Shown here: positions 1 through 64,000 of the stretch, in pieces
How positions within the stretch are numbered: the first letter of the stretch is position 1
How the letters are laid out: every line of letters starts with the position of its first letter
Assembly (NCBI RefSeq): GCF_000153105.1
Contig: NZ_CH672376.1
Coordinates: 3,363,148-3,427,147 of the forward strand
DNA: 64,000 nt
Direction of reading: 5' to 3'
From: Blastopirellula marina DSM 3645
Lineage (GTDB): Bacteria; Planctomycetota; Planctomycetia; Pirellulales; Pirellulaceae
Position numbers and translations under genes: made by a program
Notes under the pieces: model-generated
What the model was told of the DNA's origin: nothing
The model's input: only the letters and a program-made list of their open reading frames with translations
The model's database searches: none

Positions 1-538
1 TCTGTTTCAGCGCGAGAAAGGAAGAGGTCGCGGCTGGGGTCATAATGAAGTGACGCAGAGAGACGGTTGGAATTGTTGCGGCTGGTCGTCCATCCGCTGG
101 AAGGTAAATCAACCACGCGGTAGCGTCAGAGAATGGAAGTCGGAGTGATTCCATCGCTGCCGAGTTTGGGAGTGGTAGAAAGAGAAGACTTTGGCTGAAA
201 AAGGCCAGTGGCACGCGAAACAAGGTCGTTGGACAGTGCCCCTCAGCCGTTTCTTAAGTTGTGCAATTTTGGTGAAGAGAAGAATAGAACGCGGCAGAGC
301 CACGGATGACGAGCGGCAACACACGGTAGGAATCATGCGAAAAACCATCACACTAGCCCATTGCCCCAGCGAGGGAATGCGGCTCGCCGCTTCAATCCGT
401 TTTCGAATCGCCAGCCGCATTCCCTCGCTCGCGCAACGGGCTAGTGTTCCATCGGTTCTCGATAGCGCAACTTCATGGCTCGCGCTGCGGGCTAAGACCA
501 GTGAGTTCCGAAGCGGCAAGATCGATCGTGCGCCGGCC
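1..538. other. Non-coding end region with repeats
   Basis: No credible gene is seen in this stretch. Two overlapping open frames on opposite strands exist, but they run through the inverted repeat at 350-447 and their translations resemble no known family. The region lies downstream of the amylosucrase-like gene, which ends at 539 on the minus strand, so it may contain that gene's 3' untranslated region. It seems to be a landing place for short palindromic repeats. Confidence 0.6.
350..447. repeat. Long imperfect inverted repeat, REP-like
   Basis: The left arm at 350-384 and the right arm at 413-447 are reverse complements over 35 bp with about three mismatches, separated by 28 nt. The inner 17 bp (AGCGAGGGAATGCGGCT at 368-384 and its complement at 413-429) match perfectly. 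The outer part reads CTAGCCC(A/G)TTGC. A third related module at 478-494 (GCTCGCGCTGCGGGCTA) repeats the outer part of the right arm, 427-443, with two differences. Transcribed, the element would fold into a long hairpin. The structure is seen directly; assignment to a dispersed REP/MITE-like family is inference, because no second full copy lies in this window. Confidence 0.75.
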
Positions 539-2494
539 TTAGCTGGGGCGCATGAGGACTAACATTTGATACGGGCCCATCTTTAGTTCGTGGGTCGCGG
601 TGACGGTTTGTCCTGAGAGGATATCGATGACCGTTTTGCGGAGTCCGAGCATTCGCAGATGACGGCCTTCGATCTGCTGTTCTTCTTCGGAGAAGTTCGC
701 CAACACGAGCACCGACGAATCGACGGCGTTGCGGAAGTAGCCGAGCACATGAATGTTACCGGCGTCGACAAATTCGGTTTGGGCGCGGTTCAAGGCGCGG
801 GTTTGTCCGCGGAGATGAACCAGACGCAAGATGTCTTCATAAACGCGGCCCACGATCGATTCGGGATCGTGCCGCTCTTTGGCTCGATCCCAATCGAACT
901 TACCGCGATGAACCCAGCGCGTGTCCCCTAGCTTGTCAACATCTTGCTCGTACGCGTAGTCGTTGAGCGATGCGATGCCGTCTCCCAGGTAGATCAACGG
1001 AATACCGCCGATCGTCATGATCACGCCGTGCAGCAGATGGATTCGCTTGATCGCCAGGTCGATCTCTTTGTCACTTTTTTCCGCGATCGCTTTTTCGAGG
1101 CCTGCCAAGGAAGCACAGGTGCCAGAGACGCGGGCGTCGCCGGTGATTGGATCTTCTTGAAAGGGCAAACCGCGAGCGAAGGAGCCTTCAAACTTGCCGC
1201 AATAGAAGTCGGTCAGAAACCGGCGATGCGAGCTGGCGTCGAAGCCGGCGCCTTCGACATCTTCATTGGAAAACGCCCAGCCGATATCGTCATGGCAGCG
1301 CACGTAGTTGACCCACTCGCAACCGGGATCGATGCGAAAACGCTTTTCGAGCGCGTCACGCAGCGTACGGGTTTCCCGCGTCGCCAACGAATTCCACAGG
1401 AGCGCCATCAGTTGCGGATTGTACGAGAGTTGGCATTCTTTCTCGCTGATGTACGAGCGCACGTCGTCGGGATGGACGATCGCTTCTGACTTGAAGACCA
1501 TCGCCGGCGCGGCGATCCGGACGGCGGCGTTCATGGCGCGCAAGATCGAGTGCGCCTCGGGCAGGTTTTGACAGGTCGTGCCGAGACGTTTCCAGAGAAA
1601 CGCGACGGCATCCATACGCAAGATCTCGACCCCTTGATTGGCCAGAAACAGGGCCTCTTCGATCATGCGATTAAAGAGGGCCGGATTCTCGTAATTCAGG
1701 TCCCACTGATAGTTGTGGAAGGTCGTCCAAATCCATTTCCGCAATTGACTGCGATAGGTAAACGCGCCAGGGTGCTCTTCGGGAAAGATCGCGCCCATGC
1801 TTTTCTCGAACGCTTCCGGCATCGAGCGATCGGGATACATGCGATAGTATTCCTGGCACTCCAGATCGCCCAGCAGCGCTTTGCGAGCCCATTCGTGTTC
1901 GTCCGACGTATGGTTGAGCACGAAATCGAGACAGAGCGAGATCCCGCGATGCCGCAGCTCCGAGGCCAGGTCGGCCAGCTCTTCCATGTTGCCGAGCGCC
2001 GGATTCACTTCGCGATAGCTGCTAACCGCATAGCCGCCGTCGTTATCCCCTTTGGGAGACCGAAACACCGGCATCAGGTGCAGATAGGTGATCCCCATCT
2101 CGGTCAGATAGGGAATGTTGTCGCGAACGCCTTGCAGGTTTTCGGCGAACAAATCGACATAGCACATCGCGCCGGTCATGCGCTGTGATTGATACCACTG
2201 CGGGTCGGCTTCGCGCAGCGCGTCGAGCGCCTTCAGTTCGGACGGCCGATCGAGCCACATCTCGGTGATCGACGTGAGAATCCCTTCCAGATGGAAGTAG
2301 AAGTCATATTGATGGCCGTACAGCGCATAGAGCTGCCGGAACAACTCGGGAAAGTGTTCGTCGATGCGGCGCGTGTAAGTTTCCCACTCGTTCGGTTCGA
2401 TCCGATCGGCGAAGGTCTTCTTGAGTCGCGGGAGTAAGCGCCGCAGTGCGGTCGCTTCACGCGTATGATCGCTGGCCGGGGGCGTCGAGTGCAT
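539..2494 (-). CDS. Amylosucrase-like GH13 glucosyltransferase
   Basis: A protein of about 651 residues, the usual length of amylosucrase, an enzyme that splits sucrose and transfers glucose to an alpha-1,4-glucan. The GH13 barrel is clear: region II LDFVLNHTSDEHEW, the nucleophile Asp in EILRMDAVAF (about residue 295), the acid/base Glu in MVFKSEAIVHPDD (about 337) and the transition-state Asp in VRCHDDIGW (about 402). The N-terminal helical part (LPRLKKTFADR, then YDFYFHLEGIL) fits amylosucrase rather than plain alpha-amylase. I chose the ATG at 2494 because GGAG lies six bases upstream; in-frame starts at 2506 and 2560 are possible. No signal peptide, so cytoplasmic. A related GH13 glucosidase or sucrose hydrolase cannot be excluded. 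Confidence 0.85.
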   Translation of the reverse strand: MHSTPPASDHTREATALRRLLPRLKKTFADRIEPNEWETYTRRIDEHFPELFRQLYALYGHQYDFYFHLEGILTSITEMWLDRPSELKALDALREADPQWYQSQRMTGAMCYVDLFAENLQGVRDNIPYLTEMGITYLHLMPVFRSPKGDNDGGYAVSSYREVNPALGNMEELADLASELRHRGISLCLDFVLNHTSDEHEWARKALLGDLECQEYYRMYPDRSMPEAFEKSMGAIFPEEHPGAFTYRSQLRKWIWTTFHNYQWDLNYENPALFNRMIEEALFLANQGVEILRMDAVAFLWKRLGTTCQNLPEAHSILRAMNAAVRIAAPAMVFKSEAIVHPDDVRSYISEKECQLSYNPQLMALLWNSLATRETRTLRDALEKRFRIDPGCEWVNYVRCHDDIGWAFSNEDVEGAGFDASSHRRFLTDFYCGKFEGSFARGLPFQEDPITGDARVSGTCASLAGLEKAIAEKSDKEIDLAIKRIHLLHGVIMTIGGIPLIYLGDGIASLNDYAYEQDVDKLGDTRWVHRGKFDWDRAKERHDPESIVGRVYEDILRLVHLRGQTRALNRAQTEFVDAGNIHVLGYFRNAVDSSVLVLANFSEEEQQIEGRHLRMLGLRKTVIDILSGQTVTATHELKMGPYQMLVLMRPS

Positions 2495-2729
2495 AGGTTT
2501 CTCCATCGAAGCAAATCTAGCTCGCCTGCCGGGTGCGACAAGTCGAATAATTCCGTGCAACTTTGTTGCAGGGGGATCTCGGGGGGCGACTTAACCGCAA
2601 ATACTAGACACTTTCACCATTGCCTGCAGCATCCCTCAGAGCGAACCAGCGCCGCAAAATCAATCGAATACGACGCTAGGATCGTTACTACAGTATCGCA
2701 GAGTATCCGACAGGTGAACGCCGCTTCGG

Positions 2730-4208
2730 CTATTTACCGGCATCTTTTCGGGTTGCCGGGTCAAATTTTGGGTTCGGTTGCGTCGGAATCTTCGCTTCCG
2801 ACGCGGCGAGCCAAGCCAGCAGATCATTCAAGAGTTCGTCTCGCTTGGCCGTTTCCACCGTCGCCAAATCATGACGCTCGCCGATGTCAGCGGCCAGATT
2901 GTAAAGTTCCACGGCGTGATTGGCGGCCAGGTTTTCGCGCCCCCCGTCAAGGAGCCACTCTTCGTGAAAGAGATGCAGCTTCCAATCGCCCTTGCGGATG
3001 ACGCTGACCGGCCGCGACCGAAAGCCGGTTTGGACATCCAATTCGCGCCCCCGAATCACCGGTCGATCCAGATAGCCAGGAAAGTGCCAAAAGATGCCGG
3101 TTCGCTTCAGCGGGCCTGCGCCAGAGAGGAGCGGTAGCAATGACTCTCCGTCAAGAATTTTGCCGGCCGGAACTGGCGCACCGGCGGCCGCTAAAAAGGT
3201 GGGATAGAAGTCGACATTGATCACCGGCACATCCGACGTGCTGCTCGGCTGGGTGACGCCGGGCCAGCGAATGATCAGCGGTTCGCGAATTCCCCCTTCG
3301 TAGTAACCCCCTTTGCTGCCGCGCAGCGGCTCTTGTGAAGCGGCCTGCGTGGCGCCGTTGTCGCTAGTGAACGCAACCAACGTCTTGTCGGCCAGTTTCA
3401 ATTCATCCAGCTTCGCAAGCAACATGCCGACGCTCGCATCCAAGTCATACGTACAGGCCGCGTACATCGCCCCCGGGTCAAGCTTGCGACGCGTTTTTGC
3501 TTTGAACTTCTCTAGCGTCTCGGCGCGTCCTTGCAACGGTCCATGGATCGCATGATGGGCCAAATAACAGAAGAACGGGCGATCTTGATTCGCTTCGATA
3601 AATTCGCACGCTTTGCGGGTAAGCGTAAACACGCCTTTGGGATCGTCTGGCGGCCCTTTCTTGTTTCCTTCAGAACCTTCTCGCAACTCCCCTTCCCCAA
3701 ACGAGTCGAAGGTCACGTCAAATCCTTGCTCGCTGGGGAGTGCGCCTTCGGGACCGGCGAGATGCCATTTGCCGAAATGCCCAGTCACATAGCCGGCCGC
3801 TTGCAACGCTTCGGCCATCGTGACGTTTTCTTTCGCGAGACCACTTTTGTTGGGCGCCGGAACAAGACGCATCTCACGCTGCTTGCCTCGATCGGTGCTG
3901 CCGACCGCATAGACGTCATGCCGCGGCGTGTAGTTGCCCGAGATCAAACAGGCGCGACTTGGCGCGCAGTTGCCTGCGGACGCATATCCAGAAGTAAAGA
4001 CCATCCCTTCGCCGGCCAGTCGATCGAGGTTTGGCGTCTCAATAAATCCGCGGCCTTGATAGCCGATATCCCTCCAGCCTTGATCGTCAGCGAAGATCAA
4101 GACGATATTCGGCGGCTGCTGAGCGGCGACCGCCAGTGAGAGGTTCAGAGAAACGATGCAGATCGCCAGCCAGGCGAACATCGTGGAGTAGCGAAAACAT
4201 CGCGACAT
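2730..4208 (-). CDS. Secreted formylglycine-dependent sulfatase
   Basis: About 492 residues, with an N-terminal hydrophobic signal sequence (MFAWLAICIVSLNLSLAVAA) followed directly by the sulfatase core. The metal-binding IVLIFADDQGW motif lies at about 34-44, and CAPSR, in which Cys about 81 would be converted to formylglycine, matches the CxPSR consensus. Downstream are GHFGKWHL and FTSDNGA, both typical of type I sulfatases. It would hydrolyse sulfate esters, probably of sulfated polysaccharide, outside the cytoplasm; the substrate is not readable. An in-frame GTG at 4226 would add six residues. Planctomycetes carry many such genes. No anaerobic or FGE-type maturase is visible nearby. It lies about 235 bp upstream of the amylosucrase-like start on the same strand. 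Confidence 0.93.
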   Translation of the reverse strand: MSRCFRYSTMFAWLAICIVSLNLSLAVAAQQPPNIVLIFADDQGWRDIGYQGRGFIETPNLDRLAGEGMVFTSGYASAGNCAPSRACLISGNYTPRHDVYAVGSTDRGKQREMRLVPAPNKSGLAKENVTMAEALQAAGYVTGHFGKWHLAGPEGALPSEQGFDVTFDSFGEGELREGSEGNKKGPPDDPKGVFTLTRKACEFIEANQDRPFFCYLAHHAIHGPLQGRAETLEKFKAKTRRKLDPGAMYAACTYDLDASVGMLLAKLDELKLADKTLVAFTSDNGATQAASQEPLRGSKGGYYEGGIREPLIIRWPGVTQPSSTSDVPVINVDFYPTFLAAAGAPVPAGKILDGESLLPLLSGAGPLKRTGIFWHFPGYLDRPVIRGRELDVQTGFRSRPVSVIRKGDWKLHLFHEEWLLDGGRENLAANHAVELYNLAADIGERHDLATVETAKRDELLNDLLAWLAASEAKIPTQPNPKFDPATRKDAGK

Positions 4209-4753
4209 GAACTCGTCTTTCTTCACAGAAAATGGCGTCCGATCTGCTTGGGTAATTACTCTAGTGTAAATGAGATAGCGACTGGTCTCCCATTGCGTCG
4301 ACGGAGTTGAGCGGAGGAGCTCAATACTACCCGCAGTGTGGCAAAGCAGGCGCCGCTCGAAACAGATCGCTCGTAGAACGAGCGCACGCCGCCTGGGGCG
4401 ACTTCGGCCCCTCTATACATACATATGGGAGCTTCCTTGTGTGTTCATTGTTCGTTACGCGAGATCCTCTCCCTTGCTTTGAGGAATCGCGTAAATACCA
4501 CCAATATGGTTGGGGCAGCTTTCCTGCCGTTGATCTGCACAAATTTCGTTGACATGACTTGTTTGCGGCCCTAGAATCATCGTGTCACATGAATGAACAT
4601 GTCGTTCCATCATGCGGAACAGTGTTCTCTGGGCCGATTTTCCCAGGTTCGCACAGAGCGAGACCCAATCATTGCCCCCCAAAAATCGATAAGGCTGTTT
4701 ATTCAAATTCAATAGTCCTAGCGCTCATTTTCCTTTTCTTGTTGGAGTATTCG
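4209..4753. other. Divergent intergenic region
   Basis: About 545 bp between the sulfatase (minus) and the first DUF1559 gene (plus). I see no convincing gene; an upstream in-frame extension of the DUF1559 frame exists but lacks family character. The only clear signal is the plus-strand promoter at 4549-4577, which implies a leader of about 170 nt before the ATG at 4754. No promoter for the sulfatase was confidently recognised. Confidence 0.6.
4549..4577 (+). promoter_or_regulatory. Sigma-70-type promoter of DUF1559-PSD1 operon
   Basis: TTGACA at 4549-4554, then 17 bp, then TAGAAT at 4572-4577. The -35 is perfect consensus, the -10 differs at one position, and the spacer is optimal. Transcription would start near 4584. 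It faces the DUF1559, lipoprotein, PSD1 and DUF1501 genes. Seen in sequence; activity is inference. Confidence 0.65.
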
Positions 4754-5725
4754 ATGGCAACGTTTTTCATTTCGACTCCCACCAGACGGCGTCGATCAGG
4801 CTTTACGCTGGTCGAGTTGCTCGTGGTGATTGCAATCATCGGCGTTTTAATCGCGTTATTGCTTCCGGCAGTGCAGCAGGCCCGCGAAGCGGCGCGGCGG
4901 ATCAGTTGCTCCAATAACTTGAAGCAACTCGGATTGGCGATGCACAACTATCACGATACGCATCTGAAGTTTCCGTACGCCTATCGTACGCTCGACAGTC
5001 CGCCGGGACCGAGCGGCGTGTCGGGCGGCCAGTCGCATTGCCGCGATACCTGGTTCCATCGCATCCTACCGATGCTAGAGCAGAACGCGCTTTACGATGG
5101 TTATGAGGCCGACCATACCCAGTTCGTCAACAACATTTCTCCTGCTTCGCTCATGACAATCAAGGTATCGTCGCTGGTTTGCCCGTCGAATCCTGAGTAT
5201 GGCGGCGCCGGCGCAAATCAGGCGAATGGTTTCCAAGGAACCTATGGCGTCTGTCTGAGCGGTTCAGGAACGACAGGAGTCACGACTGCAACGGCGGGTC
5301 AAGGAATGTTCTTCCTCGAATCGAAAACGAATTTGCGCGACGTGACCGATGGTACGACCAATACGATCATGGCCGGTGAAGGAATTGCACGCCCCATGGA
5401 TAACGTTGCTGGTCATGGTGATTTAGGGCAGTACTGGGGAGGCGCAAGTTGGGGCGGCACGGGCTTCACGACCGCCGAACCGCCGAATACCACGCTGCCT
5501 GATCGACCGCATAGCTGCAAGTCGACCACCGTATTGCAGGCTCCTTGCATGTCGACCTCATCGACACGCGGTGAACAATATAACTTCACACGCAGTTATC
5601 ATCCCGGCGGCGTTCAAGTCGTGCTGGCCGACGCTTCGGTCCGGTTCGCACCAGAAACGATCGATACTCCGCTCTTTCAAAATCTGGGAAACAAGGCCGA
5701 TTCCAACGTGATCGGCGATTGGTAG
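4754..5725 (+). CDS. DUF1559 H-X9-DG pseudopilin-like protein (copy 1)
   Basis: 323 residues. The N terminus is a type IV pilin-like class III signal: a short basic leader (TRRRRSG), then [20 protein letters not shown] with Glu at +5, as in prepilins processed by PilD-type peptidases, then the family's QQAREAARR. The C terminus has the H-X9-D/G motif (HPGGVQVVLADASVRF), here with Ala instead of the usual Gly. The start at 4754 is supported by GGAG seven bases upstream. The family is greatly expanded in Planctomycetes, is thought to be envelope-anchored, and has no established biochemical role. First gene of a probable operon with the lipoprotein at 5832 and the PSD1/DUF1501 pair. Confidence 0.93.
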   Translation: MATFFISTPTRRRRSGFTLVELLVVIAIIGVLIALLLPAVQQAREAARRISCSNNLKQLGLAMHNYHDTHLKFPYAYRTLDSPPGPSGVSGGQSHCRDTWFHRILPMLEQNALYDGYEADHTQFVNNISPASLMTIKVSSLVCPSNPEYGGAGANQANGFQGTYGVCLSGSGTTGVTTATAGQGMFFLESKTNLRDVTDGTTNTIMAGEGIARPMDNVAGHGDLGQYWGGASWGGTGFTTAEPPNTTLPDRPHSCKSTTVLQAPCMSTSSTRGEQYNFTRSYHPGGVQVVLADASVRFAPETIDTPLFQNLGNKADSNVIGDW

Positions 5726-5744
5726 TCCGTTCTCTACCAAATCG

Positions 5745-5774
5745 AGCGGCCTCGTGAATTGCGACCAGGCCGCT
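5745..5774 (+). terminator. Hairpin between DUF1559 and lipoprotein genes
   Basis: Perfect 8-bp arms AGCGGCCT (5745-5752) and AGGCCGCT (5767-5774) around a 14-nt loop, 19 bp after the DUF1559 stop. There is no immediate U-run, only a T-rich stretch about 15 nt later. It could be an attenuator or an mRNA-stabilising hairpin that sets different expression of the two genes. Confidence 0.35.
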
Positions 5775-5831
5775 TCACGACGACATCGTTCTTTTCTTGA
5801 ATACGTCTATTCTTTGTGAGCGAGTGGGGTG

Positions 5832-6248
5832 ATGAAAGTGAATTTAGTGGTTTTGGGAATCGTGGCGGCAGTGGCCATGACTCTGACAGGTTGCGGCGAA
5901 CAATTGGATTCGGAAGGCTATTTTGTTGTTTCTGGGGAAGCGACCTGGAACGGCGACCCCATCAACGATGGACTAGTCATATTTCGAACGACGGAGAATG
6001 GCCGAAAGAATGTCGCCGCAGCGATCAATGACGGCAAGTTTGAAGTAAAGATTCAGCCAGGCAAAAAATCGGTGGAAATTACCGCGATGCGTGAAGTTCC
6101 CGGCAAGTTTTCGGTAGGAGCCTCTGGAGAGAAAGTTCCCGCCACTGAGTCGTTTATTCCGAAGCAGTTCAATACCGAAACCGAGATCGCCGTGGACATC
6201 GCTTTTCCGGACACGCAAGAGTTGAAGTTTGAATTGAAAAGTCCCTAG
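5832..6248 (+). CDS. Small lipoprotein paired with DUF1559 (copy 1)
   Basis: About 138 residues. A signal peptide ends in a lipobox (MTLTGC), so the mature protein should be lipidated and exported. After it comes a small all-beta segment of the type annotated in planctomycetes as carboxypeptidase-regulatory-like or transthyretin-like: VVSGEATWNGDPINDGLVIF, then FEVKIQPGKKSVEI, then a polar tail with PKQFN. This repeats the pattern of the lipoproteins at 25919 and 53999. It follows the DUF1559 gene by 106 bp. The ATG at 5832 is preceded by an in-frame GTG at 5829. Function unknown; a partner of the DUF1559 protein is inferred from repeated pairing. Confidence 0.8.
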   Translation: MKVNLVVLGIVAAVAMTLTGCGEQLDSEGYFVVSGEATWNGDPINDGLVIFRTTENGRKNVAAAINDGKFEVKIQPGKKSVEITAMREVPGKFSVGASGEKVPATESFIPKQFNTETEIAVDIAFPDTQELKFELKSP

Positions 6249-6404
6249 TGAATCGTAAGAACGGTTCGCTTTCGACGCCAATGAGTTAAAAACTGGTCGT
6301 GCATCGGAGTTCGCAATATCGGATCCTCAAATGCAATCATGAAAAGCTCCCCTGCCGCGCCCGCCAAACGCCCGCCAATTCCACTTCCTACGAGAAGAGC
6401 AAGC

Positions 6405-9400
6405 ATGCGAACTCCAATGCGCAGGACGCTCTGTTTTTTAACGCTGCTCACGAGTCAGCTGTTCGCCGCTGGTCTTTTCGCCGATGACGATCAGGCTGCT
6501 GGAATTCGATTTTTCGAGCAAAAAATTCGTCCGATGCTAGTGAAGCATTGCTACGAATGCCCATGCGGCCGACTCGACTCCTTTGCAAGGTGGATTGCAA
6601 CTGGATTCCAAAGAAGCGCTGCATCTTGGCGGTGATTCCGGCGCGTCAATCGTGCCGGGCAAACCCGAAGAAAGCTTGCTGATCGAAACGCTGCACTACG
6701 ATCCGCTCGGCTATCAAATGCCGCCGAAGGGGAAACTGCCGGCCGAAGTGATCGCCGACTTTGAAAAGTGGATCGAAATGGGTGCGCCTGATCCGCGTAC
6801 AGAAGATGCGCCGCAAGTCGTTCGCAAAGATTTTGATATCGATTCGCGGCGCGACTTTTGGTCGTTCCAACCTCCGCACGCTTATCCTGCGCCGGAAGTG
6901 AAGGAGAACGACTGGCCGCACGGCAAACTTGATTACTTCGTGTTGGCGAAGCTCGAAGCCGAGGGACTGACCCCCGCGCCGGCAGCCGATCGCCGCACGC
7001 TGATCCGTCGGGCCTATTTTGATCTGGTCGGATTGCCGCCAACCTACGCCGAAATCGAACAGTTTGCTGCGGACCCAGATCCGCACGCTTACGAGAAGCT
7101 GATCGACAAGTTGCTCGACTCGCCGCATTATGGCGAACGTTGGGCGCGGCATTGGTTAGACGTCGTGCGATATGCCGAGGACAACGTCAACATGGGCCCG
7201 CACAATGGCCCCTACCCCAACGCTTATCGCTATCGTGATTGGGTGGTTGCGGCGATCAACCAGGACGTGCCGTACGACCAGTTCTTACGTCGTCAATTGG
7301 CGACAGATTTTCTGGACCAGACGGGCCGCGACGATCTGCCGGCGCTGGGACTGATTGGTCTTTCGCCCCAAAATCACAAAGAGTTGATGTTGGCTCAAAT
7401 CTCGCTCGAAGGCGTCTACGCCGACGAATGGGAAGATCGTGTCGACGTTGTCAGTCGCGGGCTGCTGGGATTGACGGTCGCCTGTGCGCGATGTCATGAC
7501 CACAAGTATGACCCGATCGCGGCGAAAGACTACTATGCCTTGGCCGGCGTATTTGCGTCGGTGCGACAAACGACCCAACCGCTGATCTCGGATGAAGAAA
7601 TCGCCGAATCTCAACCCGCCCGCGATGAAGTCGCCGCCCTGGATGCGGAAATCACGGCGATCAAAACCACGATTAAGGAATGGAAGACAGATCAGACGAA
7701 CGCCGCACCAACCAAGAAGCTGGCGATCGAAAATCAAATCAAAGAGCAAACGGCGTTGATTGCTGAGAAAGCAGCGCAGATTAAGCAAATCAAGGCTTCA
7801 ACGCCGGGCTTTGTAATTCCGGTCGCCGATGTGGTGACGGAAGAGCAAGTTCGGATCGAACCGCTCAATGAAACACATCAACAAATCGTCTTTCATCCCA
7901 ATCAGCCGCGCGACTTGCCCCTGTTTATTCGCGGCAATATTTCGACACCCGGCGAGACCGTGCGTCGCCGCTTTGTCGAAGTGCTGACCCCAGGCGAACC
8001 ACAGCCGTTTGAGAATGGAAGCGGACGCCTAGAACTGGCCGACGCGATTGTCGCGCGGGAAAATCCGCTGACCGCTCGGGTGTTGGTGAATCGAATCTGG
8101 ATGTGGCATTTTGGCGAGGGACTGGTCGACACGCCGAGTAATTTCGGCGCAACCGGATCGGCGCCAAGTCATCCGCAATTGTTGGATGATTTGGCGGTGC
8201 GCTTCATGGATCAAAGGTGGTCGCTCAAACGGCTGCATCGCGAAATCATGCTATCGGCCACGTATCGCCAAGCTTCCGAGGGGCCAACTTCGCCAATCGC
8301 GACAGAGATCGATCCTGAAAACCGACTGCTGAGTCACTTTAATCGGCAGAGACTCGACGCCGAGTCGTATCACGATTCGGTGCTAGCGGCCGGCGGCGGA
8401 CTCGATCTGACCATGGGCGGCCTCTCCGGCGACATCGACGAGCCGCAGTTTCGCCGCCGCGCGATCTACGCCAAGATATCGCGAAAATCGCTCAGCCAGT
8501 ACCTGCAGATGTACGACTTTCCGGATCCGACCATCCATGCCGAAGGTCGTGTCGAAACGATGACGGCCCTGCAGCAACTATTCATGATGAACTCGCCGTT
8601 CGCCAAACGTCAGGCGGTTCGCTTGGCCCAACAGACGAGCGCCGGCGATCTTGACGCACGAATCGCGTCGATCCATCAAACCCTGTTTGGTCGCAATCCG
8701 ACGGCGGAGGAAGTCGCCGTCGCCAAGCAGTATCTTCGTCGTGAACAGACTCCCACGGACAATCCATCGACTCCTTCCTATTCCCCTCCCCGCTTCGCTG
8801 GTGCGCGGGTTCGAGCGGACGTGCCGAATCTGGGAGCGGCCTACTCGGTCGATTTTTGGATTCGCAACGAGTTGCCGGTGACGGATCGCCCGATCACGGG
8901 TTATTTCTTTTCGCGCGGCGAGTCTGCTTCGATCTCGGCGGACGGCGATCATTTGGGAATCGCCGGCACAAGTCCGGCAAATTCCGCCGGGAAGTTGTTG
9001 TTCTTTACCGGCAACCGTGACAAACGACACTTTGTTGGGCGAACCACGCTGACGCCGGACCAGTGGTATCACGTAACTCTGGTCCGTGACGGCGATCAAG
9101 TGCGAGGCTATTTGAACGGCGATCCCGAGCCGGAGTTCGTGGGAAGCGCACCCGCGTCGTTTGACGCCAAGATTGGCGAACTCTACCTCGGGGGACGTTC
9201 TGATCGATTTGCCAATTTCCATGGACAGATCGCTGCGATGGCGATCTTTGATCGCGCTTTCACGGCTGCCGAAATTGTGCAACTCCATCAAGACTCGAAG
9301 GCCGGCGACGATACGACGAACTATGTCGATTACTCGACGTCGATTCTCGATCTGACGCCTGCCGCTTATTGGCCGTTGTACGAGACAAGCAGCTTGGCGG

Positions 9401-9540
9401 CGACAATTCGCGATGCGACGGCGCATCAGCGTCATGGGCAATACGAGGGGAAATCGCCTGTCGGATATGGCCAGAACAACCTTTGGGTGTTGTATTGCCA
9501 TGCTTTGCTTTGCAGTAACGAGATGCTGTTTGTTGACTAA
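6405..9540 (+). pseudogene. PSD1/DUF1549/DUF1553 cytochrome-like protein, frameshifted
   Basis: A planctomycete cytochrome C (PSD1) protein broken by one frameshift. The first frame gives a signal peptide (MRRTLCFLTLLTSQLFAAG) and FFEQKIRPMLVKHCYEC, then goes out of frame at a CCC run (6560-6562). Removing one C restores CYECHAADSTPLQGGLQLDS, the expected CxxCH haem site, and joins the long second frame ending at 9540. That frame carries PGKPEESLL and MPPKGKL, then DUF1549 (RRAYFDLVGLPP, HYGERWARHWLD, CARCHDHKYDP), a charged coiled coil (about nt 7630-7800), DUF1553 (ENPLTARVLVNRIWMWHFG), a LamG-type domain (about nt 8790-9330) and the family's terminal LLCSNEMLFVD. It may be truly inactive or a sequencing error. 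The family is usually co-transcribed with DUF1501; its biochemistry is unproven. Confidence 0.85.
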
Positions 9541-9590
9541 AAGCCGCGGCTTAATGTTCGCCATTTTACCCCGCACCGTCGGAGCGACTT

Positions 9591-10988
9591 ATGAACAATC
9601 TCCCATTGACCAACTCTCCCCTCCTTTCGCGACGCTCGATGTTGCAACAAGTCGGCGGCGGTTTTGGCATGCTGGGACTCGCCGGGCTGTTCGCGCAACA
9701 AGCGGCGGCCGGAAGTGAGACTTTGTCGAGCGCCGTTCCGCACTTCCCAGCGAAGGCGAAGCGCGTCATCTTTCTCTTCATGAGCGGCGGACCTTCGCAG
9801 ATTGACACCTTCGATCCCAAGCCGCATCTGCAAAAATACGATGGCCAGCGGCCCGCCGGGACCGACATTCGGACCGAGCGAAAAACCGGCGGAATTTTGG
9901 CGTCCAATGTCAAGTTTGCTCCGGCCGGCGAGTCGGGTTTGATGTTCTCGGAACTCTTTCCCGAGTTGTCGAAGCATGCGGACGACATGGCCATCATCAA
10001 CTCGATGCACACGGACTTTCCCAATCATGCGCCGGCTCTCTGCATGATGAATCTGGGAACGCTAACGCCGACACGGCCGAGCATGGGATCCTGGCTGACC
10101 TATGGACTAGGAACCGAAAACAAAGATTTGCCGGGCTACCTGGCCCTTTGCCCTGGGTATCCGGTGGTGGGTCCCAAACTTTGGGGCAACGGTTTTCTGC
10201 CGGGCGAATTCCAAGGGACCTACATCGACACCAAGCAAGCGACGCCGGAGGCGATGATCCCCCATTTGCGCAATTCTGAACTCTCGGCCATGGTCCAAAA
10301 GGAGCAGTTAGAGTTGATTTCGGCGATCAATCGCCAGCATCTGACCAACCGTTCGCGTCAGATGGACCTGGAGTCGCGCATCACCACCATGGAGTTGGCG
10401 TATCGCATGCAGTTTGAAGCGATGCAGGCCTTCGACATCTCGCGCGAGACGGAGTCGACGCGCGAAGCGTATGGGCCCGGCAAATTTGCCGAATCCTGCC
10501 TATTGGCTCGCCGTTTGACGGAACATGGAGTCCGTATGGTGCAGGTCTATTATGGCAATGGGCAACCGTGGGATACGCATGCGAATCATCTGGAAAAGAA
10601 CGCGAAACTGTGCGGCGACATTGATCGCCCAATTGCACAGCTATTGACCGATCTTAAAAACCGCGGCCTGTTAGAAGAAACGCTCGTGGTTTGGGGTGGC
10701 GAGTTCGGCCGGACACCGACATCCGAAGGAGGCAGCGGTCGCGATCACAATCCCTTCGGCTTCTCGATGTGGATGGCCGGCGGCGGCGTCAAAGGTGGCG
10801 TTCGGCATGGGGCCACCGACGAATTTGGATTTCGCGCGGTGCATGACAAAGTTCACGTCCATGACCTGCATGCGACGATCTTGCACTTGATGGGGATCGA
10901 CCATCAAAAGCTGACCTACGAATACTCAGGACGAAATTTTCGTCTGACCGACGTGCATGGTCACGTCGTGAAAAACATCATCGCGTAA
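9591..10988 (+). CDS. DUF1501 protein, Tat-exported
   Basis: 465 residues. The N terminus has a twin-arginine signal (LLSRRSMLQQVGGGFGMLGLAG), so export in a folded state is expected. The body is the DUF1501 family, with an alkaline phosphatase/sulfatase-like fold: VIFLFMSGGPSQIDTFDPKP near the start, then IINSMHTDFPNHAPA, VWGGEFGRTPTSE and GRDHNPFGFSMWMAGGGVKGG. The gene starts 50 bp after the PSD1 stop; this PSD1-DUF1501 order is common in planctomycetes and suggests a functional pair. The substrate is unknown. The ORF is intact although its upstream partner is frameshifted. Confidence 0.93.
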   Translation: MNNLPLTNSPLLSRRSMLQQVGGGFGMLGLAGLFAQQAAAGSETLSSAVPHFPAKAKRVIFLFMSGGPSQIDTFDPKPHLQKYDGQRPAGTDIRTERKTGGILASNVKFAPAGESGLMFSELFPELSKHADDMAIINSMHTDFPNHAPALCMMNLGTLTPTRPSMGSWLTYGLGTENKDLPGYLALCPGYPVVGPKLWGNGFLPGEFQGTYIDTKQATPEAMIPHLRNSELSAMVQKEQLELISAINRQHLTNRSRQMDLESRITTMELAYRMQFEAMQAFDISRETESTREAYGPGKFAESCLLARRLTEHGVRMVQVYYGNGQPWDTHANHLEKNAKLCGDIDRPIAQLLTDLKNRGLLEETLVVWGGEFGRTPTSEGGSGRDHNPFGFSMWMAGGGVKGGVRHGATDEFGFRAVHDKVHVHDLHATILHLMGIDHQKLTYEYSGRNFRLTDVHGHVVKNIIA

Positions 10989-11055
10989 ACAAACGTCTCA
11001 ACGCAGTGCAAGCGCGCCGAACTTATCAAGGGACGCTTGTCGAAATGGAAAAAAC

Positions 11056-12270
11056 ATGGAGATCGTAAAGATCGAAACGGCGATTCCCGAGCAGATCATG
11101 CCGGGGCTTTTGCTGTTGAGAATTCATACCAGCGATGGACTGGTCGGCTGTGGAGAGACCTACTACGCGCCCGAATCGGTCGCTAGTTTGATTCATGACT
11201 GGATGCATCATTATCTGCTCGGCAAAAATCCGCTGGAGATCGAAAAGCATTGGCGGTTTCTCTATGAGCGGACGACCAACTTTGGTTCGCGCGGCGCCGA
11301 GTTGCGGGCCATTTCGGCCATCGATCTAGCGCTGTGGGATATCTTTGGCAAAGCGACGAATCTGCCGATCTGGCAACTGCTGGGCGGTTGCGTTCAGGAT
11401 TCGATTCGGACCTACAATAGTTGCGGCGGACCTTCGTACGGCGGCAAGTCGGCTGATTCGTCGGGTCATATTTGGCCGGGACATGGACCGATGGGCAATC
11501 AAGGCCCGCTCAACGACTATTGGTCGATTATTCACGAGCCGGTCGCACTTGCCCAAGAGTTGTTAAGCGAAGGTTACGACGCGCTCAAAACATGGTCTTA
11601 TGACTTCGCAGCGCACAAATCAAATGGCCCCCTGCACGTTTCGCTCGAGGATGCGAAGACCGGCGTCGAGCCGTTCCGTAAGATTCGCGAAGAGCTGGGC
11701 GACAAGATCGAACTGATCATTGACGGGCACGGATTTTTCCAATTGCCGATGGCGATCCGAATCGCCCAGCAATTGCGTGAGTTCGATATCCTGTGGGCCG
11801 AGGACCTGCTGCGGGTCGATGCGATCGATACGTTGGCCGACTTCCGCGAGAAGGCCGGCATCCCGCTGGCCGTTAGCGAGATGTTCAGCGGACCGGATGA
11901 CTTTCGGCTGGTCCTCGAGAAACGTGCCGCCGATTATGTGATGATCGATCCGACTTGGGTCGGCGGGATCTCGCAAACGCGGAACATTACTCGCCTAGCG
12001 CAGTTCTACAATCTGCCGGTCGTGATGCACGATTGCACCGGACCGTTGACGCTCCTTTCCGGCGTGCAAGTCGCCGTCGCTTCCAACAACGTCGCCTGGC
12101 AAGAGAGCGTGCGTGCTCATGTGCGAATGCTCTATCCCAAGTTGATCGATACGGAAGTGAAGATTGAACAAGGGCGCATCCCGATACCGCAACAAGCAGG
12201 CATCGGCGCCGGTTGGCGATCTGAACTATTCCAGAGCGACAAAAATCAATATCGCGCCACCTCCAAGTAG
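11056..12270 (+). CDS. Enolase-superfamily sugar-acid dehydratase, DgoD-like
   Basis: 404 residues, mandelate racemase/muconate lactonizing type. Probable Mg ligands are Asp223 (IIDGHG), Glu249 (LWAEDLL) and Glu275 (AVSEMF). Asp223-x-His225 plus Asp298/His325 (MIDPTW, VVMHDCTGP) and Glu350 (AWQES) keep the spacing I recall for E. coli galactonate dehydratase (D183, H185, E209, E235, D258, H285, E310), with a constant offset of 40. This supports dehydration of an aldonic acid to a 2-keto-3-deoxy acid in the cytoplasm. A segment at about 124-160, rich in Gly/Ser/Pro, looks like an insertion in the active-site capping region and may change specificity. Product KDG(al) could feed the DgoK/DgoA homologues 14 kb away. 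Exact substrate not determinable. Confidence 0.85.
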   Translation: MEIVKIETAIPEQIMPGLLLLRIHTSDGLVGCGETYYAPESVASLIHDWMHHYLLGKNPLEIEKHWRFLYERTTNFGSRGAELRAISAIDLALWDIFGKATNLPIWQLLGGCVQDSIRTYNSCGGPSYGGKSADSSGHIWPGHGPMGNQGPLNDYWSIIHEPVALAQELLSEGYDALKTWSYDFAAHKSNGPLHVSLEDAKTGVEPFRKIREELGDKIELIIDGHGFFQLPMAIRIAQQLREFDILWAEDLLRVDAIDTLADFREKAGIPLAVSEMFSGPDDFRLVLEKRAADYVMIDPTWVGGISQTRNITRLAQFYNLPVVMHDCTGPLTLLSGVQVAVASNNVAWQESVRAHVRMLYPKLIDTEVKIEQGRIPIPQQAGIGAGWRSELFQSDKNQYRATSK

Positions 12271-12335
12271 CGCGAATTGGTCCTTTATTAAAGCGGCGAC
12301 TCGCCCAGCGAAACTTTTCTAGAGCCAACACTGCG

Positions 12336-13946
12336 ATGAATCCCACGAACGTCGAGAAAGAGGCTCCGCTCATCCACGATTCGCCCCGTAGTCTCGATCC
12401 TCCACCATCGCGAGAGCTGTGGGGACATCCGATTGGACTCTACGTCCTGTTCATGACCGAAATGTGGGAGCGGTTCAGCTTCTACGGCATGCGAGCGTTG
12501 CTGGTCTTCTATCTGACGAAACACTTTCTGTTTTCGGACGAAGTCGCCCTCGGCTTGTACGGTTCGTATGTGGCGCTTGGTTACGCGACGCCGGTCATCG
12601 GCGGCATGTTGGCGGATCGATACCTGGGGCAGCGACTCTCGGTGATTTTTGGCGCGATTCTGATGTGCCTGGGGCATTTTGGGATGGCGTTTGAAGGCGC
12701 TGCTGCTCATACGGTCATTTCGCCGGACGGCGTCGCGTCGGTGGTGCGCGACGAAGCGGCGCTGCAGGTCTTCTATCTCTCTTTGGCGCTGTTGATCGTC
12801 GGCATCGGGTTTTTGAAACCGAATATCGCGACGATCGTCAGCCAGCTTTACCCGGCGGATGATCCTCGGCGATCCTCGGCGTACACGCTGTTTCAAATGG
12901 GAATCATGCTGGGCGCCGCGCTCTCGGCTGGCGTATGCGGTTATCTTGGCGAGACGTTTGGCTGGGCTTATGGATTTGGAACGGCCGGCGTCGGCATGCT
13001 GATCGGGCTGATGGTCTTCTTAGGAGGACAGCGATTTCTCAAAGGAGTCGCCGAACCTCCTCCCCATGCCGATTTGAAAAAGCGAGTCTTGGGCCCGTTG
13101 AATACGTTGCATGTCATCGGCATTTGCTCGCTCGCGGCGATCGGCCTGTTCTGGCTCTTCGTTCAGAAGACGATGATCGTCGGGTATTTGCTGGGAGGTT
13201 TTTCGCTGATCGTGGTGACCTACGTGCTGGTCGTCTCGTTCTTCTATTGCAATCGAATCGAACGAGATCGGATGTTGGTGTTGCTGGCGTTTCAGCTTGC
13301 GCTCACCTTTTTCGCGACTTTGTTTGAACAAGCTGGCGGCTCGCTGAACCTGTTCGCCGATCGCAACGTCGATCGCCATTTTTGGGGCGGCGAGATCCAA
13401 GCGTCGCAATTGCAAAGCATCGTGCCGGCGACCATCGTCCTATTGGCGCCGCTGTTCGCTTGGCTCTGGCCGGCGCTGTCGCGGATCAACCGGAATCCCC
13501 CAACGCCGTCGAAGTACGCGTTTACGATGGTCTTTATGGCGGCCGGATTCGGAGTGCTGGCCTGGGCGACCGGCGCGTTTAGCGATCACGGCTCGATCAA
13601 CATGGTATGGCTAGTCGCCGCCTATATCTGCTTTGGCGTCGCCGACTTGATCATTGTTTCGGTCAGTTACTCGACGATCACTTCGCTTTCGCTCCCCAAG
13701 ATCGTCGGCATGATGATGGGGACCTCGATGCTAGCGATCTCCGGCGCCAACTATTTGGCCGCGATGTTCGCCTCGTGGATGGCGTTGCCGCAAAAGGGAA
13801 GCAATCTAGCGGCGATCCCGATCGAAGAGACTTTGGTCGCCTACGGAACGCTCTTTACTTGGCTAGCGTCCGCCGCCGCGATTTGTGCAGTTTTTCTTTT
13901 CTTGGTCACGCCGCTGCTGTCCCGCAAGATGCACGGGGCGCAGTAA
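12336..13946 (+). CDS. POT/PTR2-family proton-coupled oligopeptide transporter
   Basis: 536 residues with 12 or more hydrophobic segments. The signature MTEMWERFSFYGMRALLVFYL carries the ExxER-type motif used for proton coupling, and GGMLADRYLGQR and FYLSLALLIVGIGFLKPNI are further PTR2 motifs, so it should be an inner-membrane major-facilitator symporter for di- or tripeptides. A large loop lies around residues 230-255. It follows the dehydratase by 65 bp on the same strand and may belong to the same transcript. The peptide substrate is inferred from the family only. Confidence 0.92.
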   Translation: MNPTNVEKEAPLIHDSPRSLDPPPSRELWGHPIGLYVLFMTEMWERFSFYGMRALLVFYLTKHFLFSDEVALGLYGSYVALGYATPVIGGMLADRYLGQRLSVIFGAILMCLGHFGMAFEGAAAHTVISPDGVASVVRDEAALQVFYLSLALLIVGIGFLKPNIATIVSQLYPADDPRRSSAYTLFQMGIMLGAALSAGVCGYLGETFGWAYGFGTAGVGMLIGLMVFLGGQRFLKGVAEPPPHADLKKRVLGPLNTLHVIGICSLAAIGLFWLFVQKTMIVGYLLGGFSLIVVTYVLVVSFFYCNRIERDRMLVLLAFQLALTFFATLFEQAGGSLNLFADRNVDRHFWGGEIQASQLQSIVPATIVLLAPLFAWLWPALSRINRNPPTPSKYAFTMVFMAAGFGVLAWATGAFSDHGSINMVWLVAAYICFGVADLIIVSVSYSTITSLSLPKIVGMMMGTSMLAISGANYLAAMFASWMALPQKGSNLAAIPIEETLVAYGTLFTWLASAAAICAVFLFLVTPLLSRKMHGAQ

Positions 13947-14095
13947 AAAGACGCTGGAAACGTCCACTTCCCGTCGTCTCAAGTAAGATGTTGGGCGTGG
14001 TTTCCCAGCAAGCCCTGCTTTACGGACCGAGATTGGGTGGGGATCATAGGATCGCTCCTTCATTGATTCCCAATCTCCCAACTCGGACTCGGCGG

Positions 14096-14872
14096 ATGTT
14101 TTTTTCCTGGTTCAAACAGCGGTCGCGCGACCGCATCAAAAGCCAACCGTTTTCATCCGATTGGCGCACCTTTGTCGAAACCCACTTGTGGCAGTACCCT
14201 GCGCTCACCCCGGCAGAACAAGAGAAGCTGCAACATTCGATTGCGATTCTCGTCGCTGAAAAAAATTGGGAAGGCTGCAACGGGGTTCAGGTGGATGAAC
14301 TGCACAAGGTCGCGATCGCAGCCCAGGTAGGGCTGATGACGCTGGGACTGGGGGAAGAATATTTTGACAACGTCATGTCGGTCTTGATCTATCCTTCGGC
14401 CTACCGGGCTACTTCGCCGGTCGCTTCCGCCGGCGGCGTAGTCATCGAATCGCAATCGGATCGACTCGGCGAGGCCTGGTATCGCGGCCCCGTCGTGTTG
14501 TCCTTGCCTGACGTGTTGGAAGGGGCGCGAAGTCCCAACCATGCGCGCAATCTGGTGGTTCACGAGTTCGCGCATCAGCTGGATATGCTCAACGGTCGCA
14601 GCGCCGACGGCATACCGCCGATGAATTCCGACGAACAAGCGCAGAGCTGGATCCACAACTTTCAGCGCGCCTATCAGCGGCAAGTTCAAGATTGCCAGTC
14701 CGGGCATCGGCCGCTGGTCGATTGCTACGGCGCGACCAATGAAGCCGAGTTCTTCGCCGTTTTGACGGAAGCGTTTTTCCAAGCTCCGAAGCACCTGGCC
14801 GCCGCAGACCACGATCTGTTTATGTCGCTCCAGAGCTACTATCAACAAGATCCGCTGCGATGGACGCATTGA
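14096..14872 (+). CDS. mtfA: MtfA-like zinc metallopeptidase (M90)
   Basis: 258 residues, the normal MtfA length. HEFAH (156-160) is the HExxH zinc site, and TNEAEFFAVLTEAFF (from 214) carries the third acidic ligand region typical of this gluzincin family. The N-terminal part (ALTPAEQEKLQHSIAILVAEKNWEG) matches the MtfA fold. In E. coli MtfA is a cytosolic peptidase that binds the repressor Mlc and so affects glucose PTS genes; whether that applies here is unknown and no Mlc homologue is visible. Its stop overlaps the start of the rhomboid-like gene by 13 bp, indicating coupled translation. The start at 14096 is the ATG nearest the conserved domain; its ribosome-binding site is weak. Confidence 0.87.
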   Translation: MFFSWFKQRSRDRIKSQPFSSDWRTFVETHLWQYPALTPAEQEKLQHSIAILVAEKNWEGCNGVQVDELHKVAIAAQVGLMTLGLGEEYFDNVMSVLIYPSAYRATSPVASAGGVVIESQSDRLGEAWYRGPVVLSLPDVLEGARSPNHARNLVVHEFAHQLDMLNGRSADGIPPMNSDEQAQSWIHNFQRAYQRQVQDCQSGHRPLVDCYGATNEAEFFAVLTEAFFQAPKHLAAADHDLFMSLQSYYQQDPLRWTH

Positions 14873-15483
14873 ATATCGTCGCCGCCGCATCGGGGATTCC
14901 GTTCACGCTGGCCGTTCTCGCCACGCTTATCGTGGCCGCAATCTGGACCAACACGCACCGTGCCGAGATCGCGCCGAGTGATCTCAACCATTGGGGATAT
15001 GCTCCCCGGCATCTGTCAGCCCTGCAGTGGCGGCGAATCTTCACGTCCCTTTTTTTCACCGTCGGGGGTTGGCGATTTTACGTTTCGTTGATCGCGACCG
15101 GCTTGTTTCTGGGAAGCTTGGAATCGAAATTGGGCAGCCTCCGAGCGGCCTCTTTGTTTCTGGGCATACACTTACTGACGCTCTGCTGCGAATCGTTGTT
15201 GATCGTGCCGGCGATGCGCTATTTTCAGCTTTCGTTAGGAGACGTCCTCCATTCAACACAAGATGTCGGGCCCTCGGCGGGTTACTACGGATGCTTAGGC
15301 GCCTTACTTCTGCTCGACCATTGGCCCGCGGCGGCAATCTCTCTGGTTACTCTATTCTTGCTGCTACGCGTAGTCGTTAACCTCCTATTGTGGGGAGCGT
15401 CGGGGAGCAGCTTGCCGGCCGATATGGCCCACGTGATCGCCTTCTCGCTGGGGATGGCGGCGGGAATTTTCTGGCTGGCGTAA
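14860..15483 (+). CDS. Rhomboid-like intramembrane protein
   Basis: 207 residues with about six hydrophobic segments. GPSAGYYG (137-144) resembles the rhomboid GxSx active-site serine motif (Ser139). His191 in PADMAHVIAFSLGMAAG is placed in the last membrane helix like the catalytic His, and the helix ends with the small residues expected there. It is therefore probably an intramembrane serine protease, although the sequence is divergent and activity is not certain. It overlaps the upstream MtfA-like gene by 13 bp, so two putative proteases are made together. A non-catalytic rhomboid relative is the main alternative. Confidence 0.72.
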   Translation: MDALNIVAAASGIPFTLAVLATLIVAAIWTNTHRAEIAPSDLNHWGYAPRHLSALQWRRIFTSLFFTVGGWRFYVSLIATGLFLGSLESKLGSLRAASLFLGIHLLTLCCESLLIVPAMRYFQLSLGDVLHSTQDVGPSAGYYGCLGALLLLDHWPAAAISLVTLFLLLRVVVNLLLWGASGSSLPADMAHVIAFSLGMAAGIFWLA

Positions 15484-15596
15484 ACCGTCACAACCGGCCC
15501 CCTCTTTTTTTTCACCACGCGATTACCGATGGCGTCTCCCTACCATATTTCGTTAGAATCTGGAAGCTTTTTCGAGATACGCAGGGAAGGGACAGC

Positions 15597-16937
15597 ATGA
15601 TAATCTTGACCATCGACGTCGGCGGAACCCATGTCAAATTGCTCACGACTGAGCTCGAAACGAAGCGATCCTTCGATTCGGGGCCGAATTTGACGCCTGA
15701 GCAGATGGTCGCTGGCATCAAAGAGTTAACGACCGATCTCGAGTTCGACGTCGTCTCGATCGGCGTTCCGACGCCGGTCGTGCGAGGAAAAATTCAGAAA
15801 GAGCCCCATAACCTGGGCGACGGCTGGGTCGGATTCGATTTCGAGAAGGCGTTCGGCAAACCGACCAAGTTGACCAACGACGCCGCGATGCAAGCGATGG
15901 GAGACTACCACGGCGGGCGAATGCTCTTCTTGGGATTAGGAACGGGGCTCGGCTCGGCGATGATCGTGGATGGTATTCTGCAGCCGATGGAGCTGGCGCA
16001 TCTCCCCTACAAAAACAGCAAAACGTTCGAAGACTATCTCGGCGTTCGCGGGCTCGAGCGGCTCGGCAAGAAAAAATGGCGAACGGCGGTGCTGGATGTG
16101 GTCCAACGACTCTCGGCGGCGCTGGAAGCCGAATATGTGATTCTTGGCGGCGGAAATGGTCGTCTGGTCGAGGATCTGCCGGAAAACGCCACGCTTGGCG
16201 CCAACAGTAATGCTTTTCTGGGTGGCTTTCGCTTGTGGGATCAATCGATTGGGACTTCCTCGGTGCGCGTCGGCGACGTGGTTGAGAAGACGCGGGTCAT
16301 CCGCCGCACTAGCGACAATGCGCAACAGATCACCACTTTATTTCTGGACATCGGCGGCGTGTTGCTAACCAATGGTTGGGATCGAAAATCTCGGATGTTA
16401 GCGGCGGAAAAGTTCGATCTTGACTATGCGCAAATCGACGAGCGGCATCAGTTTACTTTTGACAAGTACGAAGTCGGCAGATTGAGTCTAGACGACTATC
16501 TGGATCGCGTCATCTTCTTTGAAGAACGCTCTTTTTCGCGAAAGGATTTTCAAGACTTCGTGTTCGCCCAGTCGCAGAAACTTCCCGACACGCTGGAGTT
16601 TATGCTGGAACTCAAGAAGCTGAATCACTTACACGTGATCGCGATCAGCAATGAGGGGCGCGAATTGACCGAGCATCGAATTAAAGAATTCCAGCTTGGC
16701 GAGTTGTTCGACTGCTTCATGTCTTCCTGCTTCGTCCATTTGCGTAAGCCGGATGTCGAAATGTATCGCCAGGCGATGGATGTCGCCCAAGCGAAACCGA
16801 ATCAGATCGCCTATGTCGATGACCGCTCGATGTTTGTCGATATCGCTCGCAGCCTAGGCATCCAAGGCATTCGTCATCGCTCTTGCAAAGAAACGAAACA
16901 TGCGCTGCTCGCGTTGGGATTGAAGGTCGACGCGTAA
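15597..16937 (+). CDS. ROK-type sugar kinase fused to HAD-IA phosphatase
   Basis: 446 residues in one intact frame. Residues 1-225 are ROK/polyphosphate-glucokinase-like: DVGGTHVK (7-14), catalytic Asp95 in LTNDAAMQAMGD and GLGTGLGSA (113-121). Residues 245-446 are a HAD subfamily IA phosphatase: motif I FLDIGGVLL (nucleophile Asp251), motif II SNEG (351-354), motif III Lys384 in LRKPD and motif IV YVDDR (406-410). The second motif I residue is Gly, not Asp, as in many GGVL-type HADs. AAGGGA upstream of ATG 15597 supports the start; a longer upstream extension lacks domain character. One chain may thus phosphorylate glucose and dephosphorylate a sugar phosphate. The ROK zinc cysteine motif is absent, as in short polyphosphate glucokinases. 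Confidence 0.85.
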   Translation: MIILTIDVGGTHVKLLTTELETKRSFDSGPNLTPEQMVAGIKELTTDLEFDVVSIGVPTPVVRGKIQKEPHNLGDGWVGFDFEKAFGKPTKLTNDAAMQAMGDYHGGRMLFLGLGTGLGSAMIVDGILQPMELAHLPYKNSKTFEDYLGVRGLERLGKKKWRTAVLDVVQRLSAALEAEYVILGGGNGRLVEDLPENATLGANSNAFLGGFRLWDQSIGTSSVRVGDVVEKTRVIRRTSDNAQQITTLFLDIGGVLLTNGWDRKSRMLAAEKFDLDYAQIDERHQFTFDKYEVGRLSLDDYLDRVIFFEERSFSRKDFQDFVFAQSQKLPDTLEFMLELKKLNHLHVIAISNEGRELTEHRIKEFQLGELFDCFMSSCFVHLRKPDVEMYRQAMDVAQAKPNQIAYVDDRSMFVDIARSLGIQGIRHRSCKETKHALLALGLKVDA

Positions 16938-16985
16938 ATTTTCATCCTGGGAAGAAGGCGCGGCGATCTTGGCGCCCCGCCGCTC

Positions 16986-19358
16986 TTATTGGATATGAAC
17001 GGTGAAATCGTGTTCTTCCCAGCGATCTTCTTCAACCCAGTGGATGGTGAAGACGACGACGCCTGCTGGCGGAAGTTGCTCGATCGGCAAGTCCACGGTA
17101 AAGAGACCTAACGAGTTTTCCTGCGCTGCCAGATCCTGTCGCGTCTTCCACTGATCGGTGCTCCAGTGGATGACGGCCGCCGTATCGACGATGACTCGCA
17201 ACGGCTTTCCGGCTCGAATCTCGGCCGGCTGATGGGCGAGCGTCCAGATTTCGACGCGGTTCTGCGTCTTGTTGACCGCATACCGCTGATAGACCGACTC
17301 AATCCGATCGAATACGACGCCTTCGCTGCGACTGCGAACCAGCGAAATATATTCGGCATGCGCCCAACATAGCGGCATCGCCGATCCAGAAGGCTCGCCG
17401 AAGAACATTTCTTTTTCCGGCAGGTCTGCGGTGTCCCACACTTGTTCTGTCAACATTCCCCCAGCGTTCGCAAAGCCCTCGATCGCTTGGATGTAGAGAG
17501 AAGGATCACGGCCGGCCGCTAATTCGTAGTGACCGCGTTCTCCCGATAGCAGCGGCCAGCAGCGACCTTCTCCGGTTCCGTCGAAGGCGCGTCCGTCGAG
17601 ATGTTGGCCATAGCCGTCATGGTTATACCGTCGCCAGCCGGGGCCTTGCGGCAGATCCCGTTTGAGAACAGCGTCGATCACAGCGACTGAGTCGACGATA
17701 ATCGGATCGTCGGCCGCACGAATGCCCATCCGCACGAGTTGCAAAAAGCCGCCATCCACCACATTGCGCGCGGGGTGCTGTCCGCCGCCGTTGGCGACTT
17801 GAATGATGGCCGTATTCGGATCGGGCGAAATGCAGCCTGGCTGCGGACTGGCCGGAGTGATGCGGACATAATGACGCGGCTTTTCCGGCACAAGCTCACC
17901 GCGGTCGGTGACAGTCCAAGTCTCCAACGACGCCGCGGCCCAGTCTCCATAGTCGCGCAAAAACTGGGCGATCTCTCGATCTTTCCGCAGATCGGCGAAG
18001 TCGGCCGCGCAAATGATCGCGGAAATCACCGCGGCCAACGTCGACGGCGAATAACCTTCGTTCTCTTCCCAGCGCTCCTGCGCTGATACCGGACCATGCA
18101 AAATGAGGTAGCGGACGGCGCGGCGAACCATGATTGTGGGATCAAACTTCTCCAGTGCGGCGACCTGCTGCAAACGCCAAGCGAGAATTACCGGCGCTGC
18201 GATTTCGTCAAGCTGCACTCCTTTCCAATAGGCGGTGCCGTCGATCTTGCTGTTTTGAGGCATCCCGCCATCTTCGCTTTGAACGCATGACAACCAGGTC
18301 AACGCGCGCAGCGGCGATTCTTTTTCGCCACAGGCGAGCAGCGCTGTCGTGGTCTGCACCATATCGCGCGCCCAAACCAGGTGATAGCCGCCAGAGTCGC
18401 TATCGTCTTTCGTTTCGCCCCAAGGAATGCTCATCGACGCGACGGTCGCGCCGGCGAACATTTTGTCTTCGTGGGCCATCAAAATGCATTGGCTAAGTTG
18501 CACCAGATTGGCTGTCTGTGGGTCTTTTAACGGCATCGGATTATCGTAGGTCGTCCGCTTCCATTGCTCGACGTACCTTTTCCGCTGCACCTCGAAGGGA
18601 TAGATAAAGGCCTGCACTAACTGCGTCGCGGCGCTTTTGCAGGTATAGCCCATGCCGACGCCGACGTTAAATTCAAGCCCTTTCGAGAGATCGATTTCTC
18701 CCATCACCGCGATGTTGCCATCTTCGGCACGTTGGTACTCCCAGTCCATTTGGAAGTTGTCGGCCAGATCGCGCCAACCATCGCTGACCCCCACAAAGCC
18801 AACCGACGTTCGCGAGAAGTCGGTGTCGCAACCCAACACAAGATGCGCGAAGTCTCGATGAGCATGCAACAAGCGTTTGCCCCCCAGATTTATGCATTCG
18901 GCCGAATTGTGCTCTCCGGTATCGTTGAGATGCGGCGCGAGCAGGACATAGATCTTCAATTTGCCGTTTAACGACGTGTCTAGGATTTCGACCCTGACGT
19001 TCATCAGCACGACGTTGGAGTGCGGCTCACTGATCACTTCTTTGACAATACGATAACGCTCGTCCGGCGCCGTATTTGTCAAACGATAGAGGAGCGCGTG
19101 CGGTTCTGGGCGTTCAATACGATGCGTTAGATCGCGCTTTTCTTCGTGGAAAAACGTCTCGCCATCGGTGATCAACAACTGCATGTCACGCGTGTTGGGC
19201 GAATCGACATGCGGATAGTAGATCTCGTTGATGATCCCATGGCTAAGCGTGAACCAGACTCGGCTGCTCGTATGGTACGCGGTTCCGATGCCATCTTTGG
19301 CGCTCGACGTCCAACGAGGTTCAATTCCGGGCGCGCCAGGCGCGATGCGATCGTTCAT
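16986..19358 (-). CDS. Glucoamylase/glucodextranase-like GH15 enzyme
   Basis: 790 residues. The N-terminal beta domain (about 1-270) is glucodextranase/bacterial glucoamylase-like (RWTSSAKDGIGTAY, VWFTLSHGIINEIYYPHVD). The alpha/alpha barrel follows, with GGYHLVWARDMVQT, the probable general-acid Glu in WEENEGYSPSTLAA and the probable base Glu in CWPLLSGERGHYELAAG. The C-terminal tail is again beta-rich. It would release glucose from alpha-glucan ends. No signal peptide is seen, which suggests action on glycogen or imported maltodextrin in the cytoplasm. It lies 82 bp downstream of the SDR gene on the same strand, and the amylosucrase-like gene is in the same window; together they suggest alpha-glucan turnover, as inference. 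Confidence 0.9.
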   Translation of the reverse strand: MNDRIAPGAPGIEPRWTSSAKDGIGTAYHTSSRVWFTLSHGIINEIYYPHVDSPNTRDMQLLITDGETFFHEEKRDLTHRIERPEPHALLYRLTNTAPDERYRIVKEVISEPHSNVVLMNVRVEILDTSLNGKLKIYVLLAPHLNDTGEHNSAECINLGGKRLLHAHRDFAHLVLGCDTDFSRTSVGFVGVSDGWRDLADNFQMDWEYQRAEDGNIAVMGEIDLSKGLEFNVGVGMGYTCKSAATQLVQAFIYPFEVQRKRYVEQWKRTTYDNPMPLKDPQTANLVQLSQCILMAHEDKMFAGATVASMSIPWGETKDDSDSGGYHLVWARDMVQTTTALLACGEKESPLRALTWLSCVQSEDGGMPQNSKIDGTAYWKGVQLDEIAAPVILAWRLQQVAALEKFDPTIMVRRAVRYLILHGPVSAQERWEENEGYSPSTLAAVISAIICAADFADLRKDREIAQFLRDYGDWAAASLETWTVTDRGELVPEKPRHYVRITPASPQPGCISPDPNTAIIQVANGGGQHPARNVVDGGFLQLVRMGIRAADDPIIVDSVAVIDAVLKRDLPQGPGWRRYNHDGYGQHLDGRAFDGTGEGRCWPLLSGERGHYELAAGRDPSLYIQAIEGFANAGGMLTEQVWDTADLPEKEMFFGEPSGSAMPLCWAHAEYISLVRSRSEGVVFDRIESVYQRYAVNKTQNRVEIWTLAHQPAEIRAGKPLRVIVDTAAVIHWSTDQWKTRQDLAAQENSLGLFTVDLPIEQLPPAGVVVFTIHWVEEDRWEEHDFTVHIQ

Positions 19359-19440
19359 AGGGGAAAATCCAAGCGGAAGAGGTGCAGATTCGGTCGTCGA
19401 TGAACAAAGCGGCGGCAGGTGCGCAACCCATCATCGCCGA

Positions 19441-20223
19441 TTATCCTCCTTCGGCGAAGCTGGGATAGTCGGTCATGCCGCCGTCAATAAAGATGGTGCG
19501 GCCGGTTATATAGGATGCGACGTCGGACGCCAAAACCACCGTCATCTCGGCAATTTCTTTCGGCTCGCCGATCCGATTGAGCGGAATCTTGGTGAGCAAG
19601 TCTTTTCGTTGCTCGGGATCGCTCCAGACCGGCTTGTTAATTGCGGTTTTGATCGCGCCAGGTGCAATCGCCAAAACGCGAACTCCGTACGGCGCCGCTT
19701 CTTGCGCCAATGTTTTGGTCATCATCGCGACGCCCGACTTACTCGCGGCGTAAGCGCTATAACCCGACCAGGCAATCTCTTCATGGACCGAACTGACGCT
19801 AATCACCACGCCGCTGCTGGCCGGTATCATCCGTTTCAACGCTTGTTGAGCGCAATAAAAAGACCCCAGCATATTGACGTCAATCACCTTCCGCCAATCT
19901 TCGGGATCGATTTCCCAACTCATTACCCGCTTGCCGTCGATGCCGGCGTTGTTAATTAGGATGTCGATTCCACCATAGACGTCATCCATCTGTTCAAACA
20001 TCTTCACCACGGCCGACTGATCGGAGACATCCGCTTGAACCGCAGTCGCTTGGCCGCCGACGTCGGTGATTTGACGCACAATCTCTGCCGCAGCATCGGC
20101 GTGCGAACGATAATTGACCACCACTTTGGCCCCGGCGGCGCCCAACTCTACGGCGATCGCAGCGCCAATCCCAGAGCTTCCGCCGGTCACGAGGGCTCGT
20201 TTTCCATCAAGTCGGATTTCCAT
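19441..20223 (-). CDS. SDR-family sugar dehydrogenase, glucose 1-dehydrogenase-like
   Basis: 260 residues, classical short-chain dehydrogenase. The nucleotide motif TGGSSGIG is at 13-20, Arg39 in VNYRS fits NADP preference, NNAG is at 91-94, and the catalytic Ser near 144, Tyr158 and Lys162 lie in YAASK. The C-terminal YITGRTIFIDGG is typical of glucose 1-dehydrogenase and FabG relatives. Upstream of the glucoamylase gene, it could oxidise liberated glucose or galactose to the lactone, the first step of a De Ley-Doudoroff route with the DgoD/DgoK/DgoA-like genes in this window. Annotation as a 3-oxoacyl-ACP reductase-like SDR is equally possible from sequence alone. Confidence 0.82.
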   Translation of the reverse strand: MEIRLDGKRALVTGGSSGIGAAIAVELGAAGAKVVVNYRSHADAAAEIVRQITDVGGQATAVQADVSDQSAVVKMFEQMDDVYGGIDILINNAGIDGKRVMSWEIDPEDWRKVIDVNMLGSFYCAQQALKRMIPASSGVVISVSSVHEEIAWSGYSAYAASKSGVAMMTKTLAQEAAPYGVRVLAIAPGAIKTAINKPVWSDPEQRKDLLTKIPLNRIGEPKEIAEMTVVLASDVASYITGRTIFIDGGMTDYPSFAEGG

Positions 20224-20479
20224 ACATTCCTTGGGTGGTTGGCGTAAAATTCGTTTCCAGCGCTGTAGCGCCGACCGCGGCGGTTCCTCTTATTATAGGG
20301 CGCAGCGGGGGAACGCAGTCAGCTTCTAGCAGCTTCAACCAAATGGTGACCGCCGTGTTCCGCTCTTCTTTTCGCGCCACAGCGATTTCCGGTTCGCCAA
20401 AGAACTAGCGACGGAGAACGCGAAGTCGGAATAGCGATTGCAGACGGCCCATCGCTTGCAGCAGCAGAAAACGTTCCAG

Positions 20480-21271
20480 CTATTCACTGGACTCCGCAGG
20501 CGGCGTGCTGATCACGGCCAATTCTTCACAGACTGATTGCAGCAAGTTGGTCAGTTCCGGCGGAGCCGGTTGGCGGGGACTGCCTGCTGTTCGACTCTTC
20601 TGCAGCGCTACCAGCGCGTCATTGCGACTTTGCCGGATATGCCGCCGCATCCAGTACTGCGCCTTACGCGCATTCTTTCGCTGTACTTCGCGCGAGACGC
20701 GTGCATGCAGCAGCCAAACCCAGGCCAAGTGCCGCAACGTGCGTTCGTGCGTCGAATCGCCGAAGACGTAATCTCGAATGCGGCTATCGGTGACAATCTT
20801 CATCGCGAATTGGTTATTCGCCGCGCGCAACAGCAGCAAGTGAAACTTGAGATCGGAGACGAGAAACTGCTTGAGCGCGTCGCCGGTCATGACCTTCTCG
20901 CCCGAGTCACGCAGCGCCGAAATGGCCGCATGCATATTGTCGCATTGCAGTTTTAACTCGGTGCGTTCTCTGACGCTCATCCGTTTCGTCGCTTTGACAA
21001 CGGCTTGGCACTCCAGCGCTTCGCGCACGTCGAATGCGTCCAGCAGTTTCTTCCGATCGGGTCGGGCGATATAGGTGCCGCTGCCCACGACCTGATACAG
21101 AAGGCCTTCGCTTTCTAGCCGGCAAATCGCCTCTCGAATCGGCGTTCGGCTAATCCCCAACTTGCGGGCAAGTTCCGATTCCGAAATGCGGCGATCGCCC
21201 GACAAGGAATGATCCAACATGCATTGCAAGATGCGCTGATAAGCGACCGCACTGAGCGAAACGGAAGACAT
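20480..21271 (-). CDS. GntR-family (FadR/FCD-type) transcriptional regulator
   Basis: 263 residues. The N-terminal winged helix shows the GntR signature (SESELARKLGISRTPIREAICRLESEGLLYQV). An all-helical ligand-binding domain follows, with the FCD-like DLKFHLLLLRAANNQFA and a late His in MRRHIRQSRNDA that would complete a metal or ligand site. Such regulators usually repress sugar-acid or carboxylate catabolism. Its promoter at 21594-21623 has a TGTATACA palindrome over the -10, shared with the promoters at 26511-26543 and 26678-26706, so autoregulation and control of the sialidase operon and dgoKA are likely (inference). The leader before this gene would be about 315 nt. Confidence 0.9.
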   Translation of the reverse strand: MSSVSLSAVAYQRILQCMLDHSLSGDRRISESELARKLGISRTPIREAICRLESEGLLYQVVGSGTYIARPDRKKLLDAFDVREALECQAVVKATKRMSVRERTELKLQCDNMHAAISALRDSGEKVMTGDALKQFLVSDLKFHLLLLRAANNQFAMKIVTDSRIRDYVFGDSTHERTLRHLAWVWLLHARVSREVQRKNARKAQYWMRRHIRQSRNDALVALQKSRTAGSPRQPAPPELTNLLQSVCEELAVISTPPAESSE

Positions 21272-21798
21272 GCGATTTATGCCGGTAAAAAGCAGCGAAT
21301 TTGAACGTTGGAAAATACCGTTACGGAATAGTAACAGGATTTCGAGCGGCGCGGTTAGCCAAATTTTGAGACGCGCTCCGATTTGTCGTTGCGCTAGGCA
21401 ACCGTGGATTCTCTTGGTAGATCATCCTGCCGCATCCTCCATGCATACCAACGTACTACGGCTTGCGAACTCCGCCTCTCCTGGGAGTACTACAAAGCGA
21501 GGGAAGGATTCGAGCTTCGAGGCCCTGCGCTTCGCCGTTAAAACGGGGGAGGGAGCAACCGCTGGTTAATGCCTGCATACCGCATTAGCATTCTGTATAC
21601 ATAGGCTTGACGCACTGCGTCAAGCAAATCTTTTCAAGTTCCCATTTATCTTCAGAATGCGATTCTGGCAAATTTTCAGGCATTAACGTACCCAGCGCGA
21701 GCATGGATCTTCTACTTCGTGCGACTTTGCAAGCAGGACATGGGAACCGAGAGTTCACTTTCCGTCGCCTGGTATACAGCGATCAAGATGTCGGCGGT
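21272..21798. other. gntR leader and upstream region
   Basis: 527 bp without a convincing gene. It contains the gntR promoter/operator (21594-21623), a 19-bp perfect palindrome CTTGACGCACTGCGTCAAG (21606-21624, odd centre base) covering the -35, and a further operator-like CTGGTATACAG at 21769-21779, 20 bp beyond the transporter stop. The roughly 315-nt stretch between promoter and gntR is unusually long for a regulator leader; no known riboswitch was recognised. Confidence 0.55.
21594..21623 (-). promoter_or_regulatory. gntR promoter with TGTATACA operator
   Basis: Read on the minus strand: TTGACG (plus coordinates 21618-21623), an 18-bp spacer, then TATACA (21594-21599), which lies within the palindrome TGTATACA (21594-21601). 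The -35 also sits inside the 19-bp palindrome at 21606-21624. An operator overlapping the -10 is a classic repression layout. Confidence 0.65.
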
Positions 21799-23127
21799 TC
21801 AATTCATGAGCAGCTTCAATTGGCCAATAATCGTGACGCAGCCGGTATAGGTGATGAGCAACGAAAAGAGGAACGCGGCGGCTAGACCGGCGTTCAGCAG
21901 ATGGCCGGCGCGGTGCTCGCCCATCAGATCTTTGCGGTTCACCAAAACGATCATCGCGCCGATGCAGAGCGGCAGGACGAAGACTCCGCCGATTTGACTG
22001 ACGATCTGCGCTTGGACCGGATTGAACCCCAACAACGGAACCGTCAAACCAATCAGACAGGCGACCGCCGATAAAATGCGAAACATCGGAGTGGTCGTCT
22101 CTAGCTTGCCGTTGCGATAGTCGGCGATCAGCAGCGGCGCAACCATGATGATGGGAAACAACGAAGAAAGACCAGCGCTCAGCGTACCCGCAAAAAACAG
22201 CATCATCGCCAGTTTCCCGGCGGCCGGCTCGAGCGACTTCACCATATCCATGACTTGTTCGACGACTTGTCCCTGTTGATGCAATGCGCCGGTAGCACTG
22301 GCCATCACCGCCAGACTGACGATAAACATCAAGACCGCTGCGGTGATGCTGTCGCGCGATTGATCGCGCAAGTGATGAATATCCCACCCTTTGGCTTTGA
22401 CCAACAAAGGGCGAACCACAAACGTCGCCGCGGCCATGGTGGTGCCGACGATCGCCGGGACCAAAACAAACGCTCCCTTTTCGGTGGGCAAGTGAAACAT
22501 CAAGCCGGCAATAAAGTCGCTCGGCGCCGGCAACACAATGAACATCGAGCCCAGAAATGTGATCCCCATCAGGGTGACAAAAAAGACCAGCACCTTCTCA
22601 AAAAAGGTGTAAGTCCCCACCCAGACCAGCGCATAGAGCGCACTGACAATTCCTATCGCAATCAGCACGCGCGTCCAATAGTCCGACAGCGCCATGTCGG
22701 GGAAACGCTGATGCGCCACATCACTAATCATCGAAGAGCAAAGACCCAGGATTCCCATGATCGCGCCATACTGGGCCATCACGATCCCTGCGACCACCAG
22801 AACAGCGATCAACGGACCGCCTTGGAGGTGCGTACGAAAGCTATGGATGGCCGTTTCACCGGTCACGACCGCATAGCGACCGAACGCCTCCATTAAGATG
22901 CCCATAAAAAGGGAACAGAGGAGCAGCAACCAGAGCAGGTCGAGACCTAGCATCGAACCTGCTTTGCACATCGTGGTGACGCTGCCGGTCCCGACCGTAT
23001 AGCCGATGCAAAAAATGCCTGGGCCGACGGCAAGCACAACGCTCCAGAATCGGTTCAGCAGCGAGCGCTTTGGTGGCGGCGTTTCGGTAGTCAAGGGAGA
23101 AGGACGCATCGGATCGGGGACAATCAT
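21799..23127 (-). CDS. Nramp-superfamily transporter lacking metal motifs
   Basis: 442 residues, about 11 hydrophobic segments, with clear Nramp architecture: GPGIFCIGYTVGTGSVTTM in the first helix aligns with the family GPGxxxxxxYxDPGN region. The DPGN metal motif is replaced by GTGS, and in the sixth helix the MPH-type motif is replaced by a TTMAAATF sequence. The usual Asp, Asn and Met metal ligands are therefore missing, and transport of Mn or Fe is doubtful. It follows the sialidase-like gene by 33 bp and shares its probable operon with a DUF1559/lipoprotein pair, so uptake of an organic catabolite is a reasonable alternative. Inner membrane. Confidence 0.85.
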   Translation of the reverse strand: MIVPDPMRPSPLTTETPPPKRSLLNRFWSVVLAVGPGIFCIGYTVGTGSVTTMCKAGSMLGLDLLWLLLLCSLFMGILMEAFGRYAVVTGETAIHSFRTHLQGGPLIAVLVVAGIVMAQYGAIMGILGLCSSMISDVAHQRFPDMALSDYWTRVLIAIGIVSALYALVWVGTYTFFEKVLVFFVTLMGITFLGSMFIVLPAPSDFIAGLMFHLPTEKGAFVLVPAIVGTTMAAATFVVRPLLVKAKGWDIHHLRDQSRDSITAAVLMFIVSLAVMASATGALHQQGQVVEQVMDMVKSLEPAAGKLAMMLFFAGTLSAGLSSLFPIIMVAPLLIADYRNGKLETTTPMFRILSAVACLIGLTVPLLGFNPVQAQIVSQIGGVFVLPLCIGAMIVLVNRKDLMGEHRAGHLLNAGLAAAFLFSLLITYTGCVTIIGQLKLLMN

Positions 23128-23160
23128 CGCTGGCGAACTTTCAAAAATAGAGACGCCGCA

Positions 23161-24774
23161 TCAAAACAAGATGACGCCCCATTTGCCCAATTCCAGCGTT
23201 TCTCCCTCTTTCAGATTCTTCTGATAGGTCGTGCAAACATTGCCGGGCGCATTCGTTTCCGAAAACAAGAGAAACTCGGACAACTTCACCTTCGTGAACC
23301 CTTGCTTCAGCAGGTCGTCCGACAGACTGTCCTGATTGCGTCCCTCCGAAGGAGTGACCACCAGTACGACGCCGGCGGCTGTGCACTTCACCGAACTCTT
23401 TTCGATCGACGATTGAACAAACCGTTTTCCCGATAGCGTCTTTGGCAGATCGTGCAACTTGTAATTGCGATCGGTGAACAATTGGACGCCCAACTCTAGC
23501 GGTTGAATCTCGCCAATCTGGGGTTGAATCTCCGCAGCCGATGCGGTGCTGAGCGGCGCTCCGTCGTCGTTGGACGCAAACTCAATTTTCACCGGTTTCG
23601 CCTTCGCGGCTTTTCGCGTATTTAGGCCTGTCGCCTGATTGATCACCAAGCGCTGCCGCACGTGGTCGCTGACCGGCTTCTTCGCCAGTACGTCCGCTTC
23701 GGTGAAGGTTGTCATATAGATGTACTTTTGACCTTGTCGATCATAGTCGTAGGTTAGATAGACGACCCCGTCCTGCGACTCAGCGCCATCGGGATACGAT
23801 ACGCCGGATCGTTCATCAAGCAGTAGGCCTCCCTCCCACGATTGACCATCATCTTTCGAGAGGTAGGCGGTCAAATGCGAGCGACCCGTCTTTTCGTGCA
23901 GCGGTCCGTGCTTGACCAGCAATAGGTTTCCTGACTGGAGACGTCGGATGAAAAATCGGGAGGCCGTGTGTCGGATGTTCCAAGGAGTGACCGCCGTCCA
24001 GGTTTTTCCCCCATCGGTCGAATGGCTTTCGCCGATACCGTAGCTAGTGCGAACCAACTGCCAGAGCTCCCCATTTTTCCGCTGGACGATCATCGGCTCA
24101 TCGCAATTGCGATCTTTCGCTGCCGGCACATTGGCCGTCCCGCGCAGCGACCAGGTCTTCCCTTGATCGGTAGATGCGACCACGCGACAGCTATGGTCAC
24201 GACCCCAAATTGCCGTCGGCAACAGCCAATCACCGTTGGCCAGCGCTGTCGGCTTGCACATCATGACGCCGTTGTGAACTAGCTGCGGCGCCGACCATTT
24301 CGGCTGCGCGTCATCGGGGTTCTCAGTCGTCATCGCAAAGGTATGCGGATCTCCGCCGCCGCCGCGCGTCGCCTGACACCAGAAGAGCCAGAGTTTTCCG
24401 GAGGGATCGACCCACGGACAAGGATCGAACGCGCGAACCGGTCCTTCCTTATCAGGATCGATCACCACTTTGTTCTCGGACCAGGTTTTTCCTTCGTCAT
24501 CGCTGGAAACTAGCAGGATGTAATTATGGCGATCTTCCGTCACTCCACCGCCGTACCAGGTCGCCCATAGTCGCCCGCCGGGAGATCGCTCAAGACCAGA
24601 GATTCCTTGAAACATTCGGGCCGAATCGTCGTATTCGGATCCAGGCGCAAAATTGGCGGTCGGAGCGATCGCGGCCGCTGATGACTCGCTCTCTTCGGCG
24701 AGGGCCAAAGTAGAAAACGTCCCCCAGCAGGCCAAGAGACAGACAGTTTGAAAAAGACAGGTTCGTGGTTGCAT
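23161..24774 (-). CDS. Exported BNR-repeat protein, exo-alpha-sialidase-like
   Basis: About 537 residues. It has a signal peptide (CLFQTVCLLACWGTFSTLALA) and then a six-bladed beta-propeller with Asp-boxes SSDDEGKTW, STDQGKTW, STDGGKTW and a degenerate SKDDGQSW. The FRIP motif of true sialidases is replaced by GLERSPGGRLWATW, and no full arginine triad can be assigned by eye, so sialic acid specificity is unproven. The C-terminal 130 residues form an extra domain ending in LGKWGVILF, not recognised. The start at 24774 places the signal peptide correctly; an in-frame start at 24810 exists. It lies between the DUF1559 gene and the Nramp-like transporter in an apparent four-gene operon. Confidence 0.82.
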   Translation of the reverse strand: MQPRTCLFQTVCLLACWGTFSTLALAEESESSAAAIAPTANFAPGSEYDDSARMFQGISGLERSPGGRLWATWYGGGVTEDRHNYILLVSSDDEGKTWSENKVVIDPDKEGPVRAFDPCPWVDPSGKLWLFWCQATRGGGGDPHTFAMTTENPDDAQPKWSAPQLVHNGVMMCKPTALANGDWLLPTAIWGRDHSCRVVASTDQGKTWSLRGTANVPAAKDRNCDEPMIVQRKNGELWQLVRTSYGIGESHSTDGGKTWTAVTPWNIRHTASRFFIRRLQSGNLLLVKHGPLHEKTGRSHLTAYLSKDDGQSWEGGLLLDERSGVSYPDGAESQDGVVYLTYDYDRQGQKYIYMTTFTEADVLAKKPVSDHVRQRLVINQATGLNTRKAAKAKPVKIEFASNDDGAPLSTASAAEIQPQIGEIQPLELGVQLFTDRNYKLHDLPKTLSGKRFVQSSIEKSSVKCTAAGVVLVVTPSEGRNQDSLSDDLLKQGFTKVKLSEFLLFSETNAPGNVCTTYQKNLKEGETLELGKWGVILF

Positions 24775-24866
24775 GAGGATTCTCGTCGAGGGGGGGCGGT
24801 CAATCTCCATTCGAGAACACGAGAGCGGTGCTCGAAGAAGGATGACAATCTGAAGAAGGGTCAGGT

Positions 24867-25853
24867 TTACGGCAGGGTTTTCGGCTTGCCGCTGTTGCGA
24901 GCAGCCAACTGATTATAGAGGTCAAAGTTGATCGTTTCCGGGATAAAACGGACCGAACCGTCTCCCAGCAGAAAGTTGCAGCCGCCTGGATGTTGACTCG
25001 CGAAGTTGGCGTCGTTGTTTCCCCAAGTCCCGAGTATCGGTTGGTTCATCGGCGACGCAGTGTTGCGCGACGTAAAGTGACCCCATAAATACTGCGGACC
25101 GTCACTGGTTGTCTTACTAACGCCGTCAATCAGCGTGTTGGAGGCATTACGATATTCCTGCGTTCGCTTTTCGCCGACAGCGAACGTATTGGTTAGTCCA
25201 TCCGTCACCGACGCGAACGTCAATTGCCCCGGCTTGGTCCATAGCTTGCCGCTCGACTCGTAACGCGGCATGACGAACATCCCATTGCTCTTGGTCGAGT
25301 TCAGGTCGGCATGGACATGACTATAGGATCCGTCTGGCAATTCTCCGCCGCCGACAAAAGCGTAGTCTCCTTTATGGCGATCTTGCCGCGCGGACGAAAA
25401 CGAAGTGTCGGTCTTTTCGCCTGAACGTAGCGAAGGACAAAAATAGGCCGATATCGGCTGCGTGTTCTGTTCGACAGACTTGTTGTCCGCATGTTCAAAG
25501 TCTTGATAACGATTGTACGAATCGTGCAGCGCACCTTGCTCGATATAGGGCAATAGAACGACCCAACCGCTGAATCGACTATACAACCATTCACTCGCAG
25601 GGGTCGGCGAGGTCGAAGCACGTTGCGGAAACGTGTTGGCCGGAATCACGCCGAAGGTGTCGTGAAAGTTATGCACGCCCAGCCCGATTTGTTTCAGATT
25701 ATTCGTGCACTGCATCCGCCGAGCCGCTTCCCGCGCTTGCTGCACCGCAGGCAACAGCAGCGCAATTAAGACTCCGATGATGGCGATCACCACCAACAGT
25801 TCCACCAATGTAAAGCCAAATTTTTGTTTTCGAGAGCGACAGTCGTTCCGCAT
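24867..25853 (-). CDS. DUF1559 H-X9-DG pseudopilin-like protein (copy 2)
   Basis: 328 residues. The basic leader [12 protein letters not shown] precedes [20 protein letters not shown] and QQAREAARR, almost the same as copies 1 and 3, while the rest of the protein differs strongly. The C-terminal motif is the canonical form, [16 protein letters not shown]. It lies 92 bp upstream of the sialidase-like gene and 65 bp downstream of the paired lipoprotein gene. Here the lipoprotein comes first, the reverse of the order at 4754 and 53041. Envelope anchoring through the pilin-like helix is expected; molecular function unknown. Confidence 0.93.
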
Positions 25854-25918
25854 GGGAAACTCCTAAGCAGATGAACGATAGGAACTAAACCGAGGAGAAG
25901 ATGAAAGCAACGTGGCGA

Positions 25919-26350
25919 CTACAGATCCAAATCGATTACTTCTTTTTCTTTCACCACTTTGAACTGCAATGGGGTCGTTTGCAGACTCGTATATTCTTTG
26001 GGGGTCAACAGCTTTGGCTCCTGGTAACGAGGATCCTCTGCCTGGATGTCACTCGATTGTTTCTCGTACCATTTGACGATCACTTTGTACTCGGCAGGCT
26101 CGGCCTTTAATTGGTAGGCGCCATCCGACTGAATATTGGCCCGAATCGGCGGCAAGTCGGCGTTTAGCGGATTGAACAGCACGACGCCGCCGTCAACCGA
26201 TTTACCGTCAAAAGTGACCTTCCCTTGCACGTCCGAGCCCACATCCGGTTGGCCGCAGCCAACGGCGAACAAAAAAATGACCACCAACGGCCAACCACTG
26301 ATCTTTGTCGGCAGCGTCCGATGGGAAAGGGTGTTAACGACGCGTTGCAT
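25919..26350 (-). CDS. Small lipoprotein paired with DUF1559 (copy 2)
   Basis: 143 residues. A long N-terminal stretch leads to a hydrophobic segment and a lipobox (LFAVGC, Cys about 32). The mature part begins VQGKVTFDGKSVDGGVVLFNP, the same beta pattern as its two counterparts, and continues GAYQLKAEPAEYKVIVKWYE; it ends in a charged VVKEKEVIDLDL. First gene of the probable operon lipoprotein-DUF1559-sialidase-like-Nramp-like, driven from the promoter at 26511-26543 with a leader of about 155 nt. Function unknown. Confidence 0.82.
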   Translation of the reverse strand: MQRVVNTLSHRTLPTKISGWPLVVIFLFAVGCGQPDVGSDVQGKVTFDGKSVDGGVVLFNPLNADLPPIRANIQSDGAYQLKAEPAEYKVIVKWYEKQSSDIQAEDPRYQEPKLLTPKEYTSLQTTPLQFKVVKEKEVIDLDL

Positions 26351-26510
26351 GAGAAGAGCTCAAAAAAAGATGGAAAACGCGTGGCGAAATTGAAAACAAG
26401 GCTGCCCCCCCAAATTCGATCGTAATTCCTATCAAACCCGGGGGGCATGGGGATGCGAATACCGATCGCTCTTAGCGTCATCGGAGCGACTGCGGCAACC
26501 CGTCGCCCTT

Positions 26511-26543
26511 ACCTGTATACAGGTAGGTCCACGTCCTCGTCAA
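26511..26543 (-). promoter_or_regulatory. Operator-promoter of sialidase operon
   Basis: Minus strand: TTGACG (plus coordinates 26538-26543), an 18-bp spacer, TATACA (26514-26519). The -10 sits in a perfect 14-bp palindrome ACCTGTATACAGGT (26511-26524), typical in shape of a GntR-family operator. Confidence 0.7.
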
Positions 26544-26677
26544 CACAATTTCAAAAAAAACCATTTTTACGGTAGATCTAATCTGCCCTGAAATAGAGTA
26601 GTAACAGCACCAAACAACAACGTCAGTCGCCCAAACAGCCCTTCCAACTTGGGGATGACCAGCGATCCAAGGAAAGC

Positions 26678-26706
26678 TTGACCGCCAAACTTTTTGCCTG
26701 TATACA
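26678..26706 (+). promoter_or_regulatory. Operator-promoter of dgoKA
   Basis: TTGACC (26678-26683), a 17-bp spacer, TATACA (26701-26706), with TGTATACA at 26699-26706 followed by TGTA. It gives a dgoK leader of about 90 nt. Same architecture as the other two GntR-site promoters. Confidence 0.7.
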
Positions 26707-26803
26707 TGTATTCATTCGAGCATTTCGACCGGTCGGCGGGTGACCTTTTCGCAGCGTTATCGACCGAGTTGGCGATGTTGACTTCCCTTACCGCGCGGTC
26801 TCG

Positions 26804-27868
26804 ATGGCTCCATATTTTTTCAATTGCGACTGGGGGACAAGTCACTTTCGTTTGCGCCTTGTGCAACCTGCATCGGGAGCGATCGTTTTCGAACGAACGT
26901 CGTCGGAAGGAGCCGCCAATTTGGCGAAACGCGCAACGCAAGTCGATCGCGGCGCCCTCTACGCGAAAGTCCTGCGCCGTCATGTCGACGCGATCACGTC
27001 ACAGATCGCGATCGACGCCGAACTGACGCCGATCTTGATCTCCGGGATGGCCAGTTCCTCGATGGGTTGGAGCGATCTTCCCTACGCGACGCTCCCGTTT
27101 CGCCTCGATGGTTCTAACCTGCCGTGGCGACGACTCGATCCGCTAGCGGGCCATCCGCTCTTTCTCTTCTCTGGCGTTCGCGCCGATTGCGACGTCATGC
27201 GCGGCGAAGAGATGGAAGCCGTCGGTTTGGGGGTTCTCACTCCCGCTCTTCATCATGCGTCGGCGACCACTTGGCTAATTTTGCCTGGCACGCATTCCAA
27301 GCATCTATGCATTCAACACGGAACGATCGTTGACTTCCGTACCTACATGACCGGAGAGTTGTATCAGTTGCTGCAAGAGCAAAGCTCGTTGCGGCATTCT
27401 CTGCCGCTCGAGCGATCGATCGCATCCCAGCCAACGGCGTCCGAACAAACGGCGTTTTGTGATGGAGTCGAGATGGCGCGACGCGGCGAACTCACCAGCG
27501 TCTTGTTCCAAGTCCGCGCAAAACAACTCTTGCATGGGGATGCGGCTGCGGAGAGCGCCGCCCTGTTAAGCGGAATCATTATCGGTGATGAGCTTGCGTC
27601 GCTCGCACGACTGCGAAACGCCGATAGTTCGATCGTATTGTGCGCTAACGCAACGTTTCATCCCCTCTATCGACAAGCGTTGGACGTGCTGGGATTGGGG
27701 AGAGTCGTTACGGTCATTCCGCCACGCGATGTGGACCATCTTTCCGCACTCGGACAGTGGAAAGCATTTCAGGAAATCAATCGCGCGGCGCGAAACCACG
27801 ACTTGGATCCACTTGTCTGTTCCAGCGCGATCCCCTCCCCTGCTTCCGTCAAACCAACCTCCACGTAA
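26804..27868 (+). CDS. dgoK: 2-dehydro-3-deoxygalactonokinase
   Basis: 354 residues, matching the DgoK family: NCDWGTSHFRLRLVQ (N-terminal phosphate-binding part of the ASKHA-like fold), ILISGMASSSMGW, CDVMRGEEMEAVGL and ILPGTHSKHL. It would phosphorylate 2-keto-3-deoxygalactonate to the 6-phosphate in the cytoplasm. The next gene, 15 bp downstream, encodes the matching aldolase, which strongly supports the call. The product of the enolase-superfamily dehydratase at 11056 could be its substrate. The length is slightly above the usual 290-330 residues. Promoter with an operator at 26678-26706. Confidence 0.92.
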   Translation: MAPYFFNCDWGTSHFRLRLVQPASGAIVFERTSSEGAANLAKRATQVDRGALYAKVLRRHVDAITSQIAIDAELTPILISGMASSSMGWSDLPYATLPFRLDGSNLPWRRLDPLAGHPLFLFSGVRADCDVMRGEEMEAVGLGVLTPALHHASATTWLILPGTHSKHLCIQHGTIVDFRTYMTGELYQLLQEQSSLRHSLPLERSIASQPTASEQTAFCDGVEMARRGELTSVLFQVRAKQLLHGDAAAESAALLSGIIIGDELASLARLRNADSSIVLCANATFHPLYRQALDVLGLGRVVTVIPPRDVDHLSALGQWKAFQEINRAARNHDLDPLVCSSAIPSPASVKPTST

Positions 27869-27883
27869 GCGACCAACCGCCGC

Positions 27884-28525
27884 ATGACTGGCTTATTCGA
27901 CTGGGAACGATTTCAGAAGTTGCCGTTGGTTGGAATCTTACGCGGATTCGATCTCGCAGCTTCGCAACAAGCGGTCCGATCCGCCGCGGCCGGTGGACTG
28001 ACCACGGTTGAAATAACGCTGAATTCGCCCGCTGCGACCAGTCAGATTGAACGGCTTCGGCATGAATTTGGTGATCGGGTCAATGTCGGCGCCGGAACCG
28101 TCTGTACGGTCGAGGATGCTCGTCTAGCGATCCAATGCGGCGCGACATTCATCGTGACTCCTATCGTCGACGGTGATGTGATTCAGGTCTGCCGCGACGC
28201 CGATGTTCCGGCCTTTGTCGGCGCGATGACCCCCAGCGAAGTGTTCCAAGCATGGAAGTTGGGCGCAGCGATCGTTAAGATCTTTCCCGCCGACGCGTTG
28301 GGCCCCACCTATTTGCAAAGCCTGCGCGGTCCACTGCCGCAAATCTCGCTGATGCCAACCGGCGGCGTCACCGTCGAAAGCTTGGCCAGTTTTCATCGGG
28401 CCGGCGCTATCGCCTTCGGGATTGGCGGCCCCTTGTTCGACGCCCAACGAATTGCCGCCCAAGACTGGGACTGGATTCAGGAACAAACGACTCGCTTCGT
28501 CGCCGCCTATCGGGCGGTCGCTTAG
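27884..28525 (+). CDS. dgoA: 2-dehydro-3-deoxy-6-phosphogalactonate aldolase
   Basis: 213 residues, class I KDPG/KDPGal aldolase. Glu43 in TTVEITLNSP and the Schiff-base Lys132 in AAIVKIFPADALGP are in place, and the LRGPLPQISLMPTGGV phosphate-site segment follows. PADALGPTYLQSLRG is the DgoA-type version rather than the Eda type. It would split KDPGal into pyruvate and glyceraldehyde 3-phosphate. Preceded by dgoK with a 15-bp gap, so one transcript. The next gene is convergent, 91 bp away. Confidence 0.93.
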   Translation: MTGLFDWERFQKLPLVGILRGFDLAASQQAVRSAAAGGLTTVEITLNSPAATSQIERLRHEFGDRVNVGAGTVCTVEDARLAIQCGATFIVTPIVDGDVIQVCRDADVPAFVGAMTPSEVFQAWKLGAAIVKIFPADALGPTYLQSLRGPLPQISLMPTGGVTVESLASFHRAGAIAFGIGGPLFDAQRIAAQDWDWIQEQTTRFVAAYRAVA

Positions 28526-28616
28526 CTCCCGTTGATCGATGTTTCTGAAATCTCAACAGAGACTGTCCTCTCTTGGCTTCGAGCCTTGTCGTTCGACAGA
28601 AGAACCAATCGCTGAA

Positions 28617-30266
28617 CTATTCCGCCCCCGGCAGATGCGACTTTGCGGCGACGCTCCGCTTCATCAACAGAACCAGCCCGATCAACAGCAGGGCGACAAC
28701 GGCGAAGATAAAAAAGTCGTCAAAATACGCCAGCGAGGCCGCTTGTCGGGCTCGTTCGTTGGACAACGTCTGCAGCGCCATCTTATCGGCAAGCGCCGAA
28801 TCGCCGCAGAGCCGATAGAAATAGGCGTGCGCATCGTTCAAGTATTGATTGACCGCCGGATTTAAAGGATCGAGAAACTCGCCGATCCGACTGGTATGAA
28901 ATTGCTCGCGGCGAACCTCAATGGTCTGCGCGACCGACGTGCCGACGCTCCCTCCTTCGTTTCGCAGCAAAGCGAATAAACCGACGGCAGCGCCTCGTAA
29001 ATTTCGTGGAATGTACAAAAACGCGGCGACGTTCAGCGGAGCGAAAATCATCGACAGCCCAATGATCATTACGACCCGCGGCCAGACCGCTTGCCAAGGG
29101 CCAATCGCCAGCGTCATGAGCGACATCCAATAGCATCCCAGGGCAATCAAGACCAAGCCGCAGGCGACAAAGATCCGCGCATCCCATCCCCGCGTAATTA
29201 GAGGACCGACGATCAAGATCGTCGCGACGGCAAAAATACCTGACGGCGATAGCACCAAACCCGAAGCAAATGCGTCATAGCCAAATAACGTCTGCAGCAG
29301 ATTGGGCAATGTCGTACTAGCGGCGTACAGCACGCCGAAGGAAGAAAAAATAACCAGCGTAGAGATCAAAAAGTTACGTTCGGCCAGCGGTCGAAAATTA
29401 ACGACGGGATCGGCGATCCGCATCTCGTACCAAAACAGAAACGCCAGCCCGACGGCAAATGCGATTGCCAACGTCTGGACTCGCCAAAAGGGATCGCCAA
29501 ACCAATCCCACTCTTGCCCTTTGCTCATCAATACTTCCCACGCCGAGACGGTGATCGCCAATACGCCCAGCCCAATGCCATCCAGGCGCCAGCCTGCTTT
29601 GCGATGCTCCGCCGTTTCCAACTTCAAATAGGGAGGATCTTCCAGCACCGTCCACGCCGCCAAAGCGGCGAACGCTCCGATGGGAATGTTGATATAGAAG
29701 ATCCAGCGCCAGTCAAAATTGACCGTGAGATAACCGCCGAGCGTTGGACCTATCACTGGCGCAATCAACGCCGCGACGCCAAACACGGTCATCGCCGACC
29801 CCTGTTTTTCCTGCGGAAACGCATCCAACAACACGCCCTGGCTGGACGGCTGAAGTCCTCCGCCGGCCAGTCCCTGTAGTATTCGAAAACATATCAGCTG
29901 CTCTAAACTGGTCGCAAAGCCGCATAATGCGGACGCGAAAGTAAAGACCACGATCGAGCCGATAAAGTAGTTCCGCCGCCCGAGCCGTGACGACAGCCAA
30001 CCCGAGATCGGCAAAATGGTCGCATTGGCGGCCAGATAGCTGGTGATGACCCACTCGCTGTCGATCACCGCCGCCGAAAGTCCACCGGCGATATAGCGCA
30101 GCGCCACATTCGCGATCGTCGTGTCGAGCACTTCCATGAACGTGGGGATGACCACGATCGCTGCGATCACCCAAGGATTGACCGAGCGAAACATCGTCGC
30201 GGATGCGGCCGCCCGTGGAACGTCGGTCTTGGCGCCCAGCAAGAAGAAACGTAGTGCGCCGATCAT
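28617..30266 (-). CDS. DHA2-family MFS multidrug efflux transporter, EmrB-like
   Basis: About 549 residues with some 14 membrane helices. Signatures are TFMEVLDTTIANVALRYIAGGL (helix 1), SSRLGRRNYFIGSIVVFT, RILQGLAGGGLQPSSQGVLLD and PVIGPTLGGYLTVNFDWRWIFYINIPIG, all typical of the DHA2/EmrB group. The ATG at 30266 overlaps the stop of the adaptor gene as ATGA, which fixes the start and implies translational coupling; the longer frame to 30284 is unlikely. It would export hydrophobic compounds by proton antiport, working with the adaptor encoded just upstream. Confidence 0.92.
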   Translation of the reverse strand: MIGALRFFLLGAKTDVPRAAASATMFRSVNPWVIAAIVVIPTFMEVLDTTIANVALRYIAGGLSAAVIDSEWVITSYLAANATILPISGWLSSRLGRRNYFIGSIVVFTFASALCGFATSLEQLICFRILQGLAGGGLQPSSQGVLLDAFPQEKQGSAMTVFGVAALIAPVIGPTLGGYLTVNFDWRWIFYINIPIGAFAALAAWTVLEDPPYLKLETAEHRKAGWRLDGIGLGVLAITVSAWEVLMSKGQEWDWFGDPFWRVQTLAIAFAVGLAFLFWYEMRIADPVVNFRPLAERNFLISTLVIFSSFGVLYAASTTLPNLLQTLFGYDAFASGLVLSPSGIFAVATILIVGPLITRGWDARIFVACGLVLIALGCYWMSLMTLAIGPWQAVWPRVVMIIGLSMIFAPLNVAAFLYIPRNLRGAAVGLFALLRNEGGSVGTSVAQTIEVRREQFHTSRIGEFLDPLNPAVNQYLNDAHAYFYRLCGDSALADKMALQTLSNERARQAASLAYFDDFFIFAVVALLLIGLVLLMKRSVAAKSHLPGAE

Positions 30267-31807
30267 TGCACTTCTCCCGTGCAAAGCGCCGTCCTCGTTT
30301 CCGCGTGCGGCGATTCTCTTTTTCGCACCGGCAACTCAGCCGGCGTTTGCAGCAATTTTCCTGCATTTGGCCCTGACGCCGGCTCTTGGTAAAACACGTA
30401 AGGCGTGACCGACAAACCGGCGAAGAGGGGAGCTTCGTCTGGATCATATTCCAACAGATCAATCCGCACCGGCAACCGCTGCACGATCTTCACAAAATTG
30501 CCGGTCGCATTTTGCGGCGGCAGCAATTCCAAGGTCTGCCCGGTCCCCATCGTAAAGCCGCTGATTCGCCCATGAAATTGACGCTCGCGACCATACATGT
30601 CGACATGGAGATCAACGCGTTGACCAATGCGTAAATTGTTGAGTTGGGTTTCCTTGAAATTGGCGTTCACCCAGATTTCGGTCAAAGACCGGACGGCCAA
30701 CACGCTTTCGCCGCTTTGGACGAAGTTGCCTGGGTTCACGTTCCGTCGCGTGACGACCCCATCGATGTCGCTGACGATATTGCAATACCGCAAATTTAGC
30801 TTGGCCAGATCCAGCTGACGCTGCGCTTGCAACAGCGCCGCTGCGGCTTGTTTGATTGCCGGAGCGTCAGCGATCAGCTGCTTGTAGATCGTGTCGAGAT
30901 CGCCGCTGACGTTCAGATGAAAGAAGTCGTCAATCGCTTGATTGGGAGTCAAATCCCACGACTTGGGACGATAGCCGATCTCGGCGATGCTTTGCATCAG
31001 GTTGGCCAACGTTTCACGAACGACCGAAAAGTTTTGATCTAAATCGGCAGGCATATCGAGCGGATTCGCCTCGTTGATCGGCAACCCCAACGCCGATCGC
31101 GTTTGTTGAACCACTTCTTTTGCGCTGTCAACACGACTCTCGGCTTCGGCCAATTGGGCGGTATAGACGTCAAATTCAGATTGGGCGATGACATTGTCGG
31201 TCGCTAATTTGCGATTCCGATCAAAGTTGCGTTGGGCCAATACCAGGCTCGCCTCTTCCACCTTCGCTTGCGCAACATTCGATCGCAGCACCGCGATTTG
31301 GTTGCGTACGCTTTCCATCGCATGTTCCAACGCAAATCGGTTGCTGCGCGTTTGCGCGACGATCCCTTCCACCTGTGCTTCGGCGGTCGAGAGGTTCGCC
31401 TCGGCGACTCGCACTTGGGCCTCTTTGAGCGCGACATCGGTTTCATAGGGCTCTGGATCAATCTGCAGCAGCAGATCCCCTTTCTGCACCCGCACGTTGT
31501 CGTCGACTAGTACATTCAGCACTTGGCCAGAGACGCGCGGCGCCACAAAAGTGACGTGACCATCCACATAGGCGTCGTCTGTCGAAACCGTTTTCAGCGA
31601 CCGCAAGATCCAAGGGCCGCCCAACCAAGCGCAAACGATCAGGGCCGTCGCGATCGCGACCGACCGCACCCAAAAACTGCGCCGCGTCCAGAACGGAACG
31701 GACGTTGGAATTTCGCCTTTAGGCATAGAAGCGACAACCCGCTTTTCATCCGCCGTTTGTTGCTTTGCCGCTTCCTGTTCTGAAGCAGGCTTCTCCGAAA
31801 TTTCCAT
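30263..31807 (-). CDS. HlyD-family membrane fusion protein, EmrA-like
   Basis: About 514 residues from the ATG at 31807, which has GAGG eight bases upstream. One N-terminal membrane anchor (VRSVAIATALIVCAWLGGPWILR) is followed by the biotinyl-lipoyl half motif (VSTDDAYVDGHVTFVAPRVSGQVLNVLVDDN), a long alpha-hairpin, the second lipoyl half (DGVVTRRNVNPGNFVQSGESVLAV) and a beta-barrel part. The alpha-hairpin is longer than in E. coli EmrA (about 390 residues), with an inserted segment around residues 220-310. Periplasmic adaptor for the EmrB-like pump; no outer-membrane TolC homologue is adjacent. Confidence 0.9.
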   Translation of the reverse strand: MEISEKPASEQEAAKQQTADEKRVVASMPKGEIPTSVPFWTRRSFWVRSVAIATALIVCAWLGGPWILRSLKTVSTDDAYVDGHVTFVAPRVSGQVLNVLVDDNVRVQKGDLLLQIDPEPYETDVALKEAQVRVAEANLSTAEAQVEGIVAQTRSNRFALEHAMESVRNQIAVLRSNVAQAKVEEASLVLAQRNFDRNRKLATDNVIAQSEFDVYTAQLAEAESRVDSAKEVVQQTRSALGLPINEANPLDMPADLDQNFSVVRETLANLMQSIAEIGYRPKSWDLTPNQAIDDFFHLNVSGDLDTIYKQLIADAPAIKQAAAALLQAQRQLDLAKLNLRYCNIVSDIDGVVTRRNVNPGNFVQSGESVLAVRSLTEIWVNANFKETQLNNLRIGQRVDLHVDMYGRERQFHGRISGFTMGTGQTLELLPPQNATGNFVKIVQRLPVRIDLLEYDPDEAPLFAGLSVTPYVFYQEPASGPNAGKLLQTPAELPVRKRESPHAETRTALCTGEVQ

Positions 31808-32092
31808 ATCGATGGCCTCGACGAAGGACGTGGATGCGATCCTGGACTGGGAGCATCCAAGCATCGGCGTCTCTTTCCCTGTCAGCTGGTGGGGTGAGCA
31901 GAGATCGCCGCTTCCGGGAAGCATGTAAAGTTAGGCGTGGGCGTCGGACAAAGGCCCTTTCTTCTCCGATGTCCAGCGATTCCGCCTAGTAATAGCAGGT
32001 TGTCTTGCTTCGCGCGATTGTTTCCCCGCGAGCCGTCTTGCGGAGTTCGCAGAGCAGTGAACGCCCCGATTTCCTTAGAAAGTTGAAATCGC

Positions 32093-32956
32093 ATGATTGC
32101 TCACTCCGAAGAAAACATGCCGAGCGACCGATCGGTCTCTCCTGTCACGGTGATTCGCGTTTGCGGTGCAATCATGCAACCTGCTGCCGACGTCCTGGCG
32201 ACCGAAGAACCGCTGGAGATTCGCATCATTTACCAACTGGAAGGTCGGCGCAAACAACAGCCGATCTCGGTCACCATGCGTACCCCAGGCGAAGACGAGT
32301 CCTTAGCGGCCGGTTTTTTGCTGACCGAAGGAATCATTCAAACAGCCGACCAAATCGAAGCGATCCATGCTTGCCGACATAGCAACGTGATCCGCGTCCG
32401 ATTACAAGCCGACGCAACGATCGATCTCAGCAAGCTGCAGCGGCACTTCTATACCAGCTCTAGTTGCGGCGTATGCGGTAAATCCTCGATCGACGCAGTG
32501 AAAACCGTCGTTCCTCATCCCCTGACAAGCGAGTATCCAGTCTTTGCCGGCGACGTTGTTCGCCACGCGCCGGAGCGGCTACGAATCGCCCAAGCCGTTT
32601 TCGAACGAACAGGCGGTTTGCATGCCTGTGCACTATTTAATAGCGCTGGTCAGCTGTTGCGCATGTCGGAAGACGTCGGCCGGCACAACGCGATGGATAA
32701 ACTGATCGGCGGCGAATTGCGAGCCGGCGCAGATCGTTTTCGCGACAGCATGGTATTCGTCAGTGGTCGCGCCAGTTTTGAACTGGTGCAAAAAGCATTG
32801 ATGGCCGGCATCCCCATCATCGCGGCGATCGGCGCTCCTTCTAGTCTGGCCGTGCAATTGGCGGCCCAGCACGAGATGACCCTAATCGGCTTTGTCCGCT
32901 CCGACCGTTTCAACATCTACTGCGGCGGCGAGCGCCTCCGCGAATTCACTGCCTAA
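32093..32956 (+). CDS. fdhD: Formate dehydrogenase sulfurtransferase FdhD
   Basis: 287 residues. The family's Cys loop is present (TSSSCGVCGKSSIDAV, CxxC), as are RTPGEDESLAAGFLLTEGI, FERTGGLHACALF and SEDVGRHNAMDKLIGG. FdhD passes sulfur from IscS to the Mo-bis-PGD cofactor of formate dehydrogenase-type enzymes in the cytoplasm. It lies 42 bp upstream of a molybdopterin oxidoreductase gene, the expected client. An alternative ATG at 32120 would remove nine residues. Confidence 0.95.
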   Translation: MIAHSEENMPSDRSVSPVTVIRVCGAIMQPAADVLATEEPLEIRIIYQLEGRRKQQPISVTMRTPGEDESLAAGFLLTEGIIQTADQIEAIHACRHSNVIRVRLQADATIDLSKLQRHFYTSSSCGVCGKSSIDAVKTVVPHPLTSEYPVFAGDVVRHAPERLRIAQAVFERTGGLHACALFNSAGQLLRMSEDVGRHNAMDKLIGGELRAGADRFRDSMVFVSGRASFELVQKALMAGIPIIAAIGAPSSLAVQLAAQHEMTLIGFVRSDRFNIYCGGERLREFTA

Positions 32957-32998
32957 CGCAACCCCAACCCAGCTCAACCATTCCACGAGGAGCGTTAA

Positions 32999-35368
32999 GT
33001 GATCCAGCATTCAGAATTGACCAATGACGGCGGCGTTTTGCACAATGTTCTGGCCGACAACGGCCATGGGCCCATTCGCCTGATACCCACGCGAGCGGAA
33101 CCCCAACTTCGTCAACGGCGCCCCGAGCGAAAAGCGACCGGACTACCGGCCGTCGTTAACAGTTTCAAGTACGCGATCAGTGAAGCCGGCATCGTTCGCG
33201 GGACGCTGCCTTTGCTGCAACTGAATCAGAAGGATGGCTTTGACTGTCCAGGCTGTGCTTGGCCTGATCCCGATGGAAAACGGTCCGCTTTTGACTTTTG
33301 CGAGAACGGCGCCAAAGCGGTCGCCCATGAATCCGATAGCCGGCGAATCACGGCCGACTTCTTTGCACAGTACAGTGTCGCCGAGCTATCGACCTACTCC
33401 GATTATTGGTTGGAACAACAAGGCCGCCTAACCGAACCGATGGTGCTGCGCGCTGGCGCAACGCATTACCAACCGATCCCCTGGGGCGAAGCCTTCGACA
33501 TGATCGCGACTTCGCTGAACTCGCAACGGTCGCCCGATGAAGCGTCGTTCTATACTTCCGGTAAAGCGGTTAATGAAGCGGCCTTTGCTTATCAATTGTT
33601 CGCGCGCCAATTTGGAACGAACAATCTGCCGGACTGCTCGAACATGTGCCATGAGTCGAGCGGGGCGGCGCTGACCAACACGCTTGGTTTTGGCAAAGGG
33701 ACGGTTACGCTCGAAGACCTGGAAAACGCCGAATTGATCTTTGTAGTCGGTCAGAACCCCGGAACCAATCATCCGCGACAATTGACGGCGCTGCAGCATG
33801 CGAAACGCAAAGGAGCGAAGATCATCGCGGTAAATCCGCTGCCAGAAGCCGGTCTGATCTCGTTTATGAATCCTCAAGAAACGCTCGGCATGCTCGGAGT
33901 CGGAACGAAGCTCGCCGACCTTTTCTTACAAGTCAAAATTAACGGCGACGTCCCGCTGTTCAAGGGGATCTTGAAGACGCTGGTCGAACGTGACGACGTC
34001 CAACCGGGCGCGGCCATCAATTGGGGCTTTGTACATAAATACACGACCAACATCGACGATCTGCGAAACAGCGTTCGCCAAGCCCCCTGGGAAGATCTTG
34101 AGCAGCTGTCAGGCGTCTCGCGCGCGCAAATGAGTCTGGCCGCCGATTGGGTCTGCGAGACCGAACGCATCGTGATTTGCTGGTGCTTGGGAGTCACGCA
34201 ACACCAGAACGGCGCCGGAAACGTCCAGGAATTGGTCAATCTGTTACTGCTTCGCGGAGCGATGGGAATGCCGGGCGCCGGCGCGTGTTGTGTCCGCGGC
34301 CATTCGAATGTGCAAGGAGATCGCACGATGGGAGTATGGGAGCGACCGGCGCCTGAATTCCTGGATCGCCTGCGTGATGCGTTTCAATTTGAACCGCCGC
34401 GTCGCCACGGACTCGATGCACAGCGAACGGCGAAGGCGATGCACCGCGGAAGGATCAAAACGTTTATTTCTTTGGGCGGCAACTATTTGATGGCCCTTTC
34501 TGACACGCAGTTCACGGCCGACGCGCTGCAGCGCGTTGAGCTGACGGTGCGAATCGGGACCAAGCTAAATCGCGCCGACCTGGTGACCGGCGAACAAGCG
34601 CTGCTGCTCCCTTGTTTGGGGCGGACCGAAATCGATTTTCGCTCGATCCATAACGTAGTGCAGGAGCAATTTACCAGCACCGAAAACTCCATGGGAGTCG
34701 TGCAGTGGTCGCGTGGGCGGTTTACTCCAGCGTCCTCCCTTTTGCTGGGTGAGACCGAAATCGTCTGCCGCATCGCTGCAGCGGCGCTAGGCGCCAAAGC
34801 GACCGTCGACTGGCTCGCTTGGGGCCAAAACTATGACTATATTCGCGCCGGCATCGCCAAAGTTATCCCCGGTTGCGCCCACTACAACCGAGATGTCCGC
34901 AAGCCAGGCGGCTTCTATCTCCCCAATCCGCCGCGCGAACGCAAATTTCCGACGGCGACCGGCAAGGCGCTGTTTACCGTGAACCCGGCGCCCGAGCGCA
35001 AGCTGGAACCCAATCAGCTTTTGCTGACGACGATCCGGAGCCATGATCAGTTCAACACGACGATATACGGGTTGCATGATCGCTATCGCGGGCTTCACAA
35101 TACGCGTCGCGTCGTGCTCGTGAATGCCGCTGACTTGCGTCAACTGGGCTTGATCGCTCAGCAAAAGGTAAATGTCACCAGTCATTTCGCTGGCCAAACG
35201 CGAACCGCTTATCAATTTACCGTGGTCGAGTACCCGATTCCTGCTGGCTGCGCCGCGATGTATTATCCCGAGGCGAACGTGCTCGCGCCGATCGATGCGA
35301 CAGACATGGTGAGCAATTGCCCAGCTTTTAAGAGCCTGGTGATCACGCTGGCGGCGACTCCGGCGTAG
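32999..35368 (+). CDS. FdhF/YdeP-type molybdopterin oxidoreductase
   Basis: 789 residues starting at a GTG with GAGGAG eight bases upstream. The N-terminal part has FDCPGCAWPDPDG and FCENGAKAVAHES, typical of the YdeP group (TIGR01701-like). The active-site region reads NLPDCSNMCHESSGAALTNTLGFG, with Cys rather than selenocysteine as the likely Mo ligand. Cofactor-binding segments include VVGQNPGTNHPRQ and GACCVRGHSNVQGDRTMG. The C-terminal molybdopterin dinucleotide domain (from about 670) includes RSHDQFNTTIYGLHDRYRG. E. coli YdeP contributes to acid resistance; the true substrate is unknown, and formate is only one possibility. The preceding fdhD gene probably matures it. Confidence 0.92.
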   Translation: MIQHSELTNDGGVLHNVLADNGHGPIRLIPTRAEPQLRQRRPERKATGLPAVVNSFKYAISEAGIVRGTLPLLQLNQKDGFDCPGCAWPDPDGKRSAFDFCENGAKAVAHESDSRRITADFFAQYSVAELSTYSDYWLEQQGRLTEPMVLRAGATHYQPIPWGEAFDMIATSLNSQRSPDEASFYTSGKAVNEAAFAYQLFARQFGTNNLPDCSNMCHESSGAALTNTLGFGKGTVTLEDLENAELIFVVGQNPGTNHPRQLTALQHAKRKGAKIIAVNPLPEAGLISFMNPQETLGMLGVGTKLADLFLQVKINGDVPLFKGILKTLVERDDVQPGAAINWGFVHKYTTNIDDLRNSVRQAPWEDLEQLSGVSRAQMSLAADWVCETERIVICWCLGVTQHQNGAGNVQELVNLLLLRGAMGMPGAGACCVRGHSNVQGDRTMGVWERPAPEFLDRLRDAFQFEPPRRHGLDAQRTAKAMHRGRIKTFISLGGNYLMALSDTQFTADALQRVELTVRIGTKLNRADLVTGEQALLLPCLGRTEIDFRSIHNVVQEQFTSTENSMGVVQWSRGRFTPASSLLLGETEIVCRIAAAALGAKATVDWLAWGQNYDYIRAGIAKVIPGCAHYNRDVRKPGGFYLPNPPRERKFPTATGKALFTVNPAPERKLEPNQLLLTTIRSHDQFNTTIYGLHDRYRGLHNTRRVVLVNAADLRQLGLIAQQKVNVTSHFAGQTRTAYQFTVVEYPIPAGCAAMYYPEANVLAPIDATDMVSNCPAFKSLVITLAATPA

Positions 35369-36323
35369 CGTCCCTTCTCTCCAGTCAACTTGTCGCTTGA
35401 CAATGCGCACGGATACATGGTCGATTCCTGCTTGGCGAAATAGAGCGCAGCCTGAGCCGGCGATCACGGTACGCGCAATTCCTTGCGCGCCGCTGCAGGG
35501 GACCGTGAGATTCAAACTACTCATTTGCGGTCCGGTCCAACCCTCGGGAATTACCCCCCCATTCTGACGCCCAAGCAAGATCGAGCAACTGCACGAATAA
35601 TTTTCAGCGGTCCAGTCCAACGGTCCAGTCCAACGGTCCAGTCCAACGGTCCAGTCCAACGGTCCAGTCCAACGGTCCAGTCCAACGGTCCAGTCCAACG
35701 GTCCAGTCCAACGGTCCAGTCCAACGGTCCAGTCCAACGGTCCAGTCCAACGGTCCAGTCCAACGGTCCAGTCCAACGGTCCAGTCCAACGGTCCAGTCC
35801 AACGGTCCAGTCCAACAGTCCAGTCCAACAGTCCGGTCCAACAGTCCGGTCCAACAGTCCGGTCCAACAGTCCGGTCCAACAGTCCGGTTCTGGGCTGGG
35901 GCAGACTTCCCAGATTAACACTGGGGCAAGATCGCGAAGATGAGCGAAAAAAAAGTGCGAGCGGTCCGGTCAGTGACGAGATGTTCATCCGGCAGGGCCA
36001 GCGGCGGGAGTCGGACGTTTGGCGATCTGGAGGAGCGTAGGTTCTTTGACAATTTGCATTTGCTAAGCTGGAGAGATCCGAACCGAGTTTTCCGGCGCTG
36101 CTCCCGAAACTGCACAGAGCGGGTCGACTTTCGTTTCTGATCAATCAGGCGTCTAGAAAGGCTTGGCGGCGGTGGGATCTTGGGGGCGAAAGCACGTTTG
36201 GTATTGCACTGCGAGCGACTGATCTTCGCCAGCGCCGAAGCGTTGCCGAGACATTCATCGAAAAAGCCAAGCGACGTCACTCAACGTCACCTGGCGAACT
36301 CAAAATCACGGTTGCAAATCGAG
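35369..36323. other. Large intergenic region with minisatellite
   Basis: About 955 bp between two convergent genes. It contains a hairpin CGCGCAA-TTCC-TTGCGCG (35472-35489) about 100 bp after the oxidoreductase stop, a lone 13-bp repeat copy GGTCCGGTCCAAC (35529-35541), the main array (35609-35890) and a decayed copy GGTCCGGTCAGTG (35963-35975). Open frames here are by-products of the repeat, which has no stop in any phase. No gene is supported. Confidence 0.7.
35609..35890. repeat. 13-bp tandem repeat array (about 21.7 copies)
   Basis: Head-to-tail units of GGTCCAGTCCAAC. Units 1-16 (35609-35816) are identical, unit 17 is AGTCCAGTCCAAC, units 18-21 are AGTCCGGTCCAAC, and a partial unit ends at about 35890. 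Because 13 is not a multiple of three, translation shows a 13-residue period (WTGPLDWTVGLDR on the minus strand). No spacers, so not CRISPR. The identical block beside ordered variants points to recent expansion from one end by slippage or unequal exchange. Confidence 0.95.
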
Positions 36324-37502
36324 CTATTCAGCAATGAAGACATCTTGCTTGGGAAACTTGTCAAACAGCGCCGGCGGTCGGCTAAAGTTCGTCGCCAAGA
36401 CGTCGCTGGGATTTCCGGCGATCCATTGCGAAAGATCGATCTTCTCGTAGGCGCCGGAGTTAAATCCAATCAGGATTTTGGCCTTCTTGTCGCCAATGTT
36501 TTCGATTGAGTGACCATAGCCTTGCGGGATATATCCGGCGTCTCCTGTTTCCAAAGTTTCGGTTCGGAATCGGCCGTGCGAGCCAAACATGGTGACGCTG
36601 ACATCGCCGTCGATCACGTATTGCCATTCGTCGGCGCTCGGATGCCAGTGAAGTTCACGCATGCCTTTGGGTTCCAGTTCGAGGTAAACGCCGGTGACAG
36701 TTGTAGAGATGGGAAATCGATCTTTGTCGACGCGCCATTCGCGGCCCCCTTCAAACTCGGAGTGCGGAGGTCCCGCCAGAAGTTGGTGCTTGTGCGTCAG
36801 CGGTGGAATCTGCAAACCTTGTAGCGGCGCCGCCGGCGTTTGCGGAGGTTGCTGGCCGCGTGCGAAATAGACCTCGCCTTTGGGGAAATCTTTGAACGTT
36901 GATTCCGGCATCCCAAAATTTTTGGCCAACAGCGGCGTCGGCACGTGCCCCATCCAATCGCTGATGCTGAAAGTGCCAAACTCGGAGAAGTAGCCGTTGT
37001 CGAAGATCAGAATGAAATGGCACGGCTTATTCCCCACACATTCCAGCATATGACCGTGACCGCGGGGAAAGAACCAAACGTCGCCTGGCTCGAAATCATT
37101 CGTCTCGGCGTAACCATCCGGTTGAATGACCGTTGTCCGGACGTTCCCTTCGAGCACAAACGCCCACTCGGCGGCCGTCGCGTGCCAATGCAGTTCACGC
37201 ATCGCGCCCGGCTCCAGGCGCATCGATACGCCGGCGATCCCGGTCGAAATCGGCAATTGCTCCACGGTCGCTTCTTTGCCAAAGCTGCCGCCGATGACTT
37301 TCCCTTGTGACTTTTCTAAAGCGAATTTGAACGTAGGCAGGTCTTTCCCTGAAAGTAGCGGCGCCGGAATGTTGTTCAGAAACGAGGGATCTCCGCCCAA
37401 CGCTTCTTCCTGCTTTTTCACAGCTCCTCCCAACGCGGCGGCGGCGCCGATCGCCAAACCGGCGGCCCCGGCAAAGAACTCACGTCGTGGAAATTCAGAC
37501 AT
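36324..37502 (-). CDS. Tat-exported bicupin, oxalate decarboxylase-like
   Basis: 392 residues. The ATG at 37502 puts a twin-arginine signal (FPRREFFAGAAGLAIGAAAAL) at the N terminus. Two cupin domains carry complete Mn sites: His105, His107, Glu112, His151 (LHWHATAAEW, RGHGH) and His285, His287, Glu292, His331 (LHWHPSADEW, GYGH). The lid of domain 1 reads FSEFGTFSISDW: the catalytic-type Glu174 of the Bacillus OxdC SENS lid is kept, but the next two residues differ. Oxalate to formate plus CO2 is the likely reaction; oxidase activity or another substrate is possible. It lies 48 bp downstream of the dps-like gene, probably one transcript. Confidence 0.87.
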   Translation of the reverse strand: MSEFPRREFFAGAAGLAIGAAAALGGAVKKQEEALGGDPSFLNNIPAPLLSGKDLPTFKFALEKSQGKVIGGSFGKEATVEQLPISTGIAGVSMRLEPGAMRELHWHATAAEWAFVLEGNVRTTVIQPDGYAETNDFEPGDVWFFPRGHGHMLECVGNKPCHFILIFDNGYFSEFGTFSISDWMGHVPTPLLAKNFGMPESTFKDFPKGEVYFARGQQPPQTPAAPLQGLQIPPLTHKHQLLAGPPHSEFEGGREWRVDKDRFPISTTVTGVYLELEPKGMRELHWHPSADEWQYVIDGDVSVTMFGSHGRFRTETLETGDAGYIPQGYGHSIENIGDKKAKILIGFNSGAYEKIDLSQWIAGNPSDVLATNFSRPPALFDKFPKQDVFIAE

Positions 37503-37550
37503 GGACCAACTCCAGATAGGGGAAATGAAATTTCGAATGACTCGCGCCAT

Positions 37551-38039
37551 TTAGGCTCGCGGAACGTCTCGCATTGTCTCGGCTAGAAACCAGACGCGGC
37601 GCTCCGTTTCATCGATCCAGTTTTCGATCAAACTAGCCGTCGCCACATCGTTGTATTGATCGCAAACAGCGTGCGTCTCTTCCAAACGGCGGCAGAGCCG
37701 TTCGTTATCGCTGCGTAGCTCGGCGATCATATCCGTCGGCCGAACATCGGTCTCGTTGTTTTCCGTCAGTTGACGTCGCCGCGTGATTTCTTCGAGCGAA
37801 CGGAGGGTCGGTTGCCCCAGTTTGCGACAGCGCTCGGCCAGATCGTCGATCATGGCGAAGATTTGCGCGGCGTGGTCGTCGAACATCAGGTGATATTCGC
37901 GAAAAAGAGGACCATGAACGTGCCAATGAAAGTTCTTCGTCTTCACGAACAGAACGAAGACGTCCGCCAATAGGTCATTGACCTTCGCCGCAACGATTTC
38001 ATTGGCTGTCGTCGCCTCTTGCATCAAGATTTTTTGCAC
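37551..38039 (-). CDS. dps: Dps-family ferritin-like protein
   Basis: About 162 residues from a GTG at 38039, chosen because AGGGAG lies six bases upstream; a longer ATG frame to 38099 and a shorter ATG at 38024 exist. The Dps ferroxidase site is readable: KNFHWHVHGPLFREYHLMFDDHAAQIFAMIDDLAERCRKLG supplies the His, His, Asp, Asp and Glu ligands shared between two subunits. It should form a dodecamer that oxidises and stores iron using peroxide and may protect DNA. The region before the oxalate decarboxylase-like gene is short, so both may respond to the same stress. Confidence 0.93.
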   Translation of the reverse strand: MQKILMQEATTANEIVAAKVNDLLADVFVLFVKTKNFHWHVHGPLFREYHLMFDDHAAQIFAMIDDLAERCRKLGQPTLRSLEEITRRRQLTENNETDVRPTDMIAELRSDNERLCRRLEETHAVCDQYNDVATASLIENWIDETERRVWFLAETMRDVPRA

Positions 38040-38280
38040 GTTAATCTCCCTTAGGAAAAGCCGGAAGTAGTGAGCGGAAGCCGGCACAACGCTTGCCACA
38101 GCAGTACGTAGGCACAGGTTTAGGTCGGCTTCTAAACTACTGAGCGAAAGTAGGGGACAGACCGACTGACAATCAATGAGAACGTCGATTGCGGTGCAAT
38201 TCGGCTAGACAATTGCGAGGAGAGAAAGCGTGCTAAGCGGTTGCGGCACGAAGCAAGTATCGCAGTTTTGCGAACCAGAG

Positions 38281-40689
38281 TTACGGCTTCGCTGCGGCAT
38301 CTTCGCGAGACTTGGTCAAATTGTCCAATCGCTGTCTCAAGCTGAGGATGTCGGCGGGGTCGGTCGACGTTGACAGCAGTAGTTGAATCCGATCGGCGGC
38401 CGCCTGCGACTGGCCGGCTACGATCATTGCGTCCACGAAGGCGAACTGCGCAATCGTGAACTTCGAATCGCACTGGACCGCTCTTTCAAACGCTAAGATC
38501 GCCTGGATCGTTTCGCTGACCGCTAGATGCGTCAGGCCGATCTGATAGCAGGTGAATGCGTCGTTGGGAGCCAACACCAGCACTTGCCGGAATGTGCGAA
38601 ACGCCTCCTTGAAGCGACCTTGCGACCGCATCAGGATTCCGCGGTTGACGAGCGCCGGAACAAACCGCGCGTCGATTTGCAACGCCGATTCTAAGTAGGC
38701 GATCGCTTCATCCTCGCGCTGCACCGCCGCCAATGCGAGCGCCAAGTTATTGTGAACCGGCGCCGAAACGGGACGAATCGCCAGCGCCGCTTGGTAGTAC
38801 CGAACAGATTCATGCGGATCTGACTCGCGTAGCGCATCAGCCAGCGCGAAATTGGCCAAAAAATCGGCAGGATGCGCCTGCTGTACTCTCTTCCGAAAAT
38901 CAATGGAGTCGATGTTCGCTTCGTCCATCCGATCGGCGATCGCACGCAACAAGTCCACCGACAAATTCGCCATCGACTCAATTCGCGATAGTTGGTCGAG
39001 ATTCTCCGCGTCGTTCCAACCGCGCGGATCTCGCACGCGATCGCGCCAACCGGTCGTATCCACATCGGCGCGACGAACCACGTCGAGAATCCAGTCTCGT
39101 CGCGCAGCATCGCTCGTACAAACGGACCAGTCGTCCAAGGCCGAAATCAGCGGCTGTTTGATATCGGCGTCCCGTATTCGTGCGGCGACCGCCGGCGGAT
39201 CGTCAAACGGCTTGGCGACTCCCATCTTGGCGAAAAGATGTTCGTACGTCGCATCGGCTTTGGCCAAATTAAAACGCAGATCGTAATGATTATCCAGGAC
39301 CGAGCTACGATGGAGCCCTACCAAATCAAGTTCCTCGACATAATTCAAATCATCGAGCGACTGATTGATGCGTTGCCGTAAATCCTCGAAACCGCCATCT
39401 CCCAATCGCCCCAGTATCGCCCGCGCCTCTGGGTAGCGACCTTGTTGTTCGAGTTGAATCGCCGATTGCATCCGCGCCGTCAGGCGAGACTTCTCGGCGT
39501 CGCGGCCATTGGCGAGCGACCATTCTCGCAAGATTTCTCCTGCTAGGAGTCCAGCAAACGCAATCAAGCAGATCAACAGACCGGCGACCGCCGGATTGCG
39601 ACGCACCCATCGCCAGACGTATTCGAACTGGCTGACCGGCCGGGCCAGGATCGGCTCGTATCGTAAAAATCGCTCCAGATCTTCCGCCAACTCTTGCGCC
39701 GAAGCGTAACGTCGGTAAGGATCTTTCTGCAGGCATTTCAGGCAGATCGTCTCTAGATCTGGCGGAACGTTGTTGTTCAAACGTCGCGGCGGGTTGGGTT
39801 CGTCAAACACCAATTGGCGTTCCAACTCGGCCACTGAATTGGCACGAAACGGCGGTCGTCCCGAGATCAATTCGTACAATATGGCTCCTAAAGCATAGAT
39901 ATCGATCGCCGCGCCGATCGTACTCTTTTTTCCTAGCACTTGCTCTGGCGCCATGTACGAAGGAGTTCCCATACGTGCGCCTGTGAGCGTCAACGTAAAG
40001 TCGGCGTCGAGCCGCCGGGCCAGGCCAAAGTCGGTAATCTTCGGCTGTTCGGCATCGGTCAGCAGAATATTGGCAGGCTTCAAATCACGATGGATGATTC
40101 CGGCTTGATGGGCCGCGTGCAGCGCACGGGCCAACACGGCGACCACCTCGGCCGCCCATCGCAACGGTTGCGGCTGATTGCCGCACTTTTGCGCGAGATT
40201 GCCGCCGCTGACATACTCCATCGTAAAATAGGGTAGCCCGTCGACCTCACCCACGTCATAGATCTGCGTCACATTGGCGTGATGCAGGGCTGCAACCGAT
40301 TCCGCTTCGCGTATGAAACGCAAGATCTCTACGCGACTTGCATACGCACCGGTCAGCAGCATTTTCAGCGCGACAGGACGGTTGAGATTGACTTGTCGCG
40401 CCTTATAAACGATTCCCATGCCGCCGCGTCCCAGCACCTCTTGCACTTCGTAGCCGGGGATCGTCGGCAGTTCGTCCCATTTGGCGGCGAGCGTTTTTGA
40501 ATCGAGCGGCAGTTCCGTGGGCGGCTCGGGAAGAAGCGATTCCAGATGGGCTTCGACGCGACGATATTTCTCGAGTTGGGTTTTGACAACCGGCAATAAT
40601 TCAGGGTATTCGGCGCACGCCTCTTCGGGACTCTGTCCCGATTCCAGAATATCATCGAGCAGCGAATAGATTCGTTCGTCGATGGTCAT
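38281..40689 (-). CDS. Hanks-type Ser/Thr kinase with TPR domain
   Basis: 802 residues. The kinase domain lies at about 80-345: GRGGMGIVYKA (87-97), Lys109 in VALKML, HRDLKPANIL (from 200), DFGLA (220-224), APEQ (247-250) and DIYALGAILYEL. One membrane helix (about 367-387) separates it from a large exported or peripheral part with TPR-type repeats towards the C terminus (FLANFALADALRESDPHESVRYYQ, FVPALVNRGILMRSQGRFKEAF). The N-terminal 70 residues (PEEACAEYPELLPVVKTQLEKY) match the planctomycete kinase leader. It lies 77 bp downstream of the ECF sigma gene, so kinase and sigma factor probably form a signalling pair. All catalytic residues are present. Confidence 0.95.
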   Translation of the reverse strand: MTIDERIYSLLDDILESGQSPEEACAEYPELLPVVKTQLEKYRRVEAHLESLLPEPPTELPLDSKTLAAKWDELPTIPGYEVQEVLGRGGMGIVYKARQVNLNRPVALKMLLTGAYASRVEILRFIREAESVAALHHANVTQIYDVGEVDGLPYFTMEYVSGGNLAQKCGNQPQPLRWAAEVVAVLARALHAAHQAGIIHRDLKPANILLTDAEQPKITDFGLARRLDADFTLTLTGARMGTPSYMAPEQVLGKKSTIGAAIDIYALGAILYELISGRPPFRANSVAELERQLVFDEPNPPRRLNNNVPPDLETICLKCLQKDPYRRYASAQELAEDLERFLRYEPILARPVSQFEYVWRWVRRNPAVAGLLICLIAFAGLLAGEILREWSLANGRDAEKSRLTARMQSAIQLEQQGRYPEARAILGRLGDGGFEDLRQRINQSLDDLNYVEELDLVGLHRSSVLDNHYDLRFNLAKADATYEHLFAKMGVAKPFDDPPAVAARIRDADIKQPLISALDDWSVCTSDAARRDWILDVVRRADVDTTGWRDRVRDPRGWNDAENLDQLSRIESMANLSVDLLRAIADRMDEANIDSIDFRKRVQQAHPADFLANFALADALRESDPHESVRYYQAALAIRPVSAPVHNNLALALAAVQREDEAIAYLESALQIDARFVPALVNRGILMRSQGRFKEAFRTFRQVLVLAPNDAFTCYQIGLTHLAVSETIQAILAFERAVQCDSKFTIAQFAFVDAMIVAGQSQAAADRIQLLLSTSTDPADILSLRQRLDNLTKSREDAAAKP

Positions 40690-40766
40690 AAAGGTTGTCC
40701 GTCTTTACTGGCCGCCGGAATTCTAGCGGTAGAGAACGCTCATTCCGTTTCCTAACACGTGAAACG

Positions 40767-41387
40767 CTATTCCGACGGGACTGCGCCGGGATCTAAGTCG
40801 ATAAGAACTTCGCTTAACATCATGATCGCGCGGTTCAGCCGTCGCTGCACCGTCTTGGTCGATATTTCCAAGATCTCGGCTGCTTCTGTTTGCTGCATTC
40901 CTTGAATTCGGACGAGGCTAAACACCTCCCGTTCCGCCTCCGGAAGATCGTCGATCGCCGCTAAAATTCGGATGGCCGTGACGCTGAGTTGCGACCCGCT
41001 GCTTTCAGGCGCCGCAACAAATGCTTCGTTCAGTTCAACCGCTAATGCGTTGTTGTCAAGGCGCCGCGCCAAGTCATTCAGTTCCCAACGCATATGTTGA
41101 TTCGCCAATGCGAAGAATTGACGAACATTGCCGGGACGCACTTCGCGCATCGCTTTCATCAGCCGATCGACTACCGAGCTGAGCATCTCATCGGCCTGCA
41201 GATTCAACGGAGGTTGCATCAAGCGTGGGTAGCTGCGGACAAGCATGCTTTGGCAAAGCATGTGCAACCGCTGAACCGACCGCGCAATGAGATCGCGAAT
41301 CACCGGCTCGGCCATCGATCGTCCCTGCATTTGCGCCAGTTCGTGCAGATACTGTTGCACCGCCATCGTCGTCTGATCACCGGTCAT
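40767..41387 (-). CDS. ECF-type RNA polymerase sigma factor
   Basis: 206 residues. Region 2-like helices (LQADEMLSSVVDRLMKAM, ANQHMRWELNDLARRLDN) are followed by a linker and a region 4 helix-turn-helix (LPEAEREVFSLVRIQGMQQTEAAEILEISTKTVQRRLNRA). The length and style fit the planctomycete-expanded ECF group that lacks a classical anti-sigma gene and instead sits beside a Ser/Thr kinase, as here. It probably directs transcription of a small regulon under control of the downstream kinase (inference). Region 2 is divergent. Confidence 0.88.
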   Translation of the reverse strand: MTGDQTTMAVQQYLHELAQMQGRSMAEPVIRDLIARSVQRLHMLCQSMLVRSYPRLMQPPLNLQADEMLSSVVDRLMKAMREVRPGNVRQFFALANQHMRWELNDLARRLDNNALAVELNEAFVAAPESSGSQLSVTAIRILAAIDDLPEAEREVFSLVRIQGMQQTEAAEILEISTKTVQRRLNRAIMMLSEVLIDLDPGAVPSE

Positions 41388-41683
41388 CGATATTCTTCCG
41401 GAAGATAGCCAAAAGGGGCTCGGTAGTACGAATCTGCGGGAGACGGAGAAGCAAGTTCCGCCTTTCGGAAAGCTACCACGACGCCGTAAATCTTGCTATC
41501 GGCAGTACCAAGAAATCGCCAAATAACCGACAAATTTCGGGGAAAGACTGCGTCTGTCCACCGCTGACGCTTAGGAGAATATGCGGCTTTTGAGAGTGCG
41601 AAACAATGACAAATATGGGGAAGTTCCTTGCCTGCTTCTTGCTCCTGGAAAGAGGGCCATGAATCGGCGGAAAGTGGGCTGAA
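41388..41683. other. Divergent intergenic region
   Basis: 296 bp between the sigma factor gene and the dihaem protein gene. I see no gene, repeat or clear promoter in it. Confidence 0.5.
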
Positions 41684-42649
41684 ATGAGCTTAAAGATGAA
41701 AACGTCAAAGCGGCGGAGATCGGCTTGGATCGTCGGCGGATCGCTGGGCGTTTTGTTTCTGTTTTTGCAGTTGTTCCGCCCCCAGTTGTGTAATCCGCCG
41801 GTCGTCGCCGAGATCGCCGTTCCTTCGCGAGTCCGAGATATCTTACGGAAGTCTTGTTACGATTGTCACTCGAACGAGACCAAGCTCGCCTGGTTCGATC
41901 AGCTTGCGCCCGCTAGTTGGCTCGTTGCGCATGACGTTCGGGAAGGTCGTCGGTATCTGAACTTCTCTGAGTTGGGCGAACTCCCTGCGGCGAAACAACA
42001 AGGGATCTTGTTTGAAGCGATCAATCAAATCGAACTGGGGGCGATGCCGCTTCGCGCTTATCGCTGGTCGCATCCCGACAAGATGGTCTCCGCCGATGAC
42101 CTGGCGACGCTGAAGGATTATCTGATTTCGACCAGCCCACAACCGATCGCCGGCGCTGCTGAAAGAAATGCGACCTTGGATCAATGGATGGCATGGTCGC
42201 ACTCGAACGCGCGACCCGAAGTATCTCCTGCTCCCAACGGTATACCATTTTTCTCCGACTACAAAACCTGGACAGCGATCAGCACTACCGATCGTTGGGA
42301 CAACCAAACGATGCGCGTCGTCTTGGGTAATGCGATCGCTGTCGATGCGATCCGTCAACGAACCACCAACCCCTGGCCCGATGGGGCCGCGTTCGCCAAG
42401 GTTGCTTGGGCGCAAGATTCGGACGGCAGCGGAAACGTTCAAGCAGGCGAATTCAAACAGATCGAATTTATGGTTAAAGGCGCGGCGAAGTATGCGGATA
42501 CAAACGGCTGGGGCTGGGCGCGTTGGCTCGGCGCCGAGTTAACGCCATACGGTGAAAACGCTCAGTTCACAGGCGAATGCATTCGCTGCCATACGCCGGT
42601 CAAAAGCCGTGACTTCGTCTTCACCATACCTCTAGAGACAAGCCGATGA
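41684..42649 (+). CDS. Haem-binding plus cytochrome P460-like protein
   Basis: 321 residues. A basic N terminus and one membrane anchor (AWIVGGSLGVLFLFLQLF) are followed by a haem-binding domain with CYDCH (58-62) and SNETKLAWFDQLAPASWLVAHDV. A cytochrome P460-type domain (from about 195) contains KTWTAISTTDRWDNQTMRVV, NPWPDGAAFAKVAW and the C-terminal CIRCH (299-303). P460 enzymes oxidise hydroxylamine or related small molecules in some bacteria; here the role is unknown. The stop overlaps the next gene's start by 4 bp (ATGA). An in-frame ATG at 41696 is an alternative start. Periplasmic, membrane-anchored. Confidence 0.85.
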   Translation: MSLKMKTSKRRRSAWIVGGSLGVLFLFLQLFRPQLCNPPVVAEIAVPSRVRDILRKSCYDCHSNETKLAWFDQLAPASWLVAHDVREGRRYLNFSELGELPAAKQQGILFEAINQIELGAMPLRAYRWSHPDKMVSADDLATLKDYLISTSPQPIAGAAERNATLDQWMAWSHSNARPEVSPAPNGIPFFSDYKTWTAISTTDRWDNQTMRVVLGNAIAVDAIRQRTTNPWPDGAAFAKVAWAQDSDGSGNVQAGEFKQIEFMVKGAAKYADTNGWGWARWLGAELTPYGENAQFTGECIRCHTPVKSRDFVFTIPLETSR

Positions 42650-43155
42650 AAACCTTTAGTCGTTTGACGACTACCCAGTCCTTGATCTTCACCTTGCTCG
42701 TACTCGTCGGCTGTTCTTCGGGGAGCCGGCGCGAATCACCGGCGACCAATCAAGCTGCCGCCCTGGTTGGCGATCTCCTGGAGAATCCGCTGGAGTGGAA
42801 CGCGATCACCACGCAAATCGATCGTCACCGTAGTTACATGTCAACGCTGTACGGCAATGACCCGGCGCTTGAACACGCGATGTCGACCGATGATGCGAAG
42901 ATTCCTGTCGATGCGAAGTTTGCGCTAGTAACCTGGCGCCAGCAAGCCGATCCAAACTGGTTTGGCGCCAAGATTCCCGGCAAAGTAAAGAGTGTCGAGA
43001 TGGTCTATTGGAGTCAGCAACCTGGCGCCGAAGCCGAGTTAACGTACCTCCAATTGGATGGTTCTCCCCTGCGACCAGCTACCGATCTAACGCCCAGCCA
43101 AGCCGATCAGCGCCAACGATACATTACATCTCTCAAAGCGGCCGTCTTGCCGTAA
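42646..43155 (+). CDS. Hypothetical lipoprotein coupled to P460 protein
   Basis: 169 residues. A signal peptide ends in a lipobox (LLVLVGCSS), so an exported lipoprotein is expected. The mature part (ENPLEWNAITTQIDRHRSYMST, AKFALVTWRQQADPNWFGAKIPGK, VEMVYWSQQ) is not recognised. The start overlaps the upstream stop by 4 bp, so the two products are probably made in step and may work as a membrane-surface complex. It ends 8 bp before the convergent end of the giant multihaem gene. Confidence 0.75.
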   Translation: MKTFSRLTTTQSLIFTLLVLVGCSSGSRRESPATNQAAALVGDLLENPLEWNAITTQIDRHRSYMSTLYGNDPALEHAMSTDDAKIPVDAKFALVTWRQQADPNWFGAKIPGKVKSVEMVYWSQQPGAEAELTYLQLDGSPLRPATDLTPSQADQRQRYITSLKAAVLP

Positions 43156-43163
43156 CTGAGAAG

Positions 43164-46100
43164 CTACCTCGGCGCAGCATCGACAGGCGGACTACTTTGG
43201 ATGAAGTGCCAAAGCGCTTCAAACTGTTTCTCCGCATCTCCGCCAGCGATGTGTCGGATGTTTGTAGTTTTTCCATCCGCCGATAGTTTTGGCATCTTTG
43301 TCTGCACATCATAGCGCGGCGGATCGAGTACAAACCGCGAATAAAAATCATGCCGTAGCCGTTCGCGAACATGCGAAAAGTTGATCCCCTGGGCGATCTT
43401 CGTCTTTTCATCTCCCAGCGGCATCTGGTCTCCCACTCCATGACACTGGCGACAATCTAGCCCTCCCTTGGTCGATAGTCGCTGACCGGTCTCCACCAGG
43501 TCCGCGCGAATTGGCGTGGTTTCTACGGAGATCGGTCGATGCCCATGCTCCGCCGCAAGTCCTTGCGCCAACAACTCGGCGTCAGCCGCAAAAGCGGGCA
43601 TCCGCGCCTGCAACCAATTACGCGAGTGATACGGGACATCGCCGCGAAATAACCGTTGCAACCACGCGGTTTGCAACTTGTCGCCTGTCCAGGTCAAATT
43701 TGGCAGCGTCTCAGGCGGCAGTCCACGACTTCCTTCGTCCAGAATAATCATCCCGCGCGGACTGCGATCTCCGTCGCGACCGTGACATGCTTGGCAGTTG
43801 TAAGACTTTACCAACCGCTGCGAAGTTTCTGCTCGTGAACGCTGGGTAAGCGAATTGCCATCGGTCTGCAAGAAGGCTCGCAGCGCAGCCAACTGCGCTG
43901 GATCGAATGGATACTTTGGCGCGGAGCCCCGGTTCGCCGCTGATTCCGCCAAACAACCGCTGTTGGACATCGCCGCTGAGATCACCCCAACGTCGATTTT
44001 GCGATCGCGATCATTGCTCTTCGTCGCATGACAATTCGCGCAGCCGATTTCTCGAAACGCAGCAGCGCCTCTGGTGGCGCTGCCCGACGGCAGATCTAAT
44101 GAGGCGACTTCCCCTTGACTGGCCGATCGCACAAATGCCGCCAATCGCGTCGCTTCGCTCTCACTCAACTGAAAGTCAGGCATCCGCGTCCCGGCGAAAT
44201 GTCGGCTTGGTTGTTGTAGGAATGCTTTCAGCGATTCAGGACGGTATTTGGCCTGCACGAAAAAGAGGGAGAGTCGATCAAATTCATCCTCTTGATCCGG
44301 TTCAGTCATGCGATGACACGCGATACAGCCAAGATCCTCATAGAGAACTTCCCCCGCCGTAATCAAGTCGTCTGCGTCAGCCGGACGATCCACGCCGGTC
44401 GGTTCGCCGCACAAAAATGCGACAAGGTCAGCCGCTTGCTGACGATCTTCCGCTTGTGCGGCATCCAGTAATTTCGGCATCGTCGTCTGATCGCGCAGCA
44501 CTGTGGGGTCAAGCAACCATTGGGCGACCCAACCGTGCTGCAATCGAGCTCCCAATTCGGTCAACTCGGGAAGCGTTCGATTGAATTCTGGCATCGCGAA
44601 TTGATCTGCGCTGACGCCGCTTGGCGGTGCGTGGCAACGAAAGCAATGCTGGGTCGCGGTTAATTCGCGTCCTTGTCGCAATAGCTCCGCATCCGCAAAA
44701 TCCGCTTCACGACGATCGAACGCCAGCAGATCTGGCGGAATCGGCTCCGAGATGAAATGCTCTCCGCTCCAACCGACGCGGAACGTCGCATCTCCAGCGA
44801 TCGGGCTCGTGTATTGAATTTCAATCGTGTTATATCCTTGGTGCAACGAAACGCTAACCGGTTCGACGACCGACAAGTCCACGTTTTCACCACGAAGGAT
44901 GTCACTGCCGTTGATCCGCAGGCGTGCAGCGCCGCTCCCTTCCAGCTGAAACTGGTATTCCCCTTTCAGCGCAATCTGGAGATATCCACTGCCGGTAACC
45001 GTAAACGGCCCCGGTTTCAGAAACGGAGTCGCCGGCTCCCCTTGCGGCACATACAAAGCGGCCAAGCGGGCGTTTCGAGCGTCGGTTCGATCCTGCTGCG
45101 CAAAACGAAAGAGAAGACCTTGTTGAAGATGTGATTCTTCGTCCGCTGTCAAACGCCCCTGTACTCGGCGGCGCGTCAGTTTCGCGGGATCCATTCGTTC
45201 TTCGCCCAGTGCGTGGATCGTGTAAGCGATCGATTGTCGCAACGATTCGCCACCGGCGGACAACAGCGTATAGTCAATGGTTAGTTGATCGACCGGCTGG
45301 ATCGACGGCATTTCCAGAAACAAGGTCCGACCGTCAGGCAATAGCGTCGCTGAAGAAACCAGCACGTCGTCTCGACCTTCCTGACGCGAATCACTCGCAC
45401 GATAGTCGGCCGATCCGTAGTTGGCCGAGTATTTGTAGTTCCACTGTTGCAAGCGATAGTTGCTCGGGTCTTCGGCCGTTTCTCGATCAAGCAAGTCTGA
45501 GAACTGGAGTTCGAGCCCGTTCTGCATCGTCTTCACCGCGATCGGCATGGTGACCGTTGCGCCGGTATAGCGAACTCGCTGCAAACAGCCATCCTGCGCC
45601 GCAGCGGTGGTCCAGCCTTTCAGGCCCGAAACGTAGAGCTGACCATCGTGCGGATTGAAACATCCACGCATCACCCCAGAGTCAAATCGAAAGGGGAACT
45701 CAACCGTTCCTCCCTGCACTAGCCCGTTCACGGTCTCGCGCGCGGCCAGCATCATCTGGCATTTCCCGTAGGAAAAATGCAGCAGTTCACCGGCCGGCAA
45801 GCCCCAGCGATTCCCCGCTACCCAGGTTTGACTGCCGCTCGAGTTGTCACGCAAGCGAGGAATCCAACAGAGCGGCGGATCGTATCCCAGGGGACGCTTG
45901 GCGCTGATTTTCGGTCCGCCGTAGCCGTAGTAACCATTCTGCTTGATCTCCACGATGCAGGAGGCCGGCGTCCAATTTCCTTCTTGCGGCGAGGCCGTAA
46001 TCGTCCCTTGCGGCCCAACCGCCAAGCCGTTGGGATTTCGCAATCCGGTCGCGACCACGTCCAACTGTTGACCACTGGGCGATATTCGCAAAACCCCTTG

Positions 46101-49100
46101 TTGCGCATGGATCAGATAAAAGTTGCCCGCAGGATCCGTTTCGAGGCAAGTCACATAGTCGTGCCCGCCAGGTGAGGTCGCGTATTGATTGTTGAAATTC
46201 TGGTAGTAGTCGGCTTCGCCATCCTCATTCCGATCGTGCAGCTGCGTGATTTGATCTCTTCCTAAGACGTGTACGATGTCATCGATCACTTTTAAGCCAA
46301 GCGGTTGAAACAGACCCGTTGCAAAGCGCCTCCAGGTCAATCGCTCTAGCGAATCATTCACGCCGCTCACGCGCCAGACATCACCGTGCACCGTGCATAC
46401 GGCGAGGTCTCCGTTCGAGAAGAAATCGTGATCGCCAATAAACATCAGCGCGCGATACGGGTTATCAAACGGAATCGTCAACGTATCCATTTGATAAGCG
46501 CCCTGCTCTTTTCCCCGCACTCCGCGCGTGATGATTTCCGCCGTCCAATGTGGTTTTGCTGGTTGCGCGAGCTTGGCAAGGGACTCCGGCGCTCTGGTTG
46601 CTTTCACCAGCGCGGCGAATTTTCCGATATCCGCCTGATCGCCCGCCCAGAGGAGCAGCTTTGCGGTTTGAGACGCAGCTGCAGCGCCGACAGTCAGGAT
46701 GACAGTTCCCGAGGCGTCCGTCGAGAGTTGGAATCCTGGATCGCCCGTCACTGCGACCGCCACCGCTTGAGCTCCGATCTTCGTCAGCACGATCGATGCG
46801 CCGTCAACGTTCAACCGTTGGGCATTTTCCCCAAACTTGCCAACGTTCATCGTTAACGGCGCAGCGGTCGGGCCGACTTGTAAGCTGCGGGTAAAAGCGA
46901 CTCGATTTTCGTGCGATTCGACCCAAGGGGATTCCAGCACCTCAATTCCGTTAACACGGTAGGCCAACACCACTCGATCCCCATGGCTGTAGTGACCGCT
47001 CCATTGAACCGGCTGCCCCCAACCTTGCGCCTGTTGGGAAGCGAATACCAACTTGCCAGCGATTTGCGGTGAGCTGATCAAACCAAAGCGTGCCGGATTG
47101 AACCGCAGGAAGTCGCCGGTCCAACCAGCTCGCAATGCGAGCGTCGCGGTATCGTAGCAAACCGTCGCTTGCTGCTGATCGCCCAGTCGAATCGACAGCC
47201 CTTTGCAGACCGGCGATTGATCAGGCAACGGAATCGTACTCGCCAAAAAGGGGCCGATTTCCATTTCGTTCCAACGATTGTCGACCGAGTCGGCCTCAGT
47301 CCAGCGAAAACCGAGCGCCTCTTCGCCAAAATGATTCACCACCTTGGGCTGCGCCACCGGCGTTAGCTTCGCGCTCAGCGTCGCGTGGTTCTTCCATTCG
47401 GACTGATCCGGATATTGCTTGTTCTCGTCCGCTTGGTCCAAGTGCCACAGCCCAATCGTTTGCTGATCGGTCATAAATGGAGCGTCCGGAATCTGCTGAA
47501 TCAGGCGAATCCCCTTTGAAAGACGGACCTCATCCACTGCTCCTTCGCAGCCAAGATTGCGTTCGACCAAAGATCCGATCGCCAGCGGGCCCGCGAGCGG
47601 TTTCCCCCCTTGAAACTCGACCGCTTGGTCGCTTGCCTGTTTGCCGTCGACATACAACCGGACGCGTTGCGGCTCGAAAATCATCGCCAGATAGTGCCAC
47701 TTGCCGTCGCAAATGTCGACCTTTGATTCGACATGGTCCGGCCGCATTCCCGGCATATAGGCGGTGAAATGACCGCTGCCTGGTCGGGTGAAGAGCTCCC
47801 AATGAGTCGGAGAAGCTTTCGTTTCATTCGCGAGTAAGATATTGAAGTTCGTTTTCTTATCGACTCGTGCCCAACATTCGACCGTCAATGGCGCTTGTCG
47901 ATAGGCCGGTTTTGCGTCCACCAATGCACTGCCTGACAAAGCCTGACCAAATCTCGCCGCGACTTGAGGGGCATTTATCGTCCCCTTGGACGCACTACTC
48001 TCTTTTGCCGGACGGATTGCGCGTTGCGGTCGTTTGGCGGTCCACGCAGCGGCGCGACGGATCAAGTCGGCGACGGCTGGGGTCCGAATCGAATCGGCCG
48101 AGTGCCCCAGCACCGTTTGAAAGACGCGTCCTTGGCCATACTCATAGACGAAAGCGAGCGGCTCGTCATTTCCGGTGACTTGCGAATGAGCGGTCACCAG
48201 AACTTCGATCGGCTCGCTCCCCTCCTGCCGAAAATAGAGTTCGTCGGTCGTCCGAAAATCGACCATGCCTTGCGTGATCGGATGCTTCGCATCGGCGATC
48301 TCAACCTGGAATGGACCATAGCTGTCATGACCGCTCTTCCCCTGGTGATTCCAAACGCGGCGACAGATTTTGCGGAACTCGGGCCAGTCGGAATCGCCCG
48401 CTTTGGGCAAGGAAAAGTGAAACGCTCCATTGGCGAAATGAATGATCGACAGCCCGCCTCCATCTTGGAGATACTTCACGAAGTTGGACTTGGCTTTGTC
48501 GCTGAGACCAGGACGTTCCCAGTTGCAGTAGTTTAAAACCAGCATGTCGTATTGATTGATTTTTTCGGTGGCCAAGACCTCGATATCGCGAGAGACGTCT
48601 ACCTGCAGGCGCGCATCATGCTCTAGCGCCTGCACCAGCGCCGGCGTCGTTTCTTGCCAATGATGCCCTGGATATTGCCAGCCGGTCAAAATCAGCGCGC
48701 GAATCGGGCGATCGTCGCTCACGGCGCGTGCCGATCCCACCACGCTCGCCAACGCCGCGTCGATCTCGGCATGCGTGTAGAACTTGGCTTCCACGCCGGC
48801 GGCGGGGACTTCGACATGCGCAGACCAAGCGATTGCATTGAGTATCAGCTTGCGAAACTGCGGATCGTTCCAGTTTTCGTAGAAATGGCCGCACGTCGTT
48901 CCAAAGCCGCGACCGCCGTTTTTCCGCTCACGCGCCCACGCGACGACCTTTCCGTTGGGCTCTCGACCGGGCAACGTCGGTACGCTGGCGATCGATTGCA
49001 AGCTTGCGTCGTCTGGATCAAAGCGCAGGTTGTAGTAAAACTCTTCCCGCAAGGTAAACGGCTTGACTCCCCGTGCAATCGGATGGTCCGCCGAGCTCAA

Positions 49101-49634
49101 TTCCATCGCAGCGTTTTGCGTTTCAATCGCCGAATACCATCGGCGCTCGCCGTTGTCTTCCCAGTCAAAGTAGCCGCCGCTCCAATCGAGGATTTGGGCG
49201 GCGTACTTATCGGGGGCGAACGTCGAGAAATGGAACGTGAGAAACCCGCAACCGCGATCGATCTGCTTTTGAATCGCCGCGACGTGTTGCGGGTTCTGGA
49301 AGTGCGGCGCTTCCTCATATTTGTCGCCGTCTCGACCATCCGAAATCACCATGATCGTATCGGCGTCATCCAACGTACGCGGATCTTGCGGCCAACCTTC
49401 TAGATGATATTCGACTCGAACTTGTTCGGCGATATTGGAATTGTCGAGCATCACCTTCAACAATTTCACCGACCACGGATAATCGTGGACGCCGTTTCCG
49501 ACCGGGCCATGACTCTTTTTGCCGGCGATCAACACAACTTTTTTTAGCGGGTTGTCCGCTGCGGTGATTTGGTGGACCCAACAAGGTAAGCCCAACAGCA
49601 GGCTCAGCACGAAGATCAGCGGTTTGAATTTCAT
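43164..49634 (-). CDS. Giant ThuA-LamG-propeller-PA14 pentahaem protein
   Basis: About 2156 residues from the ATG at 49634, which starts a clean signal peptide (FKPLIFVLSLLLGLPCWVHQITA). Domains in order: ThuA 1 (about 33-290), ThuA 2 (about 311-530, from IRALILTGWQYPGHHW), a LamG/concanavalin-like domain (about 560-710), an unrecognised stretch (720-1025), a PVC-type dehydrogenase propeller (about 1030-1345, DYVTCLETDPAGNFYLIH, GLRNPNGLAVGP), a PA14-like domain (about 1520-1640) and cytochrome c modules with CFRCH (about 1664), CIACH (1769), CANCH (1865), CQACH (1947) and CRQCH (2061). It is probably a periplasmic sugar- or glycan-oxidising enzyme passing electrons along its haems (inference). 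The GntR gene ends 61 bp upstream. Confidence 0.88.
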   Translation of the reverse strand: MKFKPLIFVLSLLLGLPCWVHQITAADNPLKKVVLIAGKKSHGPVGNGVHDYPWSVKLLKVMLDNSNIAEQVRVEYHLEGWPQDPRTLDDADTIMVISDGRDGDKYEEAPHFQNPQHVAAIQKQIDRGCGFLTFHFSTFAPDKYAAQILDWSGGYFDWEDNGERRWYSAIETQNAAMELSSADHPIARGVKPFTLREEFYYNLRFDPDDASLQSIASVPTLPGREPNGKVVAWARERKNGGRGFGTTCGHFYENWNDPQFRKLILNAIAWSAHVEVPAAGVEAKFYTHAEIDAALASVVGSARAVSDDRPIRALILTGWQYPGHHWQETTPALVQALEHDARLQVDVSRDIEVLATEKINQYDMLVLNYCNWERPGLSDKAKSNFVKYLQDGGGLSIIHFANGAFHFSLPKAGDSDWPEFRKICRRVWNHQGKSGHDSYGPFQVEIADAKHPITQGMVDFRTTDELYFRQEGSEPIEVLVTAHSQVTGNDEPLAFVYEYGQGRVFQTVLGHSADSIRTPAVADLIRRAAAWTAKRPQRAIRPAKESSASKGTINAPQVAARFGQALSGSALVDAKPAYRQAPLTVECWARVDKKTNFNILLANETKASPTHWELFTRPGSGHFTAYMPGMRPDHVESKVDICDGKWHYLAMIFEPQRVRLYVDGKQASDQAVEFQGGKPLAGPLAIGSLVERNLGCEGAVDEVRLSKGIRLIQQIPDAPFMTDQQTIGLWHLDQADENKQYPDQSEWKNHATLSAKLTPVAQPKVVNHFGEEALGFRWTEADSVDNRWNEMEIGPFLASTIPLPDQSPVCKGLSIRLGDQQQATVCYDTATLALRAGWTGDFLRFNPARFGLISSPQIAGKLVFASQQAQGWGQPVQWSGHYSHGDRVVLAYRVNGIEVLESPWVESHENRVAFTRSLQVGPTAAPLTMNVGKFGENAQRLNVDGASIVLTKIGAQAVAVAVTGDPGFQLSTDASGTVILTVGAAAASQTAKLLLWAGDQADIGKFAALVKATRAPESLAKLAQPAKPHWTAEIITRGVRGKEQGAYQMDTLTIPFDNPYRALMFIGDHDFFSNGDLAVCTVHGDVWRVSGVNDSLERLTWRRFATGLFQPLGLKVIDDIVHVLGRDQITQLHDRNEDGEADYYQNFNNQYATSPGGHDYVTCLETDPAGNFYLIHAQQGVLRISPSGQQLDVVATGLRNPNGLAVGPQGTITASPQEGNWTPASCIVEIKQNGYYGYGGPKISAKRPLGYDPPLCWIPRLRDNSSGSQTWVAGNRWGLPAGELLHFSYGKCQMMLAARETVNGLVQGGTVEFPFRFDSGVMRGCFNPHDGQLYVSGLKGWTTAAAQDGCLQRVRYTGATVTMPIAVKTMQNGLELQFSDLLDRETAEDPSNYRLQQWNYKYSANYGSADYRASDSRQEGRDDVLVSSATLLPDGRTLFLEMPSIQPVDQLTIDYTLLSAGGESLRQSIAYTIHALGEERMDPAKLTRRRVQGRLTADEESHLQQGLLFRFAQQDRTDARNARLAALYVPQGEPATPFLKPGPFTVTGSGYLQIALKGEYQFQLEGSGAARLRINGSDILRGENVDLSVVEPVSVSLHQGYNTIEIQYTSPIAGDATFRVGWSGEHFISEPIPPDLLAFDRREADFADAELLRQGRELTATQHCFRCHAPPSGVSADQFAMPEFNRTLPELTELGARLQHGWVAQWLLDPTVLRDQTTMPKLLDAAQAEDRQQAADLVAFLCGEPTGVDRPADADDLITAGEVLYEDLGCIACHRMTEPDQEDEFDRLSLFFVQAKYRPESLKAFLQQPSRHFAGTRMPDFQLSESEATRLAAFVRSASQGEVASLDLPSGSATRGAAAFREIGCANCHATKSNDRDRKIDVGVISAAMSNSGCLAESAANRGSAPKYPFDPAQLAALRAFLQTDGNSLTQRSRAETSQRLVKSYNCQACHGRDGDRSPRGMIILDEGSRGLPPETLPNLTWTGDKLQTAWLQRLFRGDVPYHSRNWLQARMPAFAADAELLAQGLAAEHGHRPISVETTPIRADLVETGQRLSTKGGLDCRQCHGVGDQMPLGDEKTKIAQGINFSHVRERLRHDFYSRFVLDPPRYDVQTKMPKLSADGKTTNIRHIAGGDAEKQFEALWHFIQSSPPVDAAPR

Positions 49635-49695
49635 GATGGTTCTTTTCTGTCGCAGCGAGTGGATCGAGAGACGGGGCAAGACGCAACTTTGGAGG

Positions 49696-50403
49696 TTACT
49701 GATCTGGTTTGGACTGCGTCTCGGCAGGGAATAGTTCGTCGAGCACGGCGTCGAGACGCGACGCGATATGGTCGACCATCGCCACACGAGCCGCTTCGGG
49801 TGAGTTTGTTTCTAGCGCATCGACGACAATCAAATGTTCGCGAATCGCTTGTTGCAGGTTGTCAACCGAGCCGACGAGTCGACAAAAACTGCGAATCAAC
49901 AACCGATAGCGTTGAATATCGCTGGCCAACCGTTGGCTACCGGCTAACTCGGCTAGGCGTCGATGAAACCAAAGGTCGCACTCGAGGGCTTGTGCACACC
50001 ATGCGTCCCGATCTTCGCCCTCGGCCGCGCTATGCAGGTCGACTAATCGCTGTCGAAATTCCATCGTTTCTGCAGCAGCAATCCGAACCGCGGCTCGAGC
50101 GGACGCTTCTCCTTCCAAGAGCTGACGCAAGCGATAGATCTCGATGACGTCATCGCGATTAAACCGCGCCACCTTCGCACGACGACCCGTTTCGCACTCG
50201 ACCAAACCATCGGCCGCTAGGCGATTCAGCGCCTCTTGAATCGGCGTACGACTCACGCCCAGCTGCGCGGAAAGAGTCACCGTCGTCAGGATCGACCCAC
50301 TCGGCAGAGTTCCTGAGATGATCGCGCTGAGCAGGGACTCATAGACCGATTCCGTCAGCGAGGTCCGCGCTATCGGTTTCTCACGAATGGTGCTCATTTC
50401 CAT
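49696..50403 (-). CDS. GntR-family (FCD-type) transcriptional regulator 2
   Basis: 235 residues. The winged helix shows LTESVYESLLSAIISGTLPSG and LSAQLGVSRTPIQEALNRLAADGLVE. The FCD domain follows, with YRLRQLLEGEASARAA, LECDLWFHRRLAELAGSQRL (Asp/His metal-site region), IREHLIVVDAL and VDHIASRL (late His residues). AAGGAG upstream of ATG 50403 fixes the start. It precedes the giant multihaem gene by 61 bp and is divergent from the hydrolase/amidohydrolase set, so it may control both; the 16-bp palindrome at 50552-50567 is a candidate operator. Distinct from the regulator at 20480. Confidence 0.92.
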   Translation of the reverse strand: MEMSTIREKPIARTSLTESVYESLLSAIISGTLPSGSILTTVTLSAQLGVSRTPIQEALNRLAADGLVECETGRRAKVARFNRDDVIEIYRLRQLLEGEASARAAVRIAAAETMEFRQRLVDLHSAAEGEDRDAWCAQALECDLWFHRRLAELAGSQRLASDIQRYRLLIRSFCRLVGSVDNLQQAIREHLIVVDALETNSPEAARVAMVDHIASRLDAVLDELFPAETQSKPDQ

Positions 50404-50551
50404 GTTCTTGGCTCCTTGATTTTGTCAGGACGACTTGCCCTTGTTGCCTTCGACGCGAGCACTTGAAAGAACCTCCGTACGATCTTTGTGATCTTTTCAG
50501 AATTTTCTTGATGCCTGCCAAGAGAGCGGGTAAGCTCTCTTTTTGTCGACT

Positions 50552-50567
50552 GCATTCTGCATGCAGA
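50552..50567. promoter_or_regulatory. 16-bp palindrome, candidate GntR operator
   Basis: ATTCTGCATGCAGAAT is a perfect palindrome in the 334-bp divergent region between the GntR gene and the hydrolase gene; ACAGAAT follows directly as a further half-site. Differs from the TGTATACA sites of the other regulator. Confidence 0.55.
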
Positions 50568-50737
50568 ATACAGAATAAGAAATTCGGGCCACGAAGCAAG
50601 GAAAAACAACCGCAGATTCTTGATAACGGAAAACTTCGTTATTCTCGGTCAACGATCATTCGCTGACTAACAAAATGCGAGGGAATACGTTTCCGCTCCC
50701 ATTCGTTTCCTTGCCTCCTTTCCCAGAGGGTGCTCCC

Positions 50738-51661
50738 TTGTCTTCGTCGGTATCTGAACAGCGAATCAGCCTAGGTCCCGTGACCTACAACATTGCGAAC
50801 AGCCACTCAGCCGGGACTCCGTTGTTGATGCTGCACGGAGTGACTCGTCGCTGGCAGACCTTTCTTCCACTGGTCGCGTCATTGGGAACGCGTTGCCGGA
50901 TTATTGCGCCCGATTTTCGCGGACATGGGCGGACCGACCCGGCCGTTTCCCAATATCGCGTGATCGATTACGTCGAGGACGCAATTCGGACGCTGGTCGA
51001 TCAGACCGACGAGCCTGCGGTGATCTATGGACACTCCTTGGGCGCAATGGTCGCCGCGGCCGCCGCGGCGGAAGCGCCCGATCTGGTTCGAGCGGTTATT
51101 TTGGAAGACCCGCCGTTTGAAACGATGGGATCGCGAATTTTCAGTACGCCGTTACACAGCTACTTCACCGCCGCACTAAGCTTAGCCGGATCAACCAAAC
51201 CGCTAGAACAACTCGCCTGCGATGTCGCCCAATTGGAATACGTCGATCCCGTCAGTAAAGCGGCCGTAAGACAGGGAGACCTGCGCGACCCGGCGGCGCT
51301 GCGATTTACGGCCAAATGTCTGTCGCAATTGGATCCCGCCGTTTTGGAGCCGATTGTCGCCGGCACATGGCTCGCAGGATACGACCGCGCAGAGATCCTG
51401 TCGCGCATTCGTTGCCCTGTCCTTCTCCTCCAAGCCGACATCGAAGCCGGCGGCATGTTGGCTCTCGAAGATGCCGCCGTTTTGAAGTCCAGTATCGCCG
51501 ACTGCACGACCGTAAATCTGCCGGGGGTAAGTCATCTCATGCATAGCGCCCAACCCCAAAAAATTAGCGACGCCGTTCACAACTTCCTCGAGTCGCTGGA
51601 AGTAGAACGTAGCGCGACGCTTCATCGCGTATCACAGGAGAAAGTTCATGAAGATTTCTGA
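50738..51661 (+). CDS. Alpha/beta hydrolase
   Basis: About 307 residues from a TTG that has GAGGG seven bases upstream; an ATG at 50675 in the same frame lacks a ribosome-binding site and would add 21 residues. The fold is clear: oxyanion region LLMLHGVTRRW, IIAPDFRGHGRTD, nucleophile Ser in VIYGHSLGAMVA, an acid in the LLQADIEAGG region and the catalytic His in LPGVSHLMHSA. No signal peptide. It would hydrolyse a small ester, lactone or similar bond. Its stop overlaps the amidohydrolase start by 14 bp, so the two probably act in sequence on one compound. Confidence 0.88.
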   Translation: MSSSVSEQRISLGPVTYNIANSHSAGTPLLMLHGVTRRWQTFLPLVASLGTRCRIIAPDFRGHGRTDPAVSQYRVIDYVEDAIRTLVDQTDEPAVIYGHSLGAMVAAAAAAEAPDLVRAVILEDPPFETMGSRIFSTPLHSYFTAALSLAGSTKPLEQLACDVAQLEYVDPVSKAAVRQGDLRDPAALRFTAKCLSQLDPAVLEPIVAGTWLAGYDRAEILSRIRCPVLLLQADIEAGGMLALEDAAVLKSSIADCTTVNLPGVSHLMHSAQPQKISDAVHNFLESLEVERSATLHRVSQEKVHEDF

Positions 51662-52952
51662 AGCTGCGCTGCTGATCCGTAACGGTCAGATCATCGATGG
51701 CACGGGAGCGCCGCCGATTCAGGACGGCGCCGTGTTGATCGAGAATGGCCGCATCTCGTATGTCGGCTCGGCCGAGGGAGCGCCGGATCAAGGTCCGATC
51801 GAAACGCTCGATGCTCGCGGCGGAACCATCATGCCGGGCTTGGTCGAAGCCCACTTTCACCCGACCTATTTCAACGTCGAGGCGCTGGAAGACCTAGATA
51901 TCAAATTTCCGGTCGAATACGTCACCATCTTGGCGACCTACAACGCCAAGTTAGCGCTGGAGTCAGGCTATACCGCAGCCCGCAGCGGCGGCAGTCTGTT
52001 CAATGTCGACCATTGGCTAAAAAAGGCGATCGAAAACGATCTGATTCCTGGTCCACGATTAGTCGCCAGCGGACGCGAAATCTGCGGCATCGGCGGCTTG
52101 ATGGATTGGAACCCGGACTATCGCAAGATTGGGATGGAAGGGCTGGTCCTGCTAGTCAACGGCGCCGACGAAGCTCGCGCGGCGGTGCGAAAACTGGTCA
52201 AGGATGGAGTCGAATGGGTGAAAACCTATCCGACGGGAGACGCTGCGTCGCCTGACGCGAATGACCACCACACGCTCTGCATGACCTTTGAAGAAATGTA
52301 CGCCGTTGTGGAAACCGCACATAACCATGGCCTGAAGGTCACCGGTCACTGCCGCGCTACCGAAGGAATCAAGAACGCGCTGCGGGCCGGCTACGACGCC
52401 CTAGAACATGGCACGTTCATGGATGACGAAGCGCTCGAAATGCTGCTTGAGCGCGATGTGCCGGTGGTGCCGGCGCTCTACTTCGAAATGGCCAGCGTCA
52501 AAAATGGGCCAGCGATCGGCATGCCTCAGGCGGTCATCGACGGACATTTGGAAACCTTGGAAGGAGGAGCCGAATCGGCTCGTCGTATCTTAAAGGCGGG
52601 AGGTCGGTTGGGGATGGGGGGCGACTATGGTTTTGCCTGGAATCCGCATGGCGACTATGCCAAAGAACTGAGCTTCTTCGTCGATTATGTCGGCTTCACT
52701 CCACTGGAGACGTTGATGTGCGCCACTAAGACCGGGGCCGAAATCATGGGGCGCGGCGATGACTTAGGGACGCTTGAGACCGGCAAATTGGCCGATGTCC
52801 TTGTGGTCGACGGAGACGTATTGGCCAACATCTCGCTACTGCAACATCGCGAGCGATTTTTAGCGGTCATCCAAGGCGGCGAAATCAAAGCAGGCGCTTA
52901 CAAGTATCAACCCAACGACCGAGAGTGTGCGTACCCGCTGCAGGAACGTTGA
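51648..52952 (+). CDS. Amidohydrolase-superfamily enzyme
   Basis: 434 residues. Metal-ligand motifs appear in order: HFH in GLVEAHFHPTYF, Lys in EWVKTYPTGD (candidate carboxylated lysine), His in KVTGHCRA, His in ALEHGTF and Asp in MGGDYGF. The small beta domain is formed by both ends (LLIRNGQIIDGTGAPPI; GKLADVLVVDGDVL). This is the imidazolonepropionase/prolidase-like branch of the superfamily; the substrate is not readable. AGGAG precedes the start, which lies inside the upstream hydrolase gene. It probably hydrolyses a cyclic amide or dipeptide-like bond in the cytoplasm. Confidence 0.9.
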   Translation: MKISEAALLIRNGQIIDGTGAPPIQDGAVLIENGRISYVGSAEGAPDQGPIETLDARGGTIMPGLVEAHFHPTYFNVEALEDLDIKFPVEYVTILATYNAKLALESGYTAARSGGSLFNVDHWLKKAIENDLIPGPRLVASGREICGIGGLMDWNPDYRKIGMEGLVLLVNGADEARAAVRKLVKDGVEWVKTYPTGDAASPDANDHHTLCMTFEEMYAVVETAHNHGLKVTGHCRATEGIKNALRAGYDALEHGTFMDDEALEMLLERDVPVVPALYFEMASVKNGPAIGMPQAVIDGHLETLEGGAESARRILKAGGRLGMGGDYGFAWNPHGDYAKELSFFVDYVGFTPLETLMCATKTGAEIMGRGDDLGTLETGKLADVLVVDGDVLANISLLQHRERFLAVIQGGEIKAGAYKYQPNDRECAYPLQER

Positions 52953-53040
52953 TTCTCAGCACTTGGACAACTCGAAAATTCCAACTCTTCTCTATGACTT
53001 ATCTGATGCCTCTTCTTTTCATCTTTCAGGGAGATTACGG

Positions 53041-53904
53041 ATGCGTACTCGCATGAGGAACCAACGTCTAGGCTTTACCTTGGTGGAGTTGCTTGTCGTG
53101 ATTGCGATCATCGGCGTGTTGATCGCACTATTGTTGCCGGCGGTTCAACAAGCTCGCGAAGCGGCGCGGCGGACCGAGTGCGTCAACAAAATGAAGCAAC
53201 TTGGTCTGGCGACGCACAATTTCCACGATACCTATCGCCATCTGCCCTGGGCGTCGCGCAATGTCTCTATCAATGGAGTCACCAACAAAGGATCCCTCTT
53301 CTTCTGGATCTTGCCGTACCTGGAACAAAGCGCTTTGTACGATCAAGCGAATTTGAGCATCGATACTTCCGTCGATGGAAAGCGCGCTGCGCGGCATCTG
53401 ATTCCACCCTTTCTCTGTCCTTCTGACGCGACTTCGGCCGATCATGTGCTGGACGGAAACTGGACTCTCGGTAACTACGAAATGAACTACCAGGTCTTCC
53501 GTGACGAAAACACGCAGCAGGGGTTAAACCTGATCTCTGATGGAACCTCGAACACGATCATGTTTGGCGAAACGCTGCAGCGCTGCGGCGGCGCGATTGA
53601 AGACATTACCTATGGCACGCTCTGGGCGCATACGTTGAATCAGAACGATGTGCGATGGACGCCGATATTCGGCGGGGGAACGTACAGTTCGACCTCAATG
53701 ATTACTGGTACGACGCTCGTTCCTCAACGCGCCAAGAAGAAGCCGGATTGCGATCCGTTGAACTCGCTCGCTTCCTGTCACCCCGGCGGTATTAACGTCT
53801 TGCTCGCCGACGCCAGCGTGCAGTTTGTCCCCGATACGACCAGCGGAACAACGTTCTGGTCGCTTTGCACACGCGGCGATGGCGAAGTCGTCGGAGAGTA
53901 TTGA
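53041..53904 (+). CDS. DUF1559 H-X9-DG pseudopilin-like protein (copy 3)
   Basis: 287 residues. AGGGAG eight bases before the ATG at 53041 fixes the start; the frame extends further upstream into the amidohydrolase gene but without coding character. Short basic leader RTRMRNQRLG, then [29 protein letters not shown] and the C-terminal HPGGINVLLADASVQF, with Ala in place of the usual Gly, as in copy 1. Shortest of the three copies here. 88 bp after the amidohydrolase gene and 94 bp before its lipoprotein partner. Confidence 0.93.
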   Translation: MRTRMRNQRLGFTLVELLVVIAIIGVLIALLLPAVQQAREAARRTECVNKMKQLGLATHNFHDTYRHLPWASRNVSINGVTNKGSLFFWILPYLEQSALYDQANLSIDTSVDGKRAARHLIPPFLCPSDATSADHVLDGNWTLGNYEMNYQVFRDENTQQGLNLISDGTSNTIMFGETLQRCGGAIEDITYGTLWAHTLNQNDVRWTPIFGGGTYSSTSMITGTTLVPQRAKKKPDCDPLNSLASCHPGGINVLLADASVQFVPDTTSGTTFWSLCTRGDGEVVGEY

Positions 53905-53998
53905 GCTTTCCTGCTCGATACGGCGTCGAACCCCCAACAATCTTCCTATGACGACAGACTTTGTGGTCGTCGTCAGATCTGATCGAGTGAGGAGCGCT

Positions 53999-54409
53999 AT
54001 GATTTACTATCGCTTTTGCTGTATCGCCGTTTTATTTCTGACCTTGGGTTGCGACCCAGCCGCGTCCCCCAATAGTGCGACGGTAAGCGGCGTCGTCACG
54101 TTGAATGGCGCTTCGCTCAACTCAGGACGAATCTACTTTAACGTCGACAACGGTTCCGCCGTTCGATCCGCCGAAATTCAAGTCGACGGCTCCTACCAGG
54201 TTGTCGATGTCCCCGCTGGCGTTGCCGGCGTCGCGATCATGGTTCCGCCGGCGCCTTCGATGCCATCCAACGATCCGACAGCTCCGGCGGTCGCTATTTC
54301 TAACGTAACGCCGGTGTCGATCCCCAAGAAATATGAAAAGGTAGAGACGTCGAAACTAACCTACGAGATCGTCCCCGGCGAGCAAACTCGCGACATCCAT
54401 CTGCAGTAA
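53999..54409 (+). CDS. Small lipoprotein paired with DUF1559 (copy 3)
   Basis: 136 residues. AGGAG precedes the ATG at 53999. The signal peptide ends in a lipobox (LFLTLGC, Cys about 18). The mature part starts ATVSGVVTLNGASLNSGRIYF and continues EIQVDGSYQVVDVPAG, the same beta-sandwich pattern as the other two. A proline-rich loop (PPAPSMPSNDPTAP) and a PKKYEK segment follow, and the end is a short beta strand. Last gene of the hydrolase-amidohydrolase-DUF1559 set; the next gene is convergent. Confidence 0.82.
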   Translation: MIYYRFCCIAVLFLTLGCDPAASPNSATVSGVVTLNGASLNSGRIYFNVDNGSAVRSAEIQVDGSYQVVDVPAGVAGVAIMVPPAPSMPSNDPTAPAVAISNVTPVSIPKKYEKVETSKLTYEIVPGEQTRDIHLQ

Positions 54410-54433
54410 CCGTACGCACTTTATTTTCGCCAT

Positions 54434-54461
54434 CCCTCGGTCACAGAGATGCAACCGAGGG
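54434..54461. terminator. Hairpin between convergent genes
   Basis: Perfect 8-bp arms CCCTCGGT (54434-54441) and ACCGAGGG (54454-54461) with a 12-nt loop, between the convergent lipoprotein and SIMPL genes. The position suits a bidirectional terminator, but there is no U-run on either side. Confidence 0.45.
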
Positions 54462-54488
54462 CGCCATCTCGCCATAGCAGCGGTAGCG

Positions 54489-55433
54489 TTAGTTGCCGTC
54501 GCTTTCCTCCGCTACAACATTAAATTGTGCTGAAATCACAAAGACAAAGGGAATCTCCGCGAACTTCGGGCTGGCGGCTTGCAGCGGGTCGGTTTCGACG
54601 TCAGCATCACTCTCTTCTCGATAACCTCCGCCGTAGCGGTAATAGTTCTGCAGATTGGGGGACAATCCAGAGCTGTTCGCTTCCATGCTTCTTAGGCCGG
54701 TTACCTTCATTCCGGCCGCGGCGGCCAATTCAGCGGCATTGCTGCGAGCGGTGGCAAACGCCGCTTTGAGCGCATCGCGTCGCTCCTGAGACGTAATGGA
54801 CGCCCGATACGAAATCTGGGGAGTGCCTGGCTTGATCTCCTCGCCTGAAGAGAACGAGTTGTATCCAAAGGCTTCGGCCTCTTCCATTAACTCTTGGTCG
54901 GCAAGCGAAATCTCTTCCCCTTCGACACCGGCAATATCAGACTCTTCAATCTTCTTTCTCAGAGCCGTTACTTCCTCCAGCTTGGCGATGACATCCTCCG
55001 CTTGCAACTTCCAATGGATCTGTAATTTGGAAGAGACAGTGATCGTCTCCTGAACCTTCAAACCTTCGGGGGTGGGCCCGCCGCTGTTACGGACGCGACT
55101 TCGAATCACCTCGCGCATCTTTTCCATCATTTCGGAAGATCGGCTCGTGGTGGTCGGGTCATCAAACGTTAAACTATCCATCTCGGCGCCCAACGCTTGC
55201 ACTATGTCTTGAGCGGCGGTCTGCTTCTCTTTCAGTTTGCTCAGCGCCTCTTTCAGCGTTTTACCCCGCCCCAACAATTCGATCGAGAGCTTCAGTTCCG
55301 CAGGGTTCCGTTTCAAGATATGAGTCCCGTCACTCTTAATCACCCCAGGTTCCGTGGCCCAGGTTTGATCGATTGACGTAACCATCGCCAAAATGGCGAA
55401 TGCCCAGAGGGCTAAATTTCGCAGATTCAACAT
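54489..55433 (-). CDS. SIMPL-domain (DUF541) exported protein
   Basis: 314 residues. A signal peptide (LALWAFAILAMVTSIDQTWA) precedes a SIMPL fold: the early strand-helix unit (LKRNPAELKLSIELLGRGKTLKEALSKLKEKQ), VQETITVSSKLQIHW and the family's most conserved part, RRDALKAAFATARSNAAELAAAAGMKVTGL. A long helical insertion (about 95-200) and an acidic tail (YREESDADVETDPLQ) are extra. The role of SIMPL proteins in bacteria is poorly defined; BP26 of Brucella is an example of the fold. It is the last gene of the operon, 41 bp after the HEAT gene. Confidence 0.82.
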   Translation of the reverse strand: MLNLRNLALWAFAILAMVTSIDQTWATEPGVIKSDGTHILKRNPAELKLSIELLGRGKTLKEALSKLKEKQTAAQDIVQALGAEMDSLTFDDPTTTSRSSEMMEKMREVIRSRVRNSGGPTPEGLKVQETITVSSKLQIHWKLQAEDVIAKLEEVTALRKKIEESDIAGVEGEEISLADQELMEEAEAFGYNSFSSGEEIKPGTPQISYRASITSQERRDALKAAFATARSNAAELAAAAGMKVTGLRSMEANSSGLSPNLQNYYRYGGGYREESDADVETDPLQAASPKFAEIPFVFVISAQFNVVAEESDGN

Positions 55434-55474
55434 CGGATAAGCTCTCCTCGTAAAGCCGGTACGACCTCCGGCGA

Positions 55475-58400
55475 TTAACGCAAATTTGACATGCCAACTT
55501 CATCACGAATCTTCTTTCGCAGTTCCAACGCTTCGTCTCCGCTCATGATGCGGATCGTCCAATAGAACCGTTGATTTTCGGAATAGCCGAACTGCTCTGG
55601 ATTGTAAATGGTGCGAAGGATATCGAGGTGTTGGACCGCATTCAATTTGGCGATCGCGCGGTAGACGAGAACATTGGTCACCGAATCGCGATTCGCTTCA
55701 GTCCGCCAGTACTCCAACAACGGATCGAGTCCCTCCACTTCGCCCGCCAGCGCAAGTGCGTAGCCAGCATAAGCGCGAATTTTGGCCGATGGATGCTTTG
55801 ACCACGGCCGGACGTCCTCGATGTTCAAGCTCCCAGGCAGCGTCGGAATAATCGGCCCTGGGGGGCCGCTCATGGACAACTCGTTGTAAGGCCAACTGAA
55901 CGCAAACGTATCATAAATGCGAGACAGAGAACGATCTTCGGACCCCGCGATCAACATCACGAACGCGAGTTCCCTGCGCTCGGCCTGACCGCTGTTCAGC
56001 GCGGCAAGCAATCTTGCAACTTGCTCTTCCTCCGGAGTTAACAGCAGACTGATCTGAAATGCATTGCGGCGCAGCGGATCTGGCCGCGCAGAGTCTTCAG
56101 CGATTTCGGCGGCAAGTTGGAAGGCCAGTTGTTGGTCAACTTTCGCCAACAACTGCAGCGCCACTAACGACTCCATTTCGTTCCCGGTTTCGGCATGCTT
56201 CTCAGCGGCTGTTACAATTTTTTTGCGTTTGCTTGTACTGAGGTCTCCGCCGTACCAATAGGACTTGCCAAAATAGGCGTTCATCAGGCTTAGGTGAATC
56301 CCTGCGGCCATCTCTAGGTCAACGTTTTCCTTCGCCAATAGGGGCCACAACAGATCCGCAGCCCGAGAGTCGAGCGCCGAACTTGCTGCTCGCAGCGCTA
56401 GTTGTTGCTGCAACTGCTGTTCGGCAATGGGATACAGCGTCGCAAACAAATCCTGCCGTTGTTCCCAAGATATCCACGGCAAAATCGCCAACGCGCGATT
56501 GATCAACTCTGGCGATTGCCGGACCGTCTCTAGAATGACCGGCAACGCCGTCTGCTGATGACCCAAGGGAACCAAGACCAGCGCCGCGGTGATCCGCTCC
56601 TCAGGATCTTCGCTCTCCATCATCTTTGTGAGCGGATTAAGGATCTTTGGTCCGTATTTGGTCCGGTTTTCGCCAGCGGAATATTGGCTCAGCCAGACCT
56701 CCCAAGGATGCGACGACGTTGGATTCGCACCTTCGTCGGCCCCATTTTTTCCTTTGCGATTTCCGAATCCGAAGGGGTTTTCCAGGCCAAAGAATCGGCT
56801 AGAGCCTCGGGAAACAGCAGCGGAGGCAGAGCCGCCGTCGAGGATCAACTCTTTGGCGCTGTCTCGCTCTATTTCCATCTGTTGAAACAACGCGGCGGCG
56901 CCAACGCTGCGGACCTTCGCGCTCTCATCGTTCAGGGCCAACGGCAACCACTCAAGCAAGGTTTGCGCGTCGGCGCGCGTTAATCCCATTACGGCGGCGA
57001 TTCGCATCGCTGGCTCTTTATTCTCGAGCAATTTGCGAAAGTGCGCCGAAACGCTGGGGTATTCATCCGCGTGATAGGCGAGATTCTTGAGGATCTCGGC
57101 GGCGATGGCTGGATGCCTTTCCGCCGCGACGAAGAGCGGTTGAATCGCGTCTGCGCTCATTTGTTGCGTCAATGCTTCGGCGGCTCGACTTACAACAAAT
57201 GGATCGTCGTCCGACAGGCGGAAAATTAGCGCAGCTTTCAAGTCAGCTAGTAGCTCCGGATTTTCACCAAGTTCGTCATAGTCCAGTTCCTTCAGCGCTT
57301 CGGCCGCTTCGGCGCGAACCTGCCAGTTCTCGTGCGGTAACAGGTCGAGCAGCGCCTGAGCGCTTTGCGGCTGCGAGATCTCGCGTAGGTACCGTATCGC
57401 GTGCACCAATAAATCCGCGTCCTTTTCCATTTTCACATACGCGGCGACATCCGCAAGCATTGCCGGCGATGCGCCTTCGGCCAATTGCTGCAGCACCGCG
57501 GCGCGAACATTCGGCTCGGGGTCTTTCAGCAGTTTTGCCAGCGACTCGGTCGCTCGCTCTCCCCCCATCTCCTGCAATCCGCGGAGGGCCGTTTCGCGAA
57601 TGAGCGGGTCTGCGTCGCTGAATAGCTCCAGCAGCAGAGGTTGTTCGGCGGCAGTCGCCAAGCTAACCAGTTGCTGGGCCGCCTGACGTCGGACCAAAGC
57701 GTCTGACGATGCTAACCGCGCCAATCCGCCGGGAAAACGGAGAACCAATGCATCATTGGCCACCAAGCGGTAGCGCAGCGCCCGGAGCTTGGTCCGCTCT
57801 TCGTCGGTTTGCGCATCTTGCAGTCGGCGCACAACTTCCGGTAAAAGTGCCTCTGCATGCCGCGCCAGGCGCGCCGCGATCACCGCCCCGTCCGCCAGAC
57901 TCGCCTGCAGCAAGCGATCGATCTGCAACTGCGCGGCGTCCATCTCTTTCGTCGAGAGTTTCTTAACGGCGGCGCCTTGCGGCTGACGCTGTGCGTTCCA
58001 CTCGCGGAGACGCGCAAATACCTGCTCGTCGATCGCTTCGGGGCGCCAAGGATCGATCGCTTCGATCGGAGCGTTCCACTGGTCGAAAATCTCGAGAATC
58101 GCCAGGCGCTTGGCCAAACTTCCCCCTTCAAATGCATTGAGTAACGGCTCACCGGAGAGTTCCGGAACCACCTGCAGCCGGCCGATCGCCGCCTGGCGGA
58201 CTAGCGGGTCACGATCGTCTAAATGTCGAATCAGTTTCAGTACGCTTCCGGCGTTCGGCGGATCCGCGCCAAGCAAAAGATTGTCGGTTCGGTTGGCGGC
58301 GGCGTCATGATTTTCTTCCAACCAAGCAAGCAACGCAGCGGCGGCGAGATAGCCGTCGTGCCGAGCGACATCCTGTCCGGTGGTGGTCAACAAGCGCAGC

Positions 58401-58897
58401 GCCGGAATCGCCGAGACTCCCAATTTTTCGGCATCTTCGGGGCTAGCATCGACATCCACTTCAATCAGAGTCCAGCGCTGCAGCACTTGCGCGATTTCAA
58501 GCTTGCGCATCTCCTGCTTTAAGCGATAACACCAAGGGCAACTTTTCCCGCTGGCAATGACGAAAGCCGGTTTCTGGTCGACCTGGGCCTTTTGCATTCC
58601 AGCGGTCAAGCCGATGATCGCGCCCTGCAACGGCTCGTCCAACGCTGGCCGAGTCGTTTCGTCCGATGACTCCTCAGGCATCGCCGCTGCATCCGGCGGC
58701 AGTGCGCTTGATGCAGCGGGAGCTTCGTCGACGATCTCTCCGAGGGGATTCCCCAACGATTTCATCAGTTCCTGATCCAGCGCAGAATCGTCTTTCTGCG
58801 CGCAAGCCGGCGCCGCAGCTAGCATCATTAAAGTGATTGCCAACAGCATTCCACCTAACAATCGCAAACCGGACATGGATGACTTTGGTTGGATCAT
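55475..58897 (-). CDS. Thioredoxin-like domain plus HEAT-repeat exported protein
   Basis: 1140 residues. A signal peptide (GGMLLAITLMMLAAAPACA) and a short acidic linker precede a thioredoxin-like domain (about 95-200) with CPWC (120-123), a redox-active Cys pair, and the cis-Pro region SAIPALRL. From about 215 to 1120 the protein is a long stack of HEAT-like helical repeats (DPLVRQAAIGRLQVV, DPEPNVRAAVLQQLAEG, NWQVRAEAAEALKEL), a scaffold for protein binding. The start overlaps the upstream cytochrome stop by 4 bp. It probably acts in the periplasm as a redox or assembly scaffold for its operon partners (inference). Confidence 0.87.
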   Translation of the reverse strand: MIQPKSSMSGLRLLGGMLLAITLMMLAAAPACAQKDDSALDQELMKSLGNPLGEIVDEAPAASSALPPDAAAMPEESSDETTRPALDEPLQGAIIGLTAGMQKAQVDQKPAFVIASGKSCPWCYRLKQEMRKLEIAQVLQRWTLIEVDVDASPEDAEKLGVSAIPALRLLTTTGQDVARHDGYLAAAALLAWLEENHDAAANRTDNLLLGADPPNAGSVLKLIRHLDDRDPLVRQAAIGRLQVVPELSGEPLLNAFEGGSLAKRLAILEIFDQWNAPIEAIDPWRPEAIDEQVFARLREWNAQRQPQGAAVKKLSTKEMDAAQLQIDRLLQASLADGAVIAARLARHAEALLPEVVRRLQDAQTDEERTKLRALRYRLVANDALVLRFPGGLARLASSDALVRRQAAQQLVSLATAAEQPLLLELFSDADPLIRETALRGLQEMGGERATESLAKLLKDPEPNVRAAVLQQLAEGASPAMLADVAAYVKMEKDADLLVHAIRYLREISQPQSAQALLDLLPHENWQVRAEAAEALKELDYDELGENPELLADLKAALIFRLSDDDPFVVSRAAEALTQQMSADAIQPLFVAAERHPAIAAEILKNLAYHADEYPSVSAHFRKLLENKEPAMRIAAVMGLTRADAQTLLEWLPLALNDESAKVRSVGAAALFQQMEIERDSAKELILDGGSASAAVSRGSSRFFGLENPFGFGNRKGKNGADEGANPTSSHPWEVWLSQYSAGENRTKYGPKILNPLTKMMESEDPEERITAALVLVPLGHQQTALPVILETVRQSPELINRALAILPWISWEQRQDLFATLYPIAEQQLQQQLALRAASSALDSRAADLLWPLLAKENVDLEMAAGIHLSLMNAYFGKSYWYGGDLSTSKRKKIVTAAEKHAETGNEMESLVALQLLAKVDQQLAFQLAAEIAEDSARPDPLRRNAFQISLLLTPEEEQVARLLAALNSGQAERRELAFVMLIAGSEDRSLSRIYDTFAFSWPYNELSMSGPPGPIIPTLPGSLNIEDVRPWSKHPSAKIRAYAGYALALAGEVEGLDPLLEYWRTEANRDSVTNVLVYRAIAKLNAVQHLDILRTIYNPEQFGYSENQRFYWTIRIMSGDEALELRKKIRDEVGMSNLR

Positions 58898-60270
58898 TGG
58901 TCAGTGCTCCTTCCCCCGTGCTCGATCTGCGGCCAGTAAGTGGAGTAGTCGAAATGGGGACTATTCTCGCGGTCATGACATCCCGTACACGCAGCCGCCG
59001 CGTTTGCGAAGAAACTGGTAGGCGTCTGAGGGTCTTTGGCATGCATCTCAGAAGGTCCATGGCAACTTTCACAGCCAACGTTCACCATTGCGGTTGACGT
59101 TTTGCGAGAGGCGAACCCGCCTTCAGCTCCGTACCCAGTGACGTGGCATTGCTGACAATACGAATCGACATGTGATCCGTCCGCTTCCAGTGTCCGCCAA
59201 GCATGCGCGTGGGGCGATTTCAACCAAGCCTCGTATTCGTCGGTATGGCATTTCTGACATGAATGATTGCCGACGATCCGCGCCGCCGTATTGCGAGCAT
59301 AAGGGAGCACGGCGGCAAACGATGTTTGCGACGGCATAAAATCTTGCTCCGCCAACAGCTGGTAAAAACGCTGCAAATTTCCTTGCTGTTGCGGCTGATC
59401 AGGGTACGTCTCTTCCATCTCGATCGCCGACCCGGTAATCGGTTCGCCTGGTTTGTTAGAGAGGGTCAGCTCAATAAGAAATTTCCCCTTGTTGGTCGCC
59501 GCCGCCAACACAGTACGACCCACGCGCTGCGGAGCGATCGCCTGACCAGTCGGTCCGCCGATCACCGCGTCTACCTCTGGCAGCTGTGCGACAAGCTGGC
59601 GAAGCTCCGCTTCGGGCGCATACGCCAGAACGATGATCGCCGTGAAGGGCCCCTGCGATGCGGTTTCGGCGATAACCGCGAGGATCTCATTTTTGGCGAC
59701 GCCGACCTGCAAATCTGCCGTCGCAAATTGTGGTGAGAGGACGCCGGTCACCAGGAGTTTCTGTCCCCCCTGTTCGACGATCTCCCATGCGGCGCCGATC
59801 CGTTCTCCCGCGGCGTCACGAACATTCGCCGAAAGAAAAACATCGCCGCCGAGCGACTCTGCTAGTTGCCGCAGGTCCGCCGCGCCCAGGGATGCTTCCG
59901 CCGCGCCAATATTGTGCAGCACCAGGCCCATCTCTTGTTCGCCGCGGATGATCGCGGCGAGCTTGGCGATATCATACGGCGAGTCACCGCTGCCGGCGCC
60001 GCCGCAGTCAAAATAGAGGACTGGGCCGCGCCGCCGTAATGCTGCTAGATAGCTGCCGCGGCGCAGTAGTCCGCCAGACTGATTGCTAGTGCATCCGCAC
60101 GGCACGATCCAACCATGCGTATCGCCGCTCACCACCACCGTGACCGGCTCTACTTTGCTCGACGCGCGGCTGCATCCCCCGACCGCCACCGCACAGGCCA
60201 GCAACATCCCCGCCAGGCGAGAAATCGGCTGATCGAGCGGTTTAGCGGATATTTGTTGGGTCGTGGACAT
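58894..60270 (-). CDS. Metallophosphatase-like tetrahaem cytochrome lipoprotein
   Basis: 458 residues. The lipobox AVGGC (Cys33) indicates a lipoprotein. The N-terminal domain (about 40-260) resembles 5'-nucleotidase/SoxB-type metallophosphatases: VSGDTHGWIVPCGC, then YFDCGGAGSGD, with some metal-ligand motifs not obvious. The C-terminal domain carries four c-type haem sites, CQKCH (about 338), CQQCH (372), CESCH (400) and CTGCH (428), spaced like the cytochrome c554 family. Its stop overlaps the HEAT gene start by 4 bp and DUF4159 lies 6 bp upstream, so it is embedded in the operon. It may carry electrons to or from thiols. Confidence 0.87.
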   Translation of the reverse strand: MSTTQQISAKPLDQPISRLAGMLLACAVAVGGCSRASSKVEPVTVVVSGDTHGWIVPCGCTSNQSGGLLRRGSYLAALRRRGPVLYFDCGGAGSGDSPYDIAKLAAIIRGEQEMGLVLHNIGAAEASLGAADLRQLAESLGGDVFLSANVRDAAGERIGAAWEIVEQGGQKLLVTGVLSPQFATADLQVGVAKNEILAVIAETASQGPFTAIIVLAYAPEAELRQLVAQLPEVDAVIGGPTGQAIAPQRVGRTVLAAATNKGKFLIELTLSNKPGEPITGSAIEMEETYPDQPQQQGNLQRFYQLLAEQDFMPSQTSFAAVLPYARNTAARIVGNHSCQKCHTDEYEAWLKSPHAHAWRTLEADGSHVDSYCQQCHVTGYGAEGGFASRKTSTAMVNVGCESCHGPSEMHAKDPQTPTSFFANAAAACTGCHDRENSPHFDYSTYWPQIEHGGRSTDQ

Positions 60271-60276
60271 CGAACT

Positions 60277-61005
60277 CTAGTAGGTCAACGCATAGGCCAG
60301 GATATTGACATTGATTTTTTCCGCATTGCGGATTTCATTGCCGCCACAGCAGCAGCAGCCTTGCGTATGTCGGGTATCGTTCAACCCATCTTGCGAAAAG
60401 ATCACGCCGATTCGCCCGCTGATGCTCACACCTTCGATCGGTTGCGGCGATCCATGGTTGGCAGTCAGTTCCGTGATATCGCTGACGGTGTGAAAGATCG
60501 GATGCTCTAGGTTCAGCGGCGTCAGCGCGTGTGTGGGAAAGATCTCGGCCATTTCGGCGCGAAACGAACGATTCCATTCTTCGGACGAACACCCGGCCGA
60601 AGCGAGGAGAAATCCGCCGCGTTCGATATACCGCCGCAAACTTTGCCGCTCCGATTCCGGCAATTCGAACGCGCCTTCGCCGGTCATAATCACCATCGGA
60701 TAGTCGTACAGGCGCTCACTGGCAAGTTTCACCGCGTGAAAGCGGCGACTGGTGCTAATCGCCGTCTCTTGCTCGGCCAAGATCAAAAAATGATCGGAAA
60801 AGCACTTGCTGCTACGTACGCCGGCATAGACGAGGTTGGCGACCTGAACGATGCTTTCCGCTTCGCCGCCGGTTTGCGCCGAGTCGGGAATCGCCGCGCC
60901 AGCGACAGGCGTATCCGTCGCGCTATCGGCGGCTCGACTATGTGGAGCGATCCCCAGCAATAGCGCGACAAGCGACAGCGTCATCAAGGGAAATACTATT
61001 TTCAT
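60277..61005 (-). CDS. DUF4159 exported protein
   Basis: 242 residues. Signal peptide (LMTLSLVALLLGIAPHSRA). The body matches DUF4159: LVYAGVRSSKC, LYDYPMVIMTGEGAFELPESERQSLRRYIERGGFLLASAGCSSEEW, and the terminal NVNILAYALTY. The fold is thought to resemble the glutamine-amidotransferase/ThuA-like group. Four consecutive cysteines (about 217-220) near the C terminus are unusual and could bind a metal. Overlaps the upstream gene by 4 bp. Confidence 0.88.
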   Translation of the reverse strand: MKIVFPLMTLSLVALLLGIAPHSRAADSATDTPVAGAAIPDSAQTGGEAESIVQVANLVYAGVRSSKCFSDHFLILAEQETAISTSRRFHAVKLASERLYDYPMVIMTGEGAFELPESERQSLRRYIERGGFLLASAGCSSEEWNRSFRAEMAEIFPTHALTPLNLEHPIFHTVSDITELTANHGSPQPIEGVSISGRIGVIFSQDGLNDTRHTQGCCCCGGNEIRNAEKINVNILAYALTY

Positions 61006-63791
61006 GGGGAAGGCTCCTCCTGAATTTCTTCGGATTGCTGTATTTCTGCAGAAAGGCGACGGAAGTATTCAGAGACGCGGCGTCGATATCGCAGCGGCAC
61101 TTCACCCAGCCCGCCGCCGGAAGCAGCGCCCGGCGTCATTAAATCAAGCATCGTCGGGAGATCAGGATTCTCTCCGCCAACTGCGGCGGTTCCTGCTGAT
61201 CCTGGTTCATTCATCTCGGCCATGCTCGGCATATCGCCATACAAGCCCACTTTTCCACGGTTGCTGGCGCTGCGCCCCGCTTGTCCCGCGCCCAGGCCCA
61301 TCTCACCCAGAACTTGACCGGCGGTATTGGACAGGCTTTGCCCTAGTCCAGGTATTGCTACCAAAAATTGTTGCGCCTGCTCAGCCGAGTTGTTCGAGTC
61401 GTTCTGAAATTGCTCTAAGATCTCGGCAGCCCGCACCGCATGTTGATGGGCTTTGGTTCCGGTAAACTCGGCCAATCCTTGTTCACACTGCGACATTTCG
61501 GCGGCGGCGTCACTTTCGCGCAGCAGCGTCACAAAATCGGTGACGTTCTTTCGCATCTTGTCGAATCGCTCTCCCGCCGGCAAGTTTTCGACCGCGTCCT
61601 GAAGGTCGTTCAGCAATGAATCAAGTTCAACGCGCAAGCCTTTCTGTTCGGCTTGGAGATCCCGCATCCGGGCCTTCAGCGCCGGATTGTCTTCGCCATC
61701 TTTCCCATGGATCGCGGCCAACCGTTCGGCCAGATCGCGTTGCGCTTTGACCAATTGTTGGAAACGGGAGACGCCAACCAGGATCGGCATGACTTGTTCT
61801 AACTGCTCCAGCGGAGCCATCGCCGACTCGCCATACAGATCGGACTGCTGACCAAGGAGCGCCGATAATTCCGCGAGTTCCGCGTTGAGTTCGGCAATTT
61901 GACTCATGTCGACCAAACGCTTCAAGCTTCGCTCCAGATTGTCGGCCGCTTGCTCTAGCCGTTGGATCAACTCCGCCAATTTCGGAGTCAGTTGTTGATC
62001 CACATCGTAGGGCAACGTATGCTTGGCCGCTTTGGCAAGCGCCTGGGCGGCTTCGCGAAGTTGTCTGGCAAGCTCTTCGGCCGCGGCCTTATCTTCTTTT
62101 GGGATCAGTCCTTTCTTGTTGGCGTTCTTCTCTTGCAACTCGCGCGCTTTCTGTCGCAGCTTTTCCAGCATTCGTTGGGCCTGACGGTATTTCGACATCA
62201 ACACGTTAAGCCCCTCGCGCTGTCGGAGCATCTGTTCAAACTCTTGTTGCGAGATAATTCGCACCGTGACGACCGGCGTTTCCGCACTCTGCGCCGGATC
62301 AGGATGATTGTCTTCGACACGAGCAAACAGTTTGATTTCGTCGCCGGACTCGAGACCATACGCCGCGAGCGGCAGATAGATCGTTTCGACTTTATTGGTC
62401 GGCGCCGGCGTCAAAACGGGGATATCCAACGGTAGTGGTCGCGATCCGTTCAAGCTGCGATAGAGCGAGAACCGTGACACGCCGTAGTCATCCTCAGCAG
62501 CAAGCTCGATCGGCAGATGCGCCGCCGGAGTCGCCAGCGATTTTGGCTGCGGTTTCAGGATCCGTACGAACGGGCGTTGATCCGCGATCAGCGTGATCGT
62601 ACCGGCGACCGATTCACGCGACTCTTGGCCGTCAATGTCACGGACTCGCAGTTCAAATCTGCCGGCGGTTTGAATCGTCCATATTCCGGCGACCATCTCT
62701 GGGTGCTCGGCCGACGGTTTCAGTTCCATGGTTTGGATCTGATCCCCCGAGAACACCGCAAGCGTTCCGCCGGCCAGAGGACGTTGACTGGTCGCGGTGA
62801 ACTGAACCTGCGTTCCTGGCAAACCGGCGACCCCGGCGCGGGGAAGTGCGCCCCGGTAGCGACCGATCCCGCCGGCATATTCGGGCGGAGTGACCACTAC
62901 CTGCACGGATTCAATTTCTGGCGCCGTTAAAATGCGAATGCGGTGCTTTTCGCTGCGAGCACGAAACGCTCGCACATAATATTCAGCCGGATCCATCAGC
63001 CGCGTCAGCACGGCGCGATAACTGCCATCGTTGTCGCGGAACATCGGGACCCGCTCTTCTTGCTCGGCGCGAACCAACACCAGCTCGACATCTTCTAGCG
63101 GCGTCGTCGCCGATTCGACAAAGATATCAAGCGAATCTCCGTAGCGAACGTCAGCATCCCCCGGCGTGACCTTCAGCAGCAAGTAAAAGGCCGGGGGCGC
63201 ATCGTCCCACGGATGTGCGAACCGTCGCCACTGTCCGGCTGCAAATTGCGACGCGAACAGCGCAACCATGGCAACGAGCAGAGTCATTACGAGCACGATC
63301 CCCCACGGTCGCGCCGCCGGTTTCCAGGGAACCGCCTGACGTAGTGAAATATGTTTGGCCAACACACCTGCGTTAGCAATCGCCAACTGGGCGAGCCCGG
63401 CTGTCGCGCGAAAATTTCCGCGCGTTCGCCCCGCATCCGCTTGTTGCAAATCCCAACCCGAAATCACCATGCCGCGGGCCTGGGCGGTTTCGTCCACCAA
63501 GCGCGCGGCTTTCGCTGGCGTGAAAGAGCGGAATCGCTGATAGATTAACACAATGGTAAGCGTGAGACCGACTATCGCAGCGATTCCGGGAACCGCTGCT
63601 CGCCAGACCGAGGTCAACTCAAACGCCAGATCGAGCCATACCGATATCAGCAACACGCCCAAGGCAGCCAACAATCCCCACGCCGCTGCCGCCAGCGCCG
63701 CGACTTCGCGATAGCGACGCGTCACTTGCCGCAACTTGACGCGAAGCGCCTGGCCGCTTGATTCGGGAGGAATTGGAGGTCGAGGATTCAT
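61002..63791 (-). CDS. DUF4175-like membrane protein with coiled coil
   Basis: 929 residues. About two N-terminal membrane helices (REVAALAAAAWGLLAALGVLLISVW and AAVPGIAAIVGLTLTIVLIYQ) and a third near 165-190 precede beta-rich segments (YVRAFRARSEKHRIRI, VVVTPPEYAGG). A long charged coiled coil follows (about 505-680, REGLNVLMSKYRQAQRMLEK). The C-terminal part is Gly- and Met-rich and acidic. The layout matches the large DUF4175-type protein found beside DUF4159 in planctomycete operons that include MoxR/DUF58/VWA genes. Probably a membrane scaffold of that complex. The stop overlaps the DUF4159 start. Confidence 0.78.
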   Translation of the reverse strand: MNPRPPIPPESSGQALRVKLRQVTRRYREVAALAAAAWGLLAALGVLLISVWLDLAFELTSVWRAAVPGIAAIVGLTLTIVLIYQRFRSFTPAKAARLVDETAQARGMVISGWDLQQADAGRTRGNFRATAGLAQLAIANAGVLAKHISLRQAVPWKPAARPWGIVLVMTLLVAMVALFASQFAAGQWRRFAHPWDDAPPAFYLLLKVTPGDADVRYGDSLDIFVESATTPLEDVELVLVRAEQEERVPMFRDNDGSYRAVLTRLMDPAEYYVRAFRARSEKHRIRILTAPEIESVQVVVTPPEYAGGIGRYRGALPRAGVAGLPGTQVQFTATSQRPLAGGTLAVFSGDQIQTMELKPSAEHPEMVAGIWTIQTAGRFELRVRDIDGQESRESVAGTITLIADQRPFVRILKPQPKSLATPAAHLPIELAAEDDYGVSRFSLYRSLNGSRPLPLDIPVLTPAPTNKVETIYLPLAAYGLESGDEIKLFARVEDNHPDPAQSAETPVVTVRIISQQEFEQMLRQREGLNVLMSKYRQAQRMLEKLRQKARELQEKNANKKGLIPKEDKAAAEELARQLREAAQALAKAAKHTLPYDVDQQLTPKLAELIQRLEQAADNLERSLKRLVDMSQIAELNAELAELSALLGQQSDLYGESAMAPLEQLEQVMPILVGVSRFQQLVKAQRDLAERLAAIHGKDGEDNPALKARMRDLQAEQKGLRVELDSLLNDLQDAVENLPAGERFDKMRKNVTDFVTLLRESDAAAEMSQCEQGLAEFTGTKAHQHAVRAAEILEQFQNDSNNSAEQAQQFLVAIPGLGQSLSNTAGQVLGEMGLGAGQAGRSASNRGKVGLYGDMPSMAEMNEPGSAGTAAVGGENPDLPTMLDLMTPGAASGGGLGEVPLRYRRRVSEYFRRLSAEIQQSEEIQEEPSP

Positions 63792-63810
63792 AGGTCAGCC
63801 GTACTTCGTG

Positions 63811-64000
63811 TTAGATGAGCCCTGACATGCGGCGAACGGCCCACGTACACCCCCACAGTCCAAACGACAACACTAGCACCCACCAGCGATCCCACGCAGA
63901 GGTACGAACGATTCGTTCTGGCCGATTGCGATCACGGTGCTCGACGAACGCTTGATGAAGCATCTCTGGCAATTGATCGACTGCATCCCCTTCCAACGCT
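63811..64000 (-). CDS. Membrane protein, 3' end only (partial)
   Basis: Only the last 63 codons are in the window; the frame stays open to the edge. The visible sequence ends with one membrane helix (WWVLVLSFGLWGCTWAVRRMSG) after a charged stretch (HRDRNRPERIVRTSAWDR). In related operons this position is held by a large VWA/BatA-type or glutamine-amidotransferase-like membrane protein. The stop lies 19 bp before the next gene. Confidence 0.6.
   Translation of the reverse strand, partial: ALEGDAVDQLPEMLHQAFVEHRDRNRPERIVRTSAWDRWWVLVLSFGLWGCTWAVRRMSGLI

Follow-up and report, generated by a model that had tools for sequence, protein, structure and literature searches.

One GntR-type repressor very probably controls both the uptake and the breakdown of a sugar acid in the window, the 64,000-nucleotide stretch of Blastopirellula marina DSM 3645 DNA analyzed here, because three promoters share a palindrome that related bacteria retain next to the same regulator and genes of similar kinds. 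The core of the putative operator, TGTATACA, occurs six times in the 6.66 Mb genome, and three of these copies fall within one 5-kb locus.

The regulator and its putative operators

The gntR gene (20480..21271, minus strand) encodes 263 amino acids with a winged-helix GntR domain (Pfam PF00392, 48.8 bits, cut-off 27) and a C-terminal FCD domain (PF07729, 49.9 bits, cut-off 24.3). The protein is an FCD (FadR-subfamily) regulator. Its residues D140, H144, H189 and H211, which we take to correspond to the FCD metal ligands, are invariant in 11/11 aligned orthologs. The AF2 model has a mean pLDDT of 78.1, and its nearest solved structure is Atu1419.

The original prediction described TTGAC(G/C), a spacer of 17-18 bp and TATACA at three promoters, and both the coordinates and the sequences were right. 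Upstream of the lipoprotein-DUF1559-sialidase-nramp operon, a candidate -35 element TTGACG (26538..26543, minus strand) is followed after 18 bp by TATACA, and the operator-like site ACCTGTATACAGGT (26511..26524, with TGTATACA at 26514-26521) is a perfect 14-bp palindrome, as had been claimed. At dgoKA, the candidate -35 element TTGACC (26678..26683, plus strand) stands 17 bp from TATACA, and the site GCCTGTATACATGT (26696..26709, with TGTATACA at 26699-26706) is identical in the congener G003. Before gntR, TTGACG (21618..21623, minus strand) again has an 18-bp spacer to TATACA; the core TGTATACA at 21594-21601 (14-mer frame 21591..21604) lies over the candidate -10 element, and its flanks depart from the consensus.

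The three sites are unequal in strength of match. Leave-one-out profile scores are 22.0 bits for the lipoprotein operon, 14.1 bits for dgoKA and 0.8 bits for gntR, whose site is the weakest, consists of the core only and is separated from the start codon downstream by 319 bp. Two further weak sites are found nearby, both also present in G003. GCCTGCATACCGCA (21571..21584), 20 bp from the gntR site, scores 5.3 bits in the profile here and 8.6 bits at equal spacing in G003. CCTGGTATACAGCG (21768..21781), a GTATAC site between the nramp-like gene and gntR, contains TGGTATACAG, which is identical in G003. Such secondary sites near operators are scarce, four against 1.46 in shuffles. Four of the five GTATAC hexamers in the window are inside the locus.

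The three copies of TGTATACA in the window compare with a shuffle mean of 0.08, and 0/100 shuffles reached three. Genome-wide, the six copies compare with four for the reversed-pattern control; their clustering has P ~9e-9 for this span and ~4e-5 for any equal-sized span. Judged from ORF lists, four of the six are intergenic (three of them here), one is at an ORF start and one is inside a likely gene, a distribution that does not refute the predicted regulon, as equal frequency within genes and in promoters would have done. Footprinting lengthens the motif to ACCnGTATACnGGT. The extended palindrome ACCNGTATACNGGT at one mismatch or fewer is found twice in the genome, in the locus and inside an ORF, versus four times for the reversed control, and once versus three times in G003. 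With three mismatches, ACCTGTATACAGGT gives 54 matches versus 70 for the reversed control and is therefore useless as a loose regulon search. No regulon members outside the locus could be named from the genome motif scans.

Conservation with one GntR clade

In G003, whose GntR protein is 95% identical, all three sites stand at matching places, and three of the five TGTATACA copies in that genome are in the locus, even though overall identity to the window is no more than 65% and 77% in the two intergenic regions. In other families and phyla, the extended palindrome also adjoins gntR orthologs that are 38-50% identical. Members of the Verrucomicrobiota and Kiritimatiellota, as well as further planctomycetes, have it next to gntR orthologs and to sialidase-like genes. 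In the tree, the window's GntR protein falls in a clade of 12 PVC-group GntR proteins (support 99/95). Such sites, or the core, are present in the loci of 11 of the 12, that is ten with sites plus G120, which is counted for two one-mismatch sites; for the remaining member, G012, the 11.8-kb contig shows no credible site.

Across the order (396 genomes), 5/6 clade-member genomes have exact sites versus 13/390 others (p 6e-7). Of 11 exact sites found in one such comparison, two lie within ORFs of regulator-bearing genomes (G012, G406), and we take these as chance occurrences. In clade members other than the window's own genome, exact sites mostly precede gntR or sialidase-like genes. Outside the clade, 14 exact sites are spread over 13 genomes of the order, ten of them inside ORFs of at least 197 aa; the other four comprise one in a 130-aa ORF, two between ORFs with neighbors judged unrelated by eye, and one (G367) before a sialidase homolog. 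Comparative evidence of this kind supports the predicted local regulon of gntR, the sialidase operon and dgoKA, with the gntR site as its weakest part.

Alternative explanations

The palindromes might instead serve a different regulator, such as the FCD-GntR paralog G000:C2:2818085 (37% identical), a reading that we regard as very unlikely. Operator cores are common to related GntR proteins according to a published study, which gives the GntR/FadR operator consensus as NyGTM-N0-1-KACNy (PMC4494728); the GTATAC core fits this consensus in 19/19 sites, which were preselected by core match. A bare GTATAC is also present within 450 bp upstream of five GntR genes that do not belong to the clade (L058, L059, L062, L068, L070), so that specificity for this GntR protein does not lie in the core by itself. 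The extended motif, however, tracks the window's GntR clade. The congeners G001 and G002 carry the paralog and have no exact extended site, none of ten paralog-type loci has GTATAC in the 450 bp upstream, and in five of these ten the best match is a different palindrome, (A/G)CTGGTATCCCAG(A/C). Scarcely any weight falls on the idea that the sites are alike merely as -10 elements and that TGTATACA is not an operator at all. All three have TTGAC at 17-18 bp, which makes part of their likeness promoter sequence. Across the 19 sites, picked by their match to the motif or the GTATAC core, TTGAC stands 16-18 bp upstream at ten (shuffle mean 0.056) and at 0/19 on the opposite side, in favor of operators that overlap promoters. 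The other nine carry the palindrome without TTGAC at the expected place, and the complete palindrome goes with a single GntR clade, both of which argue against a shared -10 element as the whole explanation; the nine also weigh against promoter overlap at every site. The ACC/GGT arms, which extend beyond the -10 element, are kept in 15-18 of the 19, a count that is partly circular since the sites were chosen by that match. As to the original placement of the sites inside -10 boxes, spacing and conservation speak for it, and TATACA itself is an imperfect -10 element with four of six matches and no T at position 6; a strict sigma-70 scan of 21200-26900 returned no promoters (3.0 in shuffles). What carries the promoter reading is the spacing of TTGAC, together with its conservation, and we treat these elements as candidates.

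It is also unlikely, though less so, that GntR activates some of its targets, or that only the two divergent operons are targeted and gntR is not autoregulated. The low score of the window's gntR site and its distance from the start codon would fit the latter. Against it, the core before gntR is kept in G003, and exact palindromes stand upstream of the gntR orthologs in G318, G406, G407, G408 and G410 (start codons in G407 and G410 placed by homology). An operator over the -10 element is hard to combine with activation, and the sites here overlap the candidate -10 elements.

Genes of the predicted regulon

The gene names in the original prediction are not equally secure. Those of dgoK (26804..27868, plus strand; 2-keto-3-deoxygalactonokinase family, Pfam DGOK 205.5 bits) and dgoA/eda (27884..28525, plus strand; KDPG/KHG aldolase family, Pfam Aldolase 126.8 bits, NCBIfam TIGR01182 over its cut-off) are supported at family level. 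As statements of function, "sialidase" and "Nramp" are doubtful, because the first arginine and the metal motifs are absent. The sialidase-like hydrolase (23161..24810, minus strand) was assigned by profile and model as a BNR_2 propeller with a C-terminal domain, and the model, built from four sequences (pLDDT 60-93 over residues 51-390), has the Asp-box propeller fold. In the profile alignment Gly69 (FQGI) replaces the first arginine (FRIP), so that the three-arginine triad is incomplete. R254, R310 and Y339 align with the remaining GH33 arginines and the tyrosine, presumably the catalytic or carboxylate-binding residues of a GH33-type sialidase. The Nramp-like transporter (21799..23127, minus strand; Pfam Nramp 173.5 bits) has GYTVGTGSVT in helix 1, and in an alignment to solved Nramps VGTG and MAAAT stand in place of DPGN and MPH, the metal-binding motifs of Nramp. 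The operon also encodes a DUF1559 protein with a prepilin-type N-terminus (24867..25853, minus strand; Pfam) and a small lipoprotein-like protein of 143 aa (25919..26350, minus strand), recognized as a lipoprotein by eye and with no Pfam match, whose counterpart in the G367 operon shares 25% identity over 134 columns (E 3e-7, as a single comparison). A search for E. coli-type NanA (TIGR00683) in six genomes gave superfamily matches in all six and none over the cut-off, and an Rfam scan of 19000-30000 found nothing.

In the window the sialidase/nramp operon and dgoKA are two divergent transcripts with a common operator type. Some distant relatives have a sialidase-like hydrolase, an Nramp-like transporter and a ketodeoxy-sugar-acid kinase in one gene run; the 7.5-kb contig run of G257 holds DUF1559, lipoprotein, hydrolase, aldolase, kinase and Nramp-like genes and no further enzyme. 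Four stretches with the kinase-nramp pair (G257, G354, G286, G229), three of which include a sialidase-type sequence, have no site at two mismatches or fewer. This, together with an AraC-type regulator in the G229 stretch, indicates that some copies of the module are regulated in another way. In 8/12 wider stretches the Nramp-like locus has no kinase or sialidase neighbor, which makes a sugar-acid import module built on the Nramp fold less likely.

Proposed mechanism and significance

We propose, as likely on the comparative sequence data, that the FCD-type GntR protein binds the ACCnGTATACnGGT palindrome as a dimer. The central GTATAC would double as part of the -10 element in each promoter, so that binding would block RNA polymerase. 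The lipoprotein-DUF1559-sialidase-nramp and dgoKA transcripts would be strongly repressed, and gntR more weakly through its core site, perhaps with cooperative help from the two neighboring weak sites. The protein would be released by a sugar acid that the cell makes from what it imports; a 2-keto-3-deoxy sugar acid or its aldonate precursor is the likeliest candidate.

The regulon would be of an ordinary kind, and the sugar-acid module that it controls may be an undescribed one. We advance only tentatively, as a rather doubtful reading, that the propeller enzyme acts on a glycan to free a 2-keto-3-deoxy sugar acid with six carbons, or a closely related compound, that the Nramp-fold protein, having lost its metal site, imports it in place of a metal ion, that the kinase (KDG/KDGal) and the aldolase degrade it directly, and that the acid or its precursor signals to GntR. 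For a planctomycete GntR protein, the analysis provides a predicted site with three predicted target promoters, and homologs of that site are found in three phyla. It joins in one predicted regulon genes that probably go under misleading names at present (sialidase, Nramp metal transporter), and suggests a pathway for a sugar acid with an Nramp-fold protein as the possible carrier of an organic acid. Titles and abstracts of the open-access literature searched describe no operator of a planctomycete GntR regulator, and no title among those listed concerns this gene module; one paper there deals with how sialic acid catabolism evolved (PMC2693436).

Comparison with known systems

NanR of Escherichia coli is an FCD GntR regulator of sialic acid metabolism (PMC8012715, PMC4494728). 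Its operator consists of direct GGTATA repeats, whereas the window's sites are inverted palindromes, and NanR is a weaker structural match to the GntR model than Atu1419. The window's protein falls well short of the NanR model, with 30.8 bits against a cut-off of 260. Atu1419, a VanR-type regulator of Agrobacterium fabrum, is likewise an FCD GntR protein with a GTATAC-core palindrome; its operator ATGTATACAT overlaps the -10 element of two target promoters, and a second palindrome lies in its own promoter region (PMC7797058). The two proteins are 21% identical, the outer arms are AT...AT in Atu1419 and ACC...GGT here, and Atu1419 controls hydroxycinnamate degradation (PMC7797058), unlike the sugar-acid regulon predicted here. 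DgoR of E. coli, likened to the window's GntR protein by description, is a GntR/FadR autorepressor of D-galactonate metabolism with inverted repeats overlapping the promoter, two of them closely spaced at one operon (PMC12288454). In the window, the predicted operator adjoins dgoKA, genes of the ketodeoxygalactonate kinase and aldolase families that it may control.

A cluster of predicted operators over candidate -10 boxes

On re-reading the sequence, the promoters of gntR, of the lipoprotein-DUF1559-sialidase-nramp operon and of dgoKA matched the original prediction, each with a putative GntR operator in its -10 region (21591-21604, 26511-26524 and 26696-26709). The window has three copies of the shared core TGTATACA, as against a mean of 0.08 in shuffled sequences, and none of 100 shuffles held three. 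Genome-wide, six copies were counted in 6.66 Mb (reversed-pattern control, 4), three of them within a 5.1-kb span (P about 9e-9; about 4e-5 for any span of equal size). Of the other three, with ORF names assigned by eye, one falls within an HTH-type ORF of 252 aa, one is intergenic and one is at the opening codons of an ORF of 254 aa that precedes an ImuB-like ORF. At the ORF start upstream of the ImuB-like ORF (fetched locus L046, 4961-4980; G000:C2:4049460-4049479), TGTATACA sits within AGTGTACGTATGTATACACT (minus strand), which resembles a separate inverted-repeat operator, perhaps that of an SOS regulator. The extended palindrome ACCNGTATACNGGT, allowing one mismatch, has two matches in the whole genome, this locus and one within an ORF (reversed control, 4).

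A congener (G003) has the entire locus, with ten proteins 83-97% identical and all three TGTATACA copies at corresponding places (3/5 of its genomic copies). Intergenic identity is only 65% and 77%; the palindromes, TTGAC elements and spacer lengths are nonetheless kept, and in the gntR promoter the spacer sequence is altered with both ends conserved. For the congeners G001 and G002 the best GntR match is the paralog (36% and 35%); the exact extended site was looked for there and none was found, and TGTATACA counts were 3 and 3 (controls 3 and 2).

Across 19 sites, omitting the near-copy G003 and divergent second readings, TTGAC lies 16-18 bp upstream of TATAC at ten (shuffle mean 0.056; opposite side 0/19), so the palindrome centre occupies the expected -10 position in several lineages. 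TATACA makes a poor -10 element, and no promoter was returned by a strict scan of the region.

The palindrome accompanies one GntR clade

Searching genome contigs generally, and the order through 396 of its genomes, recovered gntR orthologs of 38-50% identity, most of them with AACC(A/G)GTATAC(A/C/T)GGTT or a similar form nearby. Exact ACCNGTATACNGGT had 11 matches in 8 of 11 genomes (reversed pattern, 0): five upstream of gntR (G318, G406, G407, G408, G410), two window-type sites (G000, G003), two before genes with sialidase-type domains (G408:C28, BNR_2; G318:C685) and two inside ORFs (G012, G406). The G318:C685 protein has no Pfam match, yet shares the C-terminal domain of the window's enzyme (E 7e-19).

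Could such matches be background? In the order as a whole the background is high and overall enrichment is absent, since the exact site occurs in 18 of the 396 genomes (20 sites) and the reversed control in 19 (22 sites, counted by eye). The distribution follows the regulator: the exact site is present in 5/6 genomes with a known clade member vs 13/390 others (Fisher p 6e-7), clade membership being read from a 40-protein GntR tree, in which a genome is represented by those matches whose loci were fetched and not by all its GntR proteins. Each of those five genomes has at least one site within about 10 kb of gntR, and the sixth (G120) carries two one-mismatch sites upstream of gntR.

In that tree the 12 clade members group together (support 99/95), and sites are present at 11 of them: exact in the window, G003, G318, L073, L074, L075, L077, G125 and G139, and with one mismatch in L076 and G120. 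The exact sites of G125 and G139 lie elsewhere in the locus, their pre-gntR sites carrying one and two mismatches; G012 is the member without a site in its locus. Outside the clade, bare GTATAC occurs at most 450 bp upstream of five GntR genes (L058, L059, L062, L068, L070), as expected for the wider GntR family. FCD GntR genes of the type of this genome's own paralog, conserved in the family, have GTATAC within 450 bp upstream in 0/10 loci and a different recurrent palindrome, (A/G)CTGGTATCCCAG(A/C), in five of the ten (L012, L051, L052, L054, L056).

Gene content points to sugar acids

Nramp-like homologs (E at most 1e-60) were found in 19 of the 396 genomes. A KDG-kinase-like gene of the PfkB type adjoins the homolog in 5/19, and a sialidase-type sequence is near it in 7/19 (G000, G003, G367, G318, G257, G229, G354). 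One locus (G367) combines two DUF1559 genes, a lipoprotein, an exact site, a sialidase homolog (47.5%), a PfkB kinase and the Nramp-like gene (48.9%); another (G257) holds DUF1559, lipoprotein, sialidase (45%), aldolase, PfkB kinase and Nramp-like (49.5%) in a single run. Sialidase-type sequence, kinase and Nramp-like gene recur in G229 and G354 (there a sialidase fragment at the contig end), kinase and Nramp-like in G286, and gntR, BNR_2 and Nramp-like in G318. Counter to a constant grouping, neither kinase nor sialidase was found in 8 of the wider stretches, which covered 12 of the 19 genomes (G162, G219, G192, G240, G263, G170, G285, G199) or in the short Nramp-like loci of G306, G139 and G275. 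The PfkB kinase matches KDG/KDGal kinase models, but below cut-offs. In G125 (domains by Pfam) and G139 (assigned by likeness), with four and two predicted operator sites, the gntR ortholog has genes for a dehydratase, an aldehyde dehydrogenase, a KDPG aldolase, a PfkB kinase, DUF1559 and a sulfatase in its vicinity. Judged by gene content, the common element of these neighbourhoods appears to be ketodeoxy sugar acid catabolism, from which the effector of GntR is proposed.

Two gene names are doubtful. The sialidase-like protein (23161-24810) has the propeller and, by alignment, keeps R254, R310 and Y339; when its profile is aligned to sialidases of solved structure, Gly69 of FQGI stands at the first triad arginine position. 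The enzyme's C-terminal domain, at about residues 423-549, is also present in proteins, dissimilar in other respects, of Kiritimatiellota (L073, L075, L127) and the planctomycete G318 (L128), and every one of these loci also holds the GntR palindrome. In the alignment, the Nramp-like protein (21799-23127) has GYTVGTGSVT, that is VGTG in place of the DPGN metal site, and is without MPH; as a KDG-kinase-like gene is its neighbour in 5/19 genomes, it may carry a sugar acid.

Site strength and the gntR upstream region

Leave-one-out profile scores were 22.0 bits for the operon site, 14.1 for dgoKA and 0.8 for gntR. Two extra weak sites before gntR are common to G003, one at a distance of 20 bp and the other, TGGTATACAG, at 21770-21779. 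Across 21 profiled sites, secondary sites number only 4 vs 1.46 in shuffles and the 20-bp spacing is confined to this genus, so any role for them is a guess.

A strong hairpin, GCTTGACGCACTGCGTCAAGC (21605-21625), overlaps the gntR -35 and is absent from G003. Another, CTGTTAC-TATTCC-GTAACGG followed by TATTTT (21318-21337), lies within the 300-nt gntR leader, almost identical in G003; it is a possible attenuator or terminator, and Rfam gave no match for it.

Comparison with known regulators

Comparative evidence thus supports well the predicted local regulon of gntR, the sialidase operon and dgoKA. The kind of regulon is already known; the part worth pursuing is the genes under its predicted control. 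The regulator has GntR and FCD domains (Pfam), and all its NCBIfam matches, NanR among them, are far below cut-off. By sequence profile its best solved relative is 7xp0, titled PmiR. Foldseek places the AF2 model (mean pLDDT 78.1) nearest to the structure of Atu1419 on palindromic DNA (E 2.8e-8); the TM-score of 0.48 and rmsd of 10.5 indicate that its domain orientation differs. Extra half-sites lying 7-12 nt away from GntR operators are reported (PMC4494728), a spacing from which the 20 bp seen here differs. Atu1419 is described as binding ATGTATACAT, overlapping -10 boxes (PMC7797058), the same arrangement as that of the window's sites.
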